NCBI RefSeq assembly: GCF_011300215.1
Contig: NZ_CP049866.1
Coordinates: forward strand, 2,294,001 to 2,358,000
DNA from: Nocardioides piscis
GTDB taxonomy: Bacteria; Actinomycetota; Actinomycetes; Propionibacteriales; Nocardioidaceae
Reading direction: 5' to 3'
Length of the DNA: 64,000 nucleotides
Shown: positions 1 to 64,000 of the stretch, piece after piece
Position numbering within the stretch: the stretch's first letter is position 1
How the letters are laid out: each line of letters opens with the position of its first letter
Translations under genes and position numbers: made by a program
Notes under the pieces: generated by a model
Seen by the model: only the letters and a program-made list of their open reading frames with translations
Database searches by the model: none
What the model was told of the DNA's origin: nothing

Positions 1-378
1 ATCGACCGGCCCGCCGCGCACGCCACCGGTGGTCCCGAGGAGTGGAGCGTGGGGGAGCTGAGCTCGTTCGAGACGGCGACCTTCGCGGACCTCGCACAGG
101 TCCGGCACCACCGCGAGGTCGTGGTCCTCGACGTCCGCCGCGCCGACGAGCACGACGCGGCCCGCATCGACGGCGCGGTCAACATCCCGCTCCACGAGCT
201 CCAGCACAGCATCGCCGACGTGCCCGCCGGGGAGGTGTGGGTGCACTGCGCCGGTGGCTACCGTGCCTCGGTCGCAGCATCCATGCTCGACGCAGCCGGA
301 CGGTCGCTGGTCGCCATCGACGACAGCTTCGACAACGCCGAGAAGGTGGGGCTCCACCTGGTTGGGCCCGAGGCGTGA
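1..378 (+). CDS. Rhodanese-domain protein, C-terminal part (gene begins before the window)
   Basis: The frame is open from base 1 to the TGA at 376-378, so this is the 3' end of a longer gene. A start at GTG 49 is possible but not needed. The last ~105 residues are a rhodanese domain: the LDVRRADEHDAARIDGAVNI strand/loop, then the active-site loop HCAGGYRAS, whose Cys would carry the persulfide. Comparable actinobacterial proteins fuse this domain behind a metallo-beta-lactamase (persulfide dioxygenase-like) domain. That N-terminal part would lie outside the window, so the fusion is inference. It overlaps the sulfite-exporter-type gene by four bases (GTGA), which suggests translational coupling and a sulfur role. 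Confidence 0.8.
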   Translation: MDRPAAHATGGPEEWSVGELSSFETATFADLAQVRHHREVVVLDVRRADEHDAARIDGAVNIPLHELQHSIADVPAGEVWVHCAGGYRASVAASMLDAAGRSLVAIDDSFDNAEKVGLHLVGPEA

Positions 379-1202
379 CGCTCCTCCTCGCGCTCGTCGC
401 GGGTGCGCTCATCGGCCTCAGCCTGGGCGCGCTCGGCGGCGGCGGCTCCATCCTCGCCGTGCCGGTGCTGGTCTATGCGCTGGGCCAGGGCGCGGCCCAG
501 GCCACCACCGGCTCCCTGGTGGTGGTCGGCGTGACCTCGCTCGTCGGCGCCGTCGCCGCCCATCGAGCCGGCAACGTCCTGCTCGCCCGCGGGGTGACCT
601 TCGGCGCGGTCGCGACCGGTGGCGCGATCGCCGGCGCTCGCGCCTCGACGGTTGTCTCCGAGACGGTGCTGCTGGCCGCGTTCGCCGTACTCATGCTCAT
701 GGTCGGCACCCTGCTCGCCGTCCGGCAGTGGCAGGGTCGAGGAGCGTCGCAGGACGGGCTGCACGCGCGGCGACCGTCGCTGGACGACCCGATCATCACC
801 TTCAGTCCCAGGTTCGCGTGCCAGTGCCCCCGCGCCCTCAAGGTGCTCATCACCGCCACCCTCGTCGGCCTGCTGACGGGCTTCCTCGGCGTCGGGGGCG
901 GGTTCCTCGTCGTGCCCGCCCTGCTGGTCGCGCTCGCGCTGCCGATGGAGTATGCCGCCGGCACCTCGCTCGTCGTCATCACCATCACCAGTGGGGTGGC
1001 GCTCATCGCCCGGGCCGGCAGCGGGGTCGCCCCCGACTGGTGGCCGGTCGTCGCGCTCACCGCGGCCGCAGCGATCGCTGCGGTGATCGGCGCCCGGCTC
1101 GCCGACCGGGCCGACACTCGCCGGCTCTCGGCCGCCTTCACCGGACTCGTCCTGGTCGTCGCGGCCTTCACGGCGGCCCAGGCGCTCCCGGCCCTCATCT
1201 GA
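375..1202 (+). CDS. TauE/SafE family sulfite exporter-like membrane protein
   Basis: A 275-residue, strongly hydrophobic protein with the two-repeat plan of TauE/SafE anion exporters. Each half opens with a glycine-rich helix: GALIGLSLGALGGGGSILAVP near residue 10 and GLLTGFLGVGGGFLVVP near residue 165. A hydrophilic loop between them holds a CQC motif. About eight membrane segments are expected. The GTG start at 375 lies inside the GTGA overlap with the rhodanese stop. Family members export sulfite, sulfoacetate or related organosulfur anions. Coupling to a rhodanese gene points to sulfite or persulfide-derived sulfur, which is inference from context. Confidence 0.85.
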   Translation: MTLLLALVAGALIGLSLGALGGGGSILAVPVLVYALGQGAAQATTGSLVVVGVTSLVGAVAAHRAGNVLLARGVTFGAVATGGAIAGARASTVVSETVLLAAFAVLMLMVGTLLAVRQWQGRGASQDGLHARRPSLDDPIITFSPRFACQCPRALKVLITATLVGLLTGFLGVGGGFLVVPALLVALALPMEYAAGTSLVVITITSGVALIARAGSGVAPDWWPVVALTAAAAIAAVIGARLADRADTRRLSAAFTGLVLVVAAFTAAQALPALI

Positions 1203-1249
1203 CCCACCCACCCAAGACCTCACGTACCTCGACCGAAAAGAGCACTTCC

Positions 1250-3439
1250 ATGACGTCGACGGCCACCAGCCGCCACGCTTCGCCCGACTCCACCGATCCC
1301 GACTCCACCGATCCTGACGGCCTGGGCTACCGCCCCGGTCCGCTCGGCCGTCTCGGCGTGTGGGTCACCCACCACCGTCGACTGACCGCGGCCGTGTGGG
1401 TCCTGCTGATCGTCGGTCTCGGTGCCTTCGCCCCGAAGGTCGAGGCCAACCTCTCCGGCGCCGGCTGGCAGGCCGACGGCTCGGAGTCCGTCGCCGTCCG
1501 TGAGCTGGCCCAGGACAGCTTCGGGGGCAATGCCAGCTCCGCCATCCAGGTCGTCGTGCACAGCGCGGACGGCCCGGTGACCGAGGGACGCGGCAGCGAG
1601 GTGCTGCGGGAGGCGACGGCACTGCTCGAGGACGAACGGCGGATCGCCGACGTCATCGCGCTGCAGCCGGGCGCGAGCCTCAGTGAGGACGGGCAGACCG
1701 CCGTGATCCTCGCCGGCGCGGGTGCCGACCCCAACGAGATGGTGCGCGTCGCCGACGACCTGAAGGGGGAGCTGGAGGCGCTGTCGGTGGACGGCGTCGA
1801 GGTCAACCCGACCGGGGCCTCGTTGCTCTGGTCCGACTTCAACGAGGCCAACCTCGAGGCGATGCTCAAGTCCGAGATGGTCTCCTGGCCGGTGACGCTG
1901 GCCATCCTGGTCCTGGCCTTCGGAGCGCTGGTGGCAGCAGGTCTTCCGCTCATCCTGACCCTGGCCGGCCTCGTCGCCTCCGCCGGCTCGCTCGTGTTGA
2001 TCAACGAGCTCGTGCCGGTGTCGATCTGGGCGATGAACTTCGCGATGATGTTCGCCCTCGCGCTCGGGATCGACTATGCGCTCTTCCTGGTGGTGCGGTT
2101 CCGGGCCGCCCGGATGGGTCACCACGAGACCCCGCGCCAGGCGATCGCGGAGATGATGGACACCGCCGGCAAGGCCGTCCTGTTGTCCGGCATCACCGTG
2201 CTCGTCTCCCTGTCGGCCGTGATGCTGGTGCCGTCCCCCGCCTTCCGGTCCATGGCCGGCGGGATCATGCTCGCGGTCACCTTCGTGCTGGCCGCGACGC
2301 TGACCCTCCTGCCGCTGGTGCTCTTCAAGCTCGACCACCGGATCAACAAGTTCGCCCTGAAGTGGGTCCACACCGGAGAGCACCGCTCGCCGAAGTTCGC
2401 CGCCTGGGGCGAGCGCCTGTGGAAGCGCCCCGTCGTCTTCGGCCTGGCCTCGCTGATCGTGCTCCTGGCGCTGGCCGCGCCGGTCCTGGGCCTGCGGACA
2501 GCAATGCCCTCCATCCAGGTCCTCCCCGAGGAGGCGAGTGCGCGGGTCGGCTACGACCAGGTCAAGGACGCGTTCGGCGACGGTGCTCCGGGCACGCTCC
2601 AGGTGATCGCCGATCGCTCTGACGCGAAGGCCACGACCGCTGCGCTCAACGACGACACCGGCATCGCCGGTGCCATGCCCGCCCAGCCGGCGGCCGACGG
2701 CAGCGACCTCGTGCTCATCCAGGCGGTGCCGACCGTCGACCCGTCCGACCCCGAGCTGGGCCAGACCGTCGACCGGCTGCGCGCCGACCTGCCCGCCTCA
2801 GCCCTCGTCGGTGGCGCAGCCGTCGAGAACCTCGACCTCAAGGCCCAGCTCGACGAGTCCACGCCACTCGTCGTCGGCGTCGTGCTCGCCCTTGGGTTCC
2901 TGCTCCTGCTGGTGGCACTCCAGGCGCCCCTGATCGCGCTGCTGGGCACCCTGGTCAGCCTGCTGTCCACGGCTGCGGCCTTCGGTGTCGCCCGGCTGGT
3001 GTTCCAGGAGGGGTACGGCGCCGGCCTGCTCGGCTTCGAGTCGCAGGGCTTCCTCGACGCATGGGCGCCGGTGTTCTTCTTCGCGATGATCTTCGCGATC
3101 GCGATGGACTACACGGTGTTCCTGCTCGCCTCGGCCAAGGAGCATTACGAGCGCTCCGGTGACCCGCGGGAGGCCATGGTCGGCTCACTGGCCCACTCCG
3201 GTCGGGTGATCTTCGCCGCCGGCGCGGTGATGGTGGCGGTGTTCTTCACCTTCGCCCTGTCCGGGCCGCTGCCGCCCAAGGAGATGGGGATCGTGCTCGG
3301 AGTCGCGGTCCTGCTCGACGCGTTCCTCGTCCGGCTGGTGCTCCTGCCCGTCATGCTGCGCCTCACCGGGAAGGCTGCCTGGTGGACGCCGCGCTGGCTG
3401 ACACGCCTCCTGCCCCGGATCACCTTCTCCCACGGCTGA
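1250..3439 (+). CDS. MMPL family (RND-type) transporter
   Basis: A 729-residue membrane protein of the MMPL/YdfJ group. It has the expected internal duplication: one transmembrane segment (~45), a periplasmic-type loop, a five-helix block holding LGIDYALFLVVRF (~residue 272), then a second loop and five-helix block holding AIAMDYTVFLLAS (~618). The paired Asp-Tyr motifs match the proton-relay helix of RND transporters. The N-terminus is Ser/Thr/Asp rich with a repeated DSTDPDSTDPD. ATG 1250 was chosen because TM1 follows at the usual distance. Substrates are probably hydrophobic or lipid-like, and the exact substrate cannot be read from sequence. It sits 47 bases after the exporter gene on the same strand. 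Confidence 0.88.
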   Translation: MTSTATSRHASPDSTDPDSTDPDGLGYRPGPLGRLGVWVTHHRRLTAAVWVLLIVGLGAFAPKVEANLSGAGWQADGSESVAVRELAQDSFGGNASSAIQVVVHSADGPVTEGRGSEVLREATALLEDERRIADVIALQPGASLSEDGQTAVILAGAGADPNEMVRVADDLKGELEALSVDGVEVNPTGASLLWSDFNEANLEAMLKSEMVSWPVTLAILVLAFGALVAAGLPLILTLAGLVASAGSLVLINELVPVSIWAMNFAMMFALALGIDYALFLVVRFRAARMGHHETPRQAIAEMMDTAGKAVLLSGITVLVSLSAVMLVPSPAFRSMAGGIMLAVTFVLAATLTLLPLVLFKLDHRINKFALKWVHTGEHRSPKFAAWGERLWKRPVVFGLASLIVLLALAAPVLGLRTAMPSIQVLPEEASARVGYDQVKDAFGDGAPGTLQVIADRSDAKATTAALNDDTGIAGAMPAQPAADGSDLVLIQAVPTVDPSDPELGQTVDRLRADLPASALVGGAAVENLDLKAQLDESTPLVVGVVLALGFLLLLVALQAPLIALLGTLVSLLSTAAAFGVARLVFQEGYGAGLLGFESQGFLDAWAPVFFFAMIFAIAMDYTVFLLASAKEHYERSGDPREAMVGSLAHSGRVIFAAGAVMVAVFFTFALSGPLPPKEMGIVLGVAVLLDAFLVRLVLLPVMLRLTGKAAWWTPRWLTRLLPRITFSHG

Positions 3440-3486
3440 CCCCGAAACCCTTCACCTCACATCCACCAACCGAACGGAGCACCACC

Positions 3487-3654
3487 ATGTGTCGAGCAGT
3501 CCGATGCAAGACCTGCGGCAAGACCACCTGGGCCGGATGCGGCCAGCACGTCAACCAGGTCCTGGCCGGCGTCCCCCGGGCCGACCGCTGCCCGGGCCAC
3601 CCGAAGGAGGAGCGTCAGGGTGGCGGACTCCTCTCGAAGATCTTCGGCCGCTGA
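3487..3654 (+). CDS. Small Cys-rich protein, possible metal-binding knuckle
   Basis: A 55-residue protein with four cysteines in the first ~20 residues (MCRAVRCKTCGKTTWAGCG) and a further Cys-Pro-Gly-His near residue 38, so a zinc-ribbon-like site is possible. The C-terminus GGGLLSKIFGR looks like a short amphipathic tail. The ATG is preceded by a purine-rich ACGGAG (3473-3478). It lies 47 bases after the MMPL gene in the same direction. I recognise the type as a short conserved actinobacterial hypothetical protein but know no assigned function. A redox or metal-sensing role would fit the sulfur-related neighbours and is inference only. Confidence 0.65.
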   Translation: MCRAVRCKTCGKTTWAGCGQHVNQVLAGVPRADRCPGHPKEERQGGGLLSKIFGR

Positions 3655-3723
3655 CCCTGACGGGTGGGGATGCGATCCACCGAGCGTCCCCACCCACTAC
3701 TCCCACCCCTGATCGGAGCTCTT

Positions 3724-3927
3724 GTGAACATCGACCGCGCTGTGTTCCTGCTCGCCGGCACCGTCATCCTCCTGAGCGTGCTGATGAGCGCCTTCGTCTC
3801 GACCTGGTGGCTGCTGCTCACCGCATTCGTCGGCCTCAACTTGTTGCAGTCGAGCATCACAGGCGTCTGTCCGGCGGCAGTCGTGTTCCGCCGGCTCGGC
3901 CTGTCGGCCGGCTGCGCGTTCCGCTGA
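3724..3927 (+). CDS. DUF2892 (YgaP-type transmembrane) protein
   Basis: A 67-residue protein with two transmembrane helices. It starts MNIDRAVFLLAG and ends with TGVCPAAVVFRRLGL, which matches the DUF2892 inner-membrane module. In YgaP that module is fused to a rhodanese domain. Here the rhodanese is encoded separately at the start of the island. GTG 3724 was chosen because GGAG lies at 3715-3718, six bases upstream. The 3' end overlaps the convergent, frameshifted LysR gene by about 70 bases. A role in membrane-associated sulfur handling is inferred from the rhodanese and TauE neighbours. Confidence 0.75.
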   Translation: MNIDRAVFLLAGTVILLSVLMSAFVSTWWLLLTAFVGLNLLQSSITGVCPAAVVFRRLGLSAGCAFR

Positions 3928-4818
3928 TCCCGGACGCACGCAGGGCATCCAGCACCGCCGAGACGGCGGGGAGTCGCTCATCGACGACCGGTGCACCACC
4001 ATCACCTCCCGCGTCGGCACCGGCCGGTGGGCGGCAACCGCGACCACCTCGTCCGACAACGGCGACCTGCCCAGCCGGGGGACGAGGGCGATGCCGAGGC
4101 CGGCACCGACCAGGGCGAGGTGGGAGTCGAACTCCATCGCCACGTGCGCGATCCGGGGCGAGTGTCCGGTCCCGACATACATCCGCGTCAGCCACTGCCG
4201 ACAGATGGAGCCCTCGGGGGTCGCGACCCAGGCCTCGTCGACGAGGTCGTGCGGCGAGACCCGGCTGCGACCGGCCAACGGGTGGTCACGCGCGACGATG
4301 ACGTCAGCGACGTCGCGCGCGATCCTCACCGCAGCCAGGTGCTCGGGCACGTGCAGGGGCACGTCGCCCCAGCTGTGCACGATGCCGAGGTCCTGCTGCC
4401 CAGTGGCGACGAGGTCGACGGTCTCCCACGGCTCGCGCTCGGTCAGGGTCAGCGCAAGCGCCGTGTGGTTGTCCAGCAGGGTGCGCACGGCGGGGGCCAC
4501 CAGGCCTCGCATGGCCGTGGAGAAGGCGGCGATCCGCAGCCGGCCGGTGACCCGGCCGGCGTCTCGGTGCAGCCCGGACTCGAGGTGTTCGAGGTCGGCC
4601 AGCAGCCGTGACCCGTCGGCGACGAGTCGTCGCCCGTGCTCGGTCAGCATCACCCCGCGACCCACCCGCTCGAGGAGGGCGACGCCGGTCTGCTTCTCCA
4701 ACCGCTTGACCTGCTGGGAGACGGCGCTGGGCGTGTAGCCCAGGGCGTCAGCTGCTCCCACCACCGAGCCATGGCTCTCCACGGCTTGAAGACTCATCAG
4801 TGCAGCCAGATCGATCAT
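3857..4818 (-). CDS. LysR family regulator, C-terminus frameshifted (probable base-call error)
   Basis: N-terminal winged helix (residues 1-60; GVAADALGYTPSAVSQQVKR-type recognition helix), then a LysR substrate-binding domain from about residue 90. The unbroken frame runs on to 3697 as nonsense after VMVVHRSSMSDSP. Adding one base at the G4 run 3968-3971 restores PAVSAVLDALRASGIS, a normal LysR ending, with a stop at 3857 (about 320 residues). The gene is divergent from the EamA transporter across 73 bases, the usual layout for a LysR protein controlling its neighbour. The inducer is unknown. The regulator identity is firm; the end position depends on the correction. Confidence 0.8.
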
Positions 4819-4891
4819 GTAGTGACGCTACCTGATCATGGGTACGAGGATTCGCTGGTGCTTCAGGGTTGACCCCCGCAGACTCTTCGGC

Positions 4892-5806
4892 GTGAACGTT
4901 CGTGACTCCGCGCTGGCCGCCCTGGTCGCCGCCATCTGGGGCTTCAACTTCGTGGTGATCGACTGGGGGATGGCCGACGTCCCGCCGCTGCTCTTCGTCG
5001 CGATCCGGTTCACCGCGGTGATGGTGCCGGCGATCTACTTCATCGCCCGCCCCCGGGCCCCCTGGCGCACCATCGTGGGTGTCGGCTGCTTCATGTCGCT
5101 GGGCCAGTTCGGCTTCCTCTACCTGTCGATGGCGGCCGGGATGCCACCCGGGCTGGCAGCGCTGGTCCTCCAGGCCCAGGTCGTCTTCACGATCGTGATC
5201 GCGGCCGGGGTGCTGCGCGAGGTGCCGACGGCGGCGCAGGTGGCGGGCGTGGTGCTGGGCGTGGTCGGCCTGGTCGTCGTCGGGACGGGCAGGGGAGGCC
5301 ACGTCCCGGCGGTCGCCTTGGGGCTGTGCCTGCTCGGTGCTCTCTCGTGGGGGATCGGCAACGTCGTGGCGCGGGCCGCGCGCGTGTCGGGCGGGTTGTC
5401 GCTGACGGTGTGGTCGGCGCTCGTCGTGCCCGTCCCGATGGTCGTCCTGTCGCTCCTGGTCGACGGGCCGACGGTCGTGGCGTCTGCGCTGGCGGGCTTC
5501 TCCTGGCAGGCGGCGGTGTCGACCGCCTACACCGCAGGTCTCGCCTCGCTCGTGGGCTACGGCATCTTCAACGGGCTGCTCGCCCGCTGGCCCTCCAGTG
5601 CTGTCGTGCCGTGGATCCTGCTGGCGCCCGTGGTGGCGATGGCGTCGGCATGGGCACTCCTGGACCAGCGTCCCAACGCTGCCGAGGCGGGCGGCGGGGT
5701 GCTGCTCCTGGTCGGGGTCCTGATCGCACTGCGGCCGGCGGGCGGCATCCGGCGTCGCCCCGCTCCGGCCGAGGCCGAGGTGATCGAGGAGGCCGCGCTC
5801 AGCTGA
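4892..5806 (+). CDS. EamA/DMT family transporter (RhaT/YdcZ-like drug-metabolite exporter)
   Basis: A 304-residue protein with ten predicted transmembrane helices in two EamA repeats. The first starts at ALAALVAAIWGFNFVVI, the second near PAVALGLCLLGALSWGIGN. The GTG at 4892 (MNVRDSALAAL) places the first helix correctly; a start at 4838 would add a basic tail without family support. Such proteins usually export amino acids or small metabolites. The gene is divergent from the LysR regulator, which probably controls it. Its stop overlaps the convergent pyruvate phosphate dikinase by eight bases. Confidence 0.83.
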   Translation: MNVRDSALAALVAAIWGFNFVVIDWGMADVPPLLFVAIRFTAVMVPAIYFIARPRAPWRTIVGVGCFMSLGQFGFLYLSMAAGMPPGLAALVLQAQVVFTIVIAAGVLREVPTAAQVAGVVLGVVGLVVVGTGRGGHVPAVALGLCLLGALSWGIGNVVARAARVSGGLSLTVWSALVVPVPMVVLSLLVDGPTVVASALAGFSWQAAVSTAYTAGLASLVGYGIFNGLLARWPSSAVVPWILLAPVVAMASAWALLDQRPNAAEAGGGVLLLVGVLIALRPAGGIRRRPAPAEAEVIEEAALS

Positions 5807-8458
5807 GCGCCGCCCGGCCAGCCTCCAACCGGGCGACCGGCACCCGGAACGGAGAACAGGAGACGTAGTCGAGTCCGACCTCGTGGAAGAAGTGGATCGA
5901 GGCCGGGTCACCGCCGTGCTCACCGCACACCCCGAGGTGGAGCTCGGGGTTCGCCTCCCGGCCGGCGGTCGCCGCGCGGCGCACGAGCGCACCGACGCCG
6001 TCGATGTCGAGGGACTCGAACGGGGAGACGGGGAAGACGCCCTGCTCGAGATAGGTGCTGAAGAACGATGCCTCGACGTCGTCGCGGGAGAAGCCCCACG
6101 TCATCTGGGTGAGGTCGTTGGTGCCGAACGAGAAGAACTCGGCCGACCCGGCGATCTCGCCGGCTGTCATGGCGGCCCGCGGCAGCTCGATCATGGTGCC
6201 GATCTTGTGGGGGATCTCCACGCCCAGCTCCGCCTCGACTTCGCGGGCGATCTGCACGATCCGGGCCTTGACCAGGTCGAGCTCCCGCACGCTGGCCACC
6301 AGCGGGATCATGATCTCGGGCTCCGACTGACCGCCGCCACGGATCCACTCAGCAGCCGCCTCCAGGATCGCGCGCGCCTGCATGGTGAACAGGCCGGGGA
6401 TGACGATGCCGAGCCGGACACCGCGCAGGCCCAGCATCGGGTTGGACTCGTGCAGGCGTTGTACGGCGGCGAGCAGCTTGCGCTCGCGCTTCTTGCGGTG
6501 GCCGCGGAGGTCCGCCACAGCCATCGAGACCGAGAGGTCGGTCAGGTCGGGGAGGAACTCGTGCAGCGGCGGGTCGATCAGCCGGATGGTGACCGGCAAC
6601 CCGTCCATCGCCTCGAAGATCTCGAGGAAGTCCTGGCGTTGCATCGGCAGCAGTGCCGCCAGTGCGGCCTCCTGCCCCTCGTCACCCTCGGCGACGATCA
6701 GGTCCTCGACCAGCTGGCGACGCTCGCCGAGGAACATGTGCTCGGTGCGGCACAGGCCGATTCCCTGGGCGCCGAAGCGACGAGCCCGCGCGGCGTCCGA
6801 GGCCGTGTCGGCGTTGGTGCGCACGCGCAGGGTCCGCTGGGAGTCGGCGTGCTCCATGAGCCGCGCGACCGCCTCGACGAGCGGCTGGTCGACGTCCTCG
6901 CCCTCGAAGTGGCGCACGACGTAGGAGTCGACGACCGGGACCTCGCCGTCGAAGACCTCGCCGGTGGAGCCGTCGATGGAGATGACGTCGCCCTCGCTGA
7001 TGGTCTTGCCGTCGCGGACGGTGAACTGGCCGGCGCGCGTGTCGACGTCGAGTGCCTCGGCGCCGCAGACGCAGGTGCGACCCATGCCGCGAGCCACGAC
7101 CGCCGCGTGCGACGTCTTGCCGCCGCGACTGGTGAGGACGCCCTTGGCGACCATCATCCCGTGCAGGTCCTCGGGGTCGTCTCCTTGCGGACCAGGATGA
7201 CGTCCTCGCCCTTCTCCGCCCACTCGACCGCGGTCTTCCAGTCGAAGACCGCACGGCCGACGGCGGCACCGGGGGAGGCGTTCATGCCCACGGCCAGCAG
7301 GTCCTTGTCGGCGTGGTCGTCGAAGCGGGGGAACATCAGGTTGGCGAGCTGCTCGCCGTTGACCCGGCGCAGCGCCTCGTCGAGGTCGATGAGGCCCTCG
7401 TCGACCATGTGGCAGGCGATCCGGAAGGCTGCCTCCGGGGTGCGCTTGCCGACCCGGGTCTGCAGCATCCACAGCGTGCCGCGCTCGATCGTGAACTCGA
7501 TGTCGCACATGTCGCGGTAGTGCTGCTCGAGCGTGCTCATGATCGAGACCAGCTCGTCGTAGGACTTCTTGTCGATGTCCTCGAGGTCGGCGAGGGAGAC
7601 GGTGTTGCGGATGCCGGCGACGACGTCCTCACCCTGTGCGTTCTGGAGGTAGTCGCCATAGATGCCCTGGTCGCCGGACGCCGGGTCGCGGGTGAAGCAG
7701 ACGCCCGAGCCGCTGGTCGCGCCACGGTTGCCGAACACCATCGCCTGGATGTTCACGGCCGTGCCGAGGTCTTCGGGGATCTGCTCCTGACGGCGGTAGA
7801 GCACGGCACGGTCGGTGTTCCAGGACTCGAAGACAGCCCTGATCGCCCCGTCCATCTGCTCGCGCGGGTCCTGGGGGAAGTCGCTGCCGGTGTGTTCGCG
7901 GATCAGGCCCTTGAACGTCCCGATGAGCGCCCGCAGGTCCTCGACGTCGAGGTCGAGGTCGTTGGTCACGCCCTTGGCGTCCTTGGCCGCGTCCAGCGCG
8001 TCGGCGAAGTGATGGCCCTCGATCCCGAGCACCGTGGCGCCATACATCTGGAGGAGGCGGCGATAGGAGTCGAGGGCGAAGCGCTCGTCCTCGCTCTGGG
8101 CAGCCAGACCGGCGACGGACTCGTCGTTGAGCCCGATGTTGAGGACGGTCTCCATCATCCCGGGCATGGAGAACGCCGCCCCCGACCGGACGCTGACGAG
8201 CAGGGGGTCTCCCGCGTCGCCGAGGGTTCGACCCATGTCGCGCTCGAGCTTCGCGAGGTGCTCGCTCACCTCGTCGCGCAGCCCGTCGGGCTCGGCGCCG
8301 GAGGCGAGGTAGGCACGACAGGCCTCGGTGGTGATCGTGAAGCCCGGGGGGACGGGCAGGCCGAGGTTGACCATTTCCGCAAGGTTGGCGCCCTTGCCAC
8401 CCAGCAGGTCCTTCTTGCTCTTGTCCCCGTCGGCGAAGTCGAATACCCAAGTGTTCAC
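5799..8458 (-). CDS. ppdK: Pyruvate, phosphate dikinase, frameshifted once (probable base-call error)
   Basis: Interconverts pyruvate + ATP + Pi and PEP + AMP + PPi. The first part has the ATP-grasp start DLLGGKGANLAEMVNLGLPV. It ends at ILVRKETTP, where the frame breaks. The second part resumes with EDLHGMMVAKGVLTS, the phospho-His swivel GGKTSHAAVVARG, and a PEP/pyruvate barrel with IGTMIELPRAA, FSFGTNDLTQMTWG and VCGEHGGDP. Adding one base to the G4 run at 7173-7176 joins the halves into one 886-residue protein, the normal family length. GTG 8458 (VNTWVFDFADG) is preferred over GTG 8476, which adds only six residues. The two readable pieces are about 7154-8458 and 5799-7180. Confidence 0.9.
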
Positions 8459-8550
8459 GAGGGCATCTTGCTCCACGCGAGCCGGAAAGGGGAGGACGGG
8501 TGTGCTCGTCGTCGAAGCGATGGGTTGTCAGCAGCAGCTTTGCTCCTCGT

Positions 8551-8556
8551 TATAGT
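8551..8556 (+). promoter_or_regulatory. -10 box, leaderless start of the FkbM gene
   Basis: TATAGT lies seven bases before GTG 8564. A TTGTCA at 8525-8530 could be the -35, but the 20-base spacer is long. Confidence 0.55.
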
Positions 8557-8563
8557 CCCTCGC

Positions 8564-9565
8564 GTGATCGAGGAAAGGTTCGTGTCGTACGCACAGAATC
8601 GAGAGGACGTAGTCCTGTGGCGGGCGCTGCAGGGCATCCGCAATGGCAGGTACGTCGAGATCGGAGCCAACGACCCCGAGCAGGACTCGATCTCCAAGGC
8701 CTTCTACGACCGCGGCTGGTCCGGGCTGGAGGTCGAGCCGGAGCCTAGCTTTGCCCAGCGCTACCGAGCGGCAAGACCGCGCGACGTCGTGGTCCAGGCC
8801 GCGGTCACCGGGACCGGTGACCAGGTCGTGCTCCATCGCATCCAGGGGACGGGGCTGTCCACCACCGTCGACGGCTTCGGCGCCGGTCACGAGGAGGGCG
8901 GTCACCACACCGAGGACATCACCGTCCGCGGAGCCCGGCTCGACGACCTGGTCGCCGAGCACGGCTTCGACACCGGCGACGTTCACTTCTGCATGATCGA
9001 CGTGGAGGGCGCCGAGGCCGACGTGCTCTCGACAGTTGACCTGCGCGTGTGGCGCCCCTGGGTGCTGGTGATCGAGGCCACCGAGCCCAACTCCGTGCGC
9101 TCCACCCGCGACCAGTGGGAGGAAGGCGTCCTGGCGGCCGGCTACCAGTTCTGCCTCTTCGATGGGCTCTCCTGCTTCTACGTCGCCGAGGAGCACGCCG
9201 CCACGCTCGCGGACCGCCTGTCCTACGCCGCGGCGGTTTCCGATCACTACGTCGACGCGCGGCACGAGGACCTGACCAAGCGCTGGGAGGAGGTCGCGAT
9301 CGAGCTGGGCGAGTGGCGGGCCAAGGCGCTGACGACGTGGGCCAACGGCATCGTGTCGACCTCCGACGTCCAAGCGTACAGCGCCCAGGTCAAGAGCCTC
9401 ACCGAGGCGCTGGCCGACGCGGAGAAGACGGTGGCGCGGCAGGCAGCGCAGATCAAGGCGCTGCGCCAGCGGCTGAAGAAGGCCGCCCGGGCGGGCGAGG
9501 GTGAAGCCGTCAAGCCCACCCTGGTCGGCAAGGTCGCGCGGACGATGTCGGGGCGCCGCCGGTGA
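8564..9565 (+). CDS. FkbM family SAM-dependent methyltransferase with C-terminal coiled coil
   Basis: A 333-residue protein. It opens with the FkbM signature FVSYAQNREDVVLWRAL and the SAM-binding loop YVEIGANDP (30-38), and later has CMIDVEGAEADVL (~145), the Asp-Val-Glu-Gly motif of the family. The last ~70 residues form a heptad-like helix (SLTEALADAEKTVARQAAQ) ending in a basic tail. FkbM enzymes O-methylate sugars or small molecules. The next three genes are glycosyltransferases coupled by short overlaps, so methyl-capping of a glycan is likely. GTG 8564 lies seven bases after a TATAGT box, fitting a leaderless start. Confidence 0.85.
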   Translation: MIEERFVSYAQNREDVVLWRALQGIRNGRYVEIGANDPEQDSISKAFYDRGWSGLEVEPEPSFAQRYRAARPRDVVVQAAVTGTGDQVVLHRIQGTGLSTTVDGFGAGHEEGGHHTEDITVRGARLDDLVAEHGFDTGDVHFCMIDVEGAEADVLSTVDLRVWRPWVLVIEATEPNSVRSTRDQWEEGVLAAGYQFCLFDGLSCFYVAEEHAATLADRLSYAAAVSDHYVDARHEDLTKRWEEVAIELGEWRAKALTTWANGIVSTSDVQAYSAQVKSLTEALADAEKTVARQAAQIKALRQRLKKAARAGEGEAVKPTLVGKVARTMSGRRR

Positions 9566-11061
9566 TCCCCGGCGTCCAGGCGGAGACCGTCGTCGCAGCG
9601 CTCGCGCAGCGCCTCGAGGTCGCCGCCCAGCACCTCGGCTGCGGGGACGCTCCGCTCGGACCACCGGCCGAGCGCGCCGTGTCCTTGATCGACGCGATCA
9701 CCCCGGTGCTACCCGTGAGGCCCGGTCCGGAGATGTGGCTGTTCCTCGTCGCCGTGCTGGGTCGACTGCCGGTCGCCACCGAGGTCGAGGCCGCGGCACG
9801 GGTGCTCGAGCTCGAGGGTGCCGTCGCTCTCACGACCCATGTGCTCGAGCTGGCCCGCCAGGACCCGTCCAGCATCCGTGCCGACCTTGAGATGGACGTC
9901 GTGACCGACCGGGTGGTCATCTCGGCGGACTACTGTGCCCGCGAGGACAACCACACGGGCGTCCAGCGCGTCACACGCGCCCTGGCGCAGCGGTGGCACA
10001 ACGAGCACGGTGCCGTCGCGGTCGCCGACATCGACGAGCGCACCGGCTTCCGCAACCTCGCGCCGGCCGAGGAGTCACGCGTCTACCGCTACGGCCAGGA
10101 CCCCGCGCTCGCCCCGACGTCCGGGACGACGTACGAACGACGCCTGGTGGTTCCCTTCCGCACCACCGTGGTGTTCCCGGAGGTCGTGCACTGGGACTCA
10201 TCGCCCGTCAACCTGTGCCTGTCCGCCTACTCCGGGAACACCACCTGCGCCATCGGTTACGACACCATCCCCATCCTGTCCTCCAGCCTGCGACCCCACG
10301 GCGAGGCCGGGGTCTTTACGCGCTACCTCAGCGTGGTCAAGCACACCACGCGGGTCGCGGCCATCAGCCAGTCCGCGGCCAACGAGTTCCAGGGGTTCGT
10401 CGACATGCTCGCGGCCCAGGGCCTGCCGGGGCCGGAGGTCCGCGCCATCCCCCTGGCGACCGAGATCGACGGGCACGCGCAGGTGACGCCCACGCGGTCC
10501 TCGACCGAGCGACCGCTCGTGGTCGTGCCGGGCCGGCTGGAGGCCCACAAGAACGTGCTCACTGCCGTCCAGGCCGCCCACCGCCTGTGGCAGGAGGGGC
10601 TCGACTTCGAGGTCCTGCTCCTCGGTGGTGCCGGCGTCGGCCAAGAGGCCGTCTTCGACGCAGTCACCGCCATCCAGGCCGAGGGTCTCCCGATCGAGCG
10701 CCTGGGATGGGTCTCGGACGACGTCATGTGGCAGGCCTTCACCGATGCGGCGCTCATCGTCTTCATCTCCTTGCACGAGGGATACGGGCTGCCCCTCGTG
10801 GAGGCGATGTCGTGCGGCGCCCCGGTCCTGACCAGCAACATCGGCAGCCAGGCCGAGATAGCCCGGGACGGGGGATGCCTCACGGTCGACCCCCGGAGCC
10901 TGACCTCGGTGGCGGACGGCATGCGGGAGCTGATTACCCGCCCCGAGCTCCGTGCCGAGCTCACCGCCCAGATCGCCCAGCGGCCCGTGCGCGGATGGGA
11001 TGACTACGCAGCCGACGTGTGGGACTTCGTGGTCGCGCCGGCGACGGGGGTGCGGGCGTGA
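9562..11061 (+). CDS. GT4-type glycosyltransferase with helical N-terminal extension
   Basis: A 499-residue GT-B glycosyltransferase. Residues 1-115 are a helical extension holding MWLFLVAVLGRLPVATEV. From about 120 comes a Rossmann domain with TGVQRVTRALAQRW, and from about 310 the C-terminal donor domain (VVPGRLEAHKNV, LHEGYGLPLVEAMSCGAPV with the GT4 EX7E motif, then TSNIGSQAEIA). The GTG start overlaps the methyltransferase stop (GTGA). It shares its full architecture with the next gene, so the two look like ancient tandem paralogues. Family knowledge predicts a retaining hexosyl- or rhamnosyltransferase; the donor is not determinable. Confidence 0.87.
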   Translation: MIPGVQAETVVAALAQRLEVAAQHLGCGDAPLGPPAERAVSLIDAITPVLPVRPGPEMWLFLVAVLGRLPVATEVEAAARVLELEGAVALTTHVLELARQDPSSIRADLEMDVVTDRVVISADYCAREDNHTGVQRVTRALAQRWHNEHGAVAVADIDERTGFRNLAPAEESRVYRYGQDPALAPTSGTTYERRLVVPFRTTVVFPEVVHWDSSPVNLCLSAYSGNTTCAIGYDTIPILSSSLRPHGEAGVFTRYLSVVKHTTRVAAISQSAANEFQGFVDMLAAQGLPGPEVRAIPLATEIDGHAQVTPTRSSTERPLVVVPGRLEAHKNVLTAVQAAHRLWQEGLDFEVLLLGGAGVGQEAVFDAVTAIQAEGLPIERLGWVSDDVMWQAFTDAALIVFISLHEGYGLPLVEAMSCGAPVLTSNIGSQAEIARDGGCLTVDPRSLTSVADGMRELITRPELRAELTAQIAQRPVRGWDDYAADVWDFVVAPATGVRA

Positions 11062-12539
11062 AGCCGTCGCTGAGGGACCTCGCCGAGAGGACCTGGGCCA
11101 AGAGGTACGCCCTGCTGGTGCGGGGCCTGGGTGGGACCGACCGTGGGACACCGGAGGGGCTCAGCCTCGCCTCGGTGGGACCGATGGTCCACCGTATCCT
11201 CGACCCCGGCGACCGCTCGCACGTCTGGATCGCCCTGAGCGTGATGACGGGTCGTCTGCCCGACGAATCGGTGCTCGGTGCCGTGGCGATGGCGTCCGAA
11301 TTCGACGCTGGGGAAGCGCTCGGCGACGTCTTCGCGAGGGCAGCCGATCGGGCCAGTCTGCGGAGGGAGGTCAGCCTCGCCGATCCCGACGACGTGCTTC
11401 TCGACGTGACGACGACGCTGCAGACGCCGTACACGACCGGCATCCAGCGGGTCGTCCGCGAGACCGTCGCGCGGTGGGTGGCGGAGCACCCTCTTGCCCG
11501 ACCCGTCGTCTGGACCAGCGACGAGGCGGCTCCCCGCGAGCTGACCGAGCGAGAGCTGGCCCACTTGACCGGTGGGACCGGGGGCGCGCGTGTCCAGGGC
11601 TCGGACGCAGGCGCACGGCTGGTCGTGCCCTGGCGGTGCACCTTTGTCGTCCCCGAGGTGCCGACCAGCACCACGCGGGCGGCGGCGATGCAGGCCCTGG
11701 CGCGTTGGTCCGGCTGCCGCACCTCCGCCATCGGCTACGACCTCGTTGTGGTGACCTCGGGGGAGACGCGCATCGACCACGGCAGCGAGACCTACTACAG
11801 CTACTTGTCGGCACTTCAGGGCTTCACCGCCGTCGCGCCGATCTCCGGAGCGTCCGGCGCCGAGTTCGGGGGGTGGGCCAAGGCCCTCGACAGCATCGGT
11901 CGCACAGGCCCGCGCCTGGACACGGTGTCCCTGCCCGTGGCGATCGACCGGGCCGACGAGACGACCCGGTCGGAGGTCGCTCACGTGCTGGGCACCCGGC
12001 TGCCGGTCGTCCTCGTGGTGGGCAGCCACGAGCCCCGCAAGAACCACCTGGCGGTCCTGCACGCCGCCGAGCTGATGTGGCGCGAAGGGCGAGAGTTCCG
12101 GCTGGTTTTCGTCGGGGGGCGCGCGTGGGGTAGCGAGGACTTCGGTCGCCGGGTCTCCCAGCTCGCGGCGGTCCGGCGTCCGGTGGACGTCTTCAGCGGG
12201 GTGGACGACGAGTTCTTGGCGGCGGCCTACGAGCTGGCGCGGTTCACGGTCTTCCCGTCCTTCAACGAGGGGTTCGGGCTGCCGGTGGGTGAGTCCCTGG
12301 CGATGGGGACGCCGGTCATCACCTCCAACTTCGGCAGCATGGCCGAGATCGCGGCCGATGGTGGGGCGCTGACCGTAGACCCGCGCGACGACCACGCGAT
12401 TGCTGACGCGATGCGCCGGCTGCTCACCGACGAGGCGTTGCTGGCCGACCTGGTCAGGCAGGCGCGCAACCGCCCGAGCCGCACCTGGGACGACTACGCC
12501 GCCGAGACGTGGTCCGTGCTCGTGGGCGACGGGAGCTGA
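11058..12539 (+). CDS. GT4-type glycosyltransferase, paralogue of the preceding gene
   Basis: A 493-residue GT-B enzyme. The helical extension contains VWIALSVMTGRLPDESV, aligning with the same segment of the preceding protein. TGIQRVVRETVARW follows near residue 130. The donor domain has VVGSHEPRKNHLAVLHAAEL, then FPSFNEGFGLPVGESLAMG (the E-X7-E motif) and TSNFGSMAEIA. GTG 11058 overlaps the upstream stop (GTGA), so translation is probably coupled. Together with its paralogue it probably adds successive sugars to one glycan. This is inference from adjacency. Confidence 0.87.
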   Translation: MKPSLRDLAERTWAKRYALLVRGLGGTDRGTPEGLSLASVGPMVHRILDPGDRSHVWIALSVMTGRLPDESVLGAVAMASEFDAGEALGDVFARAADRASLRREVSLADPDDVLLDVTTTLQTPYTTGIQRVVRETVARWVAEHPLARPVVWTSDEAAPRELTERELAHLTGGTGGARVQGSDAGARLVVPWRCTFVVPEVPTSTTRAAAMQALARWSGCRTSAIGYDLVVVTSGETRIDHGSETYYSYLSALQGFTAVAPISGASGAEFGGWAKALDSIGRTGPRLDTVSLPVAIDRADETTRSEVAHVLGTRLPVVLVVGSHEPRKNHLAVLHAAELMWREGREFRLVFVGGRAWGSEDFGRRVSQLAAVRRPVDVFSGVDDEFLAAAYELARFTVFPSFNEGFGLPVGESLAMGTPVITSNFGSMAEIAADGGALTVDPRDDHAIADAMRRLLTDEALLADLVRQARNRPSRTWDDYAAETWSVLVGDGS

Positions 12540-12544
12540 CCGGG

Positions 12545-14941
12545 GTGCGCGTGTGCAGCATCGTCACCGCGCGCGACGTCGCCGGGGCGCGGGTCCTGGT
12601 CGCGAACCTCGCGCAGCACGCCCCGGGGACGCAGGTGACCCTGCTGCACGTCGGTGACGGTGAGACCGAGGCCCCGGAAATCAGCGGCGCCGAGGTGGTG
12701 GGGCCGGAGGAGCTCGGCATCGACCCGCTCGCCCTGATGCGCTGGCGTCTGACGCGCGACCTCGCCGGACTGGTGGGGACCCTACGGCCGCACTTCGTCC
12801 GACACCTGCTCGGGCGCGGCGAGGTGCTGCTGTGCCTCGACCCGACGCGCGTCGCGGTCGGTCCCCTCGAGGAGCCCCATGACGTCCCGTCCGGGGTTGG
12901 CCTGCTCCCGCGGCTGGTCGAGCCGATCCCCGTCGACGAGCTCCAGCCCTCCGAGTCGGTCCTCGCCCAGCAGGGTGTCGTCGACCCGGGCGTCGTCCTG
13001 GTGGCGCCGGAGGCCGGCCCCGTGCTGGGCTGGTGGGCGGAGCGGGTCGACGTCGACCCGGCGACTCCGTGGCTGGACCTGGCGCTGGCGATGTTCCCTG
13101 ACCTGGTGGGGTACGTCCGTCCCCCGGGCTGGAACGTCTCCCAGGCACGGCTGCTGGACCGTCCGCTGGAGCGCCGTGACGGCGTCGTCACGTTGGAGGG
13201 GGACGTTGTGTCGTTCCTGGACCTGACCGGCTTTGACCCACGACGTCCGTGGCTGGTGGACGGCCGCCAGACCCGGGACCTGCGCACCCTCGTGAGCCGC
13301 GACCGGGTGCTGGGCGAGCTGCTGGACGAGCACGCGCGGGACCTCGTGGACGCCGGTCATGACGACGGTCTCCACGACCAGCTCTTCTCCGTCGTCGACG
13401 GGGTGGTCGTCGACGACGTGGTGCAGACCCTCGTGCGACATGAGGTGGACGCCCTCCGACGGCGCGGCGGCACGCGACTGGACCTGGGACGGGGCGGCAC
13501 GGCGCTGCGCGACTGGCTGACCGAGCCGGACCCGGACGTGGACGGCGTGCGGCACCTCGGGCGCTACCTGGCTGAGCTCTACCGGCGCAGGCCGGACCTG
13601 CACCAGGTCTATCCCGGCGTGCGCGACGGCGACGTCTCCGGCTATCTTGACTGGACCGAGCTCGTCGGCATCAGGACCGACGGCATCCCCCGATGGGTCG
13701 TCGAGGCCGGCAACCGCTTGGCTCGACCTGCCCGCGACGCGGGTCCAGTTTCCACGGCTCCTGCTCCGCCGACCCTCGTGCCGGGCGTGGAGGTCGTGGG
13801 CTTCCTCAGCGCCGACCTCGGCATCGGGCAGGCCGCCCGGATGCTGGTCTCCGGGCTCGAGAAGGCCGGCCTTCCCATCTCGTCGCGCACCTACACCCGC
13901 ACGTCCAGCCGGTTGGGCGTCGAGTGGACGGACCGGCCGGCGCCTGCCGGGGCCCGGCACGACACCGTGGTGGTCTGCATCAACGCCGACATGCTCCCGA
14001 CCTTCATGCGGGAGGACGCCGGTCCGGGGTTCGCCGACGGGCGGCGCGTGATCGGCTTCTGGTTCTGGGAGCTCGACGACTTCCCCGCGTCCATGCACCC
14101 TGCCATCGAGCCGTTGGACGAGATCTGGGTGACGAGCTCGTTCACCGCTGACGTGCTGCGTGCTGCCACCGACAAGCCGGTCCACGTGCTCCCGCTGCCG
14201 GTCCACTCACCCGAGCGCAGCGACGTCGTGGTTCCCGAGCTGGGCGACAGCGACGTCTTCACCTACCTCTTCGTCTTCGACTACCTCAGCGTCTTCCAGC
14301 GCAAGAACCCCCTCGGTCTGGTGGCGGCCTACACGGAGGCCTTCCCCGCGCCCGGTGAAGCCCGACTCGTCATCAAGTCGATCAACCGGGCGAAGCGACC
14401 CGACCACGCGGAGCACCTGGCGTACGCCATCCGCGACCGCCCCGACATCGTCGTGATCGACCGCTATCTCTCCCGGGGCGAGCTCGACGCCCTGATGTGG
14501 AGGGCCGACTGCTACGTCAGCCTCCACCGCTCGGAGGGCTTCGGCTTCACGATGGCTGAGGAGATGGCCATCGGCAAGCCGGTCATCGCGACGGGCTACT
14601 CCGGCAACATGGAGTTCATGACGCCGGCCAACAGCCGTCCGCTGCGTCACCGAATGGTGTCCGTTCCTCCCGACGCGGAGCCTTACCCCGAGGGCGCGTC
14701 GTGGGCCGAGCCCCGGCGCGGGCACGCGGTGACGGCTATGCGCCGGGTGCTGGAGGACGCCGAGCTGAGGGCCCGCCTGGGCCGGGAAGCGGCCGCAACC
14801 ATCGCCGAGCGCCACTCCGTGGAGGCGCTGGCTCGTGCGGTGCTCGAGCGCCTCGCGGCGCCGGCACCGCACCAGGAGGGCCGTCCCGGGTGGCGGGCGT
14901 CGTGGGGCCGCGCGGCCCGTGGGCGCGGGCAGCGGGACTGA
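12545..14941 (+). CDS. Two-domain glycosyltransferase: nucleotide-sugar-transferase-like N-terminus fused to GT4
   Basis: A 798-residue fusion. Residues 1-240 resemble the GT-A, nucleotide-diphospho-sugar-transferase fold seen in large actinobacterial and rhizobial glycosyltransferases: VCSIVTARDVAGARVLVANL, VVGPEELGIDPLALMRWRL, LLCLDPTRVAVGPL (at the usual DxD site) and FLDLTGFDPRRPWL. A linker domain follows, and from about 415 a GT4 domain: VVGFLSADLGIGQAARMLV, FWFWELDDFP, LHRSEGFGFTMAEEMAIGKP and ATGYSGNMEFM. GTG 12545 starts 6 bases after the previous stop. The acidic DxD in domain 1 appears reduced to LDPTR, so that half may be weak or non-catalytic. Confidence 0.82.
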   Translation: MRVCSIVTARDVAGARVLVANLAQHAPGTQVTLLHVGDGETEAPEISGAEVVGPEELGIDPLALMRWRLTRDLAGLVGTLRPHFVRHLLGRGEVLLCLDPTRVAVGPLEEPHDVPSGVGLLPRLVEPIPVDELQPSESVLAQQGVVDPGVVLVAPEAGPVLGWWAERVDVDPATPWLDLALAMFPDLVGYVRPPGWNVSQARLLDRPLERRDGVVTLEGDVVSFLDLTGFDPRRPWLVDGRQTRDLRTLVSRDRVLGELLDEHARDLVDAGHDDGLHDQLFSVVDGVVVDDVVQTLVRHEVDALRRRGGTRLDLGRGGTALRDWLTEPDPDVDGVRHLGRYLAELYRRRPDLHQVYPGVRDGDVSGYLDWTELVGIRTDGIPRWVVEAGNRLARPARDAGPVSTAPAPPTLVPGVEVVGFLSADLGIGQAARMLVSGLEKAGLPISSRTYTRTSSRLGVEWTDRPAPAGARHDTVVVCINADMLPTFMREDAGPGFADGRRVIGFWFWELDDFPASMHPAIEPLDEIWVTSSFTADVLRAATDKPVHVLPLPVHSPERSDVVVPELGDSDVFTYLFVFDYLSVFQRKNPLGLVAAYTEAFPAPGEARLVIKSINRAKRPDHAEHLAYAIRDRPDIVVIDRYLSRGELDALMWRADCYVSLHRSEGFGFTMAEEMAIGKPVIATGYSGNMEFMTPANSRPLRHRMVSVPPDAEPYPEGASWAEPRRGHAVTAMRRVLEDAELRARLGREAAATIAERHSVEALARAVLERLAAPAPHQEGRPGWRASWGRAARGRGQRD

Positions 14942-14962
14942 CCACGGCGGTCCGGGGGAGCG

Positions 14963-15708
14963 CTACGCCGGTCGACCGGACTCCGTGTAGTCGTCGCCTC
15001 GGATCGCGGCCTCGACCCGGCGGGCGGTGTAGTCGGCGGCCCGCTCGTGCACCTGCTCGAGGGTGCAGAAAGCGACGTCCCGGATCTCGCGTTCCTGCTT
15101 GACCACCTCGGCCAGGATGGCCTCGTCGTGGCGGCCTCCGTCGAAGACCAGGCAGACCGCGTCGTCCCAGCCGCCCCAGGGCGGGAGCCAGTCAGTGAGG
15201 AGCAGGTCGCCGGGCTCGATCACGAGACCCAGCTCCTCCTCGAGCTCGCGGCCGACCGCGAGCCGGGGCGACTCGCCCACCTCGACCACCCCGCCCGGCA
15301 GGTCCCAGTCCTGCTTGTAGGTCAGCCGGCACAGCAGCACGCGACCCGCGTTGTCGCGGATCAGCATCTGGCCGATCGCGCGCTTGCGGGGAGGAAGGAG
15401 TTGAGCAGCGCCCGGAAGCCACCGGGCTCGTCGAGGGGGGTGTCGCCCACGACGCGGGCATAGACGATCCGGTCGACAGGCGCGCCGCTGACGGTGACGC
15501 CCCGCATGATGCCCTCGCGGTGCAGGCCCGACCACGTGGCGGTTCGTTGGGCGTCGGTGTCACCGGGATCGACCAGGGTCTCCACCCGCGCGTGCACGGT
15601 CAGGGCCGCAGACACCTCGCGGCGTACGTCGTCGATCGTGTGCTCGTGCGTCCACGCGAGACGTGCGACGCCCTCCGCGACGATGGACACAGTGATCGGG
15701 TCGGCCAC
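14963..15708 (-). CDS. GNAT-fragment/NUDIX hydrolase fusion, frameshifted once (probable base-call error)
   Basis: The first ~110 residues resemble the C-terminal half of a GNAT acetyltransferase (AQRTATWSGLHREGIMRG and DRIVYARVVGDTPLDEP). They run into a NUDIX domain with the box GGVVEVGESPRLAVGRELEE followed by ELGL. The frame breaks after RALLNSFLP. Adding one base to the G4 run at 15388-15391 gives LNSFLPRKRAIGQMLIRDNA and one 248-residue protein. The GTG at 15708 lies six bases after a TAGGGT box. NUDIX enzymes hydrolyse nucleoside diphosphates linked to another group; the substrate is unknown. The readable pieces are 15361-15708 and 14963-15390. Confidence 0.78.
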
Positions 15709-15714
15709 GGCGCC

Positions 15715-15720
15715 ACCCTA
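15715..15720 (-). promoter_or_regulatory. -10 box, leaderless start of the NUDIX fusion gene
   Basis: TAGGGT on the minus strand, six bases before GTG 15708. Confidence 0.5.
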
Positions 15721-15732
15721 GTGGGGAGACGG

Positions 15733-17556
15733 TCACCGCCTGACGACGTCGAAGCGGGCCATCATCCCGTGGTCCTCGTGGTCGAGCATGTGGCAGTGGA
15801 TCATGAACGGCCCGGTGTAGTCCTTGAACCGGGCAGCGACCTCGACGACGTCGCCGGGATCGAGGCGCCAGGTGTCCTCCAGGGCGCGCTCCCAGGGCGG
15901 TGGTCGACGCCCGTTGCGCAGCACGGTCCGCCACTGCTCGGCGTGGATGTGGACGTAGTGGGTCATGTCGCTGGTGTTCCTCAGGCGCCACCTCTCGACG
16001 GACCCGAGCCGTGGCCGGTGGGCCGCGCGCCCGGGATCGAACGAGCGGCCGTTGATCGACCAGAAGGTGCCGTGACGGTCGTTGCCGCCGAGGTCGAAGC
16101 GCCAGGTCTTGGAGACGCGCGCCGGCGCCCGGACGAGCCGGGGTGACGGCAGGGTGCTCGGCAGTCGGGAGGGATCGGGAGCGCGGCGTCCCACACGGAA
16201 CTCCATGAGCGCCGCTTCACGGGTGCCGGTGCCGACGGCGGCTCCCTCGTCGTCGCGCGGCACCGACGACAGCACCACGTTGTTGCCTGACTCACCGTGG
16301 AAGTCGACGATGACGTCGGCCCGCTGGGCCGGGCCGAGCACGATCGTGTCGCGCACCACGGGCTTCTTGAGCAGGCCGTTGCCGGTGCCGATCTGGACGA
16401 ACGGCCGACCGTCGGAGAGCTCGAAGTTGTAGGCGGTGAACGGCGAGGAGTTCAACAGGCGCAGCCGGTGGCGGGTCGCGCTGACGCGGTGGTAGGGCGC
16501 GTAGCGGCCGTTGACCAGCACGTGGGTCCCCGTCGAGTGGTCGTCGGGCGGAGCGCCCCTTCCGAGCCAGGCCATCTGCCCGTGGTGGTGGGTCATCCGC
16601 GGACCTCTGGCGAAGGGGTCGGTCAGCCGGTTGTCCCTGCGGAACGACCGGTCGCTGATCATCAGCGGGATGTCGCGCGCACCCGTCGGTAGGCGGAGCT
16701 CCGCGTCGGCCGGGTCGTCGACGACGAACATGCCCTGAAGACCACGCCAGTTGTTCCGCGCGGTCTTGTCCATGCGGTGGTCGTGGTACCAGAAGAACGA
16801 GCCGGCCACGGGGTCGTCGCCGAACATGAGCGGGTATCGGTAGGTCCGCTCGGTGCCGGGACGCAGCAGGTGGGTGGTCGGCTGGCCGTCGTCCTTGGGC
16901 GCGTGGTGGCTGCCGTGCAGGTGGACCGACATCGAACCCGCGCGCCGGGGCAGCCGGTGGGCGAACGTGACCCGGGTGTCGCCCCCGGCGGGCCGCCTGA
17001 TCGTCGGCCCGGGCCAGGAGCCGGCATAGGTCCACATCGGCGTCCTCGGCCCGTCCGGCAGCACCCGGACCCGGGCTGGTGTCATCGGGAGCCGGATGTC
17101 GCGGCCGCGCACGACCCGAGGCACCACGAGAGGCTGCTCGAACGCCGGTCGCTGTGGCTCCACCTCGCCCTCGGAGCCCGTGACCACCAAGGTCCCGCGC
17201 ATGCCCGGATGGAACTTGCAGAAGTAGGCATAGGTGCCGTTGGCCAGCGCCTCGGTCTGCGTGATGGTTGTCGTCTCGCCAGCGGGGATGCGTACGTCGA
17301 AGAGCGGTCTGCCCTCGGCGTCGACCGCGTTGGAGGTGACGGTGTGGTCGATGGAGTCCAGGTTGACGACCGTGACCGTGCCGCCCGGGGCCGTCACCGT
17401 GGCCGGGGTGAACCTCGCCTTGCCGCCATCGGCGGTGATGACCACGGTGGCCCGGGCTGCAGCCTGGGAGACGGGAGGCGCGCCGTGGGTGGCCAGCGCG
17501 CCGGCGATCAGGGCGAGCGCCAGCGCGGCGACGCTTGTCCGGACGATCCCCCACAC
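15733..17556 (-). CDS. Multicopper oxidase with N-terminal plastocyanin-like cupredoxin
   Basis: A 607-residue exported enzyme. After a signal-like helix (residues 5-30) comes a cupredoxin domain ending in YFCKFHPGMRG, a complete type-1 copper site (Cys, His, Met). A three-domain multicopper oxidase follows, with all four copper-binding blocks: HLHGSHH (~210), WYHDHRMD (~265), HYVHIHAEQ (~550) and HCHMLDHEDHGMM (~590). The GTG start is seven bases downstream of CATACT. Such enzymes oxidise metal ions, phenols or similar donors with O2. The added cupredoxin could serve as an internal electron inlet, which is inference. It lies 81 bases after glgB on the same strand with no obvious metabolic link. 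Confidence 0.87.
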   Translation of the reverse strand: MWGIVRTSVAALALALIAGALATHGAPPVSQAAARATVVITADGGKARFTPATVTAPGGTVTVVNLDSIDHTVTSNAVDAEGRPLFDVRIPAGETTTITQTEALANGTYAYFCKFHPGMRGTLVVTGSEGEVEPQRPAFEQPLVVPRVVRGRDIRLPMTPARVRVLPDGPRTPMWTYAGSWPGPTIRRPAGGDTRVTFAHRLPRRAGSMSVHLHGSHHAPKDDGQPTTHLLRPGTERTYRYPLMFGDDPVAGSFFWYHDHRMDKTARNNWRGLQGMFVVDDPADAELRLPTGARDIPLMISDRSFRRDNRLTDPFARGPRMTHHHGQMAWLGRGAPPDDHSTGTHVLVNGRYAPYHRVSATRHRLRLLNSSPFTAYNFELSDGRPFVQIGTGNGLLKKPVVRDTIVLGPAQRADVIVDFHGESGNNVVLSSVPRDDEGAAVGTGTREAALMEFRVGRRAPDPSRLPSTLPSPRLVRAPARVSKTWRFDLGGNDRHGTFWSINGRSFDPGRAAHRPRLGSVERWRLRNTSDMTHYVHIHAEQWRTVLRNGRRPPPWERALEDTWRLDPGDVVEVAARFKDYTGPFMIHCHMLDHEDHGMMARFDVVRR

Positions 17557-17563
17557 GCGACCG

Positions 17564-17569
17564 AGTATG
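17564..17569 (-). promoter_or_regulatory. -10 box, leaderless start of the multicopper oxidase gene
   Basis: CATACT on the minus strand, seven bases before GTG 17556. It implies a promoter separate from the glg operon. Confidence 0.5.
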
Positions 17570-17637
17570 CGACAGCAGGTCGCTCACGGCGAGCGTTCAG
17601 GAGGCGGTCCAGACCACCGTGCCCGGGACCGGGCAGC

Positions 17638-19575
17638 TCACTCCTCGACGCGACGGAACCACACTGTCGCCAGCGGCGGGACGACGATGTCGGCATGCGC
17701 CGGCTGCCCGTGGTGTGCGCCCTCGACGGCCGTCACCGATCCCAGGTTGCCGACCCCGGAGCCGGTGTAGGCATCGGAGTCGGTGTTGAGGACTTCTTCC
17801 CACGTCCCCGCCGTCGGCAGGCCCAGTCGCAGGCCCTCGTGCGGCGTCGCGGCGAAGTTGGCCACGCACACGACGTCCGGCTCGCCAGGAGCGCGACGGA
17901 TGAAGGAGAAGACGTTGCGGCCGGCGTCGTTGGCGTCGATCCACTGGAAGCCGTCGTCCGCGCGGTCCCGGGCCCACAGGGCGCCCGAGGTGGTGTAGGC
18001 GTGGTTCATGTCGCGCACCATCGCGTGCACGCCGGCGTGCTCGGGGTGCTCCAGCAGCCACCAGTCCAGCTCCCTGGACTCCGCCCACTCCGACTCCTGG
18101 CCGAACTCACAACCCATGAACAAGAGCTGCTTTCCGGGGTGTGCCCACATGAAGGCGAGGTAGGCGCGCAGGTTGGCGAGCTGCTGCCAGCGGTCACCCG
18201 GCATCTTGCGCAGCAACGAGCCCTTGCCGTGGACGACCTCGTCGTGGCTGATCGGCAGGACGTAGTTCTCGGTGAAGGCATAGACGAGGGAGAAGGTCAT
18301 CTGCCCGTGGTGGTGGGCGCGATAGACGGGGTCCTTGGCGGCATAGCCCAAGGAGTCGTGCATCCAGCCCATGTTCCACTTCAGGTCGAACCCGAGGCCG
18401 CCCTGCGACGTGGGAGCGGTCACCCCCGGCCAGGCGGTGGACTCCTCGGCGACCGTGACGATGCCCGGCACCCGCTTGTGCACGGTGGCGTTCATCTCCT
18501 GGAGGAACTGGACGGCCTCGAGGTTCTCGCGCCCGCCGTGCTTGTTGGGCGCCCATTCGCCGTGCTCGCGGCCGTAGTCGAGATAGAGCATCGAAGCGAC
18601 GCCGTCCACGCGCAGCCCGTCGGCGTGGAACTCCTCGAGCCAGTAGACCGCGTTGGCATAGAGGAAGTTGCGCACCTCGTTGCGGCCGAAGTTGAAGATG
18701 TGGGAGCCCCACTCCTTGTGCCACCCCCGCTGCGGATTGGGGTCCTCGTAGAGCGGCGTGCCGTCGAAGCGCGCCAGCGCCCACTCGTCGGTCGCGAAGT
18801 GACCGGGCACCCAGTCGAGGATCACCCCGATGCCGGCCTGGTGGAGCCGGTCGATCAGCACCTTGAGGCCGTCCGGGTCGCCGAAGCGCGCGTCGGGAGC
18901 GAAGTAGGACGTCACGTGATAGCCCCACGAGCCGCCGAACGGGTGCTGCATGACCGGCATCAGCTCGACGTGGGTGAAGCCCAGGTCGGTGAGGTAGGGC
19001 ACGAGCGAGTCGGCCATCTCGTGCCAGTCGTAGAGGTCGCCGCTGTAGTGCTTGCGCCAGGAGGCGAGGTGCAGCTCGTAGGTCGCCATCGGTTCGTCGA
19101 CGGGTGACTTGTGCTGCCGCTGGGCGAGCCACTCCTCGTCGTTCCACTCATAGGTGGAGTCCCAGACGATCGAGGCCGAGCTCGGCGGCTTCTCGGCATA
19201 GCGCGCCATCGGGTCGGCCCGGTCGACCCAGGCCCCGTCGGCGCAACGCAGGCGATACTTGTAGTGCGAGCCGACCTGCGCCTCGGGCACGACGACGCTC
19301 CAGATCCCTGACTCCTCGATCCGCGCCATCGGGTGCTTCGAGCCGTCCCAGCCGGACCAGTCCCCGGTGACCTGGACCTCGAGCGCGTTGGGAGCCCAGA
19401 CGCTGAAGGTGACGCCATCCTCGCCGACCTGGGCGCCCAGGACCCGCCACAGCTCCTCGTGCCGGCCTTCGTGGATCAGGTGGATGTCGAGCGCGCCGAG
19501 GGCGTCGGTCGGGCTGGTGCTCGTGGTCGGGGTGGTGCTCGTGGTCGGGCTGGTGCTCGTGGTCGGGGTGGTCAT
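17638..19575 (-). CDS. glgB: 1,4-alpha-glucan branching enzyme
   Basis: A 645-residue GH13 enzyme that forms alpha-1,6 branches in glycogen. It has a CBM48 domain (VTFSVWAPNALEVQVTGDW, ~50-130) and a (beta/alpha)8 barrel with DGLRVDGVASMLYLDY (catalytic Asp), IVTVAEESTAW (catalytic Glu) and LPISHDEVVHGK. The C-terminal beta domain ends VWFRRVEE. Residues 2-25 are a Thr/Ser/Pro stretch coded by 18-base tandem repeats instead of the extra N-terminal domain of longer homologues. The ATG overlaps the mak stop (ATGA). It is the last gene of the glgE-treS-mak-glgB operon and supplies branches that GlgE extends. Confidence 0.95.
   Translation of the reverse strand: MTTPTTSTSPTTSTTPTTSTSPTDALGALDIHLIHEGRHEELWRVLGAQVGEDGVTFSVWAPNALEVQVTGDWSGWDGSKHPMARIEESGIWSVVVPEAQVGSHYKYRLRCADGAWVDRADPMARYAEKPPSSASIVWDSTYEWNDEEWLAQRQHKSPVDEPMATYELHLASWRKHYSGDLYDWHEMADSLVPYLTDLGFTHVELMPVMQHPFGGSWGYHVTSYFAPDARFGDPDGLKVLIDRLHQAGIGVILDWVPGHFATDEWALARFDGTPLYEDPNPQRGWHKEWGSHIFNFGRNEVRNFLYANAVYWLEEFHADGLRVDGVASMLYLDYGREHGEWAPNKHGGRENLEAVQFLQEMNATVHKRVPGIVTVAEESTAWPGVTAPTSQGGLGFDLKWNMGWMHDSLGYAAKDPVYRAHHHGQMTFSLVYAFTENYVLPISHDEVVHGKGSLLRKMPGDRWQQLANLRAYLAFMWAHPGKQLLFMGCEFGQESEWAESRELDWWLLEHPEHAGVHAMVRDMNHAYTTSGALWARDRADDGFQWIDANDAGRNVFSFIRRAPGEPDVVCVANFAATPHEGLRLGLPTAGTWEEVLNTDSDAYTGSGVGNLGSVTAVEGAHHGQPAHADIVVPPLATVWFRRVEE
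19514..19567 (-). repeat. 18-base tandem repeat coding the GlgB N-terminus
   Basis: Three full copies of an 18-base unit (19514-19531, 19532-19549, 19550-19567), alternating C or G at the first base, plus a partial fourth running into the glgB start. They encode Thr/Ser/Pro residues in frame. Confidence 0.9.
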
Positions 19576-20990
19576 GGCGTCTCCGTCCGGTTGTCGGCCA
19601 GCCGGCTGATGGCCTCCAGCGGGATGTCGACCCACGTCGGACGGTTGCGGGCCTCGTAGACCGTCTCGTAGACGGCCTTGTCGGCCGTGTAGGCCGCCAG
19701 CAGGGTCTGCTGGGCGTCGGTGAGCTCGCCATCGGCATACGCCGTGACGAAGGCCGCGCCGTTGCGCGCAGACCACTCCGCGGCGCGATAGGCCAGCTGC
19801 TCCTGTGTGTCCTCGTGGACCGCGTCGGCCGCCTGGCCGGTCATCATCACCGCGCGGGGGGCGTAGTCGAGGGAGCGCAGCATCCCGGCCACGTCGCGCC
19901 ACGGCGAGTCGGGCAGGAGGCGCTCGGCGAGCGGCTTGGCAGGTTCGCCCTCGAAGTCGACGATCTTCCAGCCCCTGACCGTGCGCAGCGTCTGGCCGAG
20001 GTGGAGGTCGCCGTGGATCTGCTGGACCTCGAGCTCGTCGAGCCCGGCGAGTGCGGCGTAGGTGTGCTCCAGGGCGTCGGCGTGCTCGGCAAGCGCCGGC
20101 ACGACCTCGATCGCAGCCCTGAGGCGCCCGCGCATCGCGTCGGCCAGGTCCGCCACGTCGTCGCCCGTCAGCACGTCGACGGGGAAGTGCTCGGCCAGCG
20201 TGGTGTGGGTCTCGGCCAGCGCCCGCCCCAGACGGGTCGCCTCGCCGGCGAAGTCACCGCCGACCTCCTCGGCGTGCAGGTCGGCCTCGGAGAACAGGTC
20301 GCGCACGCTCGCGAGGGCGAGCTCCCAACCGTCGGTGGCGGTGCGCAGGAACTGCTGGAGCATGGCGAGCTGGATCGTGGAGTCGGTCTCCTCGTCGACG
20401 ACGTCGAGCCAGCCGTAGAGCGCGGCCACGTGGTCGGAGCCGGCGCGCGTCAGGACCTCGTGGATCGAGACGTCCGGGTTGACGCCGGGCGTGACCTTGC
20501 GGAAGACCTTCATCAGCGAGTCCTCACCGAAGAGGACCGAGGAGTTGGACTGCTCGCCGGAGAACAGCGTGGAGTGGGCCTCGGTGTCGAGCTCGTGCCC
20601 GGCCACCCGGTGGAAGGCGAGATCGTCGGCGGTGACCTTGCCGTCCGCGGCGGCCGCGAAGGCCTGGAGCCACAGCGACATCGCCTCGCGGTCGTGCAGC
20701 GCGTCGTAGGCGTGGACCTCTCCGAGCCCCGGCTCGTCGAGCATGCCGATGAAGGCGTGCTCGAGGCGCTCCTGGGAGTCGGGATAGAGGGCCAGCGGGA
20801 CCTGGTAGTGCTCCTGGTCGCCGTCGGCGTAGGAGATCTCCACCAGCTCGATCACGGCGGTGAGCTCGGGCGTCGAGTGCGGCAACGTGCCCACCCGGCG
20901 GATCTCTCCGAGCGTCCACTCGCGACCCTTGCCGCCGAACCAGCGGGCGCTGTCGATGTAGTGCTTCAGGCCGGTGTGCATGTCGTTCAT
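19572..20990 (-). CDS. mak: Maltokinase (Mak/Pep2)
   Basis: A 472-residue kinase that phosphorylates maltose to maltose 1-phosphate with ATP. The N-terminal cap has [20 protein letters not shown]. The aminoglycoside-kinase-like core has [20 protein letters not shown], then the catalytic loop [14 protein letters not shown] and the metal-binding [18 protein letters not shown] 20990 was chosen because it overlaps the treS stop (ATGA). It is encoded separately here, whereas some actinobacteria fuse it to TreS. It links TreS (maltose supply) to GlgE (maltose 1-phosphate use). Confidence 0.93.
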
Positions 20991-22681
20991 GCGTGACCCT
21001 CCTCGTCGCGCTGCGACTCGACGAGCCGCAGCCAGTAGAAGCCGTAACCACCCAGGGTCATCAGGTAGGGCAGCTCGCCGATGGCGGGGAACGGCACTCC
21101 TCCGATCAGCTCGATCGGAACCATGCCCTCCCACTGCCGCAGGTCCAGCTCGATCGGCTGGGGGAACCGCGAGAGGTTGTTGATGCACAAGATGACGTCG
21201 CGGTTGCCGTCGCCGAGGTCGTGCTCGCGAACGTAGGACAGGACGCTCGGGTTGGAGCCGCCGAGGTCGGTGAAGGTGCCCAGGCCGAAGGCGGGGTGTC
21301 GCCGGCGCGCGTGCACGAGGCGGCGGGTCCAGTGCAGCAGCGAGGAGGAGTTCTCCATCTGCGCCTCGACGTTGACCGACTGATAGCCGTAGACGGGGTC
21401 CTGGATGGCAGGCAGGTGCAGCCGCCCGGGAGTGGCGGAGGAGAAGCCCGCGTTGCGGTCGGGCGTCCACTGCATCGGGGTCCGTACGCCATCGCGGTCG
21501 CCGAGCCAGATGTTGTCGCCCATCCCGATCTCGTCGCCGTAGTAGAGGACCGGCGAGCCCGGTAGCGAGAGGAGCAGTGCGGTGAACAGCTCCATCCGGT
21601 TGACGTCGTTGTCGAGCAGCGGCGCGAGCCGGCGCCGGATGCCGATGTTGGCCTTCATCCGTGGGTCCTGGGCGTACTCGTCCCACATGTAGTCGCGGTC
21701 CTCGTCGGTGACCATCTCGAGCGTCAGCTCGTCGTGGTTGCGCAGGAAGATGCCCCACTGGCAGCCCTCGGGGATGGCCGGCGTCTGCTCCATGATCTCC
21801 GAGATCGGGAAGCGCGACTCGCGCCGCACCGCCATGAAGATGCGCGGCATGACGGGGAAGTGGAAGGCCATGTGGCACTCGTCGCCACCGACGGCCGGGT
21901 CACCGAAATACTCCACCACATCAGCAGGCCACTGGTTGGCCTCGCACAGCAACACCCTTCCGGGGTAGTTGTCGTCGACGAAGCGGCGGACCTTGCGCAG
22001 GAACTCGTGCGTCTCGGGCAGGTTCTCGCCGTTGGTGCCGGGACGCTCGTAGAGATAGGGCACCGCGTCGAGGCGGAACCCGTCCAGGCCCATGTCGAGC
22101 CAGAAGGCCATCGCCTCCAGCATGGCGTCGTGGACCTTGGGGTTGTCGAAGTTGAGGTCGGGCTGGTGGTGGAAGAACCGGTGCCAGAAGTACTGCTGAC
22201 GAACCGGGTCCCACGTCCAGTTCGACGGCTCGGTGTCGACGAAGATGACCCGGGCCTCTTCATAGAGCTCGTCGGTGTCGGACCAGACGTAGAAGTCGCC
22301 GAAGGGGCCGTCGGGGTCCTCCCGACTGGCCTGGAACCACGGGTGGGCGTCCGAGGTGTGGTTCATGACGAAGTCGATGATCACCCTGATGTCGCGCTTG
22401 TGGCACTCGTCGAGGAACTCGTGGAAGTCCTCCGTCGTCCCGCACTCGGGGAGGATGCCGTTGTAGTCGGCGACGTCGTAGCCGCCGTCGCGCAGCGGCG
22501 AGGTGAAGAACGGCGGGACCCACAGGCAGTCGACGCCGAGCCACTGCAGGTAGTCGAGCTTCTCGATCAGGCCCTTGAAGTCTCCGGTGCCGTCGCCGTT
22601 GGAGTCACGGAAGGACCGGACGAGGACCTCGTAGAAGACGGCAGTGCGGAACCATTCGGGCTGGGTGTTGTCGATCGTCAA
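20987..22681 (-). CDS. treS: Maltose alpha-D-glucosyltransferase / trehalose synthase
   Basis: A 564-residue GH13 isomerase interconverting trehalose and maltose. Motifs are [15 protein letters not shown] at the start, [34 protein letters not shown] (nucleophile Asp), [16 protein letters not shown] (acid/base Glu) and [13 protein letters not shown]. The start is TTG at 22681, overlapping the glgE stop (TTGA) with AGGAG seven bases upstream. No better ATG or GTG lies before the conserved [10 protein letters not shown]. The length is typical, with no fused maltokinase. It is the second gene of the GlgE operon. Confidence 0.93.
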
Positions 22682-24660
22682 CGGGGGCTCCTGACCGTGA
22701 GGACGTGGGCGGGCTCGTGGCCGGGGTCGAGACGAACGTAGCTGTGGGTGCTCCAGCTCCAGTCGTCGCCGGTGATCTCGTCGTGGACGACGAAGGAGTC
22801 GTGCCAGTCCAGACCGAGGGCGGGCATGTCGAGGTGGACCATGGTCTCCCGCGTGGCGTGCGGGTCGAGGTTGACCACCACGATCACCGTGTCAGCGTCC
22901 GGACCGTCGCCGTCGCGCTTGGAGAAGGCGATGACGTTGTCGTCGTCGGTCTCGTGGATGGTGATGTTGCGGAGCAGCTGCAGGGCCCGGTGCTGGCGAC
23001 GGAGCCTGTTCAACCTGGTGATGTACGGCGCCAGCGTGCGACCGTCAGCGTCCGCCTTCTCCCAGTCACGGATGCGGATCTGGTACTTCTCCGAGTCGAG
23101 GTATTCCTCCGACCCGGGCCGGACCGCCACGTGCTCGAACAGCTCGTAGCCGGCATACACGCCCCAGCTGGGGGACCCGCACGCCGCCAGGACCGCCCGG
23201 ATCTTGAAGGCCGCCGGACCGCCGTACTGGAGGTAGGCGTGGAGGATGTCGGGGGTGTTGACGAAGAAGTTGGGCCGCATCAGGTGGTCGGACTCGGTCG
23301 CCAGCTCGGTGAAGTAGGACGCCAGCTCCTGCTTGGTGGTGCGCCAGGTGAAGTAGGTGTAGCTCTGGTGATAGCCGATGGCGCCGAGGCCGTGCATCAT
23401 CGCCGGGCGGGTGAACGCCTCGGACAGGAAGATCACGTCGGGGTCGGTGCGACGGACCTCCTTCAGCAACCACTCCCAGAAGGCGAGGGGCTTGGTGTGG
23501 GGGTTGTCCACACGGAAGATCCGCACGCCGTGCGACATCCAGTGGCGCACGATCCGCAGCACCTCGCGGCAGATGCCGGGAGCGTCGTTGTCGAAGTTGA
23601 TCGGATAGATGTCCTGATACTTCTTCGGCGGGTTCTCGGCGTAGGCGATGGTTCCGTCGGCGCGGGTGGTGAAGAACTGCGGGTGACTCGTCACCCACGG
23701 GTGGTCGGGCGCGGCCTGCAGGGCGAGGTCGAGGGCGACCTCGAGGTCGAGCGACCTGGCCCGCGCGACGAAGGCGTCGAAGTCGGCGAAGGTGCCGAGA
23801 TCGGGGTGGATGGCGTCGTGGCCGCCGTCCTTGCTGCCGATCGCCCACGGCGAGCCGGGGTCGTCGGGTCCGGGCGTGAGGGTGTTGTTGGGGCCCTTGC
23901 GGTTGACCTCGCCGATGGGGTGGATGGGCGGCAGGTAGATGACGTCGAAGCCCATCTCGGCCACCGCGTCCAGCCGCTTCGCCGCTGTCTGGAACGTCCC
24001 GGTCGTGACCTTGCCGGTCTTCTCGTCCCTGGTCGCGCCTTCCGAGCGAGGGAAGAACTCGTACCATGAGCCGAACAGGGCGCGGTCGCGGTCGGCATAC
24101 AGCGGGTAGGGGCCCTCGACGCTCAGCAGCTCGCGCAGCGGGTGGCTGGTCATGACCGCCTCGAGCTCCGGGCTCTGCAGCACGGCCAGGCGCGCCTCCA
24201 CCGGTCGGTCGGTGTCGGCGGCGGCTGCTGCCGCCCCGTCGATCACGCGTTGCTGCGCGGCGTCGAGACCGCCTCCGGCCCGAACGCGGTCGAGGAGCAG
24301 CCGCGCCTCGGTGAACATCAGCTCGACGTCGACCCCCGCCGGGATCTTGATCCCGGCGTCATGGGCCCACGTGGCCAGCGGGTCGGACCAGGCATGGATC
24401 TCGAAGCTCCAGGCGCCCTCGACGTCCGGGGTCACCCAGGCCTCGTAGAGGTCCGGCACGTCGGGTCGGGTCGACATCCGCACCGGGGGACGACGTACGC
24501 CGGCGGGGTCGATGAGCACCGCCTCGGCGCCGAGCTGGTCGTGGCCCTCGCGGAAGACGGAGGCTCGTAGGGGAATGGGCTCACCGATCGTCGCCTTCGC
24601 CGACTGCCGGCCGAGGTCGACGACGGGGGAGACGTCCATGACAGGGATGCGACCAACCAT
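22678..24660 (-). CDS. glgE: Alpha-1,4-glucan:maltose-1-phosphate maltosyltransferase
   Basis: A 660-residue GH13_3 enzyme that adds maltose from maltose 1-phosphate to glycogen. The N-terminal immunoglobulin-like domain has [18 protein letters not shown]. The barrel has [36 protein letters not shown] (nucleophile Asp), [15 protein letters not shown] (acid/base Glu) and [18 protein letters not shown] 24660 ([13 protein letters not shown]) aligns with the usual N-terminus. It is first in the operon and divergent from glgP across 156 bases. That gap holds a TTGCAA palindrome at 24690-24695 but no clear operator. Confidence 0.95.
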
Positions 24661-24802
24661 GCGTCCACACTTGCGACTCGGCCGGTCGGTTGCAAGCCGG
24701 GGCCGCCCAGAGGCCCCCTAGGGATGGGGTGGCGCCCGCCGTGGGAGCGCCGTCGATCGAGCTTGTGGTGGCCCACGCCTTGGATCGATCAAACTGATGC
24801 CC

Positions 24803-24808
24803 TAACGT
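24803..24808 (+). promoter_or_regulatory. -10 box, leaderless start of glgP
   Basis: TAACGT lies eight bases before GTG 24817, in the gap divergent from glgE. Confidence 0.45.
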
Positions 24809-24816
24809 CGGGAGAC

Positions 24817-27399
24817 GTGCGAGCAATTCGACGAATCAACGTCCGTCCCGTCCTCCCCGACGCCTTGTCGGGCCTCACGGCCCTGGCCGGCAACCTGCGG
24901 TGGTCCTGGCACCCGGAGACCCAGGACGTCTTCGCGGCCATCGACCAGCGGGTGTGGACCGAGGTCGGGCACGACCCGCTCGCCCTGCTCGGTGCGGTCG
25001 GTCGCCAACGGCTCGACGAGCTGGCGGGCGACCAGGAGTTCCTCGCGCAGCTCCGCACGGCCGAGGAGTCCCTCCAGCACTACCTGACCGGCGAGCGCTG
25101 GCACGCCCGCAGGGCGGGCGACGACGCTCCCAGGTCCATCGCCTACTTCTCTCCCGAGTACGGCATCACCGCCGTGCTGCCGCAGTACTCCGGCGGCCTG
25201 GGGATCCTCGCCGGCGACCACCTCAAGGCTGCGTCCGACCTCGGCATCCCGGTCGTGGGGTCGGGCTGTTCTATCGGCACGGCTACTTCAAGCAGTCGCT
25301 GTCGCGCGACGGCTGGCAGCAGGAGACCTATCCCGTCCTCGATCCCGACGAGCTCCCCCTCCAGCTCCTGCGTGAGGCCGACGGGTCGCGCGCCACTGTC
25401 GCGATCGCCATGCCGGGCGGACCAGACCTGCTCGCCCGCATCTTCGTCGCCGACGTGGGCCGCGTCCCGCTGCTGCTCCTCGACTCCGACATCGAGGAGA
25501 ACCCGCAGTACTACCGCGACGTGACGGACCGGCTGTATGGCGGGAACTCCGAGCACCGCCTGCGCCAGGAGCTGCTCCTCGGGGTGGGCGGGGTGCGGGC
25601 GCTGCGTGTCCACGCGAGGATCACCGGCGCCCCCGCCCCGAGGTCTTCCACACCAACGAGGGCCACGCCGGATTCCTGGGGATCGAGCGGATCCGCGAGC
25701 TCACCGTCGCCGAGGGCGGGCCCGGTCTCGACTTCGACACCGCCCTGGAGGTCTCGCGCGCCGGCACGGTCTTCACCACCCACACCCCGGTCCCCGCCGG
25801 CATCGACCGGTTCCCGCGTGACCTGGTCCAGCAGTACTTCGGCGGCGAGGCCTCACCGACGCCAGGAGTTCCCGCCGATCGCGTCCTGGCGCTGGGGGCC
25901 GAGGACTACGAGGGCGGTGACCCGGGCGTCTTCAACATGGCCGTCATGGGCTTCCGCCTGGCGCAGCGGGCCAACGGCGTCTCCCAGCTGCACGGACACG
26001 TCAGCCGGGGATGTTCAACGGTCTCTGGCCGGCCTTCGACGAGGCCGAGGTGCCGATCGGCTCGATCACCAACGGTGTCCACGGTCCGAGCTGGATCGCC
26101 CGCGAGGTGGTCGAGCTGGCTCGCGAGCTCGGCGGCGACGTCGACGGCGACGACACCGACGAGCTGTGGCCGCTCGTCGACCGCATCGACGACAAGCGGC
26201 TGTGGGAGCTCAAGCGGATGCTGCGCTCCCGGCTCGTCGAGGACGCTCGCACCCGACTGGCTAAGTCGTCGGCCGAGCGCGGCTTCGCGCGCGCAGAGCT
26301 GGCCTGGACCGAGACAGCCCTCGACCCTGACGTGTTGACGATCGGGTTCGCCCGTCGGGTGCCGTCCTACAAGCGGCTCACGCTGATGCTGCGCGACCCG
26401 GCGCGGCTCAAGCGGCTGCTCCTCGACCCCGACCGGCCGATCCAGCTGGTCATCGCGGGCAAGTCGCACCCGGCCGACGACGGCGGCAAGAAGCTGATCC
26501 AGGAGATGGTCCGCTTCGCCGACGACCCCGAGCTCCGCGGCCGGATCGTCTATCTGCCCAACTACGACATCGCGATGGCCCAGCCGCTCTACCCCGGCTG
26601 CGACGTCTGGCTCAACAACCCGCTGCGGCCCTACGAGGCGTGCGGCACCTCCGGCATGAAGGCAGCCCTGAACGGCGGGCTGAACCTCTCGATCCTCGAC
26701 GGCTGGTGGGACGAGTGGTTCGACGGCAACAACGGCTGGGCGATCCCGTCTGCCGACGGGATCGACTCCGTCGAGCGCCGAGACGACCTCGAGGCCGACG
26801 CGCTCTACGACCTGATCGAGAACGAGGTCGCCCCCCGCTTCTACGACGTCGACGCCGACGGCGTGCCCACCCGCTGGCTGGAGATGGTCCGCCACACCCT
26901 CAAGTCGCTCGGCCCCAAGGTGCTCGCCACCCGGCAGGTGCGCGACTACGTCCGCGAGCTCTACACGCCGGCGGCGCGCACGGCGCGGACGCTCAACTCC
27001 GACTACGCCGGAGCGCGCGAGCTCTCCGAGTGGAAGCAGCGCGTCCGCTCGGCGTGGTCGGGTGTCCGCGTCGAGCACGTCGAGTCGGCCGGCGTGGGTG
27101 ACGCCGCCGAGGTCGGTGCCACCATCGACGTACACGCCTTCGTCGCCCTCGGGGAGCTCGGTGTCGACGACGTCGAGGTGCAGGTGGTGCACGGGTGCGC
27201 GGGCCCGGAGGACCAGCTGCTCGACACCGCGACCTCGGTGATGGACGTGAGTGAGTCCTATGAGGACGGACGCCACCGGTTCGACGTCTCCGTGCCCCTC
27301 GACCGGTCGGGCGCGTTCGGCTACACCGTGCGGGTCGTGCCGCGCAACGCCGCGCTGGCGTCGGTCTCGGAGATGGGCCTGGTCGCGATCCCGGCATAG
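24817..27399 (+). CDS. glgP: Alpha-glucan (glycogen) phosphorylase, three frameshifts (probable base-call errors)
   Basis: Releases glucose 1-phosphate from alpha-glucan with pyridoxal phosphate. The gene reads in four blocks: 24817-25260 (SIAYFSPEYGITAVLPQYSG), 25261-25639 (VGLFYRHGYFKQSLSRDGWQ), 25640-26010 (EVFHTNEGHAGFLGIERIRE) and 26011-27399 (MFNGLWPAFDEAEVPIGSIT, then the PLP region PYEACGTSGMKAALNGGLNL). Each junction is a run of exactly four G or C (25257-25260, 25636-25639, 26007-26010), and one extra base at each gives a continuous 861-residue protein of the alpha-glucan phosphorylase subfamily. The GTG at 24817 is eight bases after TAACGT. It is divergent from the glgE operon and degrades the polymer that operon makes. 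Confidence 0.9.
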
Positions 27400-27439
27400 G
27401 GCCCCGTCCACTGACTCGACCCCGTGCCGTGTCCGGGGC

Positions 27440-27910
27440 CTACTGCGCGCCGGCGAACCCGACCTGGCGCCACGCCTCGTAGGTCACCACGGCCGCAGAG
27501 TTGGACAGGTTCAACGACCTGGGGCCCTGCACCATCGGGATCCGGAGCCGTTCGGTGACCCGGGCGTCGCCCAGCACGTCGGCGGGCAGGCCGGTCGGCT
27601 CAGGGCCGAAGAGCAACACGTCGCCCGGCCTGAACGCGATGTCGATGTACCAGCGCTCGGCGTGGGCCGTGAAGGCGAAGACCCTCGAACCGGCCAACGC
27701 CGGGCTGCCCAGCGCGGTGTCGAGATCGGGGTGCACCACGACCGAGGCCAGGTCGTGGTAGTCCAGGCCCGCACGCCTCAGCTGCGGTTCGGAGAGATCG
27801 AAACCGAGTGGTTCGACGAGGTGGAGGGTGGCTCCCGTGCCTGCCACCATTCGGATCGCATTGCCCGTGTTGGGGGGGATCCGGGGTTCGAGGAACATCA
27901 CGTGGAACAC
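27440..27910 (-). CDS. trmL: tRNA (cytidine(34)-2'-O)-methyltransferase, SPOUT family
   Basis: A 156-residue SPOUT methyltransferase. It starts VFHVMFLEPRIPPNTGNAIR, the TrmL signature, and contains the knot motifs LLFGPEPTGLP and IPMVQGPRSLNLSNSAAVV. TrmL 2'-O-methylates the wobble base of certain leucine tRNAs, based on characterised bacterial homologues. GTG 27910 was chosen because conserved sequence begins there and GATAGT lies seven bases upstream. It is convergent with glgP and has no functional link to it. Confidence 0.9.
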   Translation of the reverse strand: MFHVMFLEPRIPPNTGNAIRMVAGTGATLHLVEPLGFDLSEPQLRRAGLDYHDLASVVVHPDLDTALGSPALAGSRVFAFTAHAERWYIDIAFRPGDVLLFGPEPTGLPADVLGDARVTERLRIPMVQGPRSLNLSNSAAVVTYEAWRQVGFAGAQ

Positions 27911-27917
27911 GCCTGAG

Positions 27918-27923
27918 ACTATC
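27918..27923 (-). promoter_or_regulatory. -10 box, leaderless start of trmL
   Basis: GATAGT on the minus strand, seven bases before GTG 27910. Confidence 0.45.
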
Positions 27924-27969
27924 GCGGAGCGAATGGCCCAGCGCTGAGGCCACGAGGGTCGGGGTGCGA

Positions 27970-28668
27970 TCAGTCGGACGACTTGCGCTGGCGCTGCTCG
28001 CGCGCGGCCGTCCGGGGGACCGTCAGGGCGATCATCCGCGCCACGGCCAGGGCGATGTAGAGCATCCCGGCGATCTGCTCGAGCATGCCGACGGCGCGGG
28101 CCTGGGACCGGATGGGGATGATGTCGGACATCCCGAGACTCGTCATCGTGGTGACGGACAGATAGAGCATCTCGAACCACGCCTTGGCGTGGAGCGGGTC
28201 CTGGACGACCGAGAACGAGTCCGGCCACACGATGGCCACCGCGAGGTAGACGTAGGCGAAGCCCCACGCCACGACCGTGAACGTGGCACCGGTGGCATAG
28301 AGCTCGTCGGTCGTGACGACGTGGTCGTCGAACATGTATCGCAGCAGCGCGAACGCGGTGTAGAAGTAGAAGGCCGCGTGGAAGACCGAGGACCACAGCA
28401 CCACGGTCTCGGTCCCCGGCGAGATCGCCTCCCAGAGGGTCAGCACCACGACAGGCAGGCCGAGGATGGCCGAGATCCAGTTCAGCGCGGGGGTCATCCG
28501 CACAGCCATCACGGCCAGGACCAGGACGAAGAGGCCGAAGATCGAGAAGATCGCGCGACCGAGCGGCTGGTCGCCCAGGAACGGGTAGACCAGGATTCCC
28601 AAGAGCTGAACGATCAGCAGGTCGGCGCAGGGGTGGCGCACCACCGGGAGGCGTCGCCAGTTCACCAC
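27970..28668 (-). CDS. Two-pore-helix ion channel family protein with unusual filter
   Basis: A 232-residue membrane protein with about six hydrophobic segments. A pore-loop region near residue 175 reads LYLSVTTMTSLGMSDIIP, between two helices. It aligns with the potassium-channel pattern TTxxTxGYGD but has SLGMSD at the selectivity filter. The fold therefore looks like an Ion_trans_2/potassium channel, but selectivity for potassium is doubtful. The C-terminus is basic (REQRQRKSSD). GTG 28668 lies one base after the glgX stop, so it is probably the second gene of that transcript. GTG 28665 is equally possible as start. Confidence 0.72.
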   Translation of the reverse strand: MVNWRRLPVVRHPCADLLIVQLLGILVYPFLGDQPLGRAIFSIFGLFVLVLAVMAVRMTPALNWISAILGLPVVVLTLWEAISPGTETVVLWSSVFHAAFYFYTAFALLRYMFDDHVVTTDELYATGATFTVVAWGFAYVYLAVAIVWPDSFSVVQDPLHAKAWFEMLYLSVTTMTSLGMSDIIPIRSQARAVGMLEQIAGMLYIALAVARMIALTVPRTAAREQRQRKSSD

Positions 28669-28669
28669 G

Positions 28670-30832
<2,163 letters not shown>

Positions 30833-30868
30833 TCTGCCTCCCCGGGCGGGTGAGGCGTGCGCGGCTGC

Positions 30869-30874
30869 TATGAA
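30869..30874 (+). promoter_or_regulatory. -10 box before the enoyl-CoA hydratase gene
   Basis: TATGAA ends seven bases before ATG 30882. It supports that start over ATG 30870. Confidence 0.4.
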
Positions 30875-30881
30875 TGCCCTC

Positions 30882-31694
30882 ATGACGCAGGAGAAGCAGG
30901 AGCCGCAGGAGCAGGCAGAAGAGTGGGTCAGGCTCGAGGTGGCCGACGGGATCGCCACCATCCGCCTCGACCGTCCCAAGATGAACGCGATCAGCTTCGC
31001 GGTGCAGGCCGGCCTGCGCGCTGCGGCCGAGGAGGCGACCCGGCGCGACGACGTCAAGGCGGTCGTGGTCTACGGCGGCGAGCGGGTCTTCGCGGCCGGC
31101 AACGACGTGAAGGAGATGGCCGACCTCTCCTATGCCGACATGGTCAAGGCCTCTGCCTCGGTGCAGGCCGCGATCACCGCCATCGCCCGGATCCCCAAGC
31201 CCGTCGTGGCTGCCGTGCGCGGCTATGCGTTGGGGGGTGGCTGCGAGCTCGCGCTGGCCGCTGACATCCGGATCGCCGCCGCCGACAGCACCTTCGGTCA
31301 GCCGGAGGTGCTCCTCGGGATCATCCCCGGCGCCGGCGGCACCCAGCGACTGGCTCGCCTGATCGGTCCGAGCAAGGCCAAGGACCTCATCTTCACCGGC
31401 CGCTTCGTCAAGGCCGAGGAGGCGCTGGCGCTCGGGCTGGTGGACAAGGTCGTGCCGCCGGACGAGGTGTACGACGCCGCGTTGGCGTGGGCCGGGCAGT
31501 TCACCGGTGCTGCGAGCCTGGCGCTGCGGGCGGCCAAGGAATGCATCGACCACGGCCTCGAGACCGACCTCGACACCGGTCTGGAGATCGAGCGGATGCA
31601 GTTCGCCGCAGTATTTGCGACCGAGGACCGTGCCATCGGCATGCGATCGTTCGTTGAGAGCGGGCCGGGCCAGGCCTCGTTCGTGGCACGGTAG
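30882..31694 (+). CDS. Enoyl-CoA hydratase/isomerase family protein
   Basis: A 270-residue crotonase-fold enzyme. Oxyanion-hole segments are AAGNDVKEMADLSYADMVK and ALGGGCELALAADIRIAA. The Glu-containing FGQPEVLLGIIPGAGGTQRL carries the hydratase catalytic region. Such proteins hydrate trans-2-enoyl-CoA in fatty-acid oxidation; the exact substrate is open. ATG 30882 was preferred to ATG 30870 because a TATGAA box ends seven bases before it and would overlap the earlier ATG. It is divergent from glgX with 49 bases between. The etfBA genes 3 kb downstream would serve the same beta-oxidation chemistry. Confidence 0.88.
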   Translation: MTQEKQEPQEQAEEWVRLEVADGIATIRLDRPKMNAISFAVQAGLRAAAEEATRRDDVKAVVVYGGERVFAAGNDVKEMADLSYADMVKASASVQAAITAIARIPKPVVAAVRGYALGGGCELALAADIRIAAADSTFGQPEVLLGIIPGAGGTQRLARLIGPSKAKDLIFTGRFVKAEEALALGLVDKVVPPDEVYDAALAWAGQFTGAASLALRAAKECIDHGLETDLDTGLEIERMQFAAVFATEDRAIGMRSFVESGPGQASFVAR

Positions 31695-31721
31695 ACCAGC
31701 ACATCGACGAAAGGGACGCTC

Positions 31722-32108
31722 GTGGCGAAGGATCGCAAGGACACCACCAAGGACAAGTCGGAGGAGGACGGCGGCAAGCGCGCGCGCGGAGCCTCCGCCG
31801 CCGCCGCACTACGCACCAAGGTGGCCCAGGTGATCTGGCTGGTCTGCGTCCTGTGCGCGCTGGCGCTCGCCCTCGGCGCGCTGCTCATCGCCCTCAAGGC
31901 CAACACGACCAACAGCCTGGTGCAGTTCGTCCTCGACGCAGCGGACACCGTCGACCTCGGGGTCTTCTCCATGGACGACGGGATCAAGCAGTTCGAGAAC
32001 AAGAAGGGCAAGCCCGAGGAGATCAAGAACGCGCTCGTCAACTACGGCCTCGGAGCGGTGGCGTGGCTGGTGGTCGGCCGCATCCTCGACCGCATCATCC
32101 GCCCGTAG
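31722..32108 (+). CDS. Small membrane protein, function unknown
   Basis: A 128-residue protein with a very polar, Lys/Asp-rich N-terminus (about 35 residues), a hydrophobic helix (VIWLVCVLCALALALGALLI), a polar middle with LDAADTVDLGVFSMDDGI, and a second hydrophobic segment near the end (YGLGAVAWLVVGRILDRIIR). GTG 31722 has AAAGGGA about six bases upstream. It follows the hydratase gene by 27 bases on the same strand. I recognise no assigned family. The layout suggests two membrane passes with a loop of about 55 residues. Confidence 0.65.
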   Translation: MAKDRKDTTKDKSEEDGGKRARGASAAAALRTKVAQVIWLVCVLCALALALGALLIALKANTTNSLVQFVLDAADTVDLGVFSMDDGIKQFENKKGKPEEIKNALVNYGLGAVAWLVVGRILDRIIRP

Positions 32109-32137
32109 GGGCGGTGCTCCTCGGCGCCGAGCGTGGC

Positions 32138-32143
32138 TATGGT
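32138..32143 (+). promoter_or_regulatory. -10 box, leaderless start of the Ig-like protein gene
   Basis: TATGGT, seven bases before ATG 32151. Confidence 0.5.
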
Positions 32144-32150
32144 CTAGTCC

Positions 32151-32837
32151 ATGTCAACCACACGCACGACCCAGACCATCGCCTCCGCCCTGGCCGTCAC
32201 CCTCGGCGGCGGTGCCCTCGTGGCGTTCGCACCGGCGACCCACGCCGCCAGCGCCCCGGTGAAGTCGACCACGCAGCTGGTCGTCAGCCCCGATCCTTCG
32301 GAGTACGGCGAAGCGGTCACCGCCGCTGCCACCGTCACCACTCCGGGCGCGACCCCCGCGGGTGACGTGACGTTCGTGGTCAAGGGTGTCTCGACCACGG
32401 TCGAGGTCGAGGACGGGAAGGCGCTCCTCGAGCTGGCCCAGCCCGTGGCCGGCGAGCACCCCGTGAGCGCGACCTTCACCCCCGCCGACCCGACCGTCGC
32501 CGACGGCAGCGCCGCCGAGCCTGTCATCCTCGACGTGGCGAAGGCCGAGACCCGCAGTCGCCTCCGCATCCGACACCTGCCCAGGCGCACCGAGGTGACC
32601 GTGAAGGTGTCCGGCGAGCACGAGACGGTCGCCACCGGCAAGGTGAAGCTCGTCCTGCGCAAGCTCGGCGACGAGGACTTCGTCGTCAAGCGCTTCGGAC
32701 GGCTGGGCAAGGGGTCCCGTGGGCTCGGCCTGGGCCAGCTGGACAAGGGCCGCTACAAGGTCCTGGTGAAGTACCGCGGCGACGCCAACCACGAGCGGTC
32801 GACGAAGGCCAGGACCTTCGGCTTCCACCGGGGCTGA
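32151..32837 (+). CDS. Secreted Ig-like beta-sandwich repeat protein
   Basis: A 228-residue protein with a Sec signal peptide (SALAVTLGGGALVAFAP, cleavage probably after THA). Two bacterial Ig-like modules follow: TQLVVSPDPSEYGEAVTAAA to about residue 125, then TEVTVKVSGEHETVATGKVK to the end, with the repeating GKVKLVLRK and KGRYKVLVKYRGDA strands. No enzyme motif is visible. The ATG is seven bases after TATGGT, fitting a leaderless transcript. A strong inverted repeat follows the stop. The next gene has a related last domain, so the two secreted proteins probably have related structural or adhesive roles. Confidence 0.7.
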   Translation: MSTTRTTQTIASALAVTLGGGALVAFAPATHAASAPVKSTTQLVVSPDPSEYGEAVTAAATVTTPGATPAGDVTFVVKGVSTTVEVEDGKALLELAQPVAGEHPVSATFTPADPTVADGSAAEPVILDVAKAETRSRLRIRHLPRRTEVTVKVSGEHETVATGKVKLVLRKLGDEDFVVKRFGRLGKGSRGLGLGQLDKGRYKVLVKYRGDANHERSTKARTFGFHRG

Positions 32838-32852
32838 CCCAACGCCTCGACG

Positions 32853-32885
32853 ACACCGCCCGGAGCCCTTGGCTCCGGGCGGTGT
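32853..32885. terminator. Hairpin terminator after the first Ig-like protein gene
   Basis: A perfect 15-base inverted repeat, ACACCGCCCGGAGCC with GGCTCCGGGCGGTGT, around a CTT loop. It lies 15 bases after the stop. Confidence 0.8.
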
Positions 32886-33011
32886 GTCATCTGTTGAGCG
32901 TTACGTCACCCTTTGGGGTGACAGTGTGTGACACTCTGCGTACGCCGAGTGTTGTTGGCCGCCCGGGAGAAGAGGTGGCCCGCTCGGACCAGTTCTCTGG
33001 GAGGGGAAACA

Positions 33012-33947
33012 ATGGGTTCAAGCCTGTCCAAGAAGTGCTCCATCGCTGCCGTGTCCGTCGCCGTGATGGCCGGAACTGCACTGCTGGCGACGCCGGCCAA
33101 CTCGGCATCCACGTCGATGGTCTTCTCGTGCACCACTCCGGTGGGTCCCAAGGACTTCATCACGGTCGCCGACACCGACGTCCCCGCCACGATGGTGGCC
33201 GGCGCCACCGCTCCGATCACCACGACCGCGCAGGTCACGATCCCTGAGGACCTGGTCGGCCTGCTGCGCGACGTCGTCGGGGCGCGAAGGGTCGACGGCA
33301 GCGCTGTGACCAAGTCGACGCTCGACGGCACCCCGCTCGCTGACGTCACCCACTCCATTGCGTCCATGCCCCTGCCCGCGAGCGGCGCCCTGACCGTGAC
33401 CGCCGTCGGCACCCCGGCGAACTACACCGGCACGGTCGGCACCCACGTCATCAAGGCGGCCAGCTACACGGCCCACCTGGTGTTCCACAAGGATGCCGGG
33501 GATCCGTTCGTGGTCGACACCACCTGCACGCCGCAGACGGTGGACAACAACGGCACGCCCGACAACACGGCCGACGACAAGCCCCTCGTCCAGGACCTGA
33601 CGGTCGACACGTTCAAGGTCGACCCCGCGCCCACCGTGACCCCCGTGCCCGCGAAGTCGGACACCACCAGCAAGGTGACGACGAAGTACTCCGCGAAGTC
33701 CAACAACGCCAAGGTCAAGGTCGTCGTCAAGGCTGCGTCGGGTCAGGCCACCGGATCGGTCAAGGTCACCCTCAAGCGAGGGTCGAAGAAGGTCAAGAGC
33801 GTCTCCGCCAAGCTCGTCTCGGGGACGGCCAAGGTCGTCTTCAAGAAGATCTCCCGCCCGGGCAAGTACAAGGTGATCGCCAAGTACCCCGGCTCCAGCA
33901 CCACCAACGCGTCGTCGGGCAAGGACACCTTCAAGGTCCGTCGCTGA
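33012..33947 (+). CDS. Secreted DUF6801-like protein with C-terminal Ig-like domain
   Basis: A 311-residue protein with a signal peptide (CSIAAVSVAVMAGTALLATP, ending at ANSAS). An N-terminal domain starting MVFSCTTPVGPKDFITVADT fits actinobacterial secreted DUF6801-type domains. A linker rich in Pro, Val and Thr (PAPTVTPVPAKSD) leads to a lysine-rich Ig-like domain with GSVKVTLKRGSKKVKSVS and RPGKYKVIAKYPGSS. ATG 33012 has GGGAGGGG just upstream. The 174-base upstream gap holds two small palindromes. The DUF number is recalled, not searched, so treat it as provisional. Confidence 0.7.
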   Translation: MGSSLSKKCSIAAVSVAVMAGTALLATPANSASTSMVFSCTTPVGPKDFITVADTDVPATMVAGATAPITTTAQVTIPEDLVGLLRDVVGARRVDGSAVTKSTLDGTPLADVTHSIASMPLPASGALTVTAVGTPANYTGTVGTHVIKAASYTAHLVFHKDAGDPFVVDTTCTPQTVDNNGTPDNTADDKPLVQDLTVDTFKVDPAPTVTPVPAKSDTTSKVTTKYSAKSNNAKVKVVVKAASGQATGSVKVTLKRGSKKVKSVSAKLVSGTAKVVFKKISRPGKYKVIAKYPGSSTTNASSGKDTFKVRR

Positions 33948-33972
33948 CACGTTCGAAGCCTCACCTGTGAGT

Positions 33973-34010
33973 AACCCCACCGCGGACCCTGTTCCGCGGT
34001 GGGGTTTCTC
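33973..34010 (+). terminator. Intrinsic terminator before etfB
   Basis: A 14-base stem, AACCCCACCGCGGA with TCCGCGGTGGGGTT, around CCCTGT, followed by TTTCTCCTCT. It ends the 33012-33947 transcript. Confidence 0.85.
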
Positions 34011-34069
34011 CTCTGTAACCTCTCGGTCACCGGACCAACACCACAGGAGGGGCCGCGAGGCCACACACC

Positions 34070-34858
34070 ATGAACATTGTCGTCTGTGTGAAATACGTGC
34101 CCGACGCGACAGCGGACCGGCAGTTCGAGTCCGACAACACCGTTGACCGAGTCGGCGTCGACGGGCTGCTGTCGGAGCTCGACGAATATGCCGTCGAGCA
34201 GGCGCTGCAGCTCAAGGAGAAGACCGAGGGCGAGCACGAGGTGATCGCGCTGTGCGTGGGTCCCGAGAAGGCCGTCGACGCTGCCCGCAAGGCGCTCCAG
34301 ATGGGTGCCGACAGGGCCGTTCACGTCGTCGACGACGCCATCGCCGGCTCCGACTACGTCGCCACGTCGCTGGTGCTGGCCAAGGCGATCGAGAAGATCG
34401 GCACGTGTGATCTCGTCGTCTGCGGCATGGCCTCGACCGACGCCTCCGGAAGCGTGGTGCCGGCGATGCTGGCCGAGCGTCTCAACCTTCCGCAGGTCAC
34501 CCTCGCCTCCGTCGTGGAGGCCCAGGGCGACCAGGTCCGCATCAAGCGCGACAACGAGGGCTCCACCGAGGTCATCGGTGCGACCCTGCCGATCGTGCTC
34601 TCGGTGACAGACCAGACCGGTGAGGCCCGCTACCCGTCCTTCAAGGGCATCATGGCCGCCAAGAAGAAGCCGCTCGAGACGCTCTCGCTCTCCGACCTCG
34701 GCATCGAGGCAGACCAGGTCGGCCTCGCGGTCGCGTGGTCGCAGGTCGAGGAGACCACCGAACGCCCGCCGCGCACTGCCGGCGAGATCGTCACCGACGA
34801 GGACGGCTCGGGCGCGGTCGCGCTGGCCGAGTTCCTCGCCTCCAAGAAGTTCATCTAA
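34070..34858 (+). CDS. etfB: Electron transfer flavoprotein, beta subunit
   Basis: A 262-residue ETF beta subunit starting MNIVVCVKYVPDATADRQFE. It has the AMP/adenine-nucleotide region ALCVGPEKAVDAARKALQMGADRAVH and the signature VTLASVVEAQGDQVRIKRD. With EtfA it passes electrons from acyl-CoA dehydrogenases towards the quinone pool. It lies 13 bases ahead of etfA in the same direction. A TAACCT box at 34016-34021 and AGGAGG near 34045 suggest a leadered transcript of about 40 bases. A strong terminator precedes it at 33973-34006. Confidence 0.96.
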   Translation: MNIVVCVKYVPDATADRQFESDNTVDRVGVDGLLSELDEYAVEQALQLKEKTEGEHEVIALCVGPEKAVDAARKALQMGADRAVHVVDDAIAGSDYVATSLVLAKAIEKIGTCDLVVCGMASTDASGSVVPAMLAERLNLPQVTLASVVEAQGDQVRIKRDNEGSTEVIGATLPIVLSVTDQTGEARYPSFKGIMAAKKKPLETLSLSDLGIEADQVGLAVAWSQVEETTERPPRTAGEIVTDEDGSGAVALAEFLASKKFI

Positions 34859-34871
34859 GGGAGCATCGGAA

Positions 34872-35837
34872 ATGTCTGAAGTCCTGGTTGTCATCGACCA
34901 CGCCGAGGGCGAGGTCAAGAAGCCCACCTACGAGCTCCTCACCATCGCACGTCGTCTGGGCGAGCCGTCGGCGGTGTTCTTCGGTTCGGCCGACAAGGCC
35001 GACGCGGTCGCCGAGAAGGTCAAGAAGTACGGCGCCGAGAAGGTCTACGTCATCGACGACGCCGACGTCGAGGGCTACCTCGTCGCGCCCAAGGCGGAGG
35101 CGATGCAGCAGCTCGCCGAGAAGGCCGGTGGTGAAGGGGGCCTCGCCGCCATCCTGTTCCCCTCCAGCTTCGAGGGCAAGGAGGTCGCCGCCCGGCTCGC
35201 GATCAAGATCGAGTCCGGCCTGATCACCGACGCCGTCGACGTCCAGGAGGGGCCGGTCACCACGCAGAGCGTGTTCGCCGGCAGCTACACCGTCACGGCC
35301 AAGGTCACCAAGGGCACGCCGATCATCACGGTCAAGCCCAACTCCGCGGCGCCGGAGGAGACCGAGGGCGCTGCGGCTGTGGAGGCATTCACGCCGACCA
35401 TCTCCGACGGTGCGAAGACGGCGCAGATCATCGCGTCGCAGCCGCGTCAGTCGACCGGCCGTCCCGACCTGACCGAGGCCGCCATCGTCGTCTCCGGCGG
35501 GCGTGGCACCGGCGGCAACTTCGAGCCGATCGAGAATTTCGCCGACTCGCTGGGTGCCGCCGTCGGCGCCTCGCGTGCCGCGGTCGACTCCGGCTGGATG
35601 CCGCACGCGTTCCAGGTCGGCCAGACCGGCAAGACCGTCTCGCCGCAGCTCTATGTCGCCAACGGGATCTCCGGCGCGATCCAGCACCGTGCCGGCATGC
35701 AGACCTCGAAGACCATCGTGGCTGTCAACAAGGACGACGAGGCTCCGATCTTCGAGCTCGTCGACTTCGGCGTCGTGGGAGACCTGCACACGGTCCTGCC
35801 CGCTGCCACCGAGGAGATCACCAAGCGCAAGGGCTGA
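34872..35837 (+). CDS. etfA: Electron transfer flavoprotein, alpha subunit
   Basis: A 321-residue ETF alpha subunit. The N-terminal domain begins [20 protein letters not shown]. The C-terminal FAD domain has [20 protein letters not shown] and [20 protein letters not shown], then [20 protein letters not shown], the classic FAD-binding signature. It forms a heterodimer with EtfB. The ATG at 34872 has AGGGAGC just upstream, overlapping the end of etfB's trailing spacer. A perfect 15-base inverted repeat closes the operon at 35856-35889. Confidence 0.96.
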
Positions 35838-35855
35838 TCCTCCCGAGCTGCTCGT

Positions 35856-35889
35856 CGAACGCCCCGACCGGGAACGGTCGGGGCGTTCG
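35856..35889 (+). terminator. Hairpin terminator after etfBA
   Basis: A perfect 15-base inverted repeat, CGAACGCCCCGACCG with CGGTCGGGGCGTTCG, around GGAA. It lies 18 bases after the etfA stop and ahead of the convergent secreted-protein gene. Confidence 0.8.
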
Positions 35890-35908
35890 CGCGTCCTGGT
35901 CGAGGCGA

Positions 35909-37489
35909 TCAGTAGGGCTGGCTGCGGACGCGCCAGCCGGCGCCGCGCGCGGTGAGGGTCACGACGAAGGCGGAACGGCGCCCGCGCAGGACATAGCTGG
36001 CCGGTTCGTCATGGAGCTGTGGCTCCACCGTCCTGCACCGGTCACCACCAGCGCGCGGGCGGGCCACCGGAGCCTTGGTCGGTCGCCAGCCTGAGGCCGT
36101 GGACTTCTGGAGGGCGCTCGGCCAGCCGCCGGTGTGCTTCGTCGTGAGCCGGACGGCCGCTCGGGGTGAGACCGGCTGCACGACGTCGCAGCGCCTCGGA
36201 GCCCCGACCGGCAGCCGGACGAGCCCGTCCTCGCGGGAGAAGACCAGCGTGCGGCGGCGGTTGGACACCGAGACCTGCTCGGAGTCAGGGGAGACGCCGA
36301 CGGGGGGCCTGCCCAGGCGGATGTCGTGCCACGTGAGCGCGTCCGTGGTGACGAGGAGACGCTGCTGCCGCCCGCAGTCGAGACCCAGGGCGACGAGCCC
36401 CAGCTCGGCCCATCGCAGGCTGCTGCGGCTCCAGGAGCAGCGGGCGTCCGACCGGTCGACGCGGAGCGGCTCCGACCAGCGCTGGGCTGCCCAGTCATAG
36501 GTCTGGGCGGTGAAGGTCCTCCGGTCGGCTGACCCGACGGCGAGCAGGGGCAACCCGGGGGAGCTGACGAACGTGGTGGCAGCGCTGCGCCTGCCCCGGT
36601 GCCGAGCGAGCCCTGGTGCGTCCTCGGGCGTGACCCCGGTGGTCGTCCACGGCGACGCGGTGTCGGGCCGGGTGATCGACAGGAGCGTCTGGGGACTGGA
36701 GAACTCGCCGAAGAGCACCGTGAGGGCGTCGACGTTGGCGAGGTTGACGTCCGAGCAGGCGTAGTCGGCCGGGAGCTGCTGCCGGGTCTCGGTGCCGGTG
36801 CCCGCAGCCACGGTCGTGACGCCGAGGACGCACTCCCCGCTGGCGTCGCGCGCGCCGCCGTACAGGATCGAGACGTCACCGCTGTCGGAGACGGTGCCGG
36901 TGACCGTGTATTCCTGCCCCGGCAGCTCGCGGCGCTCGACGTCGAAGCCGGTGCCGGTCCAGCTGACCCAGCCCTGGTGCAGCGGCCACACGGCCCGGCT
37001 GCCACTCGGCGAGATCCCCGGTTCCTCGTGCGCCTCGCCGGGGAGCGTGCTGGCGTGCCAGCTGACGGTGTCGGGGGAGTAGAGCGCTCGGGAGCTGGTC
37101 GGGGCGGTGTCCTCGCTGTATCCGCCGGTGTCGCACTCGGCGATCACGGCGACGGCGTTGCCTGCTCCGCGCGCGTCGACGCGGCCGCAGTAGAGGTTCT
37201 TCTCCCGGACGATGACGCGCCTCGCACTCCACGACCGGGTGGCGGCGTCATACCTGCTGCCCCACACGGTGCGCATGTCGCGCGAGGTCGTCACGGTGAA
37301 CCGGTCGCCGTCCGCCAGGTCGACGATCACACCGCCCTCGACCTCCTCGGGGAGGCTGGGCACGGGTGTCCCGGCCACCTGCTCCTCGCTCGTGGCGGGT
37401 ATGGCGACTGACTGCCCGCCGAGGGACAGTGACCCGACGGACACCACCCCCGCCGTGAGCGCCGTGACGACTGCGATCTTCCCCCGCAT
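35909..37489 (-). CDS. Secreted protein of unknown function (beta-propeller-like repeats possible)
   Basis: A 526-residue protein with a signal peptide (IAVVTALTAGVVSVGSLSLG). The rest alternates short hydrophobic strands with Trp/Ser/Arg-rich turns, such as TVWGSRYDAATRSWSARRVI and AQTYDWAAQRWSEPLRVDRS, spaced through the protein. This spacing is typical of sialidase-like or other beta-propellers. I see six scattered cysteines and no catalytic motif. The gene stands alone: convergent with etfA, divergent from proA. ATG 37489 is the first start before the signal peptide. I do not recognise the family. Confidence 0.7.
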   Translation of the reverse strand: MRGKIAVVTALTAGVVSVGSLSLGGQSVAIPATSEEQVAGTPVPSLPEEVEGGVIVDLADGDRFTVTTSRDMRTVWGSRYDAATRSWSARRVIVREKNLYCGRVDARGAGNAVAVIAECDTGGYSEDTAPTSSRALYSPDTVSWHASTLPGEAHEEPGISPSGSRAVWPLHQGWVSWTGTGFDVERRELPGQEYTVTGTVSDSGDVSILYGGARDASGECVLGVTTVAAGTGTETRQQLPADYACSDVNLANVDALTVLFGEFSSPQTLLSITRPDTASPWTTTGVTPEDAPGLARHRGRRSAATTFVSSPGLPLLAVGSADRRTFTAQTYDWAAQRWSEPLRVDRSDARCSWSRSSLRWAELGLVALGLDCGRQQRLLVTTDALTWHDIRLGRPPVGVSPDSEQVSVSNRRRTLVFSREDGLVRLPVGAPRRCDVVQPVSPRAAVRLTTKHTGGWPSALQKSTASGWRPTKAPVARPRAGGDRCRTVEPQLHDEPASYVLRGRRSAFVVTLTARGAGWRVRSQPY

Positions 37490-37538
37490 GGCCGACCTTC
37501 CAGATTGAGACGTCGACGGACCCCCGGTCGGGCCGACC

Positions 37539-37544
37539 TAGGGT
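37539..37544 (+). promoter_or_regulatory. -10 box, leaderless start of proA
   Basis: TAGGGT, six bases before ATG 37551. Confidence 0.5.
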
Positions 37545-37550
37545 GCCAGC

Positions 37551-38804
37551 ATGACCCACGACACCGAGAGCGTGCGCGACGTGGCCTCGCGCGCCCGGGT
37601 CGCCAGCCACGACCTGGCCCTGGCGACCCGCGCAGACAAGGATGCCGCCCTCCACGCGATGGCCGACGCCCTGGTCGCCGCCGCCCCGACGATCCTCGAG
37701 GCCAACGCCGACGACGTCGCCCGCGCGGAGGCGGCCGGCGTCGCCCCCAACATCGTCGACCGGTTGACGTTGACGCAGGAGCGGCTCGCCGCGATGGCGG
37801 ACGGGCTGCGCGAGGTGGCGGGCCTGGCCGACCCGGTGGGGGAGGTCGTCCGCGGCTCCACGCTCGCCAACGGGCTCGAGCTGCGGCAGGTCCGGGTGCC
37901 GTTCGGCGTGGTCGGGATGATCTATGAGGCGCGACCCAACGTCACGGCCGATGCTGCCGGGATCTGCCTGAAGTCGGGCAACGCCGTGCTGCTGCGGGGG
38001 TCGTCCAGTGCCAGGTCGAGCAACGCCGCGATCGTGGAGGTGCTGCGCTCGGCCCTGACGGGGGTCGGACTGCCCGAGGACGCCGTCCAGCTCGTGCCGG
38101 GCGACTCGCACGACTCGGTGAAGGCGCTCATGCGTGCGCGCGGCCTCGTGGACGTCCTGATCCCGCGCGGGGGTGCGGGCCTGATCCGCAGCGTGGTGGA
38201 GGAGTCGACCGTCCCGGTCATCGAGACCGGCGTCGGCAACTGCCACGTCTATGTCGATGCGTCGGCCGACATCGACCAGGCGCTCGCCATCGTCGTCAAC
38301 GCCAAGACCCACCGCACCAGCGTCTGCAACGCGGCCGAGTCGCTGCTGGTCCACGCAGACATCGCCGACGACTTCCTGCCTCGGGTGATCGACGCGCTGC
38401 ACGAGCACGGGGTGACGATCCACGGCGACGAGCGCTTCAGTGAATACGACGGTGTCGTCGAGGCGACAGCGGCCGACCACGGCACCGAATATCTCTCGCT
38501 CGACATCTCGGCAGCGGTCGTCGCGGACGTGGACGGTGCGATCGATCACATCCGCGCCTACTCCAGTGGTCACTCAGACGCCATCGTGGCCAACGACCAG
38601 ACGACGATCCGGCGCTTCGTCGCCGCGGTCGACTCCGCGGCGGTGCTGGTCAACGCATCCACGCGCTTCACCGACGGGGGCGAGTTCGGCTTCGGGGCGG
38701 AGATCGGGATCAGCACCCAGAAGCTCCACGCCCGTGGCCCGATGGGGCTGCCCGAGATGACGTCGACGAAGTACGTCGTCATCGGTGCCGGTCACACCCG
38801 ATAG
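37551..38804 (+). CDS. proA: Glutamate-5-semialdehyde dehydrogenase (gamma-glutamyl phosphate reductase)
   Basis: A 417-residue NADPH-dependent reductase converting gamma-glutamyl phosphate to glutamate 5-semialdehyde in proline synthesis. Motifs are [35 protein letters not shown] and the catalytic-Cys region [17 protein letters not shown]. The C-terminus has [19 protein letters not shown] and [10 protein letters not shown]. The ATG is six bases after a TAGGGT box, so the mRNA is probably leaderless. No proB lies in the window. Position next to nadD and rsfS matches the mycobacterial order. Confidence 0.96.
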
Positions 38805-38807
38805 GAT
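38802..38807 (+). promoter_or_regulatory. -10 box before the small membrane protein and nadD
   Basis: TAGGAT, seven bases before ATG 38815 and overlapping the proA stop. It may drive the whole nadD-rsfS-phosphatase run. Confidence 0.5.
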
Positions 38808-38814
38808 CGCTCCC

Positions 38815-38964
38815 ATGTCGTTCAACGCCCTGAGCATTGCCGCAGCCGAGTCGCACGGTGACCCGGCCATCCATCCCTACCTCGTCGGTGCTCTCACGCT
38901 GGCGATCCTGCTGGGCCTGCTCCTGGCCCTCGTCACCTTCGGCGGCGGGCGCGAGCACTCCTGA
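38815..38964 (+). CDS. Small single-pass membrane protein between proA and nadD
   Basis: A 49-residue protein, too short for most gene callers. It starts [20 protein letters not shown], then a single strongly hydrophobic helix ([20 protein letters not shown]), and ends FGGGREHS. Three points support it: the ATG sits seven bases after a TAGGAT leaderless box, its TGA overlaps the nadD ATG by one base (TGATG), and its composition is that of a membrane anchor. Coupled translation with nadD is likely. Its role is unknown. Confidence 0.7.
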
Positions 38965-39578
38965 TGCCGCGTCGCGTGGGCGTGATGGGCGGCACCTTCG
39001 ATCCCGTCCACCACGGCCACCTGGTCGCGGCCTCCGAGGTGCAGGCGTGGTTCGACCTCGACGAGGTCGTCTTCGTGCCGACCGGCTCGCCGTGGCAGAA
39101 GGCCGAGCGTGAGGTCTCCCCGGCCGAGCACCGCTACCTGATGACCGTCATCGCGACGGCGGCCAACCCGCGCTTCGTCGTCTCTCGGGTCGACATCGAC
39201 CGCGAGGGCCCGACCTACACCATCGACACGCTGCGTGACCTGCGAGCGCAGCGACCTGACGACGAGCTGTTCTTCATCACCGGTGCTGACGCGCTGGCCG
39301 ACATCTTCACCTGGCGCGACGTCGAGGAGCTGTTCGAGCTCGCCCAGTTCGTCGGGTGCACGCGGCCCGGCTACGACATGGACTCCCGGACCCTCGACGC
39401 CATTCCGTCCGACCGCGTGACCATGGTGGAGATCCCGGCCCTGGCGATCTCCTCCACCGACTGCCGCGAGCGCGTACGCCGAGGCGCACCGATCTGGTAC
39501 CTCGTGCCCGACGGCGTCGTCCAGTACGTCGGCAAGCACGACCTCTATGCCACCCCACACCCCAAGGATGTCCAGTGA
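38964..39578 (+). CDS. nadD: Nicotinate-nucleotide adenylyltransferase
   Basis: A 204-residue nucleotidyltransferase that makes deamido-NAD from nicotinate mononucleotide and ATP. It has the N-terminal [19 protein letters not shown] loop with the HxGH ATP site, [19 protein letters not shown], and the C-terminal [20 protein letters not shown] with the SSTxxR motif. ATG 38964 overlaps the stop of the small membrane gene, and its stop overlaps rsfS (GTGA). Confidence 0.95.
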
Positions 39579-39955
39579 CTGCCACCGACCACGCCCTCGA
39601 ACTCGTCCAGGTCGCCGCTGCGGCGGCAGCCGACAAGCTGGCCCAGCAGGTGATCGCCTTCGACGTCAGCGAGCAGCTCGCCATCACCGACGCGTTCGTG
39701 CTGGCCTCGGCCAGCAACGAGCGCCAGGTCAAGGCGATCGTCGACGAGGTTGAGGACAAGCTGCGCGAGGTCGACGCCAAGCCGATCCGCCGCGAGGGGC
39801 ACCGCGAGGGCCGCTGGGTCCTGCTCGACTACGGCGAGATCGTCGTGCACGTCCAGCACGAGGAGGAGCGCCAGTTCTATGCCCTCGAGCGGCTGTGGCG
39901 CGACTGTCCCTCGATCCCGGTCCCGCAGCCGGGACCACCTGCCGCTGACGCGTGA
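39575..39955 (+). CDS. rsfS: Ribosomal silencing factor RsfS
   Basis: A 126-residue RsfS/Iojap protein that binds ribosomal protein uL14 and blocks subunit joining during starvation. Signatures are [39 protein letters not shown] and the closing [20 protein letters not shown] followed by [13 protein letters not shown] 39575 overlaps the nadD stop and its own stop overlaps the phosphatase gene, giving tight coupling. Confidence 0.95.
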
Positions 39956-40605
39956 GCCGGACATTGGTCCTGCTGCGCCACGGCCAGACTGCCTGGAACC
40001 TCGAGCGGCGCGCCCAGGGACACACCGACATCCCCCTCGACGAGACCGGCCGGGAGCAGGCTCGGGCTGTTGCCGTCGCGATCGCGGCGCTGGAGCCGGC
40101 CGCCCTGTGGAGCTCGGACCTGCTCCGGGCCAGCGCCACCGCCGACGAGGTCGCCCGCACCACCGGGCTCGACGTGCGCACGGACGAGCGGTTGCGCGAG
40201 TTCGACGTGGGGGACCGGTCCGGGATGACCATCGCCGAGTTCGAAGCGGCGTTCCCGACCCAGCACGCTGCGTGGCAGGCCACCGGGGGGCTCTTCGAGT
40301 CCGCCGAAGGCGTGCCGGGCGCAGAGAGCTCCGACGACGTCGCCGAGCGGATCGTGCCCGCCCTGCGCGAGGCGCTCTCCTCGGTCGGGACGGGCGAGAC
40401 GGTCTGCGTCGTCGGGCACGGGGCCTCCTCCAAGGTCGGCCTGACCGCCCTCCTCGGCTGGGACCGGGTCATGGGCCGGACCCTGCGCGGCATGGACAAC
40501 TGTGGGTGGGCCACGCTGGTCGAGACCGGACCCGACGAGGGGTTGAGGCTGGTGGCCTACAACCGGGTCGCACCCGATTTCACAACTGCGGGAGCCGTTG
40601 GCTAA
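39952..40605 (+). CDS. Histidine phosphatase family protein, GpgP-like by position
   Basis: A 217-residue branch-1 histidine phosphatase. The phospho-His motif LLRHGQTAWNLERRAQGHTD opens the protein. DERLREFDVGDRSGMTIAEF follows, then VCVVGHGASSKVGLTALLG with the second catalytic His. Its place right after nadD-rsfS matches mycobacterial gpgP (glucosyl-3-phosphoglycerate phosphatase), so that activity is a reasonable guess. No glucosyl-3-phosphoglycerate synthase lies in this window to support it. GTG 39952 overlaps the rsfS stop. Confidence 0.85.
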   Translation: MSRTLVLLRHGQTAWNLERRAQGHTDIPLDETGREQARAVAVAIAALEPAALWSSDLLRASATADEVARTTGLDVRTDERLREFDVGDRSGMTIAEFEAAFPTQHAAWQATGGLFESAEGVPGAESSDDVAERIVPALREALSSVGTGETVCVVGHGASSKVGLTALLGWDRVMGRTLRGMDNCGWATLVETGPDEGLRLVAYNRVAPDFTTAGAVG

Positions 40606-40649
40606 GATTCCGCGAGTTGTCCGGCCGAGGTTTGGCCGGGCGCCCCGAT

Positions 40650-40725
40650 GGGGGTGTGGCGCAGCTGGTAGCGCATCTGCATGGCATGCAGAGGGTCAGG
40701 GGTTCGAGTCCCCTCACCTCCACCA
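40650..40725 (+). tRNA. tRNA-Ala (anticodon GGC), CCA encoded
   Basis: A full 76-base cloverleaf. The acceptor is GGGGGTG paired with CACCTCC, with one G-T pair. The D stem GCGC pairs with GCGC, and the anticodon stem TCTGC pairs with GCAGA around the loop ATGGCAT, giving anticodon GGC at 40683-40685. The T arm is AGGGGTTCGAGTCCCCT. Discriminator A is followed by an encoded CCA. It lies 44 bases after the phosphatase gene. A 10-base inverted repeat six bases after the CCA probably ends the transcript. Confidence 0.97.
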
Positions 40726-40730
40726 TCACA

Positions 40731-40755
40731 GGCCGGATCCTCGACGGATCCGGCC
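40731..40755 (+). terminator. Hairpin after tRNA-Ala
   Basis: A perfect 10-base inverted repeat, GGCCGGATCC with GGATCCGGCC, around TCGAC. No T-run follows. Confidence 0.7.
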
Positions 40756-40918
40756 TGATGCATCTGCGGCGGGCGCTGCTGCACGTGGGGCGCCGGAGTC
40801 CCCGACCCGAAGGGGTGCCGGCGTATGGAGCCGGGGCTGGCCCATCACGGCGCTGCGCGCCCGCAGCCTGGCGCCGTGCGCGGGCTTCCTCATCCACGGA
40901 GAGTCGCATGCTCAAGGC

Positions 40919-41962
40919 TCAGGGCCTCCCCACCTCCGAGTCAGGGAGGCCTCGCAGGACCGCCGCGCCGGTGAGCGCGCCGGTCGCCAGGTCGTCCAGG
41001 GCTCTGTCGGCGTCCGTGAAGGGGTAGGCCGTCACGCGCGCCCGGACTCCGGTCGTCGCGGCGAGACGCAACCACTCCTCTCCGTCGAGGCGCGTGTTGG
41101 CGGTGACGCTGGTGAGGGTCCGTTCGCGGAAGAGGTGGGCCTGGTAGTCGAGCCCTGGGATGTCGCTGAGGTGGATGCCCGCCACCGCGAGCGTCCCGCC
41201 CTGGTCCAGCGCCTCCAGGGCGACCGGCACCAGTTCGCCGACGGGTGCGAACAGGATCGCCGCGTCGAGCAGGGCGGGTGGGCGTGCGTGGGCGTCACCG
41301 GCCCAGGCGGCACCCAGCTCGAGTGCGAGCTTCTGGGCCGGCCGGCCTCGTGTGAGGACGTGCACCTCTGCGCCCTGGGCAATTGCCAGCTGGGCGATGA
41401 GGTGCGCGCTGGCGCCGAAGCCGTAGATGCCAAGCCGCCCACCGGGTGGCAGTCCGGCCCGGCGTAGGGCGCGGTAGCCGATGATTCCCGAGCACAGCAG
41501 CGGCGCCGTGGTGACGGGGTCGGCGTCCGCCGGCAGGCGGTATGCCCACGCCTCGGCGACGACGGCGTACTCGGCGAAGCCTCCGTCTGCGTCCCAGCCG
41601 GTGTACTGGGAAGCGCGACAGAGGTTCTCGCGCCCGGCACGACAGGCTCTGCAGCCCTGGCAGGTCCGCCGCAGCCACGCGATGCCGACCCTGTCGCCGG
41701 TGCCGAACCGGCGGCTCGCGTCCCCCGTCGCAACCACCTCGCCGACCACCTCGTGACCAGGCACCCGGGCAGGCGCTCTGGGTGCAAGGTCGCCGTCGGC
41801 GAGGTGCAGGTCGGTCCGGCACACGCCGCACGCGAGCACCCGGACCAGCACCTCGTCGGGCGCAGGACGGGGGACCGCACGCTCGACCTGGAGCACCCGG
41901 CCGCGTTCGTCCCCCTTTCCGCTCACGACCCACGCCCGCATCGTGGTGGGCAGCCCGGTCAT
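40919..41962 (-). CDS. Zinc-dependent alcohol dehydrogenase family protein
   Basis: A 347-residue medium-chain dehydrogenase. The catalytic zinc Cys and His lie in [15 protein letters not shown] and [12 protein letters not shown]. The structural-zinc cysteines are in [15 protein letters not shown]. The NAD(P) fold has [20 protein letters not shown], an unusual GFGASA in place of the common GxGxxG. The alternative start ATG 41941 ([14 protein letters not shown]) agrees with many homologues. Substrate alcohol or aldehyde is unknown. It shares strand with hsp20 upstream but is separated by 87 bases. Confidence 0.87.
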
Positions 41963-42049
41963 CGCCTCACCTCGTCGAGTCGGGGCCGTGATCGCGCGGG
42001 TCGCGATCGGGTGCTCGAGGTCGATCTGCCGGAGGCCAGTCTCTGGCTC

Positions 42050-42529
42050 TCAGCCGCGTGTGATCGGGATCTTGGTCGGTGTCGTGGTGACTTCTGCCTT
42101 GGGCGCGGGGACCCGCACTTCGAGGATCCCGTCCTTGTACGACGCGGTCACGTCGGCCTCGGTCGCTCCCTCGGGCAGCCGGACGCTGCGCGAGAGGCGG
42201 CCGTAGTGGAACTCGCTCCGGTAGCCGTCCGGACGCTTCTCCTCGCTGCGTTCCTCCCGCTCGGCACGAAGGTGCAGGATGCCGTCGGCGACGCTGATCT
42301 CGACGTCCTTCTCCGGGTCGATCCCGGGCAGCTCCGCGCGGATCACGCAGGTGTCGTCCTCGACGAACTCCTCCAGACGCATGACGTGGGCCCCTTGGGC
42401 GCGGTCCAGGACGCTCTCACCGTTGAAGAACGTGCGGAACATGTCCCCGAACGCGGTGTCGACCAGGTCCTGGCTCCACAGCGTCTCCAGGGGCCAACCC
42501 CGGTGGTGTTCTCTCTTCATCAGACTCAT
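42050..42529 (-). CDS. Hsp20/alpha-crystallin small heat-shock protein
   Basis: A 159-residue chaperone. An N-terminal arm leads to an alpha-crystallin domain from about residue 55: VRAELPGIDPEKDVEISVAD, HYGRLSRSVRLPEGATEADV and ASYKDGILEVRVPAP, then a C-terminal IPITRG with the I-x-I type anchor. ATG 42529 has AGGAG six bases upstream. Such proteins hold unfolding proteins as oligomers. No HAIR/HspR-type repeat was found upstream. Confidence 0.92.
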   Translation of the reverse strand: MSLMKREHHRGWPLETLWSQDLVDTAFGDMFRTFFNGESVLDRAQGAHVMRLEEFVEDDTCVIRAELPGIDPEKDVEISVADGILHLRAEREERSEEKRPDGYRSEFHYGRLSRSVRLPEGATEADVTASYKDGILEVRVPAPKAEVTTTPTKIPITRG

Positions 42530-43045
42530 TTCGGACTCCTCCTTGCTTGGTGCCGCGGTCATTGCGTGGCTCAGCCAAGGGGGGCGGTCTCTCATCGCCT
42601 CGCGGGTCTCGGCGAAGAGCAGGGTCACGTCACCCCACCCAGCTGCCAGGGCCGGCGCGGGCCACCGCCCCCCGGTGGGGACCCGCGCCGACTGGGTGGC
42701 ATGTGCACAAGCGCGCACCGCGCCGACATCGAGGACCGAGGTGGACTGCTGGCTGCGTAAGCCGATCGCATGGCCGAACTCCGGTCACGTCACGGAGCGG
42801 TGCTGGCGGACCGAGTCATGTGACCCCTTGTGGTCTCGCCGCAGGCGCCTATCCACACCCAGGAGAAACGGTAGTCCTCGCGGGCCCGGCTGCCAAGAGC
42901 TGCCCGAAGCGAGTCCCCGCATCCGCGGCGTAGGCTGGGGTGGCCGAGGTAGCGAGCGTGTCGCAGCCTGTGCGGCATCGGCTTCGGCAAGGACGACAGT
43001 GCCCGGACCGAGGGCGCAGACGAGACCGCACGGTGGAGCAGAACC
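42530..43045. other. 516-base intergenic region without a recognised gene
   Basis: Lies between hsp20 (leftwards) and the GAF-ANTAR gene (rightwards). Frames that stay open here give Arg/Pro-rich peptides with no family resemblance and are judged shadows. It contains a DnaA-box-like CTATCCACA at 42849-42857 and a GC-rich inverted segment around 42655-42690. No leaderless box or structured RNA was identified. It presumably carries both divergent promoters. Confidence 0.5.
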
Positions 43046-43798
43046 ATGGTGACTTCACAAGGCAAACGACCGGAACCGCTCGACCTGACCGCGGCCTATG
43101 CGGAGCTCCAGAACCTCATCCTGGACGGACCCGATGTCAGCGACTTCCTGCACGAGCTCACCGTGCTGGCCTCGTCCATCGTGCCCGGCACGCACTGCGG
43201 AATCACCCTGCGGCGTGACGGCCAGATCGCCACTGTGGCCCACAGCGACGAGGTTGCGATGCGCATGGACGAGATCCAGTACATCCACGGCCGCGGGCCG
43301 TGCCTGGAAGCCATCCATCAGGGGACACGCATCGAGGTGCCCGACATGTCAGCCGAGACCCGATGGGGCGACTACCCCGGATACGCCCTGTCCAACGGCA
43401 TCCACAGCGTCGTCTCCCTGCCCCTGACCATCGACGGCCACACCCGCGGAGCACTCAACATCTTCGTCACCAGCCCACACGCGTTCAACACCGCCGACAT
43501 CACCCGAGCCGAGGCCTTCACCGCTCAGGCCGCCACAGCCCTGACCATCCTGCTCCGCCACGCCAGCCACACCGTCCTCGACGACGAGCTACGCGAAGCA
43601 CTGGCCACCCGGGCCGTGATCGACCAAGCCCTCGGCATCTTGATGGTCACCCGCAAGATCAGCGCCCACGACGCGTTCGAGCTCCTGCGCCACACCTCCC
43701 AGAACACCAATCGCAAGGTCAGCACCATCGCCGCCGAGCTCATCGAGACGATGACCGGCCACCCACCCCAACCGCCCCGTCCACTGACCCAACGCTGA
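43046..43798 (+). CDS. GAF-ANTAR domain transcription antitermination regulator
   Basis: A 250-residue protein with a GAF domain (about 25-165; GTHCGITLRRDGQIATVAHS and YIHGRGPCLEAIHQGTRIEV) and a C-terminal ANTAR domain (about 180-235; ATRAVIDQALGILMVTRKIS and DAFELLRHTSQNTNRKVSTI). ANTAR domains bind paired RNA hairpins and prevent termination; the GAF part would sense a small ligand. ATG 43046 has GGAG about eight bases before it. The RNA target is unknown and no paired-hairpin motif was seen nearby. Confidence 0.9.
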   Translation: MVTSQGKRPEPLDLTAAYAELQNLILDGPDVSDFLHELTVLASSIVPGTHCGITLRRDGQIATVAHSDEVAMRMDEIQYIHGRGPCLEAIHQGTRIEVPDMSAETRWGDYPGYALSNGIHSVVSLPLTIDGHTRGALNIFVTSPHAFNTADITRAEAFTAQAATALTILLRHASHTVLDDELREALATRAVIDQALGILMVTRKISAHDAFELLRHTSQNTNRKVSTIAAELIETMTGHPPQPPRPLTQR

Positions 43799-43933
43799 GC
43801 CGAACCGCTGGAGCGCGGCCGCCTCGCCGGTGCCGTGTCCGAGCGCGACGTCGTGAACCCCCTCCCACACGGACCGTCCTGCTGGAATCGCGTCGAGTGT
43901 CACTCCGCTTCGACGCATGCGAGTCCGTGGCGT

Positions 43934-44299
43934 TCAGCAGCCGGGGCCGAGGGCGCCGGCGAGGGAGCGGAGCACCTCGGGCACCAGCCGGTAGTAGGCC
44001 CATCGCCCGCGCTGCTCCCGGGTGACCAGCCCGGCCTCGACCAGGAGCTTCATGTGGTGCGAGACCGTGGGCTGGCTCAGGCCGACTGGCTCTGTCATGT
44101 CGCAGATGCAAGCCTCGCCGTCGGCAGACGCGGCGATCATCGAGACCAGTCTGACCCGCGTCGGGTCGCCCAGCGCCTTGAACATGCGGGCGAGCGTCTC
44201 GGCCGCCTCGTCGGCGACGATGCCGGCGGTCATGGGCGAGCAGCAGGCGGCGAGCTCGGCGGGCGAGATGGCGATGGGAGTCGAGGGCACGGTGATCAT
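43934..44299 (-). CDS. arsR: ArsR family metalloregulator, probably As(III)-responsive
   Basis: A 121-residue winged-helix repressor. An N-terminal Cys pair (AACCSPM, residues 19-20) and a Cys in the helix before the recognition helix (GEACICDMTEPVGLSQPTVS) resemble the As(III) site of the Corynebacterium-type ArsR, rather than the ELCVCDL site alone. The winged helix continues HHMKLLVEAGLVTREQRGRW. ATG 44299 was chosen so the Cys pair lies in the usual N-terminal arm. It is divergent from the flavoprotein gene, and two near-identical operators lie in the 78-base gap. The metal assignment rests on the Cys pattern. Confidence 0.88.
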   Translation of the reverse strand: MITVPSTPIAISPAELAACCSPMTAGIVADEAAETLARMFKALGDPTRVRLVSMIAASADGEACICDMTEPVGLSQPTVSHHMKLLVEAGLVTREQRGRWAYYRLVPEVLRSLAGALGPGC

Positions 44300-44311
44300 T
44301 GTGACGGATGC

Positions 44312-44329
44312 ATTGACATATGTCGATAT
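44312..44329 (-). promoter_or_regulatory. ArsR operator, copy facing arsR
   Basis: The sequence ATTGACATATGTCGATAT contains the perfect palindrome GACATATGTC, typical of ArsR/SmtB operators. It lies 12 bases ahead of the arsR start. The second copy at 44348-44365 is its inverse with one central difference. Confidence 0.7.
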
Positions 44330-44347
44330 GTGCGGCATCGTCCTCAC

Positions 44348-44365
44348 ATCGACATACGTCAATAT
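44348..44365 (+). promoter_or_regulatory. ArsR operator, copy facing the flavoprotein gene
   Basis: The sequence ATCGACATACGTCAATAT is the reverse complement of the arsR-side site at 15 of 16 shared positions. It lies directly before the GAGGAG ribosome-binding site of the flavoprotein gene, so repressor bound here would block that transcript. Confidence 0.7.
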
Positions 44366-44377
44366 GAGGAGCTGGAC

Positions 44378-45690
44378 ATGAACGAACTGCCCGTCGTGGT
44401 CATCGGAGCCGGTCCGCAGGGCCTGGCTGCTGCCGCGCACCTGCTCGAGCGCGGTCTGGAGCCGTTGGTGCTCGAATCCGGTCACGGGCCCGCAGCCGCG
44501 GTCGCGGAGTGGGGCCACGTCCGCCTGTTCTCGGCCTGGCCGGAGCTGGTGGACAATGCAGCCGTGCGACTGCTCGAGCCCCGGGGATGGACCTCCCCGT
44601 CGACGGGCTATCCGACGGGGGCGGAGTGGATCGAGGGCTATCTGGCTCCACTGGCAGATGCGTTGGCCGAGCACGTGCGCTATGACTCGCGCGTCATCGG
44701 GGTCTCGCGCAAGGGTCGCGACCGGCTGGTCGACGCCGACCGGGCCGAGCAGCCCTTCACCGTCCACGTCGTCGACGACCAGGGACGCGAGTCGCGGCTC
44801 GAGGCGCGCGCGGTGATCGACGCGTCCGGGACGTGGCGTCGACCCAACCCCGCCGGCGCCGACGGGCTCCCGGCCCTCGGTGAGGGGGCGGCCGCGCAGC
44901 TCATCGCCTACCAGGTCCCCGACCGGGCGACGCCGCAGCGCTACGCCGGCAAGCACACGGTCGTCGTCGGGTCGGGTGACTCTGCTTTCAACGCCATCCA
45001 CGAGCTCGTCCAGATCGCTGCCGGCCACCCCGGCACCCGCATCACCTGGGCGATCCGCCGCGTCGTCGGGGAGGGCACCTTCGGGGCGGCTCGAGCGACC
45101 AGCTGCCCGAACGGGGAGCGCTGGGTCAGCGGGCCAAGCAGGCGGTCGACGCCGGTGCGGTCGAGCTCGTGACCGGGTTCCGTGTCGCCGAGATCCGCTC
45201 CGTGGGGGGCCAGGCGGTGCTGGTCGCCGAGAACGGCCGGGAGCTCCCGGCGGCGGACACGGTCGTCGTCCTGACCGGTTTTCGCCCCGACCTGTCGTTC
45301 CTGTCCGAGATGCGGCTCGACCTCGACCCCACCCTGGAGGCGCCGCGCCGGATCGCGGCCGACATCGACCCCAACATCCACTCCTGCGGTTCGGTGCAGG
45401 CCACGGGCGCGCTCGACCTCGCGCAGCCGGAGCCTGACCTCTACCTGGTGGGGATGAAGTCCTACGGTCGCGCGCCGACGTTCCTGGCGCTCACCGGCTA
45501 TGAGCAGGTGCGCAGCGTCGTCGCCGCCCTTGCCGGCGACCACGAAGGGGCTGCGCGGGTCGAGCTCGTCCTCCCTGACACCGGCGTGTGTGGCGGTGCG
45601 GGGGTGTTCGACGACCCCGAGAGCGCCGACATCGGCGGCGGCTGCTGTGCGCCTGCCCCTGAAGTGCTGGCGATCGGCGGGACCCGCTGA
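44378..45690 (+). CDS. FAD-dependent oxidoreductase of an ars-type locus, frameshifted once (probable base-call error)
   Basis: A flavin monooxygenase-like protein of about 437 residues after correction. The N-terminus VVVIGAGPQGLAAAAHLLER binds FAD, VVVGSGDSAFNAIHELVQIA is the NAD(P) site, and the end holds a Cys-rich tail with GGGCCAPAPEVL. The frame breaks after GEGTFG. Adding one base to the G4 run at 45083-45086 gives GEGTFGGGSSDQLPERGALG and continues into VTGFRVAEIRSVGGQAVLVA. The readable pieces are 44378-45172 and 45169-45690. GAGGAG lies six bases before ATG. Position behind the ArsR operator suggests a role in arsenical chemistry, by context only. Confidence 0.85.
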
Positions 45691-46904
45691 GCACACCAAG
45701 CCCACCCAGCCCCGGCAGGGTCCTCGTCGCGCTCTGCGTCAGCGTCACCATCAGCTACGGCGTCCTCTACTACGCCTTCACGGTGCTCGCGCCCGCGATC
45801 TCCACCGAGACGGGCTGGTCGGCGACCGCTGTCACCGCTGCGTTCTCGGTCGGCATCCTGGCCGGGGCGCTGGCCGGCATCCCCGTCGGCCGCGAGCTGC
45901 AGAAGCGAGGACCACGGCTGGTCATGACCGCGGGGAGCCTGCTCGGCGCGGCGGCGATCGTCCTGGTCGGGTCTGCGTCGACGTACCCCGTCTTCGTGGT
46001 CGCCTGGCTGCTGGTCGGTCTGGCCAGCTCGGGCACCTTCTATCCGCCTGCGTTCGCGGCCCTGACGCACTGGTACGGCGCGGGGCGGGTGCGCGCCATC
46101 ACCACCCTGACCCTGGTGGCCGGGTTTGCCTCGACGATCTTCGCCCCCGTCACCGCGGCGCTCAGCGAGTCGATCGGGTGGCGCGCGACCTACTTCGTGC
46201 TTGCCGCGGTCCTGCTGGTGGTGACGGTTCCTGCCCACGCGTTCGCGCTGCGGCTGCCGTGGCACCCGCACGAGACCGGCGGGGGCGGGGGTCGTCCGGA
46301 CCGTGAGGTCCTGAGAAGCCGCACCTTCGTGCTGCTCGCTGCTTCGGGGACGCTCGCGGCCCTGGCGATGCACGCCTCCCTCGTCAACCTGGTGCCGCTG
46401 CTGCTGCAGCAGGGGATGGATCTCCAGCTGGCCGCGTGGGCGCTGGGGCTCAGCGGCGCCGGGCAGGTGGTGGGGCGTCTGGCCTACCCGGCGCTGGACC
46501 GCCGATGGCCCACCAACGCCCGGGCCGCAGGTGTCATCGGCGTGATGGCCGTGACGCTGGGTGGTCTGGCACTGGTCCCCGGACCCGCGCTGCTGGTGAT
46601 CGCGATCGCGGTCGTCGCCGGCGCTGCTCGTGGGCTGTTCACCCTCGTCGGCGCGACCGTGGTCAGCGACCACTGGGGGCCGCGGCGCTATGCCGCCCTC
46701 AACGGCGTCTACCAGGCGCCGAAGGGCGTCGCCGCCGCTCTCGCGCCGGCGTTCGGTGCCGGCATCGCCGCCGTCACCGGGAGCTATGCGCTGCTGTTCG
46801 CGGTGCTGGCGTCGATCGCTCTCGTCGCAGCGGGGCTGGCCGGGGCTGCGGGCTACGACTCACCGCAGCCGCAGCCGCAGCCGCAGCCGCAGCCGCAGGC
46901 GTGA
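45687..46904 (+). CDS. MFS transporter, probable CTG start overlapping the flavoprotein stop
   Basis: A 12-helix major facilitator of about 405 residues. TM1 (LVALCVSVTISYGVLYYAFT) lies upstream of the first available ATG, GTG or TTG in frame (45783), so the start must be earlier. The only plausible position is CTG 45687, which forms a CTGA overlap with the upstream stop, matching the GTGA, ATGA and TTGA overlaps elsewhere in this window. Motifs are RELQKRGPRLVMTAGSLLG (loop 2-3) and GTFYPPAFAALTHWYGAGR. The C-terminus ends in a Pro-Gln repeat. Coupling to the ArsR-controlled flavoprotein suggests export of an arsenical or related toxicant. Confidence 0.8.
   Translation: MSTPSPPSPGRVLVALCVSVTISYGVLYYAFTVLAPAISTETGWSATAVTAAFSVGILAGALAGIPVGRELQKRGPRLVMTAGSLLGAAAIVLVGSASTYPVFVVAWLLVGLASSGTFYPPAFAALTHWYGAGRVRAITTLTLVAGFASTIFAPVTAALSESIGWRATYFVLAAVLLVVTVPAHAFALRLPWHPHETGGGGGRPDREVLRSRTFVLLAASGTLAALAMHASLVNLVPLLLQQGMDLQLAAWALGLSGAGQVVGRLAYPALDRRWPTNARAAGVIGVMAVTLGGLALVPGPALLVIAIAVVAGAARGLFTLVGATVVSDHWGPRRYAALNGVYQAPKGVAAALAPAFGAGIAAVTGSYALLFAVLASIALVAAGLAGAAGYDSPQPQPQPQPQPQA
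46863..46898 (+). repeat. Hexanucleotide (CCGCAG)n microsatellite coding Pro-Gln
   Basis: Six tandem CCGCAG copies give a (Pro-Gln)6 tail at the end of the MFS transporter. Unit length is a multiple of three, so copy change would alter tail length without breaking the frame. Confidence 0.85.
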
Positions 46905-46908
46905 CCGG

Positions 46909-47670
46909 TCAGGCGATCGTCATACCGCCGTCGACCGGCAGGGTCTGGCCGGTGATGTAGCCCGCCGCGGGGGAGGCGAGGAACACGGCGGTCGCTGCCA
47001 GCTCGGCGAGGTCGCCCTTGCGCCGCGCCGGAACCCGCTGCATCGCGAGGTCGAGGTAGCCGTCGGGATAGGTGTCGGTCATCTCGCTCTCGAAGAACCC
47101 GGGGGCGATCGAGTTGACCCGGATGCCCTTGCGCTCCATCCACTGCTGGGCGAGGTCGCGGGTGAGGCCGTCGAGACCCGCCTTGGAGGCGCTGTACGCC
47201 GCCTGCGGCAGCCCGCCGGTCGTGATCCCGAGGACAGAGGAGATGTTGATGATCGACGAGCCGGGCTTCATCACGCGCCCGCAGGCCTGGGCCATCCAGT
47301 AGGCGCCGTTGAGGTTGACGTCGATGACGGAGCGGAACTGCCCGGGCGTCTCGCGGGTCGCGGGTACGGCGGTACCGACCCCGGCGTTGTTGACCAGCAC
47401 GTCGACCCCGCCCAGCTCGGCCACGGCGGCGTCCACGAGGGCCTGGCACTGGTCCGGGTCGGAGACGTCGGTGGCCACGGTCAGAGCCCGGCGGCCGGTC
47501 GCTTCGACGAGGGCGGCGGTGTCGGCCAGCTTGTCGACGCGCCTGGCCCCCAGCACGACGTCGGCACCCGCCTCGGCCAGGCCGCGCGCGAACGCGACAC
47601 CCAGCCCGCTCGAGGCGCCGGTGACGATGGCGACCTTGCCGTCCAGGCGAAACATCTCAGGAGTGGTCAT
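46909..47670 (-). CDS. Short-chain dehydrogenase/reductase
   Basis: A 253-residue classical SDR. It has the cofactor loop VTGASSGLGVAFARGLAEAG, the NNAGVG motif, the catalytic Ser in INISSVLG, and YSASKAG (Tyr-x3-Lys). The Asp/Arg pattern after beta-2 (GARRVDKLAD) would suit NADP(H). Substrate unknown. ATG 47670 is seven bases after TAGGGT. It is convergent with the MFS gene, with four bases between the stops. Confidence 0.9.
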   Translation of the reverse strand: MTTPEMFRLDGKVAIVTGASSGLGVAFARGLAEAGADVVLGARRVDKLADTAALVEATGRRALTVATDVSDPDQCQALVDAAVAELGGVDVLVNNAGVGTAVPATRETPGQFRSVIDVNLNGAYWMAQACGRVMKPGSSIINISSVLGITTGGLPQAAYSASKAGLDGLTRDLAQQWMERKGIRVNSIAPGFFESEMTDTYPDGYLDLAMQRVPARRKGDLAELAATAVFLASPAAGYITGQTLPVDGGMTIA

Positions 47671-47677
47671 GGCGCTC

Positions 47678-47683
47678 ACCCTA
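47678..47683 (-). promoter_or_regulatory. -10 box, leaderless start of the SDR gene
   Basis: TAGGGT on the minus strand, seven bases before ATG 47670. Confidence 0.5.
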
Positions 47684-47781
47684 GGACGGCCCTGAGCCGA
47701 CCCCGGTTCGACCCCGACCAGGGATGGTTTCGACCCATCGCCGTGGTTGAGTTGACGTTGACACAACCTCAGGAGGTTCCC

Positions 47782-48168
47782 ATGAGCCAGCCCAACCCCT
47801 ACGCCCAGTCGCAGACCCCCATCTCTCCCGGCCAGGAGCGCACTCTCGGCGCCGTGGCGCACGGGGTCCCACTGGCCGCGATGGTGCTCTCCGCCGGCCT
47901 GCTCGGATTCGTCGGATCACTGATCATCTACATGCTCTACAAGGACCGCGGCCCGTTCGTGCGCCAGCACGCGGCCAACTCGCTCAACGTCCAGATCTTC
48001 GCCGGCATCATCATGCTCGTCTCGCTGCCGCTGATGCTCGTCCTGGTCGGCTTCCTCACGTTCGGGCTGGCCTTCGTCCTCGCCTTCGTCCTGCACGTGA
48101 TCGGCGCGATCAAGGCCAACAACGGCGAGTGGTGGGACCCGCCGATGACCCCGCGCTTCGTCCGCTGA
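47782..48168 (+). CDS. DUF4870 membrane protein
   Basis: A 128-residue protein. The Pro/Gln/Ser N-terminus (MSQPNPYAQSQTPISPGQER) is followed by TLGAVAHGVPLAAMVLSAGL, YMLYKDRGPFVRQHAANSLN and hydrophobic helices ending in HVIGAIKANNGEWWDPPMTP. This is the DUF4870 pattern (three to four membrane segments). AGGAGG lies at 47771-47776, five bases before the ATG. Function unknown. The stop is 35 bases before the leuS leader peptide. Confidence 0.8.
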   Translation: MSQPNPYAQSQTPISPGQERTLGAVAHGVPLAAMVLSAGLLGFVGSLIIYMLYKDRGPFVRQHAANSLNVQIFAGIIMLVSLPLMLVLVGFLTFGLAFVLAFVLHVIGAIKANNGEWWDPPMTPRFVR

Positions 48169-48191
48169 GGCGGCCGCGTGCTCATGGGCGC

Positions 48192-48197
48192 TAGAAT
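48192..48197 (+). promoter_or_regulatory. -10 box of the leuS leader transcript
   Basis: TAGAAT, six bases before the leader-peptide ATG 48204. Confidence 0.6.
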
Positions 48198-48203
48198 GCG
48201 CCC

Positions 48204-48242
48204 ATGAGCATGCGAGCCCTGCTTCTTGGCCAGCCGCGCTGA
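48204..48242 (+). CDS. Leucine leader peptide of the leuS attenuator
   Basis: ATG to TGA encodes the 12 residues [12 protein letters not shown]. Three consecutive Leu codons read CTG CTT CTT; CTT is rare in this GC-rich genome. The ATG lies six bases after a TAGAAT box, so the transcript is probably leaderless and starts directly with the leader. A stem and an intrinsic terminator follow before leuS. Too short for gene callers. An alternative in-frame start is ATG 48210. Confidence 0.8.
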
Positions 48243-48294
48243 CACCTCCTTGAAGAGAGTCAACGCGGCCACCCCTCCATGCGAGGGGTTTTTT
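48232..48294 (+). promoter_or_regulatory. leuS attenuator: competing stem plus terminator
   Basis: Stem A:B pairs 48232-48243 (AGCCGCGCTGAC) with 48259-48270 (GTCAACGCGGCC); its 5' arm spans the end and stop codon of the leader peptide. The terminator stem follows immediately. A ribosome stalled at the Leu codons (48219-48227) would cover the 5' arm of A:B. An alternative pairing of 48242-48248 (ACACCTC) with 48283-48289 (GAGGGGT), with one mismatch, could then act as antiterminator. The stems are seen; the switch logic is inference. Confidence 0.65.
48271..48294 (+). terminator. Intrinsic terminator in the leuS leader
   Basis: ACCCCTC pairs with GAGGGGT around the loop CATGC, followed by a run of six T (48289-48294). 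It lies 30 bases before the leuS ATG, so it must be conditional. It is the clearest T-run terminator in the window. Confidence 0.85.
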
Positions 48295-48324
48295 CATGTC
48301 AGCAGCAGGAGGATCGAGGAGACG

Positions 48325-50850
48325 ATGAGCCAGACGCACGAGACACCGCCCGGGGGCGAGCACGCCTCGACACCCGACGCCGAGGCGCCCCAGTCCTATG
48401 ACGTGGAGGCCGTCCAGGCCAAGTGGCAACCCGTCTGGGAGGAGCTCGAGCCGTTCCGGGCCGACGACGAGGTCGTGCGTTCCGGGCAGCGCGAGAAGCG
48501 CTACGCGCTGACGATGTTCCCCTACCCCAGCGGCGACCTGCACATGGGTCATGCCGAGGTCACCGCTCTGCACGACGTGCTGGCGCGCTACTGGTGGCAG
48601 CGTGGCTACGAGGTCCTCAACCCCATGGGCTGGGACTCCTTCGGCCTGCCCGCCGAGAACGCCGCGATCAAGAACGACGCCCATCCGGCCGACTACACCT
48701 ACGGCAACATCGAGACCCAGCTCGAGTCGTTCAAGAAGTATGCCGTCAGCTTCGACTGGTCGCGCCGGTTCAACACCTCCGACCCCGACTACTACCGCTG
48801 GACCCAGTGGCTGTTCCTGCGGATGCACGAGCAGGGCCTTGCCTACCGCAAGAACTCCCCGGTCAACTGGTGCCCCAACGACCAGACGGTGCTGGCCAAC
48901 GAGCAGGTCGTCGACGGCGCCTGCGAGCGCTGCGGCGCCGAGGTGACCAAGCGCGAGCTGACCCAGTGGTACTTCCGCACCACGGCCTACGCCCAGGAGC
49001 TGCTCGACTCCCTCGACGACCTGCAGCCCACCTGGTCGGACAAGGTCGTCAACGCGCAGCGCAACTGGATCGGACGCTCCGAGGGAGCCCACGTCGACTT
49101 CGTGGTCGACGGCCGGGACGAGCCGCTGACGGTCTACACGACCCGTCCGGACACCCTCTTCGGCGCGACCTTCATGGTGGTCGCGGCCGACGCGCCGCTC
49201 GCGGCCGAGCTGGTCACGTCCGAGCAGCTGCCGGCGCTGGACGACTACCTGGTCGAGGTGCGCAAGGAGACCGACATCGACCGGCTCGCCACCGACCGGC
49301 CCAAGACCGGCGTGTTCCTGGGCGTGCACGCGACCAACCCGCTGACGGGAGAGAAGATCCCGGTCTACGCCGCCGACTACGTGCTCGCCGACTACGGCAC
49401 CGGCGCGATCATGGCGGTGCCCGGCCAGGACCAGCGCGACTGGGACTTCGCCCAGGTCTTCGACCTGCCGATCATCCGCACCGTCCAGCCGCCGGCCGAC
49501 TTCGACGGCGATGCCTTCACCGGTGACGGGCCGGCGATCAACTCCGCCAACGACGAGATCGACCTGTCCGGCATGGGCGTCGCCGAGGCGAAGTCGACCA
49601 CCATCGACTACCTGGAGCGCCAGGGGCTGGGCCGGGGGACGGTCAACTTCCGCCTGCGTGACTGGCTGGTGTCGCGACAGCGCTACTGGGGCCCGCCCAT
49701 CCCGATCATCCACTGCCCCACGTGTGGCGAGGTGCCGGTCCCCGATGACCAGCTGCCCGTCGAGCTGCCAGAGCTGCGAGGCGCCGACCTCAAGCCCAAG
49801 GGGGTCTCGCCCCTCGGCGGCGCCGAGGAGTGGGTCAACGTGACCTGCCCGACGTGCGGGGGAGCGGCAACCCGCGACACCGACACCCTCGACACCTTCG
49901 TCGACTCGTCGTGGTACTTCCTGCGCTACGTCTCGCCGCACGACGACACCCAGGCGTTCGACTCCGACCTGATCAACATGTGGGGCCCGTGCGACATCTA
50001 CATCGGCGGCGACGAGCACGCCGTCCTCCACCTGCTCTATGCCCGGTTCTTCACCAAGGCCCTGCGCGACATGGGGCTCGTGTCGTTCGGTGAGCCCTTC
50101 TCGGCATACCTCTCCCAGGGCAAGGTCATCAACAACGGCCGCAAGATGAGCAAGTCGCTGGGCAACGGCGTCAGCCTGGGTGGACAGCTCGCCGAGTTCG
50201 GTGTGGACGCGGTGCGGCTGACCCTGGTCTTCGCGAGCCCGCCGGAGGACAACATCGACTGGGCGGACGTCTCGCCGAGCGGGTCGCTGAAGTTCCTGCA
50301 GCGTGCGTGGCGGCTCAGTGGTGACGTGACCTCGGAGCCCGGCGCCGCGCCGGCCGAGGGCGACGTCGCGCTGCGGCGGATCACCCACAAGACGGTGCAC
50401 GATGCCGCGCACCTGGTCGAGGCCTACCGCTTCAACGTGATGGTCGCGCGCACCATGGAGCTGGTCAACGCCACCCGCAAGGCGATCGACTCGGGGTGCG
50501 GCCCGGCCGACCCGGCCGTGCGCGAGGCCGTCGAGGCGGTCGCGATCCTGCTGTCGCTGGTGGCGCCGTACGTCGCCGAGGAGATGTGGGAGCGCCTCGG
50601 GCACCAGCCGACGGTTGCTCGTGCCGGGTGGCCCGTGGTCGACGAGGCCTTGCTCGTCGAGGAGTCGGTGATCGCCGTCGTGCAGCTCAAGGGCAAGGTC
50701 AAGGCCCGTCTCGAGGTCTCGCCCGACATCTCCGAGGCCGACCTGGAGGCCGCCGCGCTGGCGGACCCGGCGGTCGTGCGCGCCCTGGACGGCGAGACCG
50801 TGCGCAAGGTGATCGTGCGGGCGCCCAAGCTCGTCAACATCGTCGTCTAG
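48325..50850 (+). CDS. leuS: Leucyl-tRNA synthetase
   Basis: An 841-residue class I synthetase that charges tRNA-Leu. It has the HIGH-type motif in [14 protein letters not shown], a zinc-type Cys cluster (CPNDQ to CERCG), an editing domain ([40 protein letters not shown]), and KMSKS in [13 protein letters not shown]. The C-terminal anticodon-binding region ends [14 protein letters not shown] 48325 has AGGAGG at 48307-48312 and GGAG at 48318-48321. Expression is probably set by the leader-peptide attenuator upstream, sensing charged tRNA-Leu. Confidence 0.97.
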
Positions 50851-50867
50851 AACCATCCGAGATCGAT

Positions 50868-50897
50868 CCGGCCCCGCGGCAAGCGCCGCGGGGCCGG
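50868..50897. terminator. Hairpin terminator between leuS and the convergent peptidase gene
   Basis: A perfect 13-base inverted repeat, CCGGCCCCGCGGC with GCCGCGGGGCCGG, around the loop AAGC. No T-run follows, as is usual in high-GC actinobacteria. It can serve both convergent genes. Confidence 0.75.
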
Positions 50898-50915
50898 AGT
50901 CCTTGGTGCGATCGG

Positions 50916-52478
<1,563 letters not shown>

Positions 52479-52556
52479 CAAGGGTTCCTTCCCGAGAAAG
52501 ATGGACATCGCCGACCATGCGCGACTCTCTCTCCCCACGGCAAGGGTGGAGCTGTC

Positions 52557-52569
52557 GTTAACAGTTAAC
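52557..52569. promoter_or_regulatory. Candidate operator, doubled GTTAAC palindrome
   Basis: GTTAACAGTTAAC is two perfect GTTAAC palindromes separated by one A, in otherwise GC-rich DNA. It lies over the XRE stop codon and 79 bases before the peptidase start, a fitting place for a regulator site. No protein is known to bind it. Confidence 0.4.
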
Positions 52570-53464
52570 TCCCGGCTCCGGGCCCGTCGTCGTGCCAGTC
52601 CCAGCGGATGCCGGTGGTCCCCGGTGTCGCGTCGGTGTGCGCGAGGTGCGCCCGGTGTTCCCGGTCGAGCCCGATCACGGTGCGGGTCTCCTCGGTGACG
52701 GCCGCCACCTCGTGGGGGAGGGCATCTGGATGGAACTCGACCTGCAGGAGGTATTCGCGCATCGGCATCCTCAGTCGCCGGGTGTACTGCGACTCCAGCG
52801 GTCCCGGGGACGACGAGATGACCTCGTACTCCACGACCACGGTCTCGCCCCGGCTCAGGGGGTGGTGGAACACCAGCTCGGCACCGGCGACGCCGTGCTC
52901 GGCGCTCCTGACCGTCCGGCGCACCTCGCAGCCCTGGACAGCGCGGAAGTCGGGGGGCGCAACCCCGCGGTCGTCCTGGAAGTGGATCACCACCCTCCTG
53001 TCGGGTCCGTCGCAGCGGGCCCGCATCACCTGTCGCACGGTCAGTCGTGCCTGGCGACGGTCCGCCCCCAGCCTGACGACGTCGTGCAGGGTCACCCGGT
53101 CCAGCTCGAGGTCCCACCGCGTGTCGAGCTGTTCCAGCACCTCGGCCACGGGCGGCTCGGGCCACAGGGCGCGAAGGTCCTGGGCGGCGCACCGCCGGGG
53201 CCGGTCCCGGGTCAGGGGAAGCATGTTGCCCAGCTGGCCGGGGCTCAGGGCGAGCACCTCCTCGAGGTGCGGGATGGCGGCGATGGAGGCCTTGCGCCCG
53301 GGCAGGCTGCGGCCGGACTGCCAATAGCTCAGGGTCGCGACGCTGACGACGACACCGCGTTGGTCGAGGTGGTCACGGATGCGCTCGAGACCCAGGCCGC
53401 GTCGATCGATGGCGCGGCGCAGCTCGTCGGCGAAGCTCCCGGAAGCAACGGACATCTCGCACAT
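52565..53464 (-). CDS. XRE-family helix-turn-helix protein
   Basis: A 299-residue protein with an N-terminal Cro/CI-type helix-turn-helix (about 8-70; FADELRRAIDRRGLGLERIR, VVSVATLSYWQSGRSLPGRK). A C-terminal part of about 220 residues, with no family I recognise, is rich in beta strands (QARLTVRQVMRARCDGPDRR, GETVVVEYEVISSSPGPLES). ATG 53464 (MCEMSVASGS) was chosen; ATG 53455 is an alternative. It is divergent from degV with 55 bases between. The long C-terminal domain may be a ligand or partner sensor, which is inference. Confidence 0.78.
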   Translation of the reverse strand: MCEMSVASGSFADELRRAIDRRGLGLERIRDHLDQRGVVVSVATLSYWQSGRSLPGRKASIAAIPHLEEVLALSPGQLGNMLPLTRDRPRRCAAQDLRALWPEPPVAEVLEQLDTRWDLELDRVTLHDVVRLGADRRQARLTVRQVMRARCDGPDRRVVIHFQDDRGVAPPDFRAVQGCEVRRTVRSAEHGVAGAELVFHHPLSRGETVVVEYEVISSSPGPLESQYTRRLRMPMREYLLQVEFHPDALPHEVAAVTEETRTVIGLDREHRAHLAHTDATPGTTGIRWDWHDDGPGAGS

Positions 53465-53506
53465 CAAAGCCTCTGTCGACGCGCTCGGCAACCGGGGGTG
53501 ACCCAC

Positions 53507-53512
53507 TAACCT
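53507..53512 (+). promoter_or_regulatory. -10 box, leaderless start of degV
   Basis: TAACCT, seven bases before GTG 53520. Confidence 0.5.
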
Positions 53513-53519
53513 CTGCGTT

Positions 53520-54407
53520 GTGCCCGGAACCGTGATCGTCACCGACTCCACCGCGAGCATCCCGCTGTCCCAGGCCGAGGAGCGCGGGATCGTCGTGGTC
53601 CCCCTCCAGGTCGTGATCGGCGCGAAGGTCTATGACGAGGGGCCGGACGGTGCGACCCCCGAGCTGGTGGCCCGAGCTCTCTCGGACTTCGTCCCCGTCA
53701 GCACGTCGCGGCCCAATCCTGCGGAGATGGTCGAGGTCTATGAGCGACTTGCCCGGGAGGGGGCCGAGGAGATCCTCTCGATCCACCTGTCGGGTGACAT
53801 GAGCGGCACGTTCGAGTCGGCCCAGCTGGCCGGACGCCAGGTCGACATCCCCGTCACGCTGGTCGACAGCCGCCAGGTGGGGGTCGCCACCGGCTATGCG
53901 GCCCTCTCGGCCGCGGACGTCCTCGACGCCGGAGGCACGACCGCACAGGCCGCGCGGGCGGCCCGGATCCGTGCAGGCAACGCGACCTCGCTCTTCTATG
54001 TCGACACCTTGGAATACCTCCGCCGCGGTGGTCGCATCGGTGCTGCGGCCGCGATCCTGGGCGGCGCCCTCTCGGTCAAGCCGCTGCTCACGATCTCCGA
54101 CGGCAAGGTGGCCAACCTGGAGAAGGTCCGGACCGGCTCGCGCGCGCTGACGCGCCTGGAGGACCTCGCCGTCGAGGCGGCAGCAGACCTGCAGGTCGAC
54201 GTGTGTGTCTCACACCTGGCCAACCCTGACCGTGCCGAGCAGCTGGCTGCACGTCTTCGCGATCGGCTCTCGGACAACCTCTGCGAGCGCGAGATCTGGT
54301 GCGGTGAGCTCGGGGCAGTGCTCGGCGCCCACGTGGGTCCGGGCATGGTCGCGGTGTGCGTCGCGCCGCGCCTGCGTGACGAAACGACGGCGGTGGCGCC
54401 CCACTGA
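53520..54407 (+). CDS. DegV family fatty-acid-binding protein
   Basis: A 295-residue FakB/DegV-like protein. It starts VIVTDSTASIPLSQAEERGI and has STSRPNPAEMVEVYERL, HLSGDMSGTFESAQLA and VDTLEYLRRGGRIGAAAAIL, all lipid-pocket motifs. Homologues bind a fatty acid for phosphorylation by FakA or for transfer. The GTG is seven bases after TAACCT. It heads the degV-comEA-comEC-holA series, as in mycobacteria. Confidence 0.92.
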   Translation: MPGTVIVTDSTASIPLSQAEERGIVVVPLQVVIGAKVYDEGPDGATPELVARALSDFVPVSTSRPNPAEMVEVYERLAREGAEEILSIHLSGDMSGTFESAQLAGRQVDIPVTLVDSRQVGVATGYAALSAADVLDAGGTTAQAARAARIRAGNATSLFYVDTLEYLRRGGRIGAAAAILGGALSVKPLLTISDGKVANLEKVRTGSRALTRLEDLAVEAAADLQVDVCVSHLANPDRAEQLAARLRDRLSDNLCEREIWCGELGAVLGAHVGPGMVAVCVAPRLRDETTAVAPH

Positions 54408-54418
54408 CGCGCGACCTG

Positions 54419-54455
54419 CCTGTGGACGGCGCCCCGTCCGCGGGTTGTCCACAGG
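54419..54455. other. Inverted pair of DnaA-box-like sites / hairpin after degV
   Basis: CCTGTGGAC (54419-54427) and GTCCACAGG (54447-54455) form a perfect 9-base inverted repeat. The right arm includes TTGTCCACA, the DnaA-box form preferred in GC-rich actinobacteria; the left arm reads CCGTCCACA on the other strand. It could be a titration site for DnaA or simply the degV terminator. Confidence 0.45.
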
Positions 54456-54493
54456 ATGCTGTCCGGTCGGTGGCTCTAACGGTCGAGGCTTCC

Positions 54494-54499
54494 TAGGTT
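54494..54499 (+). promoter_or_regulatory. -10 box, leaderless start of comEA
   Basis: TAGGTT, six bases before ATG 54506. Confidence 0.5.
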
Positions 54500-54505
54500 C
54501 GGGGA

Positions 54506-55411
54506 ATGCGCCCTCGCAACACGACCGGACCCACCGGTGACGACCACGCCGAGGCGGTGTCGCGACGACTGGCCACCCTGAGTGCCGAGCTCGCCGCAGT
54601 GCGTGGCGACCCGCCCGTCCAGCACCGGCACACCCAGCTGCGCGAGCTGCCGCGACCGGCCTCTGTGGCAACGCCTGCGCCTGCGCCTGCGACGGCGGTG
54701 CCGGTGCCGGGCCGACATGCCTGCCGAGGGCGGCTCGGCGGCGCCGTGGACGACCTGTCCTCCAGGCTGCCGTTGCGTGCGGCACACGTCGCCGCAGTGT
54801 CGGCGCTGATCGCTGTCGCGGTCGGGCTCGCGGCCTGGTTCGCCGTCCGGTCCGAGCCCGAGCCGGTGCCCGAGCTGGTGCCGGCCAGCGAGCCCTTGGC
54901 GTCGGTGTCCCCGGTGCAGCCGGGCGCCTCAGCGGTCGGACCACCGACCGGTGAGGATGCCGGGAGCGGCGAGGTGACGGTCGACGTGGCCGGGAAGGTT
55001 CGACGTCCGGGGATCGCGGTGCTCGCGGCCGGTTCTCGGGTGGTGGACGCGCTGGAGGCGGCGGGCGGTGCGCGGCGCGGGGTCGACCTGAGCTCGCTCA
55101 ACCTGGCGCGACCGCTGATCGACGGCGAGCAGGTCCTCGTGGGCGTGCCGACCCAGCCGGGGGCCATCGGCGAGCTGGGGTCCGCAGGCGCCGCGGGGGA
55201 GGTGCCGGGTGCCGGCGGACCGCTGGTCAACCTCAACACCGCCGACCTCACCACCCTGGAGACCCTGCCCGGCGTCGGTCCGGTGACCGCAGAGGCCATC
55301 ATCGGCTGGCGCACGGAGCACGGCGGCTTCACCGCCGTCGCCGAGCTCCTCGAGGTCGACGGCATCGGGGACGCGACCCTGGCCGACATCGCGCCGCACG
55401 TCACGCTCTGA
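54506..55411 (+). CDS. comEA: ComEA family DNA-binding protein
   Basis: A 301-residue membrane-anchored protein. The polar N-terminus (about 95 residues) is followed by one transmembrane helix (VAAVSALIAVAVGLAAWFAV), a Pro/Glu-rich linker, an SLBB-type domain (VDVAGKVRRPGIAVLAAGSR) and a C-terminal helix-hairpin-helix (VNLNTADLTTLETLPGVGPV, GWRTEHGGFTAVAELLEVDG) that binds DNA. It acts with ComEC in DNA uptake. The ATG is six bases after TAGGTT. Confidence 0.93.
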   Translation: MRPRNTTGPTGDDHAEAVSRRLATLSAELAAVRGDPPVQHRHTQLRELPRPASVATPAPAPATAVPVPGRHACRGRLGGAVDDLSSRLPLRAAHVAAVSALIAVAVGLAAWFAVRSEPEPVPELVPASEPLASVSPVQPGASAVGPPTGEDAGSGEVTVDVAGKVRRPGIAVLAAGSRVVDALEAAGGARRGVDLSSLNLARPLIDGEQVLVGVPTQPGAIGELGSAGAAGEVPGAGGPLVNLNTADLTTLETLPGVGPVTAEAIIGWRTEHGGFTAVAELLEVDGIGDATLADIAPHVTL

Positions 55412-55418
55412 GCGGCGG

Positions 55419-57692
55419 GTGCACGACCTCAGGATGCCGCTGCTGGGGCTGGGGGCGTGGCTCGGCGGGATCGCGGCCGTTGCCCTGCCGGGTTGGTCAG
55501 TGGCGCTGCTGGTGGTCGGGTCGCTCGGCCTGGCGCGGTTCCGACGCTCCTGGCCGCTCCTGGCCGCTGCGCTGGCCGGGATCGCGGTGCTGGGCATTGC
55601 CGCGTTGAGAGGTGCGGTCGTCGAGCACGGAGCGGCGGCCGAGCTCGTGGCGGCTCGCGCGGTGGTGGACGCCCGCGTGTCGATCACCAGCGACCCGCGC
55701 GCCGTCGAGGGGCGCTTCGGTGACTTCGTCGTGGTCGCGGCGACGGTGACCGAGCTGACCGGGCGCGGCTCGACATACTCCCTCGCGGCACCGGTGGTGC
55801 TGCTGGCCGACGAGTCCTGGCTCGAGGTCGAGCTGGGTTCGACGGTGCGAGCGAGCGGCCGGCTCGCGCCCGACGAGGGCGTGGGAGCGCCGGTCCTCGC
55901 GGTGTTGTCGACGCGCGGGCCGCCGGTCCTGGAGTCGGGTCCTGACGTGTGGTGGCGGGGTGCGACGGCGGTTCGTGCCTCGATCCGGGAGTCCGTGGCC
56001 TCCCGTGGGGAGCATGCCCGCGAGCTCGTGCCATCCCTGGTCGTCGGGGACGACAGCGGCCTGGATCCCGATCTCGCAGACGACTTCCGGACCACCGGCC
56101 TGACCCATCTGCTCGCCGTGTCGGGCACCAATCTCACCCTGCTGGTCGGGTTCCTGCTCATCCTGGCCCGGTGGTGCGGGCTCCGCGGCCGCTGGCTGTA
56201 TGCCGCTGCAGCGCTGGGCATCGTCGGCTTCGTGCTCATCGCCCGCACCGAGCCGAGCGTGGTCCGCGCAGCCGCGATGGGAAGCGTTGCCCTGGTCGGG
56301 CTGGGAGCCAACGGTCGCGAGCGCGGCACCCGGTGCCTGGGAGCCGCCGTCCTCGCGCTCCTGCTGGTCGATCCCGCGCTGGCGGTCACCCCTGGCTTCG
56401 CCCTGTCGGTGCTGGCCACCGGTGGGATCTTGTTCCTCGCCCCGACGTGGCGCGATGCCCTGCGGGGCTGGCTGCCCCGCTGGGCGGCCGAGGCGGTGTC
56501 CGTGCCGCTGGCCGCCCAGGTCGCCTGCACCCCGGTGGTGACCGCGATCTCCGGCGAGATCAGCCTGGTCGCCGTCGTGGCCAACCTCCTGGCTGCTCCT
56601 GCCGTGGCGCCGGCGACCGTGCTCGGTCTCGCGGGAGGGCTCGTCGGCCTGGTGTGGCCGCCGCTGGGACAGGTCGTGGCCGCGCCGGCGGCCTGGTCGG
56701 TGTCGTGGATCGTCGTCGTGGCGCAGCGGGGGGCAGCCCTGCCGACCCCCGCCGTGGACTGGGGCACCGGTGCGACCTCACTCGCCGCAGTGACGGCCCT
56801 GTGCGTGCTGCTCGGCCTGGTCGCACCCCGGCTGCTGCGATCGCCGACGTCGGTCATCGGGCTGTCGCTGCTGCTCGTGGTCGCCGTCCTGTCCCGGCCG
56901 CCTTCCCTGGGTTGGCCTGCGGACGGATGGGTCCTGGCCATGTGCGACGTGGGTCAGGGGGACGCGCTGGCGCTCAACGCTGGAGCGGGCTCTGCCGTCG
57001 TCGTCGATGCGGGGCCGGATCCGGCCCTCGTGGACGGGTGTCTCGATCGCCTGGGAGTCACGCGCCTGCCGCTGGTCGTCCTGACCCACTTCCACGCCGA
57101 CCACGTCGACGGGCTGGCCGGAGTCCTCGACGGACGTGACGTGGGGGAGGTCAGCGTGACCTCGCTGGCCGATCCCGTGGAAGGGGCAGAGCAGGTGACT
57201 CGGGAGCTGGGGGAGCTGGGACGCCGCCCCGCCGTCGCCGTTCACGGGCTGACCCGCCGGGTGGGCGACGTCACGATCCAGACGCTCTGGCCACCGGCAG
57301 AGGCACCGAGCGCCGTGAAGGGTGCCGGCGACGGCGCCAACGACGCCAGTGTCGTGCTGCTGGCCGAGGTTCGCGGCGTGCGCTTGCTCCTGACCGGTGA
57401 CCTCGAGCCGCCCGGACAGCTCGCGTTGCGGCGCACCCTCGGTGATATCACCGTCGACGTGCTGAAGGTCCCCCACCACGGCAGTCCCCATCAGGACGAG
57501 GCGTTCCTGGCCGGGCTCGGGGCACGGCTGGCCCTGGTGTCGGTGGGTGCCGACAACGACTACGGCCACCCTGACTCCGACCTGTTGGCGGCCCTGGAGG
57601 CAACCGGAGCGCAGGTGCGTCGCAGCGACCTGGACGGCGACGTCCTGGTGCTCGCCACACCGGACGGGATCGCTGTCCGCACCCGCGACTAG
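55419..57692 (+). CDS. comEC: ComEC/Rec2 family DNA-uptake channel
   Basis: A 757-residue membrane protein. Hydrophobic helices come first, then the competence domain with HLLAVSGTNLTLLVGFLL. A C-terminal metallo-beta-lactamase-like domain (from about 505; CDVGQGDALALNAGAGSAVV, THFHADHVDGLAGVLDGR, KVPHHGSPHQDEAFLAGLGA) may degrade the non-transported strand. It starts eight bases after the comEA stop at GTG 55419. The other competence genes are not in this window, so active transformation cannot be judged here. Confidence 0.93.
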   Translation: MHDLRMPLLGLGAWLGGIAAVALPGWSVALLVVGSLGLARFRRSWPLLAAALAGIAVLGIAALRGAVVEHGAAAELVAARAVVDARVSITSDPRAVEGRFGDFVVVAATVTELTGRGSTYSLAAPVVLLADESWLEVELGSTVRASGRLAPDEGVGAPVLAVLSTRGPPVLESGPDVWWRGATAVRASIRESVASRGEHARELVPSLVVGDDSGLDPDLADDFRTTGLTHLLAVSGTNLTLLVGFLLILARWCGLRGRWLYAAAALGIVGFVLIARTEPSVVRAAAMGSVALVGLGANGRERGTRCLGAAVLALLLVDPALAVTPGFALSVLATGGILFLAPTWRDALRGWLPRWAAEAVSVPLAAQVACTPVVTAISGEISLVAVVANLLAAPAVAPATVLGLAGGLVGLVWPPLGQVVAAPAAWSVSWIVVVAQRGAALPTPAVDWGTGATSLAAVTALCVLLGLVAPRLLRSPTSVIGLSLLLVVAVLSRPPSLGWPADGWVLAMCDVGQGDALALNAGAGSAVVVDAGPDPALVDGCLDRLGVTRLPLVVLTHFHADHVDGLAGVLDGRDVGEVSVTSLADPVEGAEQVTRELGELGRRPAVAVHGLTRRVGDVTIQTLWPPAEAPSAVKGAGDGANDASVVLLAEVRGVRLLLTGDLEPPGQLALRRTLGDITVDVLKVPHHGSPHQDEAFLAGLGARLALVSVGADNDYGHPDSDLLAALEATGAQVRRSDLDGDVLVLATPDGIAVRTRD

Positions 57693-57695
57693 GGT
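57690..57695 (+). promoter_or_regulatory. -10 box, leaderless start of holA
   Basis: TAGGGT, seven bases before ATG 57703. Its first three bases are the comEC stop codon. Confidence 0.5.
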
Positions 57696-57702
57696 TCTGG
57701 CC

Positions 57703-58689
57703 ATGGCCGCTCACCCCACTGCCGCGCAGGTCCTCGGCCGGGTCGTCCTGGTGACCGGCAAGGAGGAATACCTCGCCGAGCGCACGGTCGTGGGCATCCG
57801 CGCCGCCGTGCGCGGTCACGACTCCGAGGCCGAGATCGCCGAGTCCGCAGCGTCCGACCTGACGCTGGCGAGCCTCGGCGAGATGGCTGCGCCGTCGCTG
57901 TTCTCCTCGACCCGCTGCGTGGTGGTGCGCAGTCTCGAGGGCCTGCCCGACGACTGCTACGACGGCATCCTCGACTATGCCCGGTCGCCCGCCGACGACG
58001 TCTCGCTCGTGCTGGTCCACGGCGGCGGCCAGAAGGGCAGCGGGCTGTTGACCAAGCTGCGCAAGCTCGACTCGGTGACCGAGGTCAAGTCACAGGAGAT
58101 CAAGCCGTCCGACCTGCCGGGATTCGTCGCCTCGGAGGTCGCCGTCCACGGCTCGAGGATCGCTGCCGACGCGGCCGCCTTCCTGGTGACTGCCGTCGGG
58201 GGGGACCTGCGTTCGCTGGCCGCCGCCGCCAACCAGCTCACCCACGACTTCCCCGGTGAACCGCTCACCCTCGACAAGGTGCAGCAATACTTCGGCGGTC
58301 GTGCCGAGGCCAAGTCGTTCGCCGTCGCCGACGCGGCGTTCTCCGGCGATCGCGCGCTGGCGCTGGAGGAGCTTCGCTGGGCGATGGACGGCGGCACGGC
58401 CAGCGTCCTGGTCACCTCGGCGATGGCGGGATCGGCTCGCAGCCTGGCGCGCTTCCTCGGCGCGCCCAACGGCATGCGGGAGGCCGACCTCGCCCGCGAG
58501 CTGGGAGTCCCGCCCTGGAAGGTGCGGCAGGTGCGCAGCCAGTCGAGGGCCTGGTCTCCCGACGCCATCTCGGCTGCCCTGCGAGCCATCGCCTCCGCGG
58601 ACGCTGACATCAAGGGTCAGGCCCACGACGCGGCATACACCCTCGAGCGGCTCGTGCTGCGGGTCGCCGACCTGCGTGCTGCGCGCTGA
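57703..58689 (+). CDS. holA: DNA polymerase III subunit delta
   Basis: A 328-residue clamp-loader subunit. The N-terminal AAA+-like region begins VLVTGKEEYLAERTVVGIRA, and RCVVVRSLEGLPDD follows. The C-terminal collar helices include AKSFAVADAAFSGDRALALE and LGVPPWKVRQVRSQSRAWSP. ATG 57703 is seven bases after TAGGGT, which itself covers the comEC stop, giving holA its own leaderless promoter within the cluster. Confidence 0.93.
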   Translation: MAAHPTAAQVLGRVVLVTGKEEYLAERTVVGIRAAVRGHDSEAEIAESAASDLTLASLGEMAAPSLFSSTRCVVVRSLEGLPDDCYDGILDYARSPADDVSLVLVHGGGQKGSGLLTKLRKLDSVTEVKSQEIKPSDLPGFVASEVAVHGSRIAADAAAFLVTAVGGDLRSLAAAANQLTHDFPGEPLTLDKVQQYFGGRAEAKSFAVADAAFSGDRALALEELRWAMDGGTASVLVTSAMAGSARSLARFLGAPNGMREADLARELGVPPWKVRQVRSQSRAWSPDAISAALRAIASADADIKGQAHDAAYTLERLVLRVADLRAAR

Positions 58690-58719
58690 CCAGGTCTTCG
58701 AGGGCACAGGAAGCACGAA

Positions 58720-58747
58720 CGCCCCGCCGCTCGAGAGCGACGGGGCG
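58720..58747. terminator. Hairpin between convergent holA and rpsT
   Basis: CGCCCCGCCGCTC and GAGCGACGGGGCG are complementary except for one G-T type pair, with two central bases. It is placed to end both convergent transcripts. Confidence 0.7.
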
Positions 58748-58761
58748 AACGAAGAAGAAGA

Positions 58762-59022
58762 TCAGAGGGAAGCGGACTGCTTCGCGATCGACGACTTGCG
58801 GTTGGCGGCCTGGTTCTTGTGGATGACGCCCTTCGACGCGGCCTTGTCGAGCTTGCGGGCGGCGTCGCGACCGGCGGTGATCGCCGTGTCCTTGTCGCCG
58901 GCCTCGACGGCCTCGCGGAACTTGCGTACGGCGGTCTTCAGGCCCGTCTTCACGGCCTTGTTGCGCTCGTGCGCCTTCTCGTTCTGCTTGTTGCGCTTGA
59001 TCTGGGACTTGATGTTGGCCAC
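58762..59022 (-). CDS. rpsT: 30S ribosomal protein S20 (bS20)
   Basis: An 86-residue basic protein. It starts [20 protein letters not shown], continues [20 protein letters not shown], and ends [20 protein letters not shown], the standard S20 sequence. The start is GTG with AAAGG seven bases upstream. It is transcribed opposite to holA, as in other actinobacteria. Confidence 0.97.
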
Positions 59023-59180
59023 AGGAGAACCTTTGCTCGCTCGATATGTGTCAATGAGGTCTGGGTGTCGGCTGCCGACTCACCCCAGGGTGCTGAGAAC
59101 CATCTGCGGTTGGGCGCCGGACATGCAAGGAGAGAGACTACCGCCGACGCGCCAGCCCACCCAAATCGCGTCGGTCCGGC

Positions 59181-60137
59181 TCACGCCCGCCACCCGCGGC
59201 GCTCGCACAGCCACTCCCACAGGACCTCGCCCTGCCACCGCTGGTGCTCGCGGATGAACGGTGACGTGTGCGGCACCGGATCGTCGGCGGACTTGAGGAA
59301 GAAGCCGACGAGCAGCGCCAGCACCCGGTCGATGGCCTCGGGGTGCACGTCGCGGGTGAGCCGGCGGGAGGCCAGCACCGACTCGACGTCCAGCCCGTCG
59401 CCGCGCGGGCCGATGAGGGCCATCAGCGTGTCGAGCCAGGGGGCGCCGACGATCGGCCAGTTCCAGTCGCACAGCCAGACCCGGCCGTCGACGTTTCCGA
59501 GCAGCACGTTGTCGTCGCGGACATCGGTGTGGACCAGGGTGGTGCCACCGACCACCTCGGCGAAGCCCGCGGCGAGGTCGCCCGCCTCGGCCAGGTGCGG
59601 CAGGTCGGGCCTCGTCGCCGCGATGTGCTCCCACATCGCCACGAGTGGCTTGAAGTCGTCCTCGGCGGTGTCGAGGTCGAGCGCAGCCGGTGGCGGAGTG
59701 AGCTCATCGGCCACGACCTCCAGTGTGTCCAGGACGGCGTCGAGCTCTGCCTGCCGCCACGGCCGCTCGGGGGCGCGACCCTCGACGTGCTCGATGCCGA
59801 GCACCACCCAGTCGTCGTCGAGCACCCAGAGCAGCCGGGGTGCCGCGACGGTGCGGGGCAGGGTGGCGAGCTTGCGGGCCTCCTCGCGATAGGAGTCGGC
59901 GAACAGCTGCTGCGCCTTGACCGAGGCTGCCTTGACGAAGTGGCGCGAGCCGTCAGCGCACACCAGGACGCTCGCGAAACCGGGTGTGAAACCGGACGTC
60001 TGCGAGAAGGTCTCGACGACAGGGGAGCCGCACTCGGCCTCGATGGCGGAGCGGAGGTGGGGCGGCAGGAACTCCCACACGAGGCGGCGGGCGGTCCTGC
60101 CGGCCGGGATCGGGTAGGGACCGACGGGGGAGCTCAT
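59181..60137 (-). CDS. Aminoglycoside phosphotransferase (APH)-like kinase
   Basis: A 318-residue kinase-fold protein. It has FVKAASVKAQQLFADSYREE (ATP-site Lys region), the catalytic loop TTLVHTDVRDDNVLLGN, and the metal motif VWLCDWNWPIVGAPWLDTLM. Such proteins phosphorylate antibiotics, choline or other small molecules. No resistance context is present, so a housekeeping small-molecule kinase is more likely. The start is ATG 60137, divergent from the GNAT gene by 83 bases. Confidence 0.85.
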   Translation of the reverse strand: MSSPVGPYPIPAGRTARRLVWEFLPPHLRSAIEAECGSPVVETFSQTSGFTPGFASVLVCADGSRHFVKAASVKAQQLFADSYREEARKLATLPRTVAAPRLLWVLDDDWVVLGIEHVEGRAPERPWRQAELDAVLDTLEVVADELTPPPAALDLDTAEDDFKPLVAMWEHIAATRPDLPHLAEAGDLAAGFAEVVGGTTLVHTDVRDDNVLLGNVDGRVWLCDWNWPIVGAPWLDTLMALIGPRGDGLDVESVLASRRLTRDVHPEAIDRVLALLVGFFLKSADDPVPHTSPFIREHQRWQGEVLWEWLCERRGWRA

Positions 60138-60220
60138 GGGGCCATCCTTGCGGACCGTCGGGGCGCGAGCAGGTCGATATCGGTTTGCCGCGTCGAGGCC
60201 GCGCCCGACACGATGGCCCC

Positions 60221-60748
60221 ATGTCTGTGCTGGTGCCTGCGACCACCGCTGTCATGGAGTCCTTCCTCGAGGCGATGGACGAGTTCGTCGCCGAGGGCGT
60301 CTCGGACTCGCAGACCGCAGGGTGGGTGGACACCTACGGGGACACCTGGCGCACGTCCGAGGGGTTCGAGGCGTTCGTCCGCCAGGTGCGTGCCGAGGAG
60401 GTGGACGAGACGGTGCTCCCCGAGCGCTGGGTGTTGACGTCGACCCGATGGTGGGTCGACGGCGACTGCTATCTCGGTCGGGTCGCCGTGCGTCACCGCC
60501 TCAACGACTTCCTGCGCGACGTCGGCGGGCACATCGGCTACGACGTCCGCCCGTCTGCGCGACGCCAGGGTCACGCGACGGCGATGCTGCGGGCAGTGCT
60601 GCCGCACGCCCGGTCGTTGGGGATCGACTCGGCGCTGGTCACCTGCGACGCCGACAACGCAGCCTCCATCAGGGTGATCGAGGCGTGCGGAGGGATCCTG
60701 GAGGACCGGCGGGGCGACAAGCTGCGCTACTGGGTGCCGACCGGCTGA
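60221..60748 (+). CDS. GNAT family N-acetyltransferase
   Basis: A 175-residue acetyltransferase. The acetyl-CoA site is HIGYDVRPSARRQGHATAML, with the GNAT Q/RxxGxA pattern as RRQGHA. It continues HARSLGIDSALVTCDADNAA and SIRVIEACGGILED. The mid-region LTSTRWWVDGDCYLGRVAVR fits homologues annotated as predicted acetyltransferases. Substrate unknown. ATG 60221 follows a weak CACGAT box. Confidence 0.85.
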   Translation: MSVLVPATTAVMESFLEAMDEFVAEGVSDSQTAGWVDTYGDTWRTSEGFEAFVRQVRAEEVDETVLPERWVLTSTRWWVDGDCYLGRVAVRHRLNDFLRDVGGHIGYDVRPSARRQGHATAMLRAVLPHARSLGIDSALVTCDADNAASIRVIEACGGILEDRRGDKLRYWVPTG

Positions 60749-60771
60749 TCCCGCGGGCCGGCGATCGCCGC

Positions 60772-60777
60772 CATACT
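60772..60777 (+). promoter_or_regulatory. -10 box before the DUF418-like gene
   Basis: CATACT, six bases before ATG 60784. Confidence 0.4.
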
Positions 60778-60783
60778 CTGCGC

Positions 60784-61845
60784 ATGGTCGCGCCAGTGGA
60801 GGACAGCCCGCAGCACCGGCTCCGGGGGGTCGATGCCACCCGGGGGGTCGCGGTGCTCTCGATGTACGTCGCCCACTTCTCCACCGGCGAGGGGGTGCTG
60901 AAGGCGCTGGAGGTCTCCGAATACCTCACCGCGGCGTTGTTCTCCACCGTGATCGGTGTCGGCGCCGAGCTTGCACGTTCCTCGCCCCACCGCGACGGGC
61001 CCCGCGACCTCGTCAGCGTGGTGGTGCGCGCGGCGGCGCTCGTGCTCCTCGGGCTGTGGCTCGTCACGTTCGGGTCGCAGATCCTGGTGGTCCTGGTCTG
61101 GCTCGGCGTGCTGACGCTGGTCATGTATCCGCTGGTGCGGCTGCCGAGCGTGCTCCTCGTCGCTGTGGCAGGCGCAGCCTTCGCCGTCGGACCGGTGGTC
61201 CGCGCCGACCTGCTCGGCGCGGCCGTTCCGCGTGCGTGGCTGGTTGACCTCACCTTCACGCACCCGGCCTACTGGCTGGTGGGGTTCCTGGTCCACGCAC
61301 TGACCGGCGTCCTGGCCGTGCGGATGGTCCGGCACCCGCGTGGGCGCGGGTTGGCTCCGTGGGCGGCCTTGCTCTCGGTCGTCGTGGCCGTCGGCCTGCT
61401 CGCCGCCATCACGCTCGACGACGTCGACGTCCCCGCCTACTCCGGCACCCACCTCGAGCTCCTGCTGACGACGTGCCTGTGCCTGGCCACCCTCGCCCTC
61501 GTGAGCTGGGCCGCGCACACCCTGCCGCCGAAGCTCACCCTGCCGCTCGTCTGGGTCGGGGAGATGGCGCTGACGCTCTATGTGCTCCAGATCGTCTTCT
61601 CCGCCTGGGTGGTGGGGATCCGCCCGACCGACAACGGCGTCGACGTGATGGTCGCTGCCGTGCTGGCGAGCCTGCTGATCGTCCTGGCCTGGCGAGCCGT
61701 CGTGCGCCTCGTCGCCAACGACGTCCGGTCGGGCTGGCGGCGAGGGCCGCTCGAGGGACTGGTCGCTGCGGTGATCACGCTGCTGGACCGGCTGCGTGGA
61801 ACAATGGCGGGTCCCATCCGCCGTACATCCGAAAGCGCCACGTGA
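60784..61845 (+). CDS. DUF418/HGSNAT-like membrane acyltransferase-family protein
   Basis: A 353-residue protein with about ten membrane helices. The opening [20 protein letters not shown] matches the conserved first helix of DUF418/DUF1624 proteins (R-x-x-G-x-D-x-x-R-G). The C-terminal [20 protein letters not shown] also fits. Family members are proposed to acetylate sugars across the membrane. The ATG follows CATACT by six bases. Its TGA overlaps the lepA GTG. Confidence 0.75.
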
Positions 61846-63722
61846 GCCTGAAGAACGCACCACAGCCCGGCTCGACCGACCCGTCGATCATCCGGAACTT
61901 CTGCATCATCGCTCACATCGACCACGGCAAGTCCACGCTGGCCGACCGGATGCTGCAGCTGACCGGGGTCGTCGACGCGCGCGCCGCCCGCGCGCAATAC
62001 CTCGACCGGATGGACATCGAGCGCGAACGCGGCATCACGATCAAGAGCCAGGCCGTCCGCATGCCCTGGACGGTCCAGCCCGTCGCGGCCGGCGAGGAGC
62101 AGGTCGCCGAGCCCGGCACCTATGTCCTGAACATGATCGACACCCCCGGCCACGTCGACTTCACCTACGAGGTCTCCCGCTCGCTGGAGGCCTGCGAGGC
62201 GGCTGTGCTGCTGGTGGACGCAGCCCAAGGCATCGAGGCGCAGACCCTGGCCAACCTCTATCTGGCCATGGGTGCCGACCTCCACATCATCCCGGTCCTC
62301 AACAAGATCGACCTGCCCGGAGCGATGGTCGACAAATATGCCGCCGAGCTGGCCGGCCTCGTCGGCTGCGAGCCCGAGGACGTGCTGCGCGTCAGCGCCA
62401 AGACCGGTGTCGGCGTCGCCGGGCTGCTCGACGAGATCGTCAAGCAGACCCCCGCTCCTGTCGGCGACCCGGACGCGCCCCCGCGCGCGCTGATCTTCGA
62501 CTCCGTCTATGACACCTATCGCGGCGTGGTCACCTACGTCCGCGTCATCGACGGCCTGCTGACCCACCGCGACCGGATCAAGATGATGTCGACCGGCGCC
62601 GTGCACGAGATGCTCGAGGTCGGTGTCATCAGCCCCGAGCCGGTCAAGGCCGCCGACCTGGGCGTCGGTGAGGTGGGCTACCTCATCACCGGCGTGAAGG
62701 ACGTGCGTCAGTCCCGGGTCGGCGACACCGTCACCAGCCAGCACCACGGGGCGACCGAGCCGCTGGGCGGCTACAAGCACCCCAACCCGATGGTCTACTC
62801 CGGTCTCTACCCGATCGACGGCGACGACTACCCGGGGCTGCGCGACGCCCTCGAGCGCCTCCAGCTCAACGACGCCGCGCTGACCTTCGAGCCCGAGACC
62901 TCCGGCGCCCTCGGCTTCGGCTTCCGGATCGGCTTCCTGGGGCTGCTGCACATGGAAATCACCCGTGACCGGCTCGAGCGCGAGTTCGACCTCGACCTCA
63001 TCTCGACCGCGCCCAACGTCGTCTACGAGGTGCTGATGGAGGACGGCTCGAAGTCGGTCGTCACCAACCCGAGCGAATATCCCGAGGGCAAGATCGCCGA
63101 GGTCCACGAGCCGGTCGTCAAGGCGACGATCCTGAGCCCGAGCGACTACATCGGCACGATCATGGAGCTGTGCCAGACCAAGCGCGGCAACCTGCAGGGG
63201 ATGGACTACCTCTCCGAGGACCGCGTCGAGATGCGCTACACCCTGCCGATGGGCGAGATCGTCTTCGACTTCTTCGACCAGCTCAAGTCGCGCACCAAGG
63301 GCTATGCCTCCCTCGACTACGAGCGCTCGGGTGAGCAGGCGGCCGACCTGGTGAAGGTCGACATCCTGCTGCAGGGCGAGCCGGTCGACGCGTTCTCCGC
63401 GATCGTGCACCGCGACGCCGCCTACTCCTACGGCGTGATGATGGCCAGCAAGCTCAAGGACCTCATCCCGCGCCAGCAGTTCGAGGTCCCGATCCAGGCC
63501 GCGATCGGCGCCCGGGTGATCGCTCGCGAGAACATCCGCGCGATCCGCAAGGACGTCCTCGCCAAGTGCTACGGCGGTGACATCAGCCGCAAGCGCAAGC
63601 TCCTCGAGAAGCAGAAGGCCGGCAAGAAGCGGATGAAGAACATCGGCAGTGTCGAGGTGCCGCCGGAGGCGTTCATCGCCGCCCTGTCGACCACGCAGCC
63701 GACGGAGAAGACCAAGAAGTAG
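61842..63722 (+). CDS. lepA: Elongation factor 4 (LepA)
   Basis: A 626-residue translational GTPase. G motifs are [19 protein letters not shown] (P loop), [15 protein letters not shown] (switch I), DTPGHVDF and NKIDLPGA. The LepA-specific C-terminal domain includes the region from [24 protein letters not shown] sequence to the Lys-rich end. GTG 61842 ([20 protein letters not shown]) overlaps the upstream stop. The length is that of actinobacterial LepA. Confidence 0.97.
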
Positions 63723-63726
63723 CGCC

Positions 63727-64000
63727 ATGGCTGTGGTCGTACGCCGCGACGAGGTCGCCCCCCAACCGTGGGCCAACGGCGGCGGAACCACCCGCCTGCT
63801 GCTGCGCGCCGAGGACGACACGTGGCGGGTCAGCCTGGCCCACGTCGGCGGGGACGGTCCGTTCTCCGTGTTCCCCGGGCGCACACGACTGATCACCGTC
63901 GTCGACGGGCCGGTGCTCGTGCTCGTCGTGGACGGCGTGGAGCAGGTCGTCGAGCCACGCCGCCCGTTCGCCTTCGCCGGCGACGCCAGCGTGACCGCAT
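63727..64000 (+). CDS. HutD family protein (truncated by the window end)
   Basis: The first 91 residues of a cupin-like HutD protein. It has VVVRRDEVAPQPWANGGGTT with the family's PWxNGGG motif, RVSLAHVGGDGPFSVFPGRT, and TVVDGPVLVLVVDGVEQVVE. HutD proteins occur with histidine-utilisation genes and may control or bind a histidine breakdown product. ATG 63727 lies 4 bases after lepA. The gene continues beyond the window. Confidence 0.85.
   Translation, partial: MAVVVRRDEVAPQPWANGGGTTRLLLRAEDDTWRVSLAHVGGDGPFSVFPGRTRLITVVDGPVLVLVVDGVEQVVEPRRPFAFAGDASVTA

Follow-up and report, generated by a model that had tools for sequence, protein, structure and literature searches.

The T-box riboswitch controls synthetase genes, often by termination, and needs no leader peptide. 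The classical trp/leu attenuator combines leader codons for the sensed amino acid, an intrinsic terminator ahead of the gene and an antiterminator that shares a strand with that terminator. Attenuators of the classical kind have been predicted before leuS in Streptomyces avermitilis and S. coelicolor, with antiterminator hairpins underlined in one figure (Seliverstov et al. 2005, PMC1262725), and the 2021 reannotation of S. lividans TK24 (PMC8079986) describes LeuL2, a peptide of 12 residues with three leucines (MRAVRLLLSEPR) that is transcribed leaderless before leuS and downstream of which a hairpin and a run of uridines "seem to promote" Rho-independent termination. A leader attenuator of leuS is therefore not new in itself, having been published for Streptomyces in 2005 and 2021. 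Two further systems are close: the LEU element of leuA, which also has a Leu-run leader peptide and for which a pseudoknot between the Leu codons and the leuA Shine-Dalgarno box was proposed (PMC1262725), and the Mycobacterium tuberculosis ilvB1 operon, which is induced on inhibition of IlvB1 and whose leader, with other codons ahead of another gene, is described with mutually exclusive hairpins, the ribosome at the leader stop being proposed to block the antiterminator (PMC13236596).

The locus analysed here lies in a stretch of 64,000 nucleotides from Nocardioides piscis (the window, to whose forward strand all coordinates refer). The presumed regulated gene is leuS (48325–50850, ATG at 48325), coding for a leucine--tRNA ligase whose sequence scored 904.7 bits against TIGR00396 (cut-off 548.4) and carries the PF13603 editing domain; a candidate Shine-Dalgarno sequence, AGGAGGA, precedes it at 48307–48313. 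Further upstream, the hexamer TAGAAT (48192–48197), the –10 element of a presumed leaderless promoter, is separated by six bases, read directly from the sequence, from the ATG (48204) of a putative leader peptide frame of 12 codons plus stop (48204–48242; ATG AGC ATG CGA GCC CTG CTT CTT GGC CAG CCG CGC TGA), and a promoter scan found no –35/–10 pair above threshold around the leader. The frame contains the candidate regulatory run CTG CTT CTT (Leu-Leu-Leu, 48219–48227), and its stop codon TGA (48240–48242) lies within the 5' arm of a stem-loop, S1 (48233–48269), which is the proposed antiterminator. One base 3' of S1 begins an intrinsic terminator with a T6 run, T (48271–48294; stem 48271–48289, T run up to 48294), which ends 30 bases ahead of the leuS start. 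The initial annotation had pointed out the box, the 12-codon frame with its Leu codons and the leuS ATG, all of which are present; its stem over the leader stop is real as well, whereas the single 12-base helix that it described is not, S1 being composed of three helices (6, 4 and 3 bp) separated by small internal loops. Its identification of a true terminator held, in that T is the sole terminator-like site across 48100–48420, where shuffled sequences lead one to expect 0.1.

The predicted folding energies were –15.0 kcal/mol for S1 alone (48232–48268), –12.1 kcal/mol for T alone and –31.3 kcal/mol for both together (z –5.15), and in each of the three cases none of 200 shuffles folded as well; the fold energy of the whole 137-nt leader was not significant (z –1.45; 15 of 200 shuffles as good). 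An Rfam scan of the window returned no T-box at the gathering score, which only a tRNA gene (40650–40722) reached, and the leader thus differs from a T-box riboswitch. With Streptomyces LeuL2 it shares the downstream gene, a short leader with three leucines and a hairpin followed by a T/U run, and differs in the sequence of the peptide. The compact, presumably leaderless leader peptide on a synthetase gene that the initial annotation had thought worth describing is no novelty, as such a design is in print for Streptomyces leuS (PMC1262725, PMC8079986).

We consider it probable, at roughly 70%, that this region is a ribosome-mediated, leucine-responsive transcription attenuator of leuS, a reading to which sequence, conservation, covariation, geometry and the match between leader codons and downstream gene all point. 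To assess conservation, leuS loci were gathered by protein similarity in the genus, the family and the class, giving 102 loci, of which L043 and L069 coincide, so that 101 are distinct. The leader element was present at 77 of the 101, and 67 loci had three consecutive Leu codons in a short frame. Among the 35 loci without such a run, 10 (7 of 16 and 3 of 19) matched the RNA model described below at E 1e-10 or better, and in seven model-matching loci the run was altered to FLL (L006, L057, L073), SLL (L012), ALL (L056), LLP (L071) or LGL (L077). In all 67 leaders with the intact run a TAnnnT box ended 6 nt (56) or 7 nt (11) ahead of the start codon, comparable to the 6 nt in the window and consistent with a LeuL2-type leaderless start; leader starts with such a box 3–9 nt upstream had been preferred, so that the informative part is the exact spacing and not the presence of the box. 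Start codons were ATG in 37 and GTG in 30 of these leaders. The third Leu codon was CTT in 62 of the 67, a codon that accounts for 4 of 191 Leu codons in five reading frames of the window.

Eight leuS loci inspected within the genus or family had neither a leader nor a model match, and the switch is accordingly dispensable. At four of the leader-less loci, all from the same genus (L011, L014, L021 and L043), the apparent leuS GTG stands 6 nt behind a TATCCT box, from which it seems that the leader was lost and the promoter kept, leaving leuS itself leaderless. In two relatives (L047 and L049) the leader, S1 and the T stem are kept and the T run is interrupted (GGGGCCCTTCT), and the terminator is perhaps weakened there. 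An NTG directly follows the T run in 59 of 65 sequences, within GTGCCC, CATGTC or CATGCC in 42 of them (48295–48300 in the window); no function was found for it.

For the analysis of covariation, 65 sequences were reduced to 56 by removal of near-identical ones and then to 36 diverse rows, which had been selected for the Leu run and the T run and not for S1; L047 and L049, having no clear T run, were left out. The consensus structure of the 36-sequence alignment consisted of S1 and T. Pairing was found in 96.5% of the cells of the two stems and fell to 40–59% when the partner was shifted by 1–3 columns, and 8 of the 16 S1/T pairs showed changes on both sides, in 55 cells. For four of five covariation measures none of 500 shuffles was as high, and for the fifth, the number of pair types, 7 of 500 were. 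Leu codons kept by relatives and two covarying stems were what the initial annotation had proposed to look for, and this comparative evidence supports the leucine leader-peptide attenuator that it suggested. Three other candidate features were rejected. The conserved peptide end QPR is more likely a constraint on the S1 RNA than a peptide signal, because 23 of 67 leaders stop one codon past the Leu run; a frameshift or fusion between leader and leuS is contradicted by a random phase (22/19/17 across 58 sequences); and an anti-Shine-Dalgarno-like CACCTCCTT in the S1 loop (48243–48251) is absent from the close relatives compared, for example L002 and L003.

A covariance model, R1, was built from the 36 sequences. 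In the genome of N. piscis it matched the window site at E 1.7e-16, with everything else at E 0.24 or worse, a score that is partly given by construction because the window is a training sequence, independent support coming from conservation and covariation in the relatives. At E 0.001, and with matches before ilvB and cimA included, R1 matched 143 of the 296 genomes examined in the class, in 62 of 105 genera, and 25 of 197 genomes in a draw from the phylum, again counting ilvB and cimA matches; the 153 class genomes with no match count against the attenuator reading. The 30 best matches in the class (L103–L132), three of which are training sequences (L107, L111 and L121), all lie upstream of leuS, with a frame containing three consecutive Leu codons and a TAnnnT box 6–7 nt before the start. 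Seven of the 30, all in one family (f19), encode MRAVRLLLSEPR exactly; no leader encoding this peptide is among the 36 training rows, and R1 nevertheless finds L129, L130 and L132 at E <1e-13. Among 80 named leuS loci, 27 matched R1 at E 3.1e-6 or better, all of them actinobacterial by title and including Nocardioides, Marmoricola, Microlunatus, Arthrobacter, Propionicimonas and metagenome-assembled genomes of Streptosporangiaceae and Frankiaceae; one Selenomonadaceae locus gave a weak match (E 6e-4) that begins at model position 9.

The 30 best matches precede LeuS proteins of two types, 16 a short type (YPSGDLH), to which the window belongs, and 14 a long type (YPSGxGLHVG), which includes the f19 loci encoding MRAVRLLLSEPR. 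Identity between the types, measured against the window or L129, was 38–43%, save for one partial pair with 54% over 248 residues, and within types 61–87%, save for L242 (from another class) at 55%. One genome (G315) apparently has both types, each behind a leader (L115 and L133), a case to be read with care given a completeness of 93% and a contamination of 2%. These comparisons suggest that one attenuator serves two LeuS types that are about 40% identical, an arrangement that is apparently new here.

Beyond the 30 best, 40 further R1 matches were chosen from those listed and fetched, and the genes behind them were assigned by protein motifs: 18 lay before ilvB, 16 before cimA, four before leuS and one before leuA (39 confirmed by motif), and the fortieth (L136) precedes a small protein that resembles an IlvN-type ACT protein by eye. 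Thus a branched-chain gene was found by motif behind 69 of the 70 matches fetched. The codons in the leaders differed with the gene. All 16 cimA leaders (L134, L141, L143–L145, L147–L150, L152, L255–L258, L260 and L261) contain Ile codons, 15 of them two or more, a finding opposed to the bias that R1 has from its Leu-codon training set; four Leu codons close the leuA leader; and in the ilvB leaders codons for Ile, Leu and Val occur in mixtures (in L253 the script found no start). The 18 ilvB leaders share branched-chain codons and an intrinsic terminator with actinobacterial ilvB attenuators described in PMC1262725 and PMC13236596. Outside the window, N. piscis itself has, as judged by eye (loci L262/L263), a cimA leader, VTTTIVID*, behind which lie a stem resembling S1 and then T, and an ilvB leader MRTLIIVRTRRVS* followed by a terminator-like hairpin and a T run, neither of which is among the R1 matches. 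That the codons change with the regulated gene while the structure stays is good comparative evidence in favour of codon-based sensing. The occurrence of the scaffold before cimA with Ile codons and before ilvB with mixed codons, together with similar leaders in the genome of the window, is apparently new, and no cimA attenuator was found among the open-licence papers surveyed by title and opening of the abstract. The leaderless design, in turn, appears to be typical of the leuS leaders only and not general for ilvB and cimA leaders, because a TAnnnT box lies 6–7 nt before the candidate start in just 9 of the 40 further matches, four of these being leuS.

In all 67 leaders the 5' arm of S1 begins, by sequence position, 5 nt past the third Leu codon (GCCGCG in 51, close variants in 16), and by folding the first S1 pair lies 5 nt (42) or 4 nt (21) past it in 63 of 65 sequences and elsewhere in two. 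Counted from the first base of S1, the stop codon starts at –2 (23), +7 (42), +13 (1) or +22 (1) in the 67 leaders, all of which had been chosen for a stop no more than 15 codons from the Leu run. The footprint of a ribosome reaches about 12 nt past the start of the A-site codon. On this geometry a ribosome at the leader stop must cover S1, because the stop begins between –2 and +22 relative to it. Positioned on the first Leu codon, the ribosome would just clear S1; on the third, it would overlap S1 by several bases. PMC13236596 uses a footprint of 26 nt. The gap between S1 and T was 0–2 nt in 65 of 65 leuS sequences and in 37 of the 40 others (3–4 nt in three ilvB leaders), and since composition-shuffled S1 segments gave 0–2 nt in 58% of trials, chance can account for part of this abutment in any single sequence. 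The two structures have no nucleotide in common, and no overlapping antiterminator was seen in folds that masked the bases under a ribosome placed on any of the Leu codons or on the stop; the probability of T exceeded 0.5 in 65 of 65 sequences under each of the four masks and in 64 of 65 when no mask was applied. The leader thus resembles the classical trp/leu attenuator in its codons for the sensed amino acid and its intrinsic terminator ahead of the gene, and differs from it in that the textbook antiterminator sharing a strand with the terminator was not seen, S1 abutting T instead, which is apparently new here.

In the mechanism that we infer, transcription in Nocardioides piscis would begin at or next to the leader ATG, and the leader would be translated without a Shine-Dalgarno site. 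When charged tRNA-Leu is ample, the ribosome would reach the stop in the foot of S1 and keep S1 open, T would form, and RNA polymerase would halt in the T run, 30 bases short of leuS. Under a shortage of charged tRNA-Leu, the ribosome would wait on the Leu codons, at the first of which S1 would be free to form; there may be no room at the RNA exit channel for a closed S1 and a complete T at once, in which case T would stay incomplete and leuS would be transcribed. Blocking by occupation of exit-channel space is proposed because S1 and T do not overlap and none of the masks removed the predicted T; the mutual exclusion of the two is for the same reason a proposal, as folding of the free RNA predicts T throughout.

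The abutment of S1 and T and their compatibility in free RNA would also suit the opposite role, in which S1 stacks end-to-end on T and aids it, and stalling on the last Leu codons lets the ribosome hold S1 open and so weaken termination. The least variable S1 pairs are those adjoining T, and the third Leu codon, on which a ribosome would reach into S1, is mostly the rare CTT, both as such an arrangement might have it. The terminating ribosome at the stop would cover S1 too, however, and thereby blur the signal, and the mycobacterial ilvB1 attenuator has been explained the other way round (PMC13236596). Because of the placement of the stop codon and this mycobacterial work, we favour blocking of T by S1 and regard a helping role as unlikely.

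Translational control resembling that of the leuA LEU element, with the Leu run pairing with the Shine-Dalgarno region of leuS, is highly improbable in our view. In the predicted fold CCUGCU of the Leu run does pair with AGCAGG ahead of leuS, and across 65 sequences the run binds the downstream 100 nt at –14.56, compared with –12.50 (sd 0.34) for letter-shuffled runs, the own run being slightly better than those of other genomes (–14.11; permutation p 0.026). The runs of other genomes are nevertheless nearly as good, as expected of a pyrimidine-rich run against a purine-rich stretch, and pairing of this kind leaves the conserved S1 and T without a role. That T is an ordinary terminator, or the end of a small RNA from the leader promoter, with leuS transcribed by leaky readthrough or from another promoter and no sensing of leucine, is hardly credible, as it gives no reason for gene-matched codons on one scaffold, for the covariation of S1 or for the fixed spacing between codons and S1, and as the genomes read without T lack the entire leader as well.

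For the leucine-responsive attenuator of leuS, a wider reading is possible, which we put forward tentatively and would not yet call probable. The scaffold of matched codons, a stop at the foot of S1, S1 itself and T within 0–4 nt (mostly 0–2 nt) may recur across Actinobacteria as a common module of leuS, leuA, ilvB and cimA, with an attenuator on cimA that senses Ile; in this module the abutting S1 would stop T sterically at the RNA exit channel, and the switch would have been kept while leuS was swapped for a divergent type.

What had been predicted for two Streptomyces is broadened here into a family open to covariance-model searches. Should the abutting, non-overlapping design be confirmed, searches that require overlapping hairpins would miss such attenuators. 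The rare CTT at the third Leu position offers a well-defined handle on the question of which tRNA-Leu is sensed.
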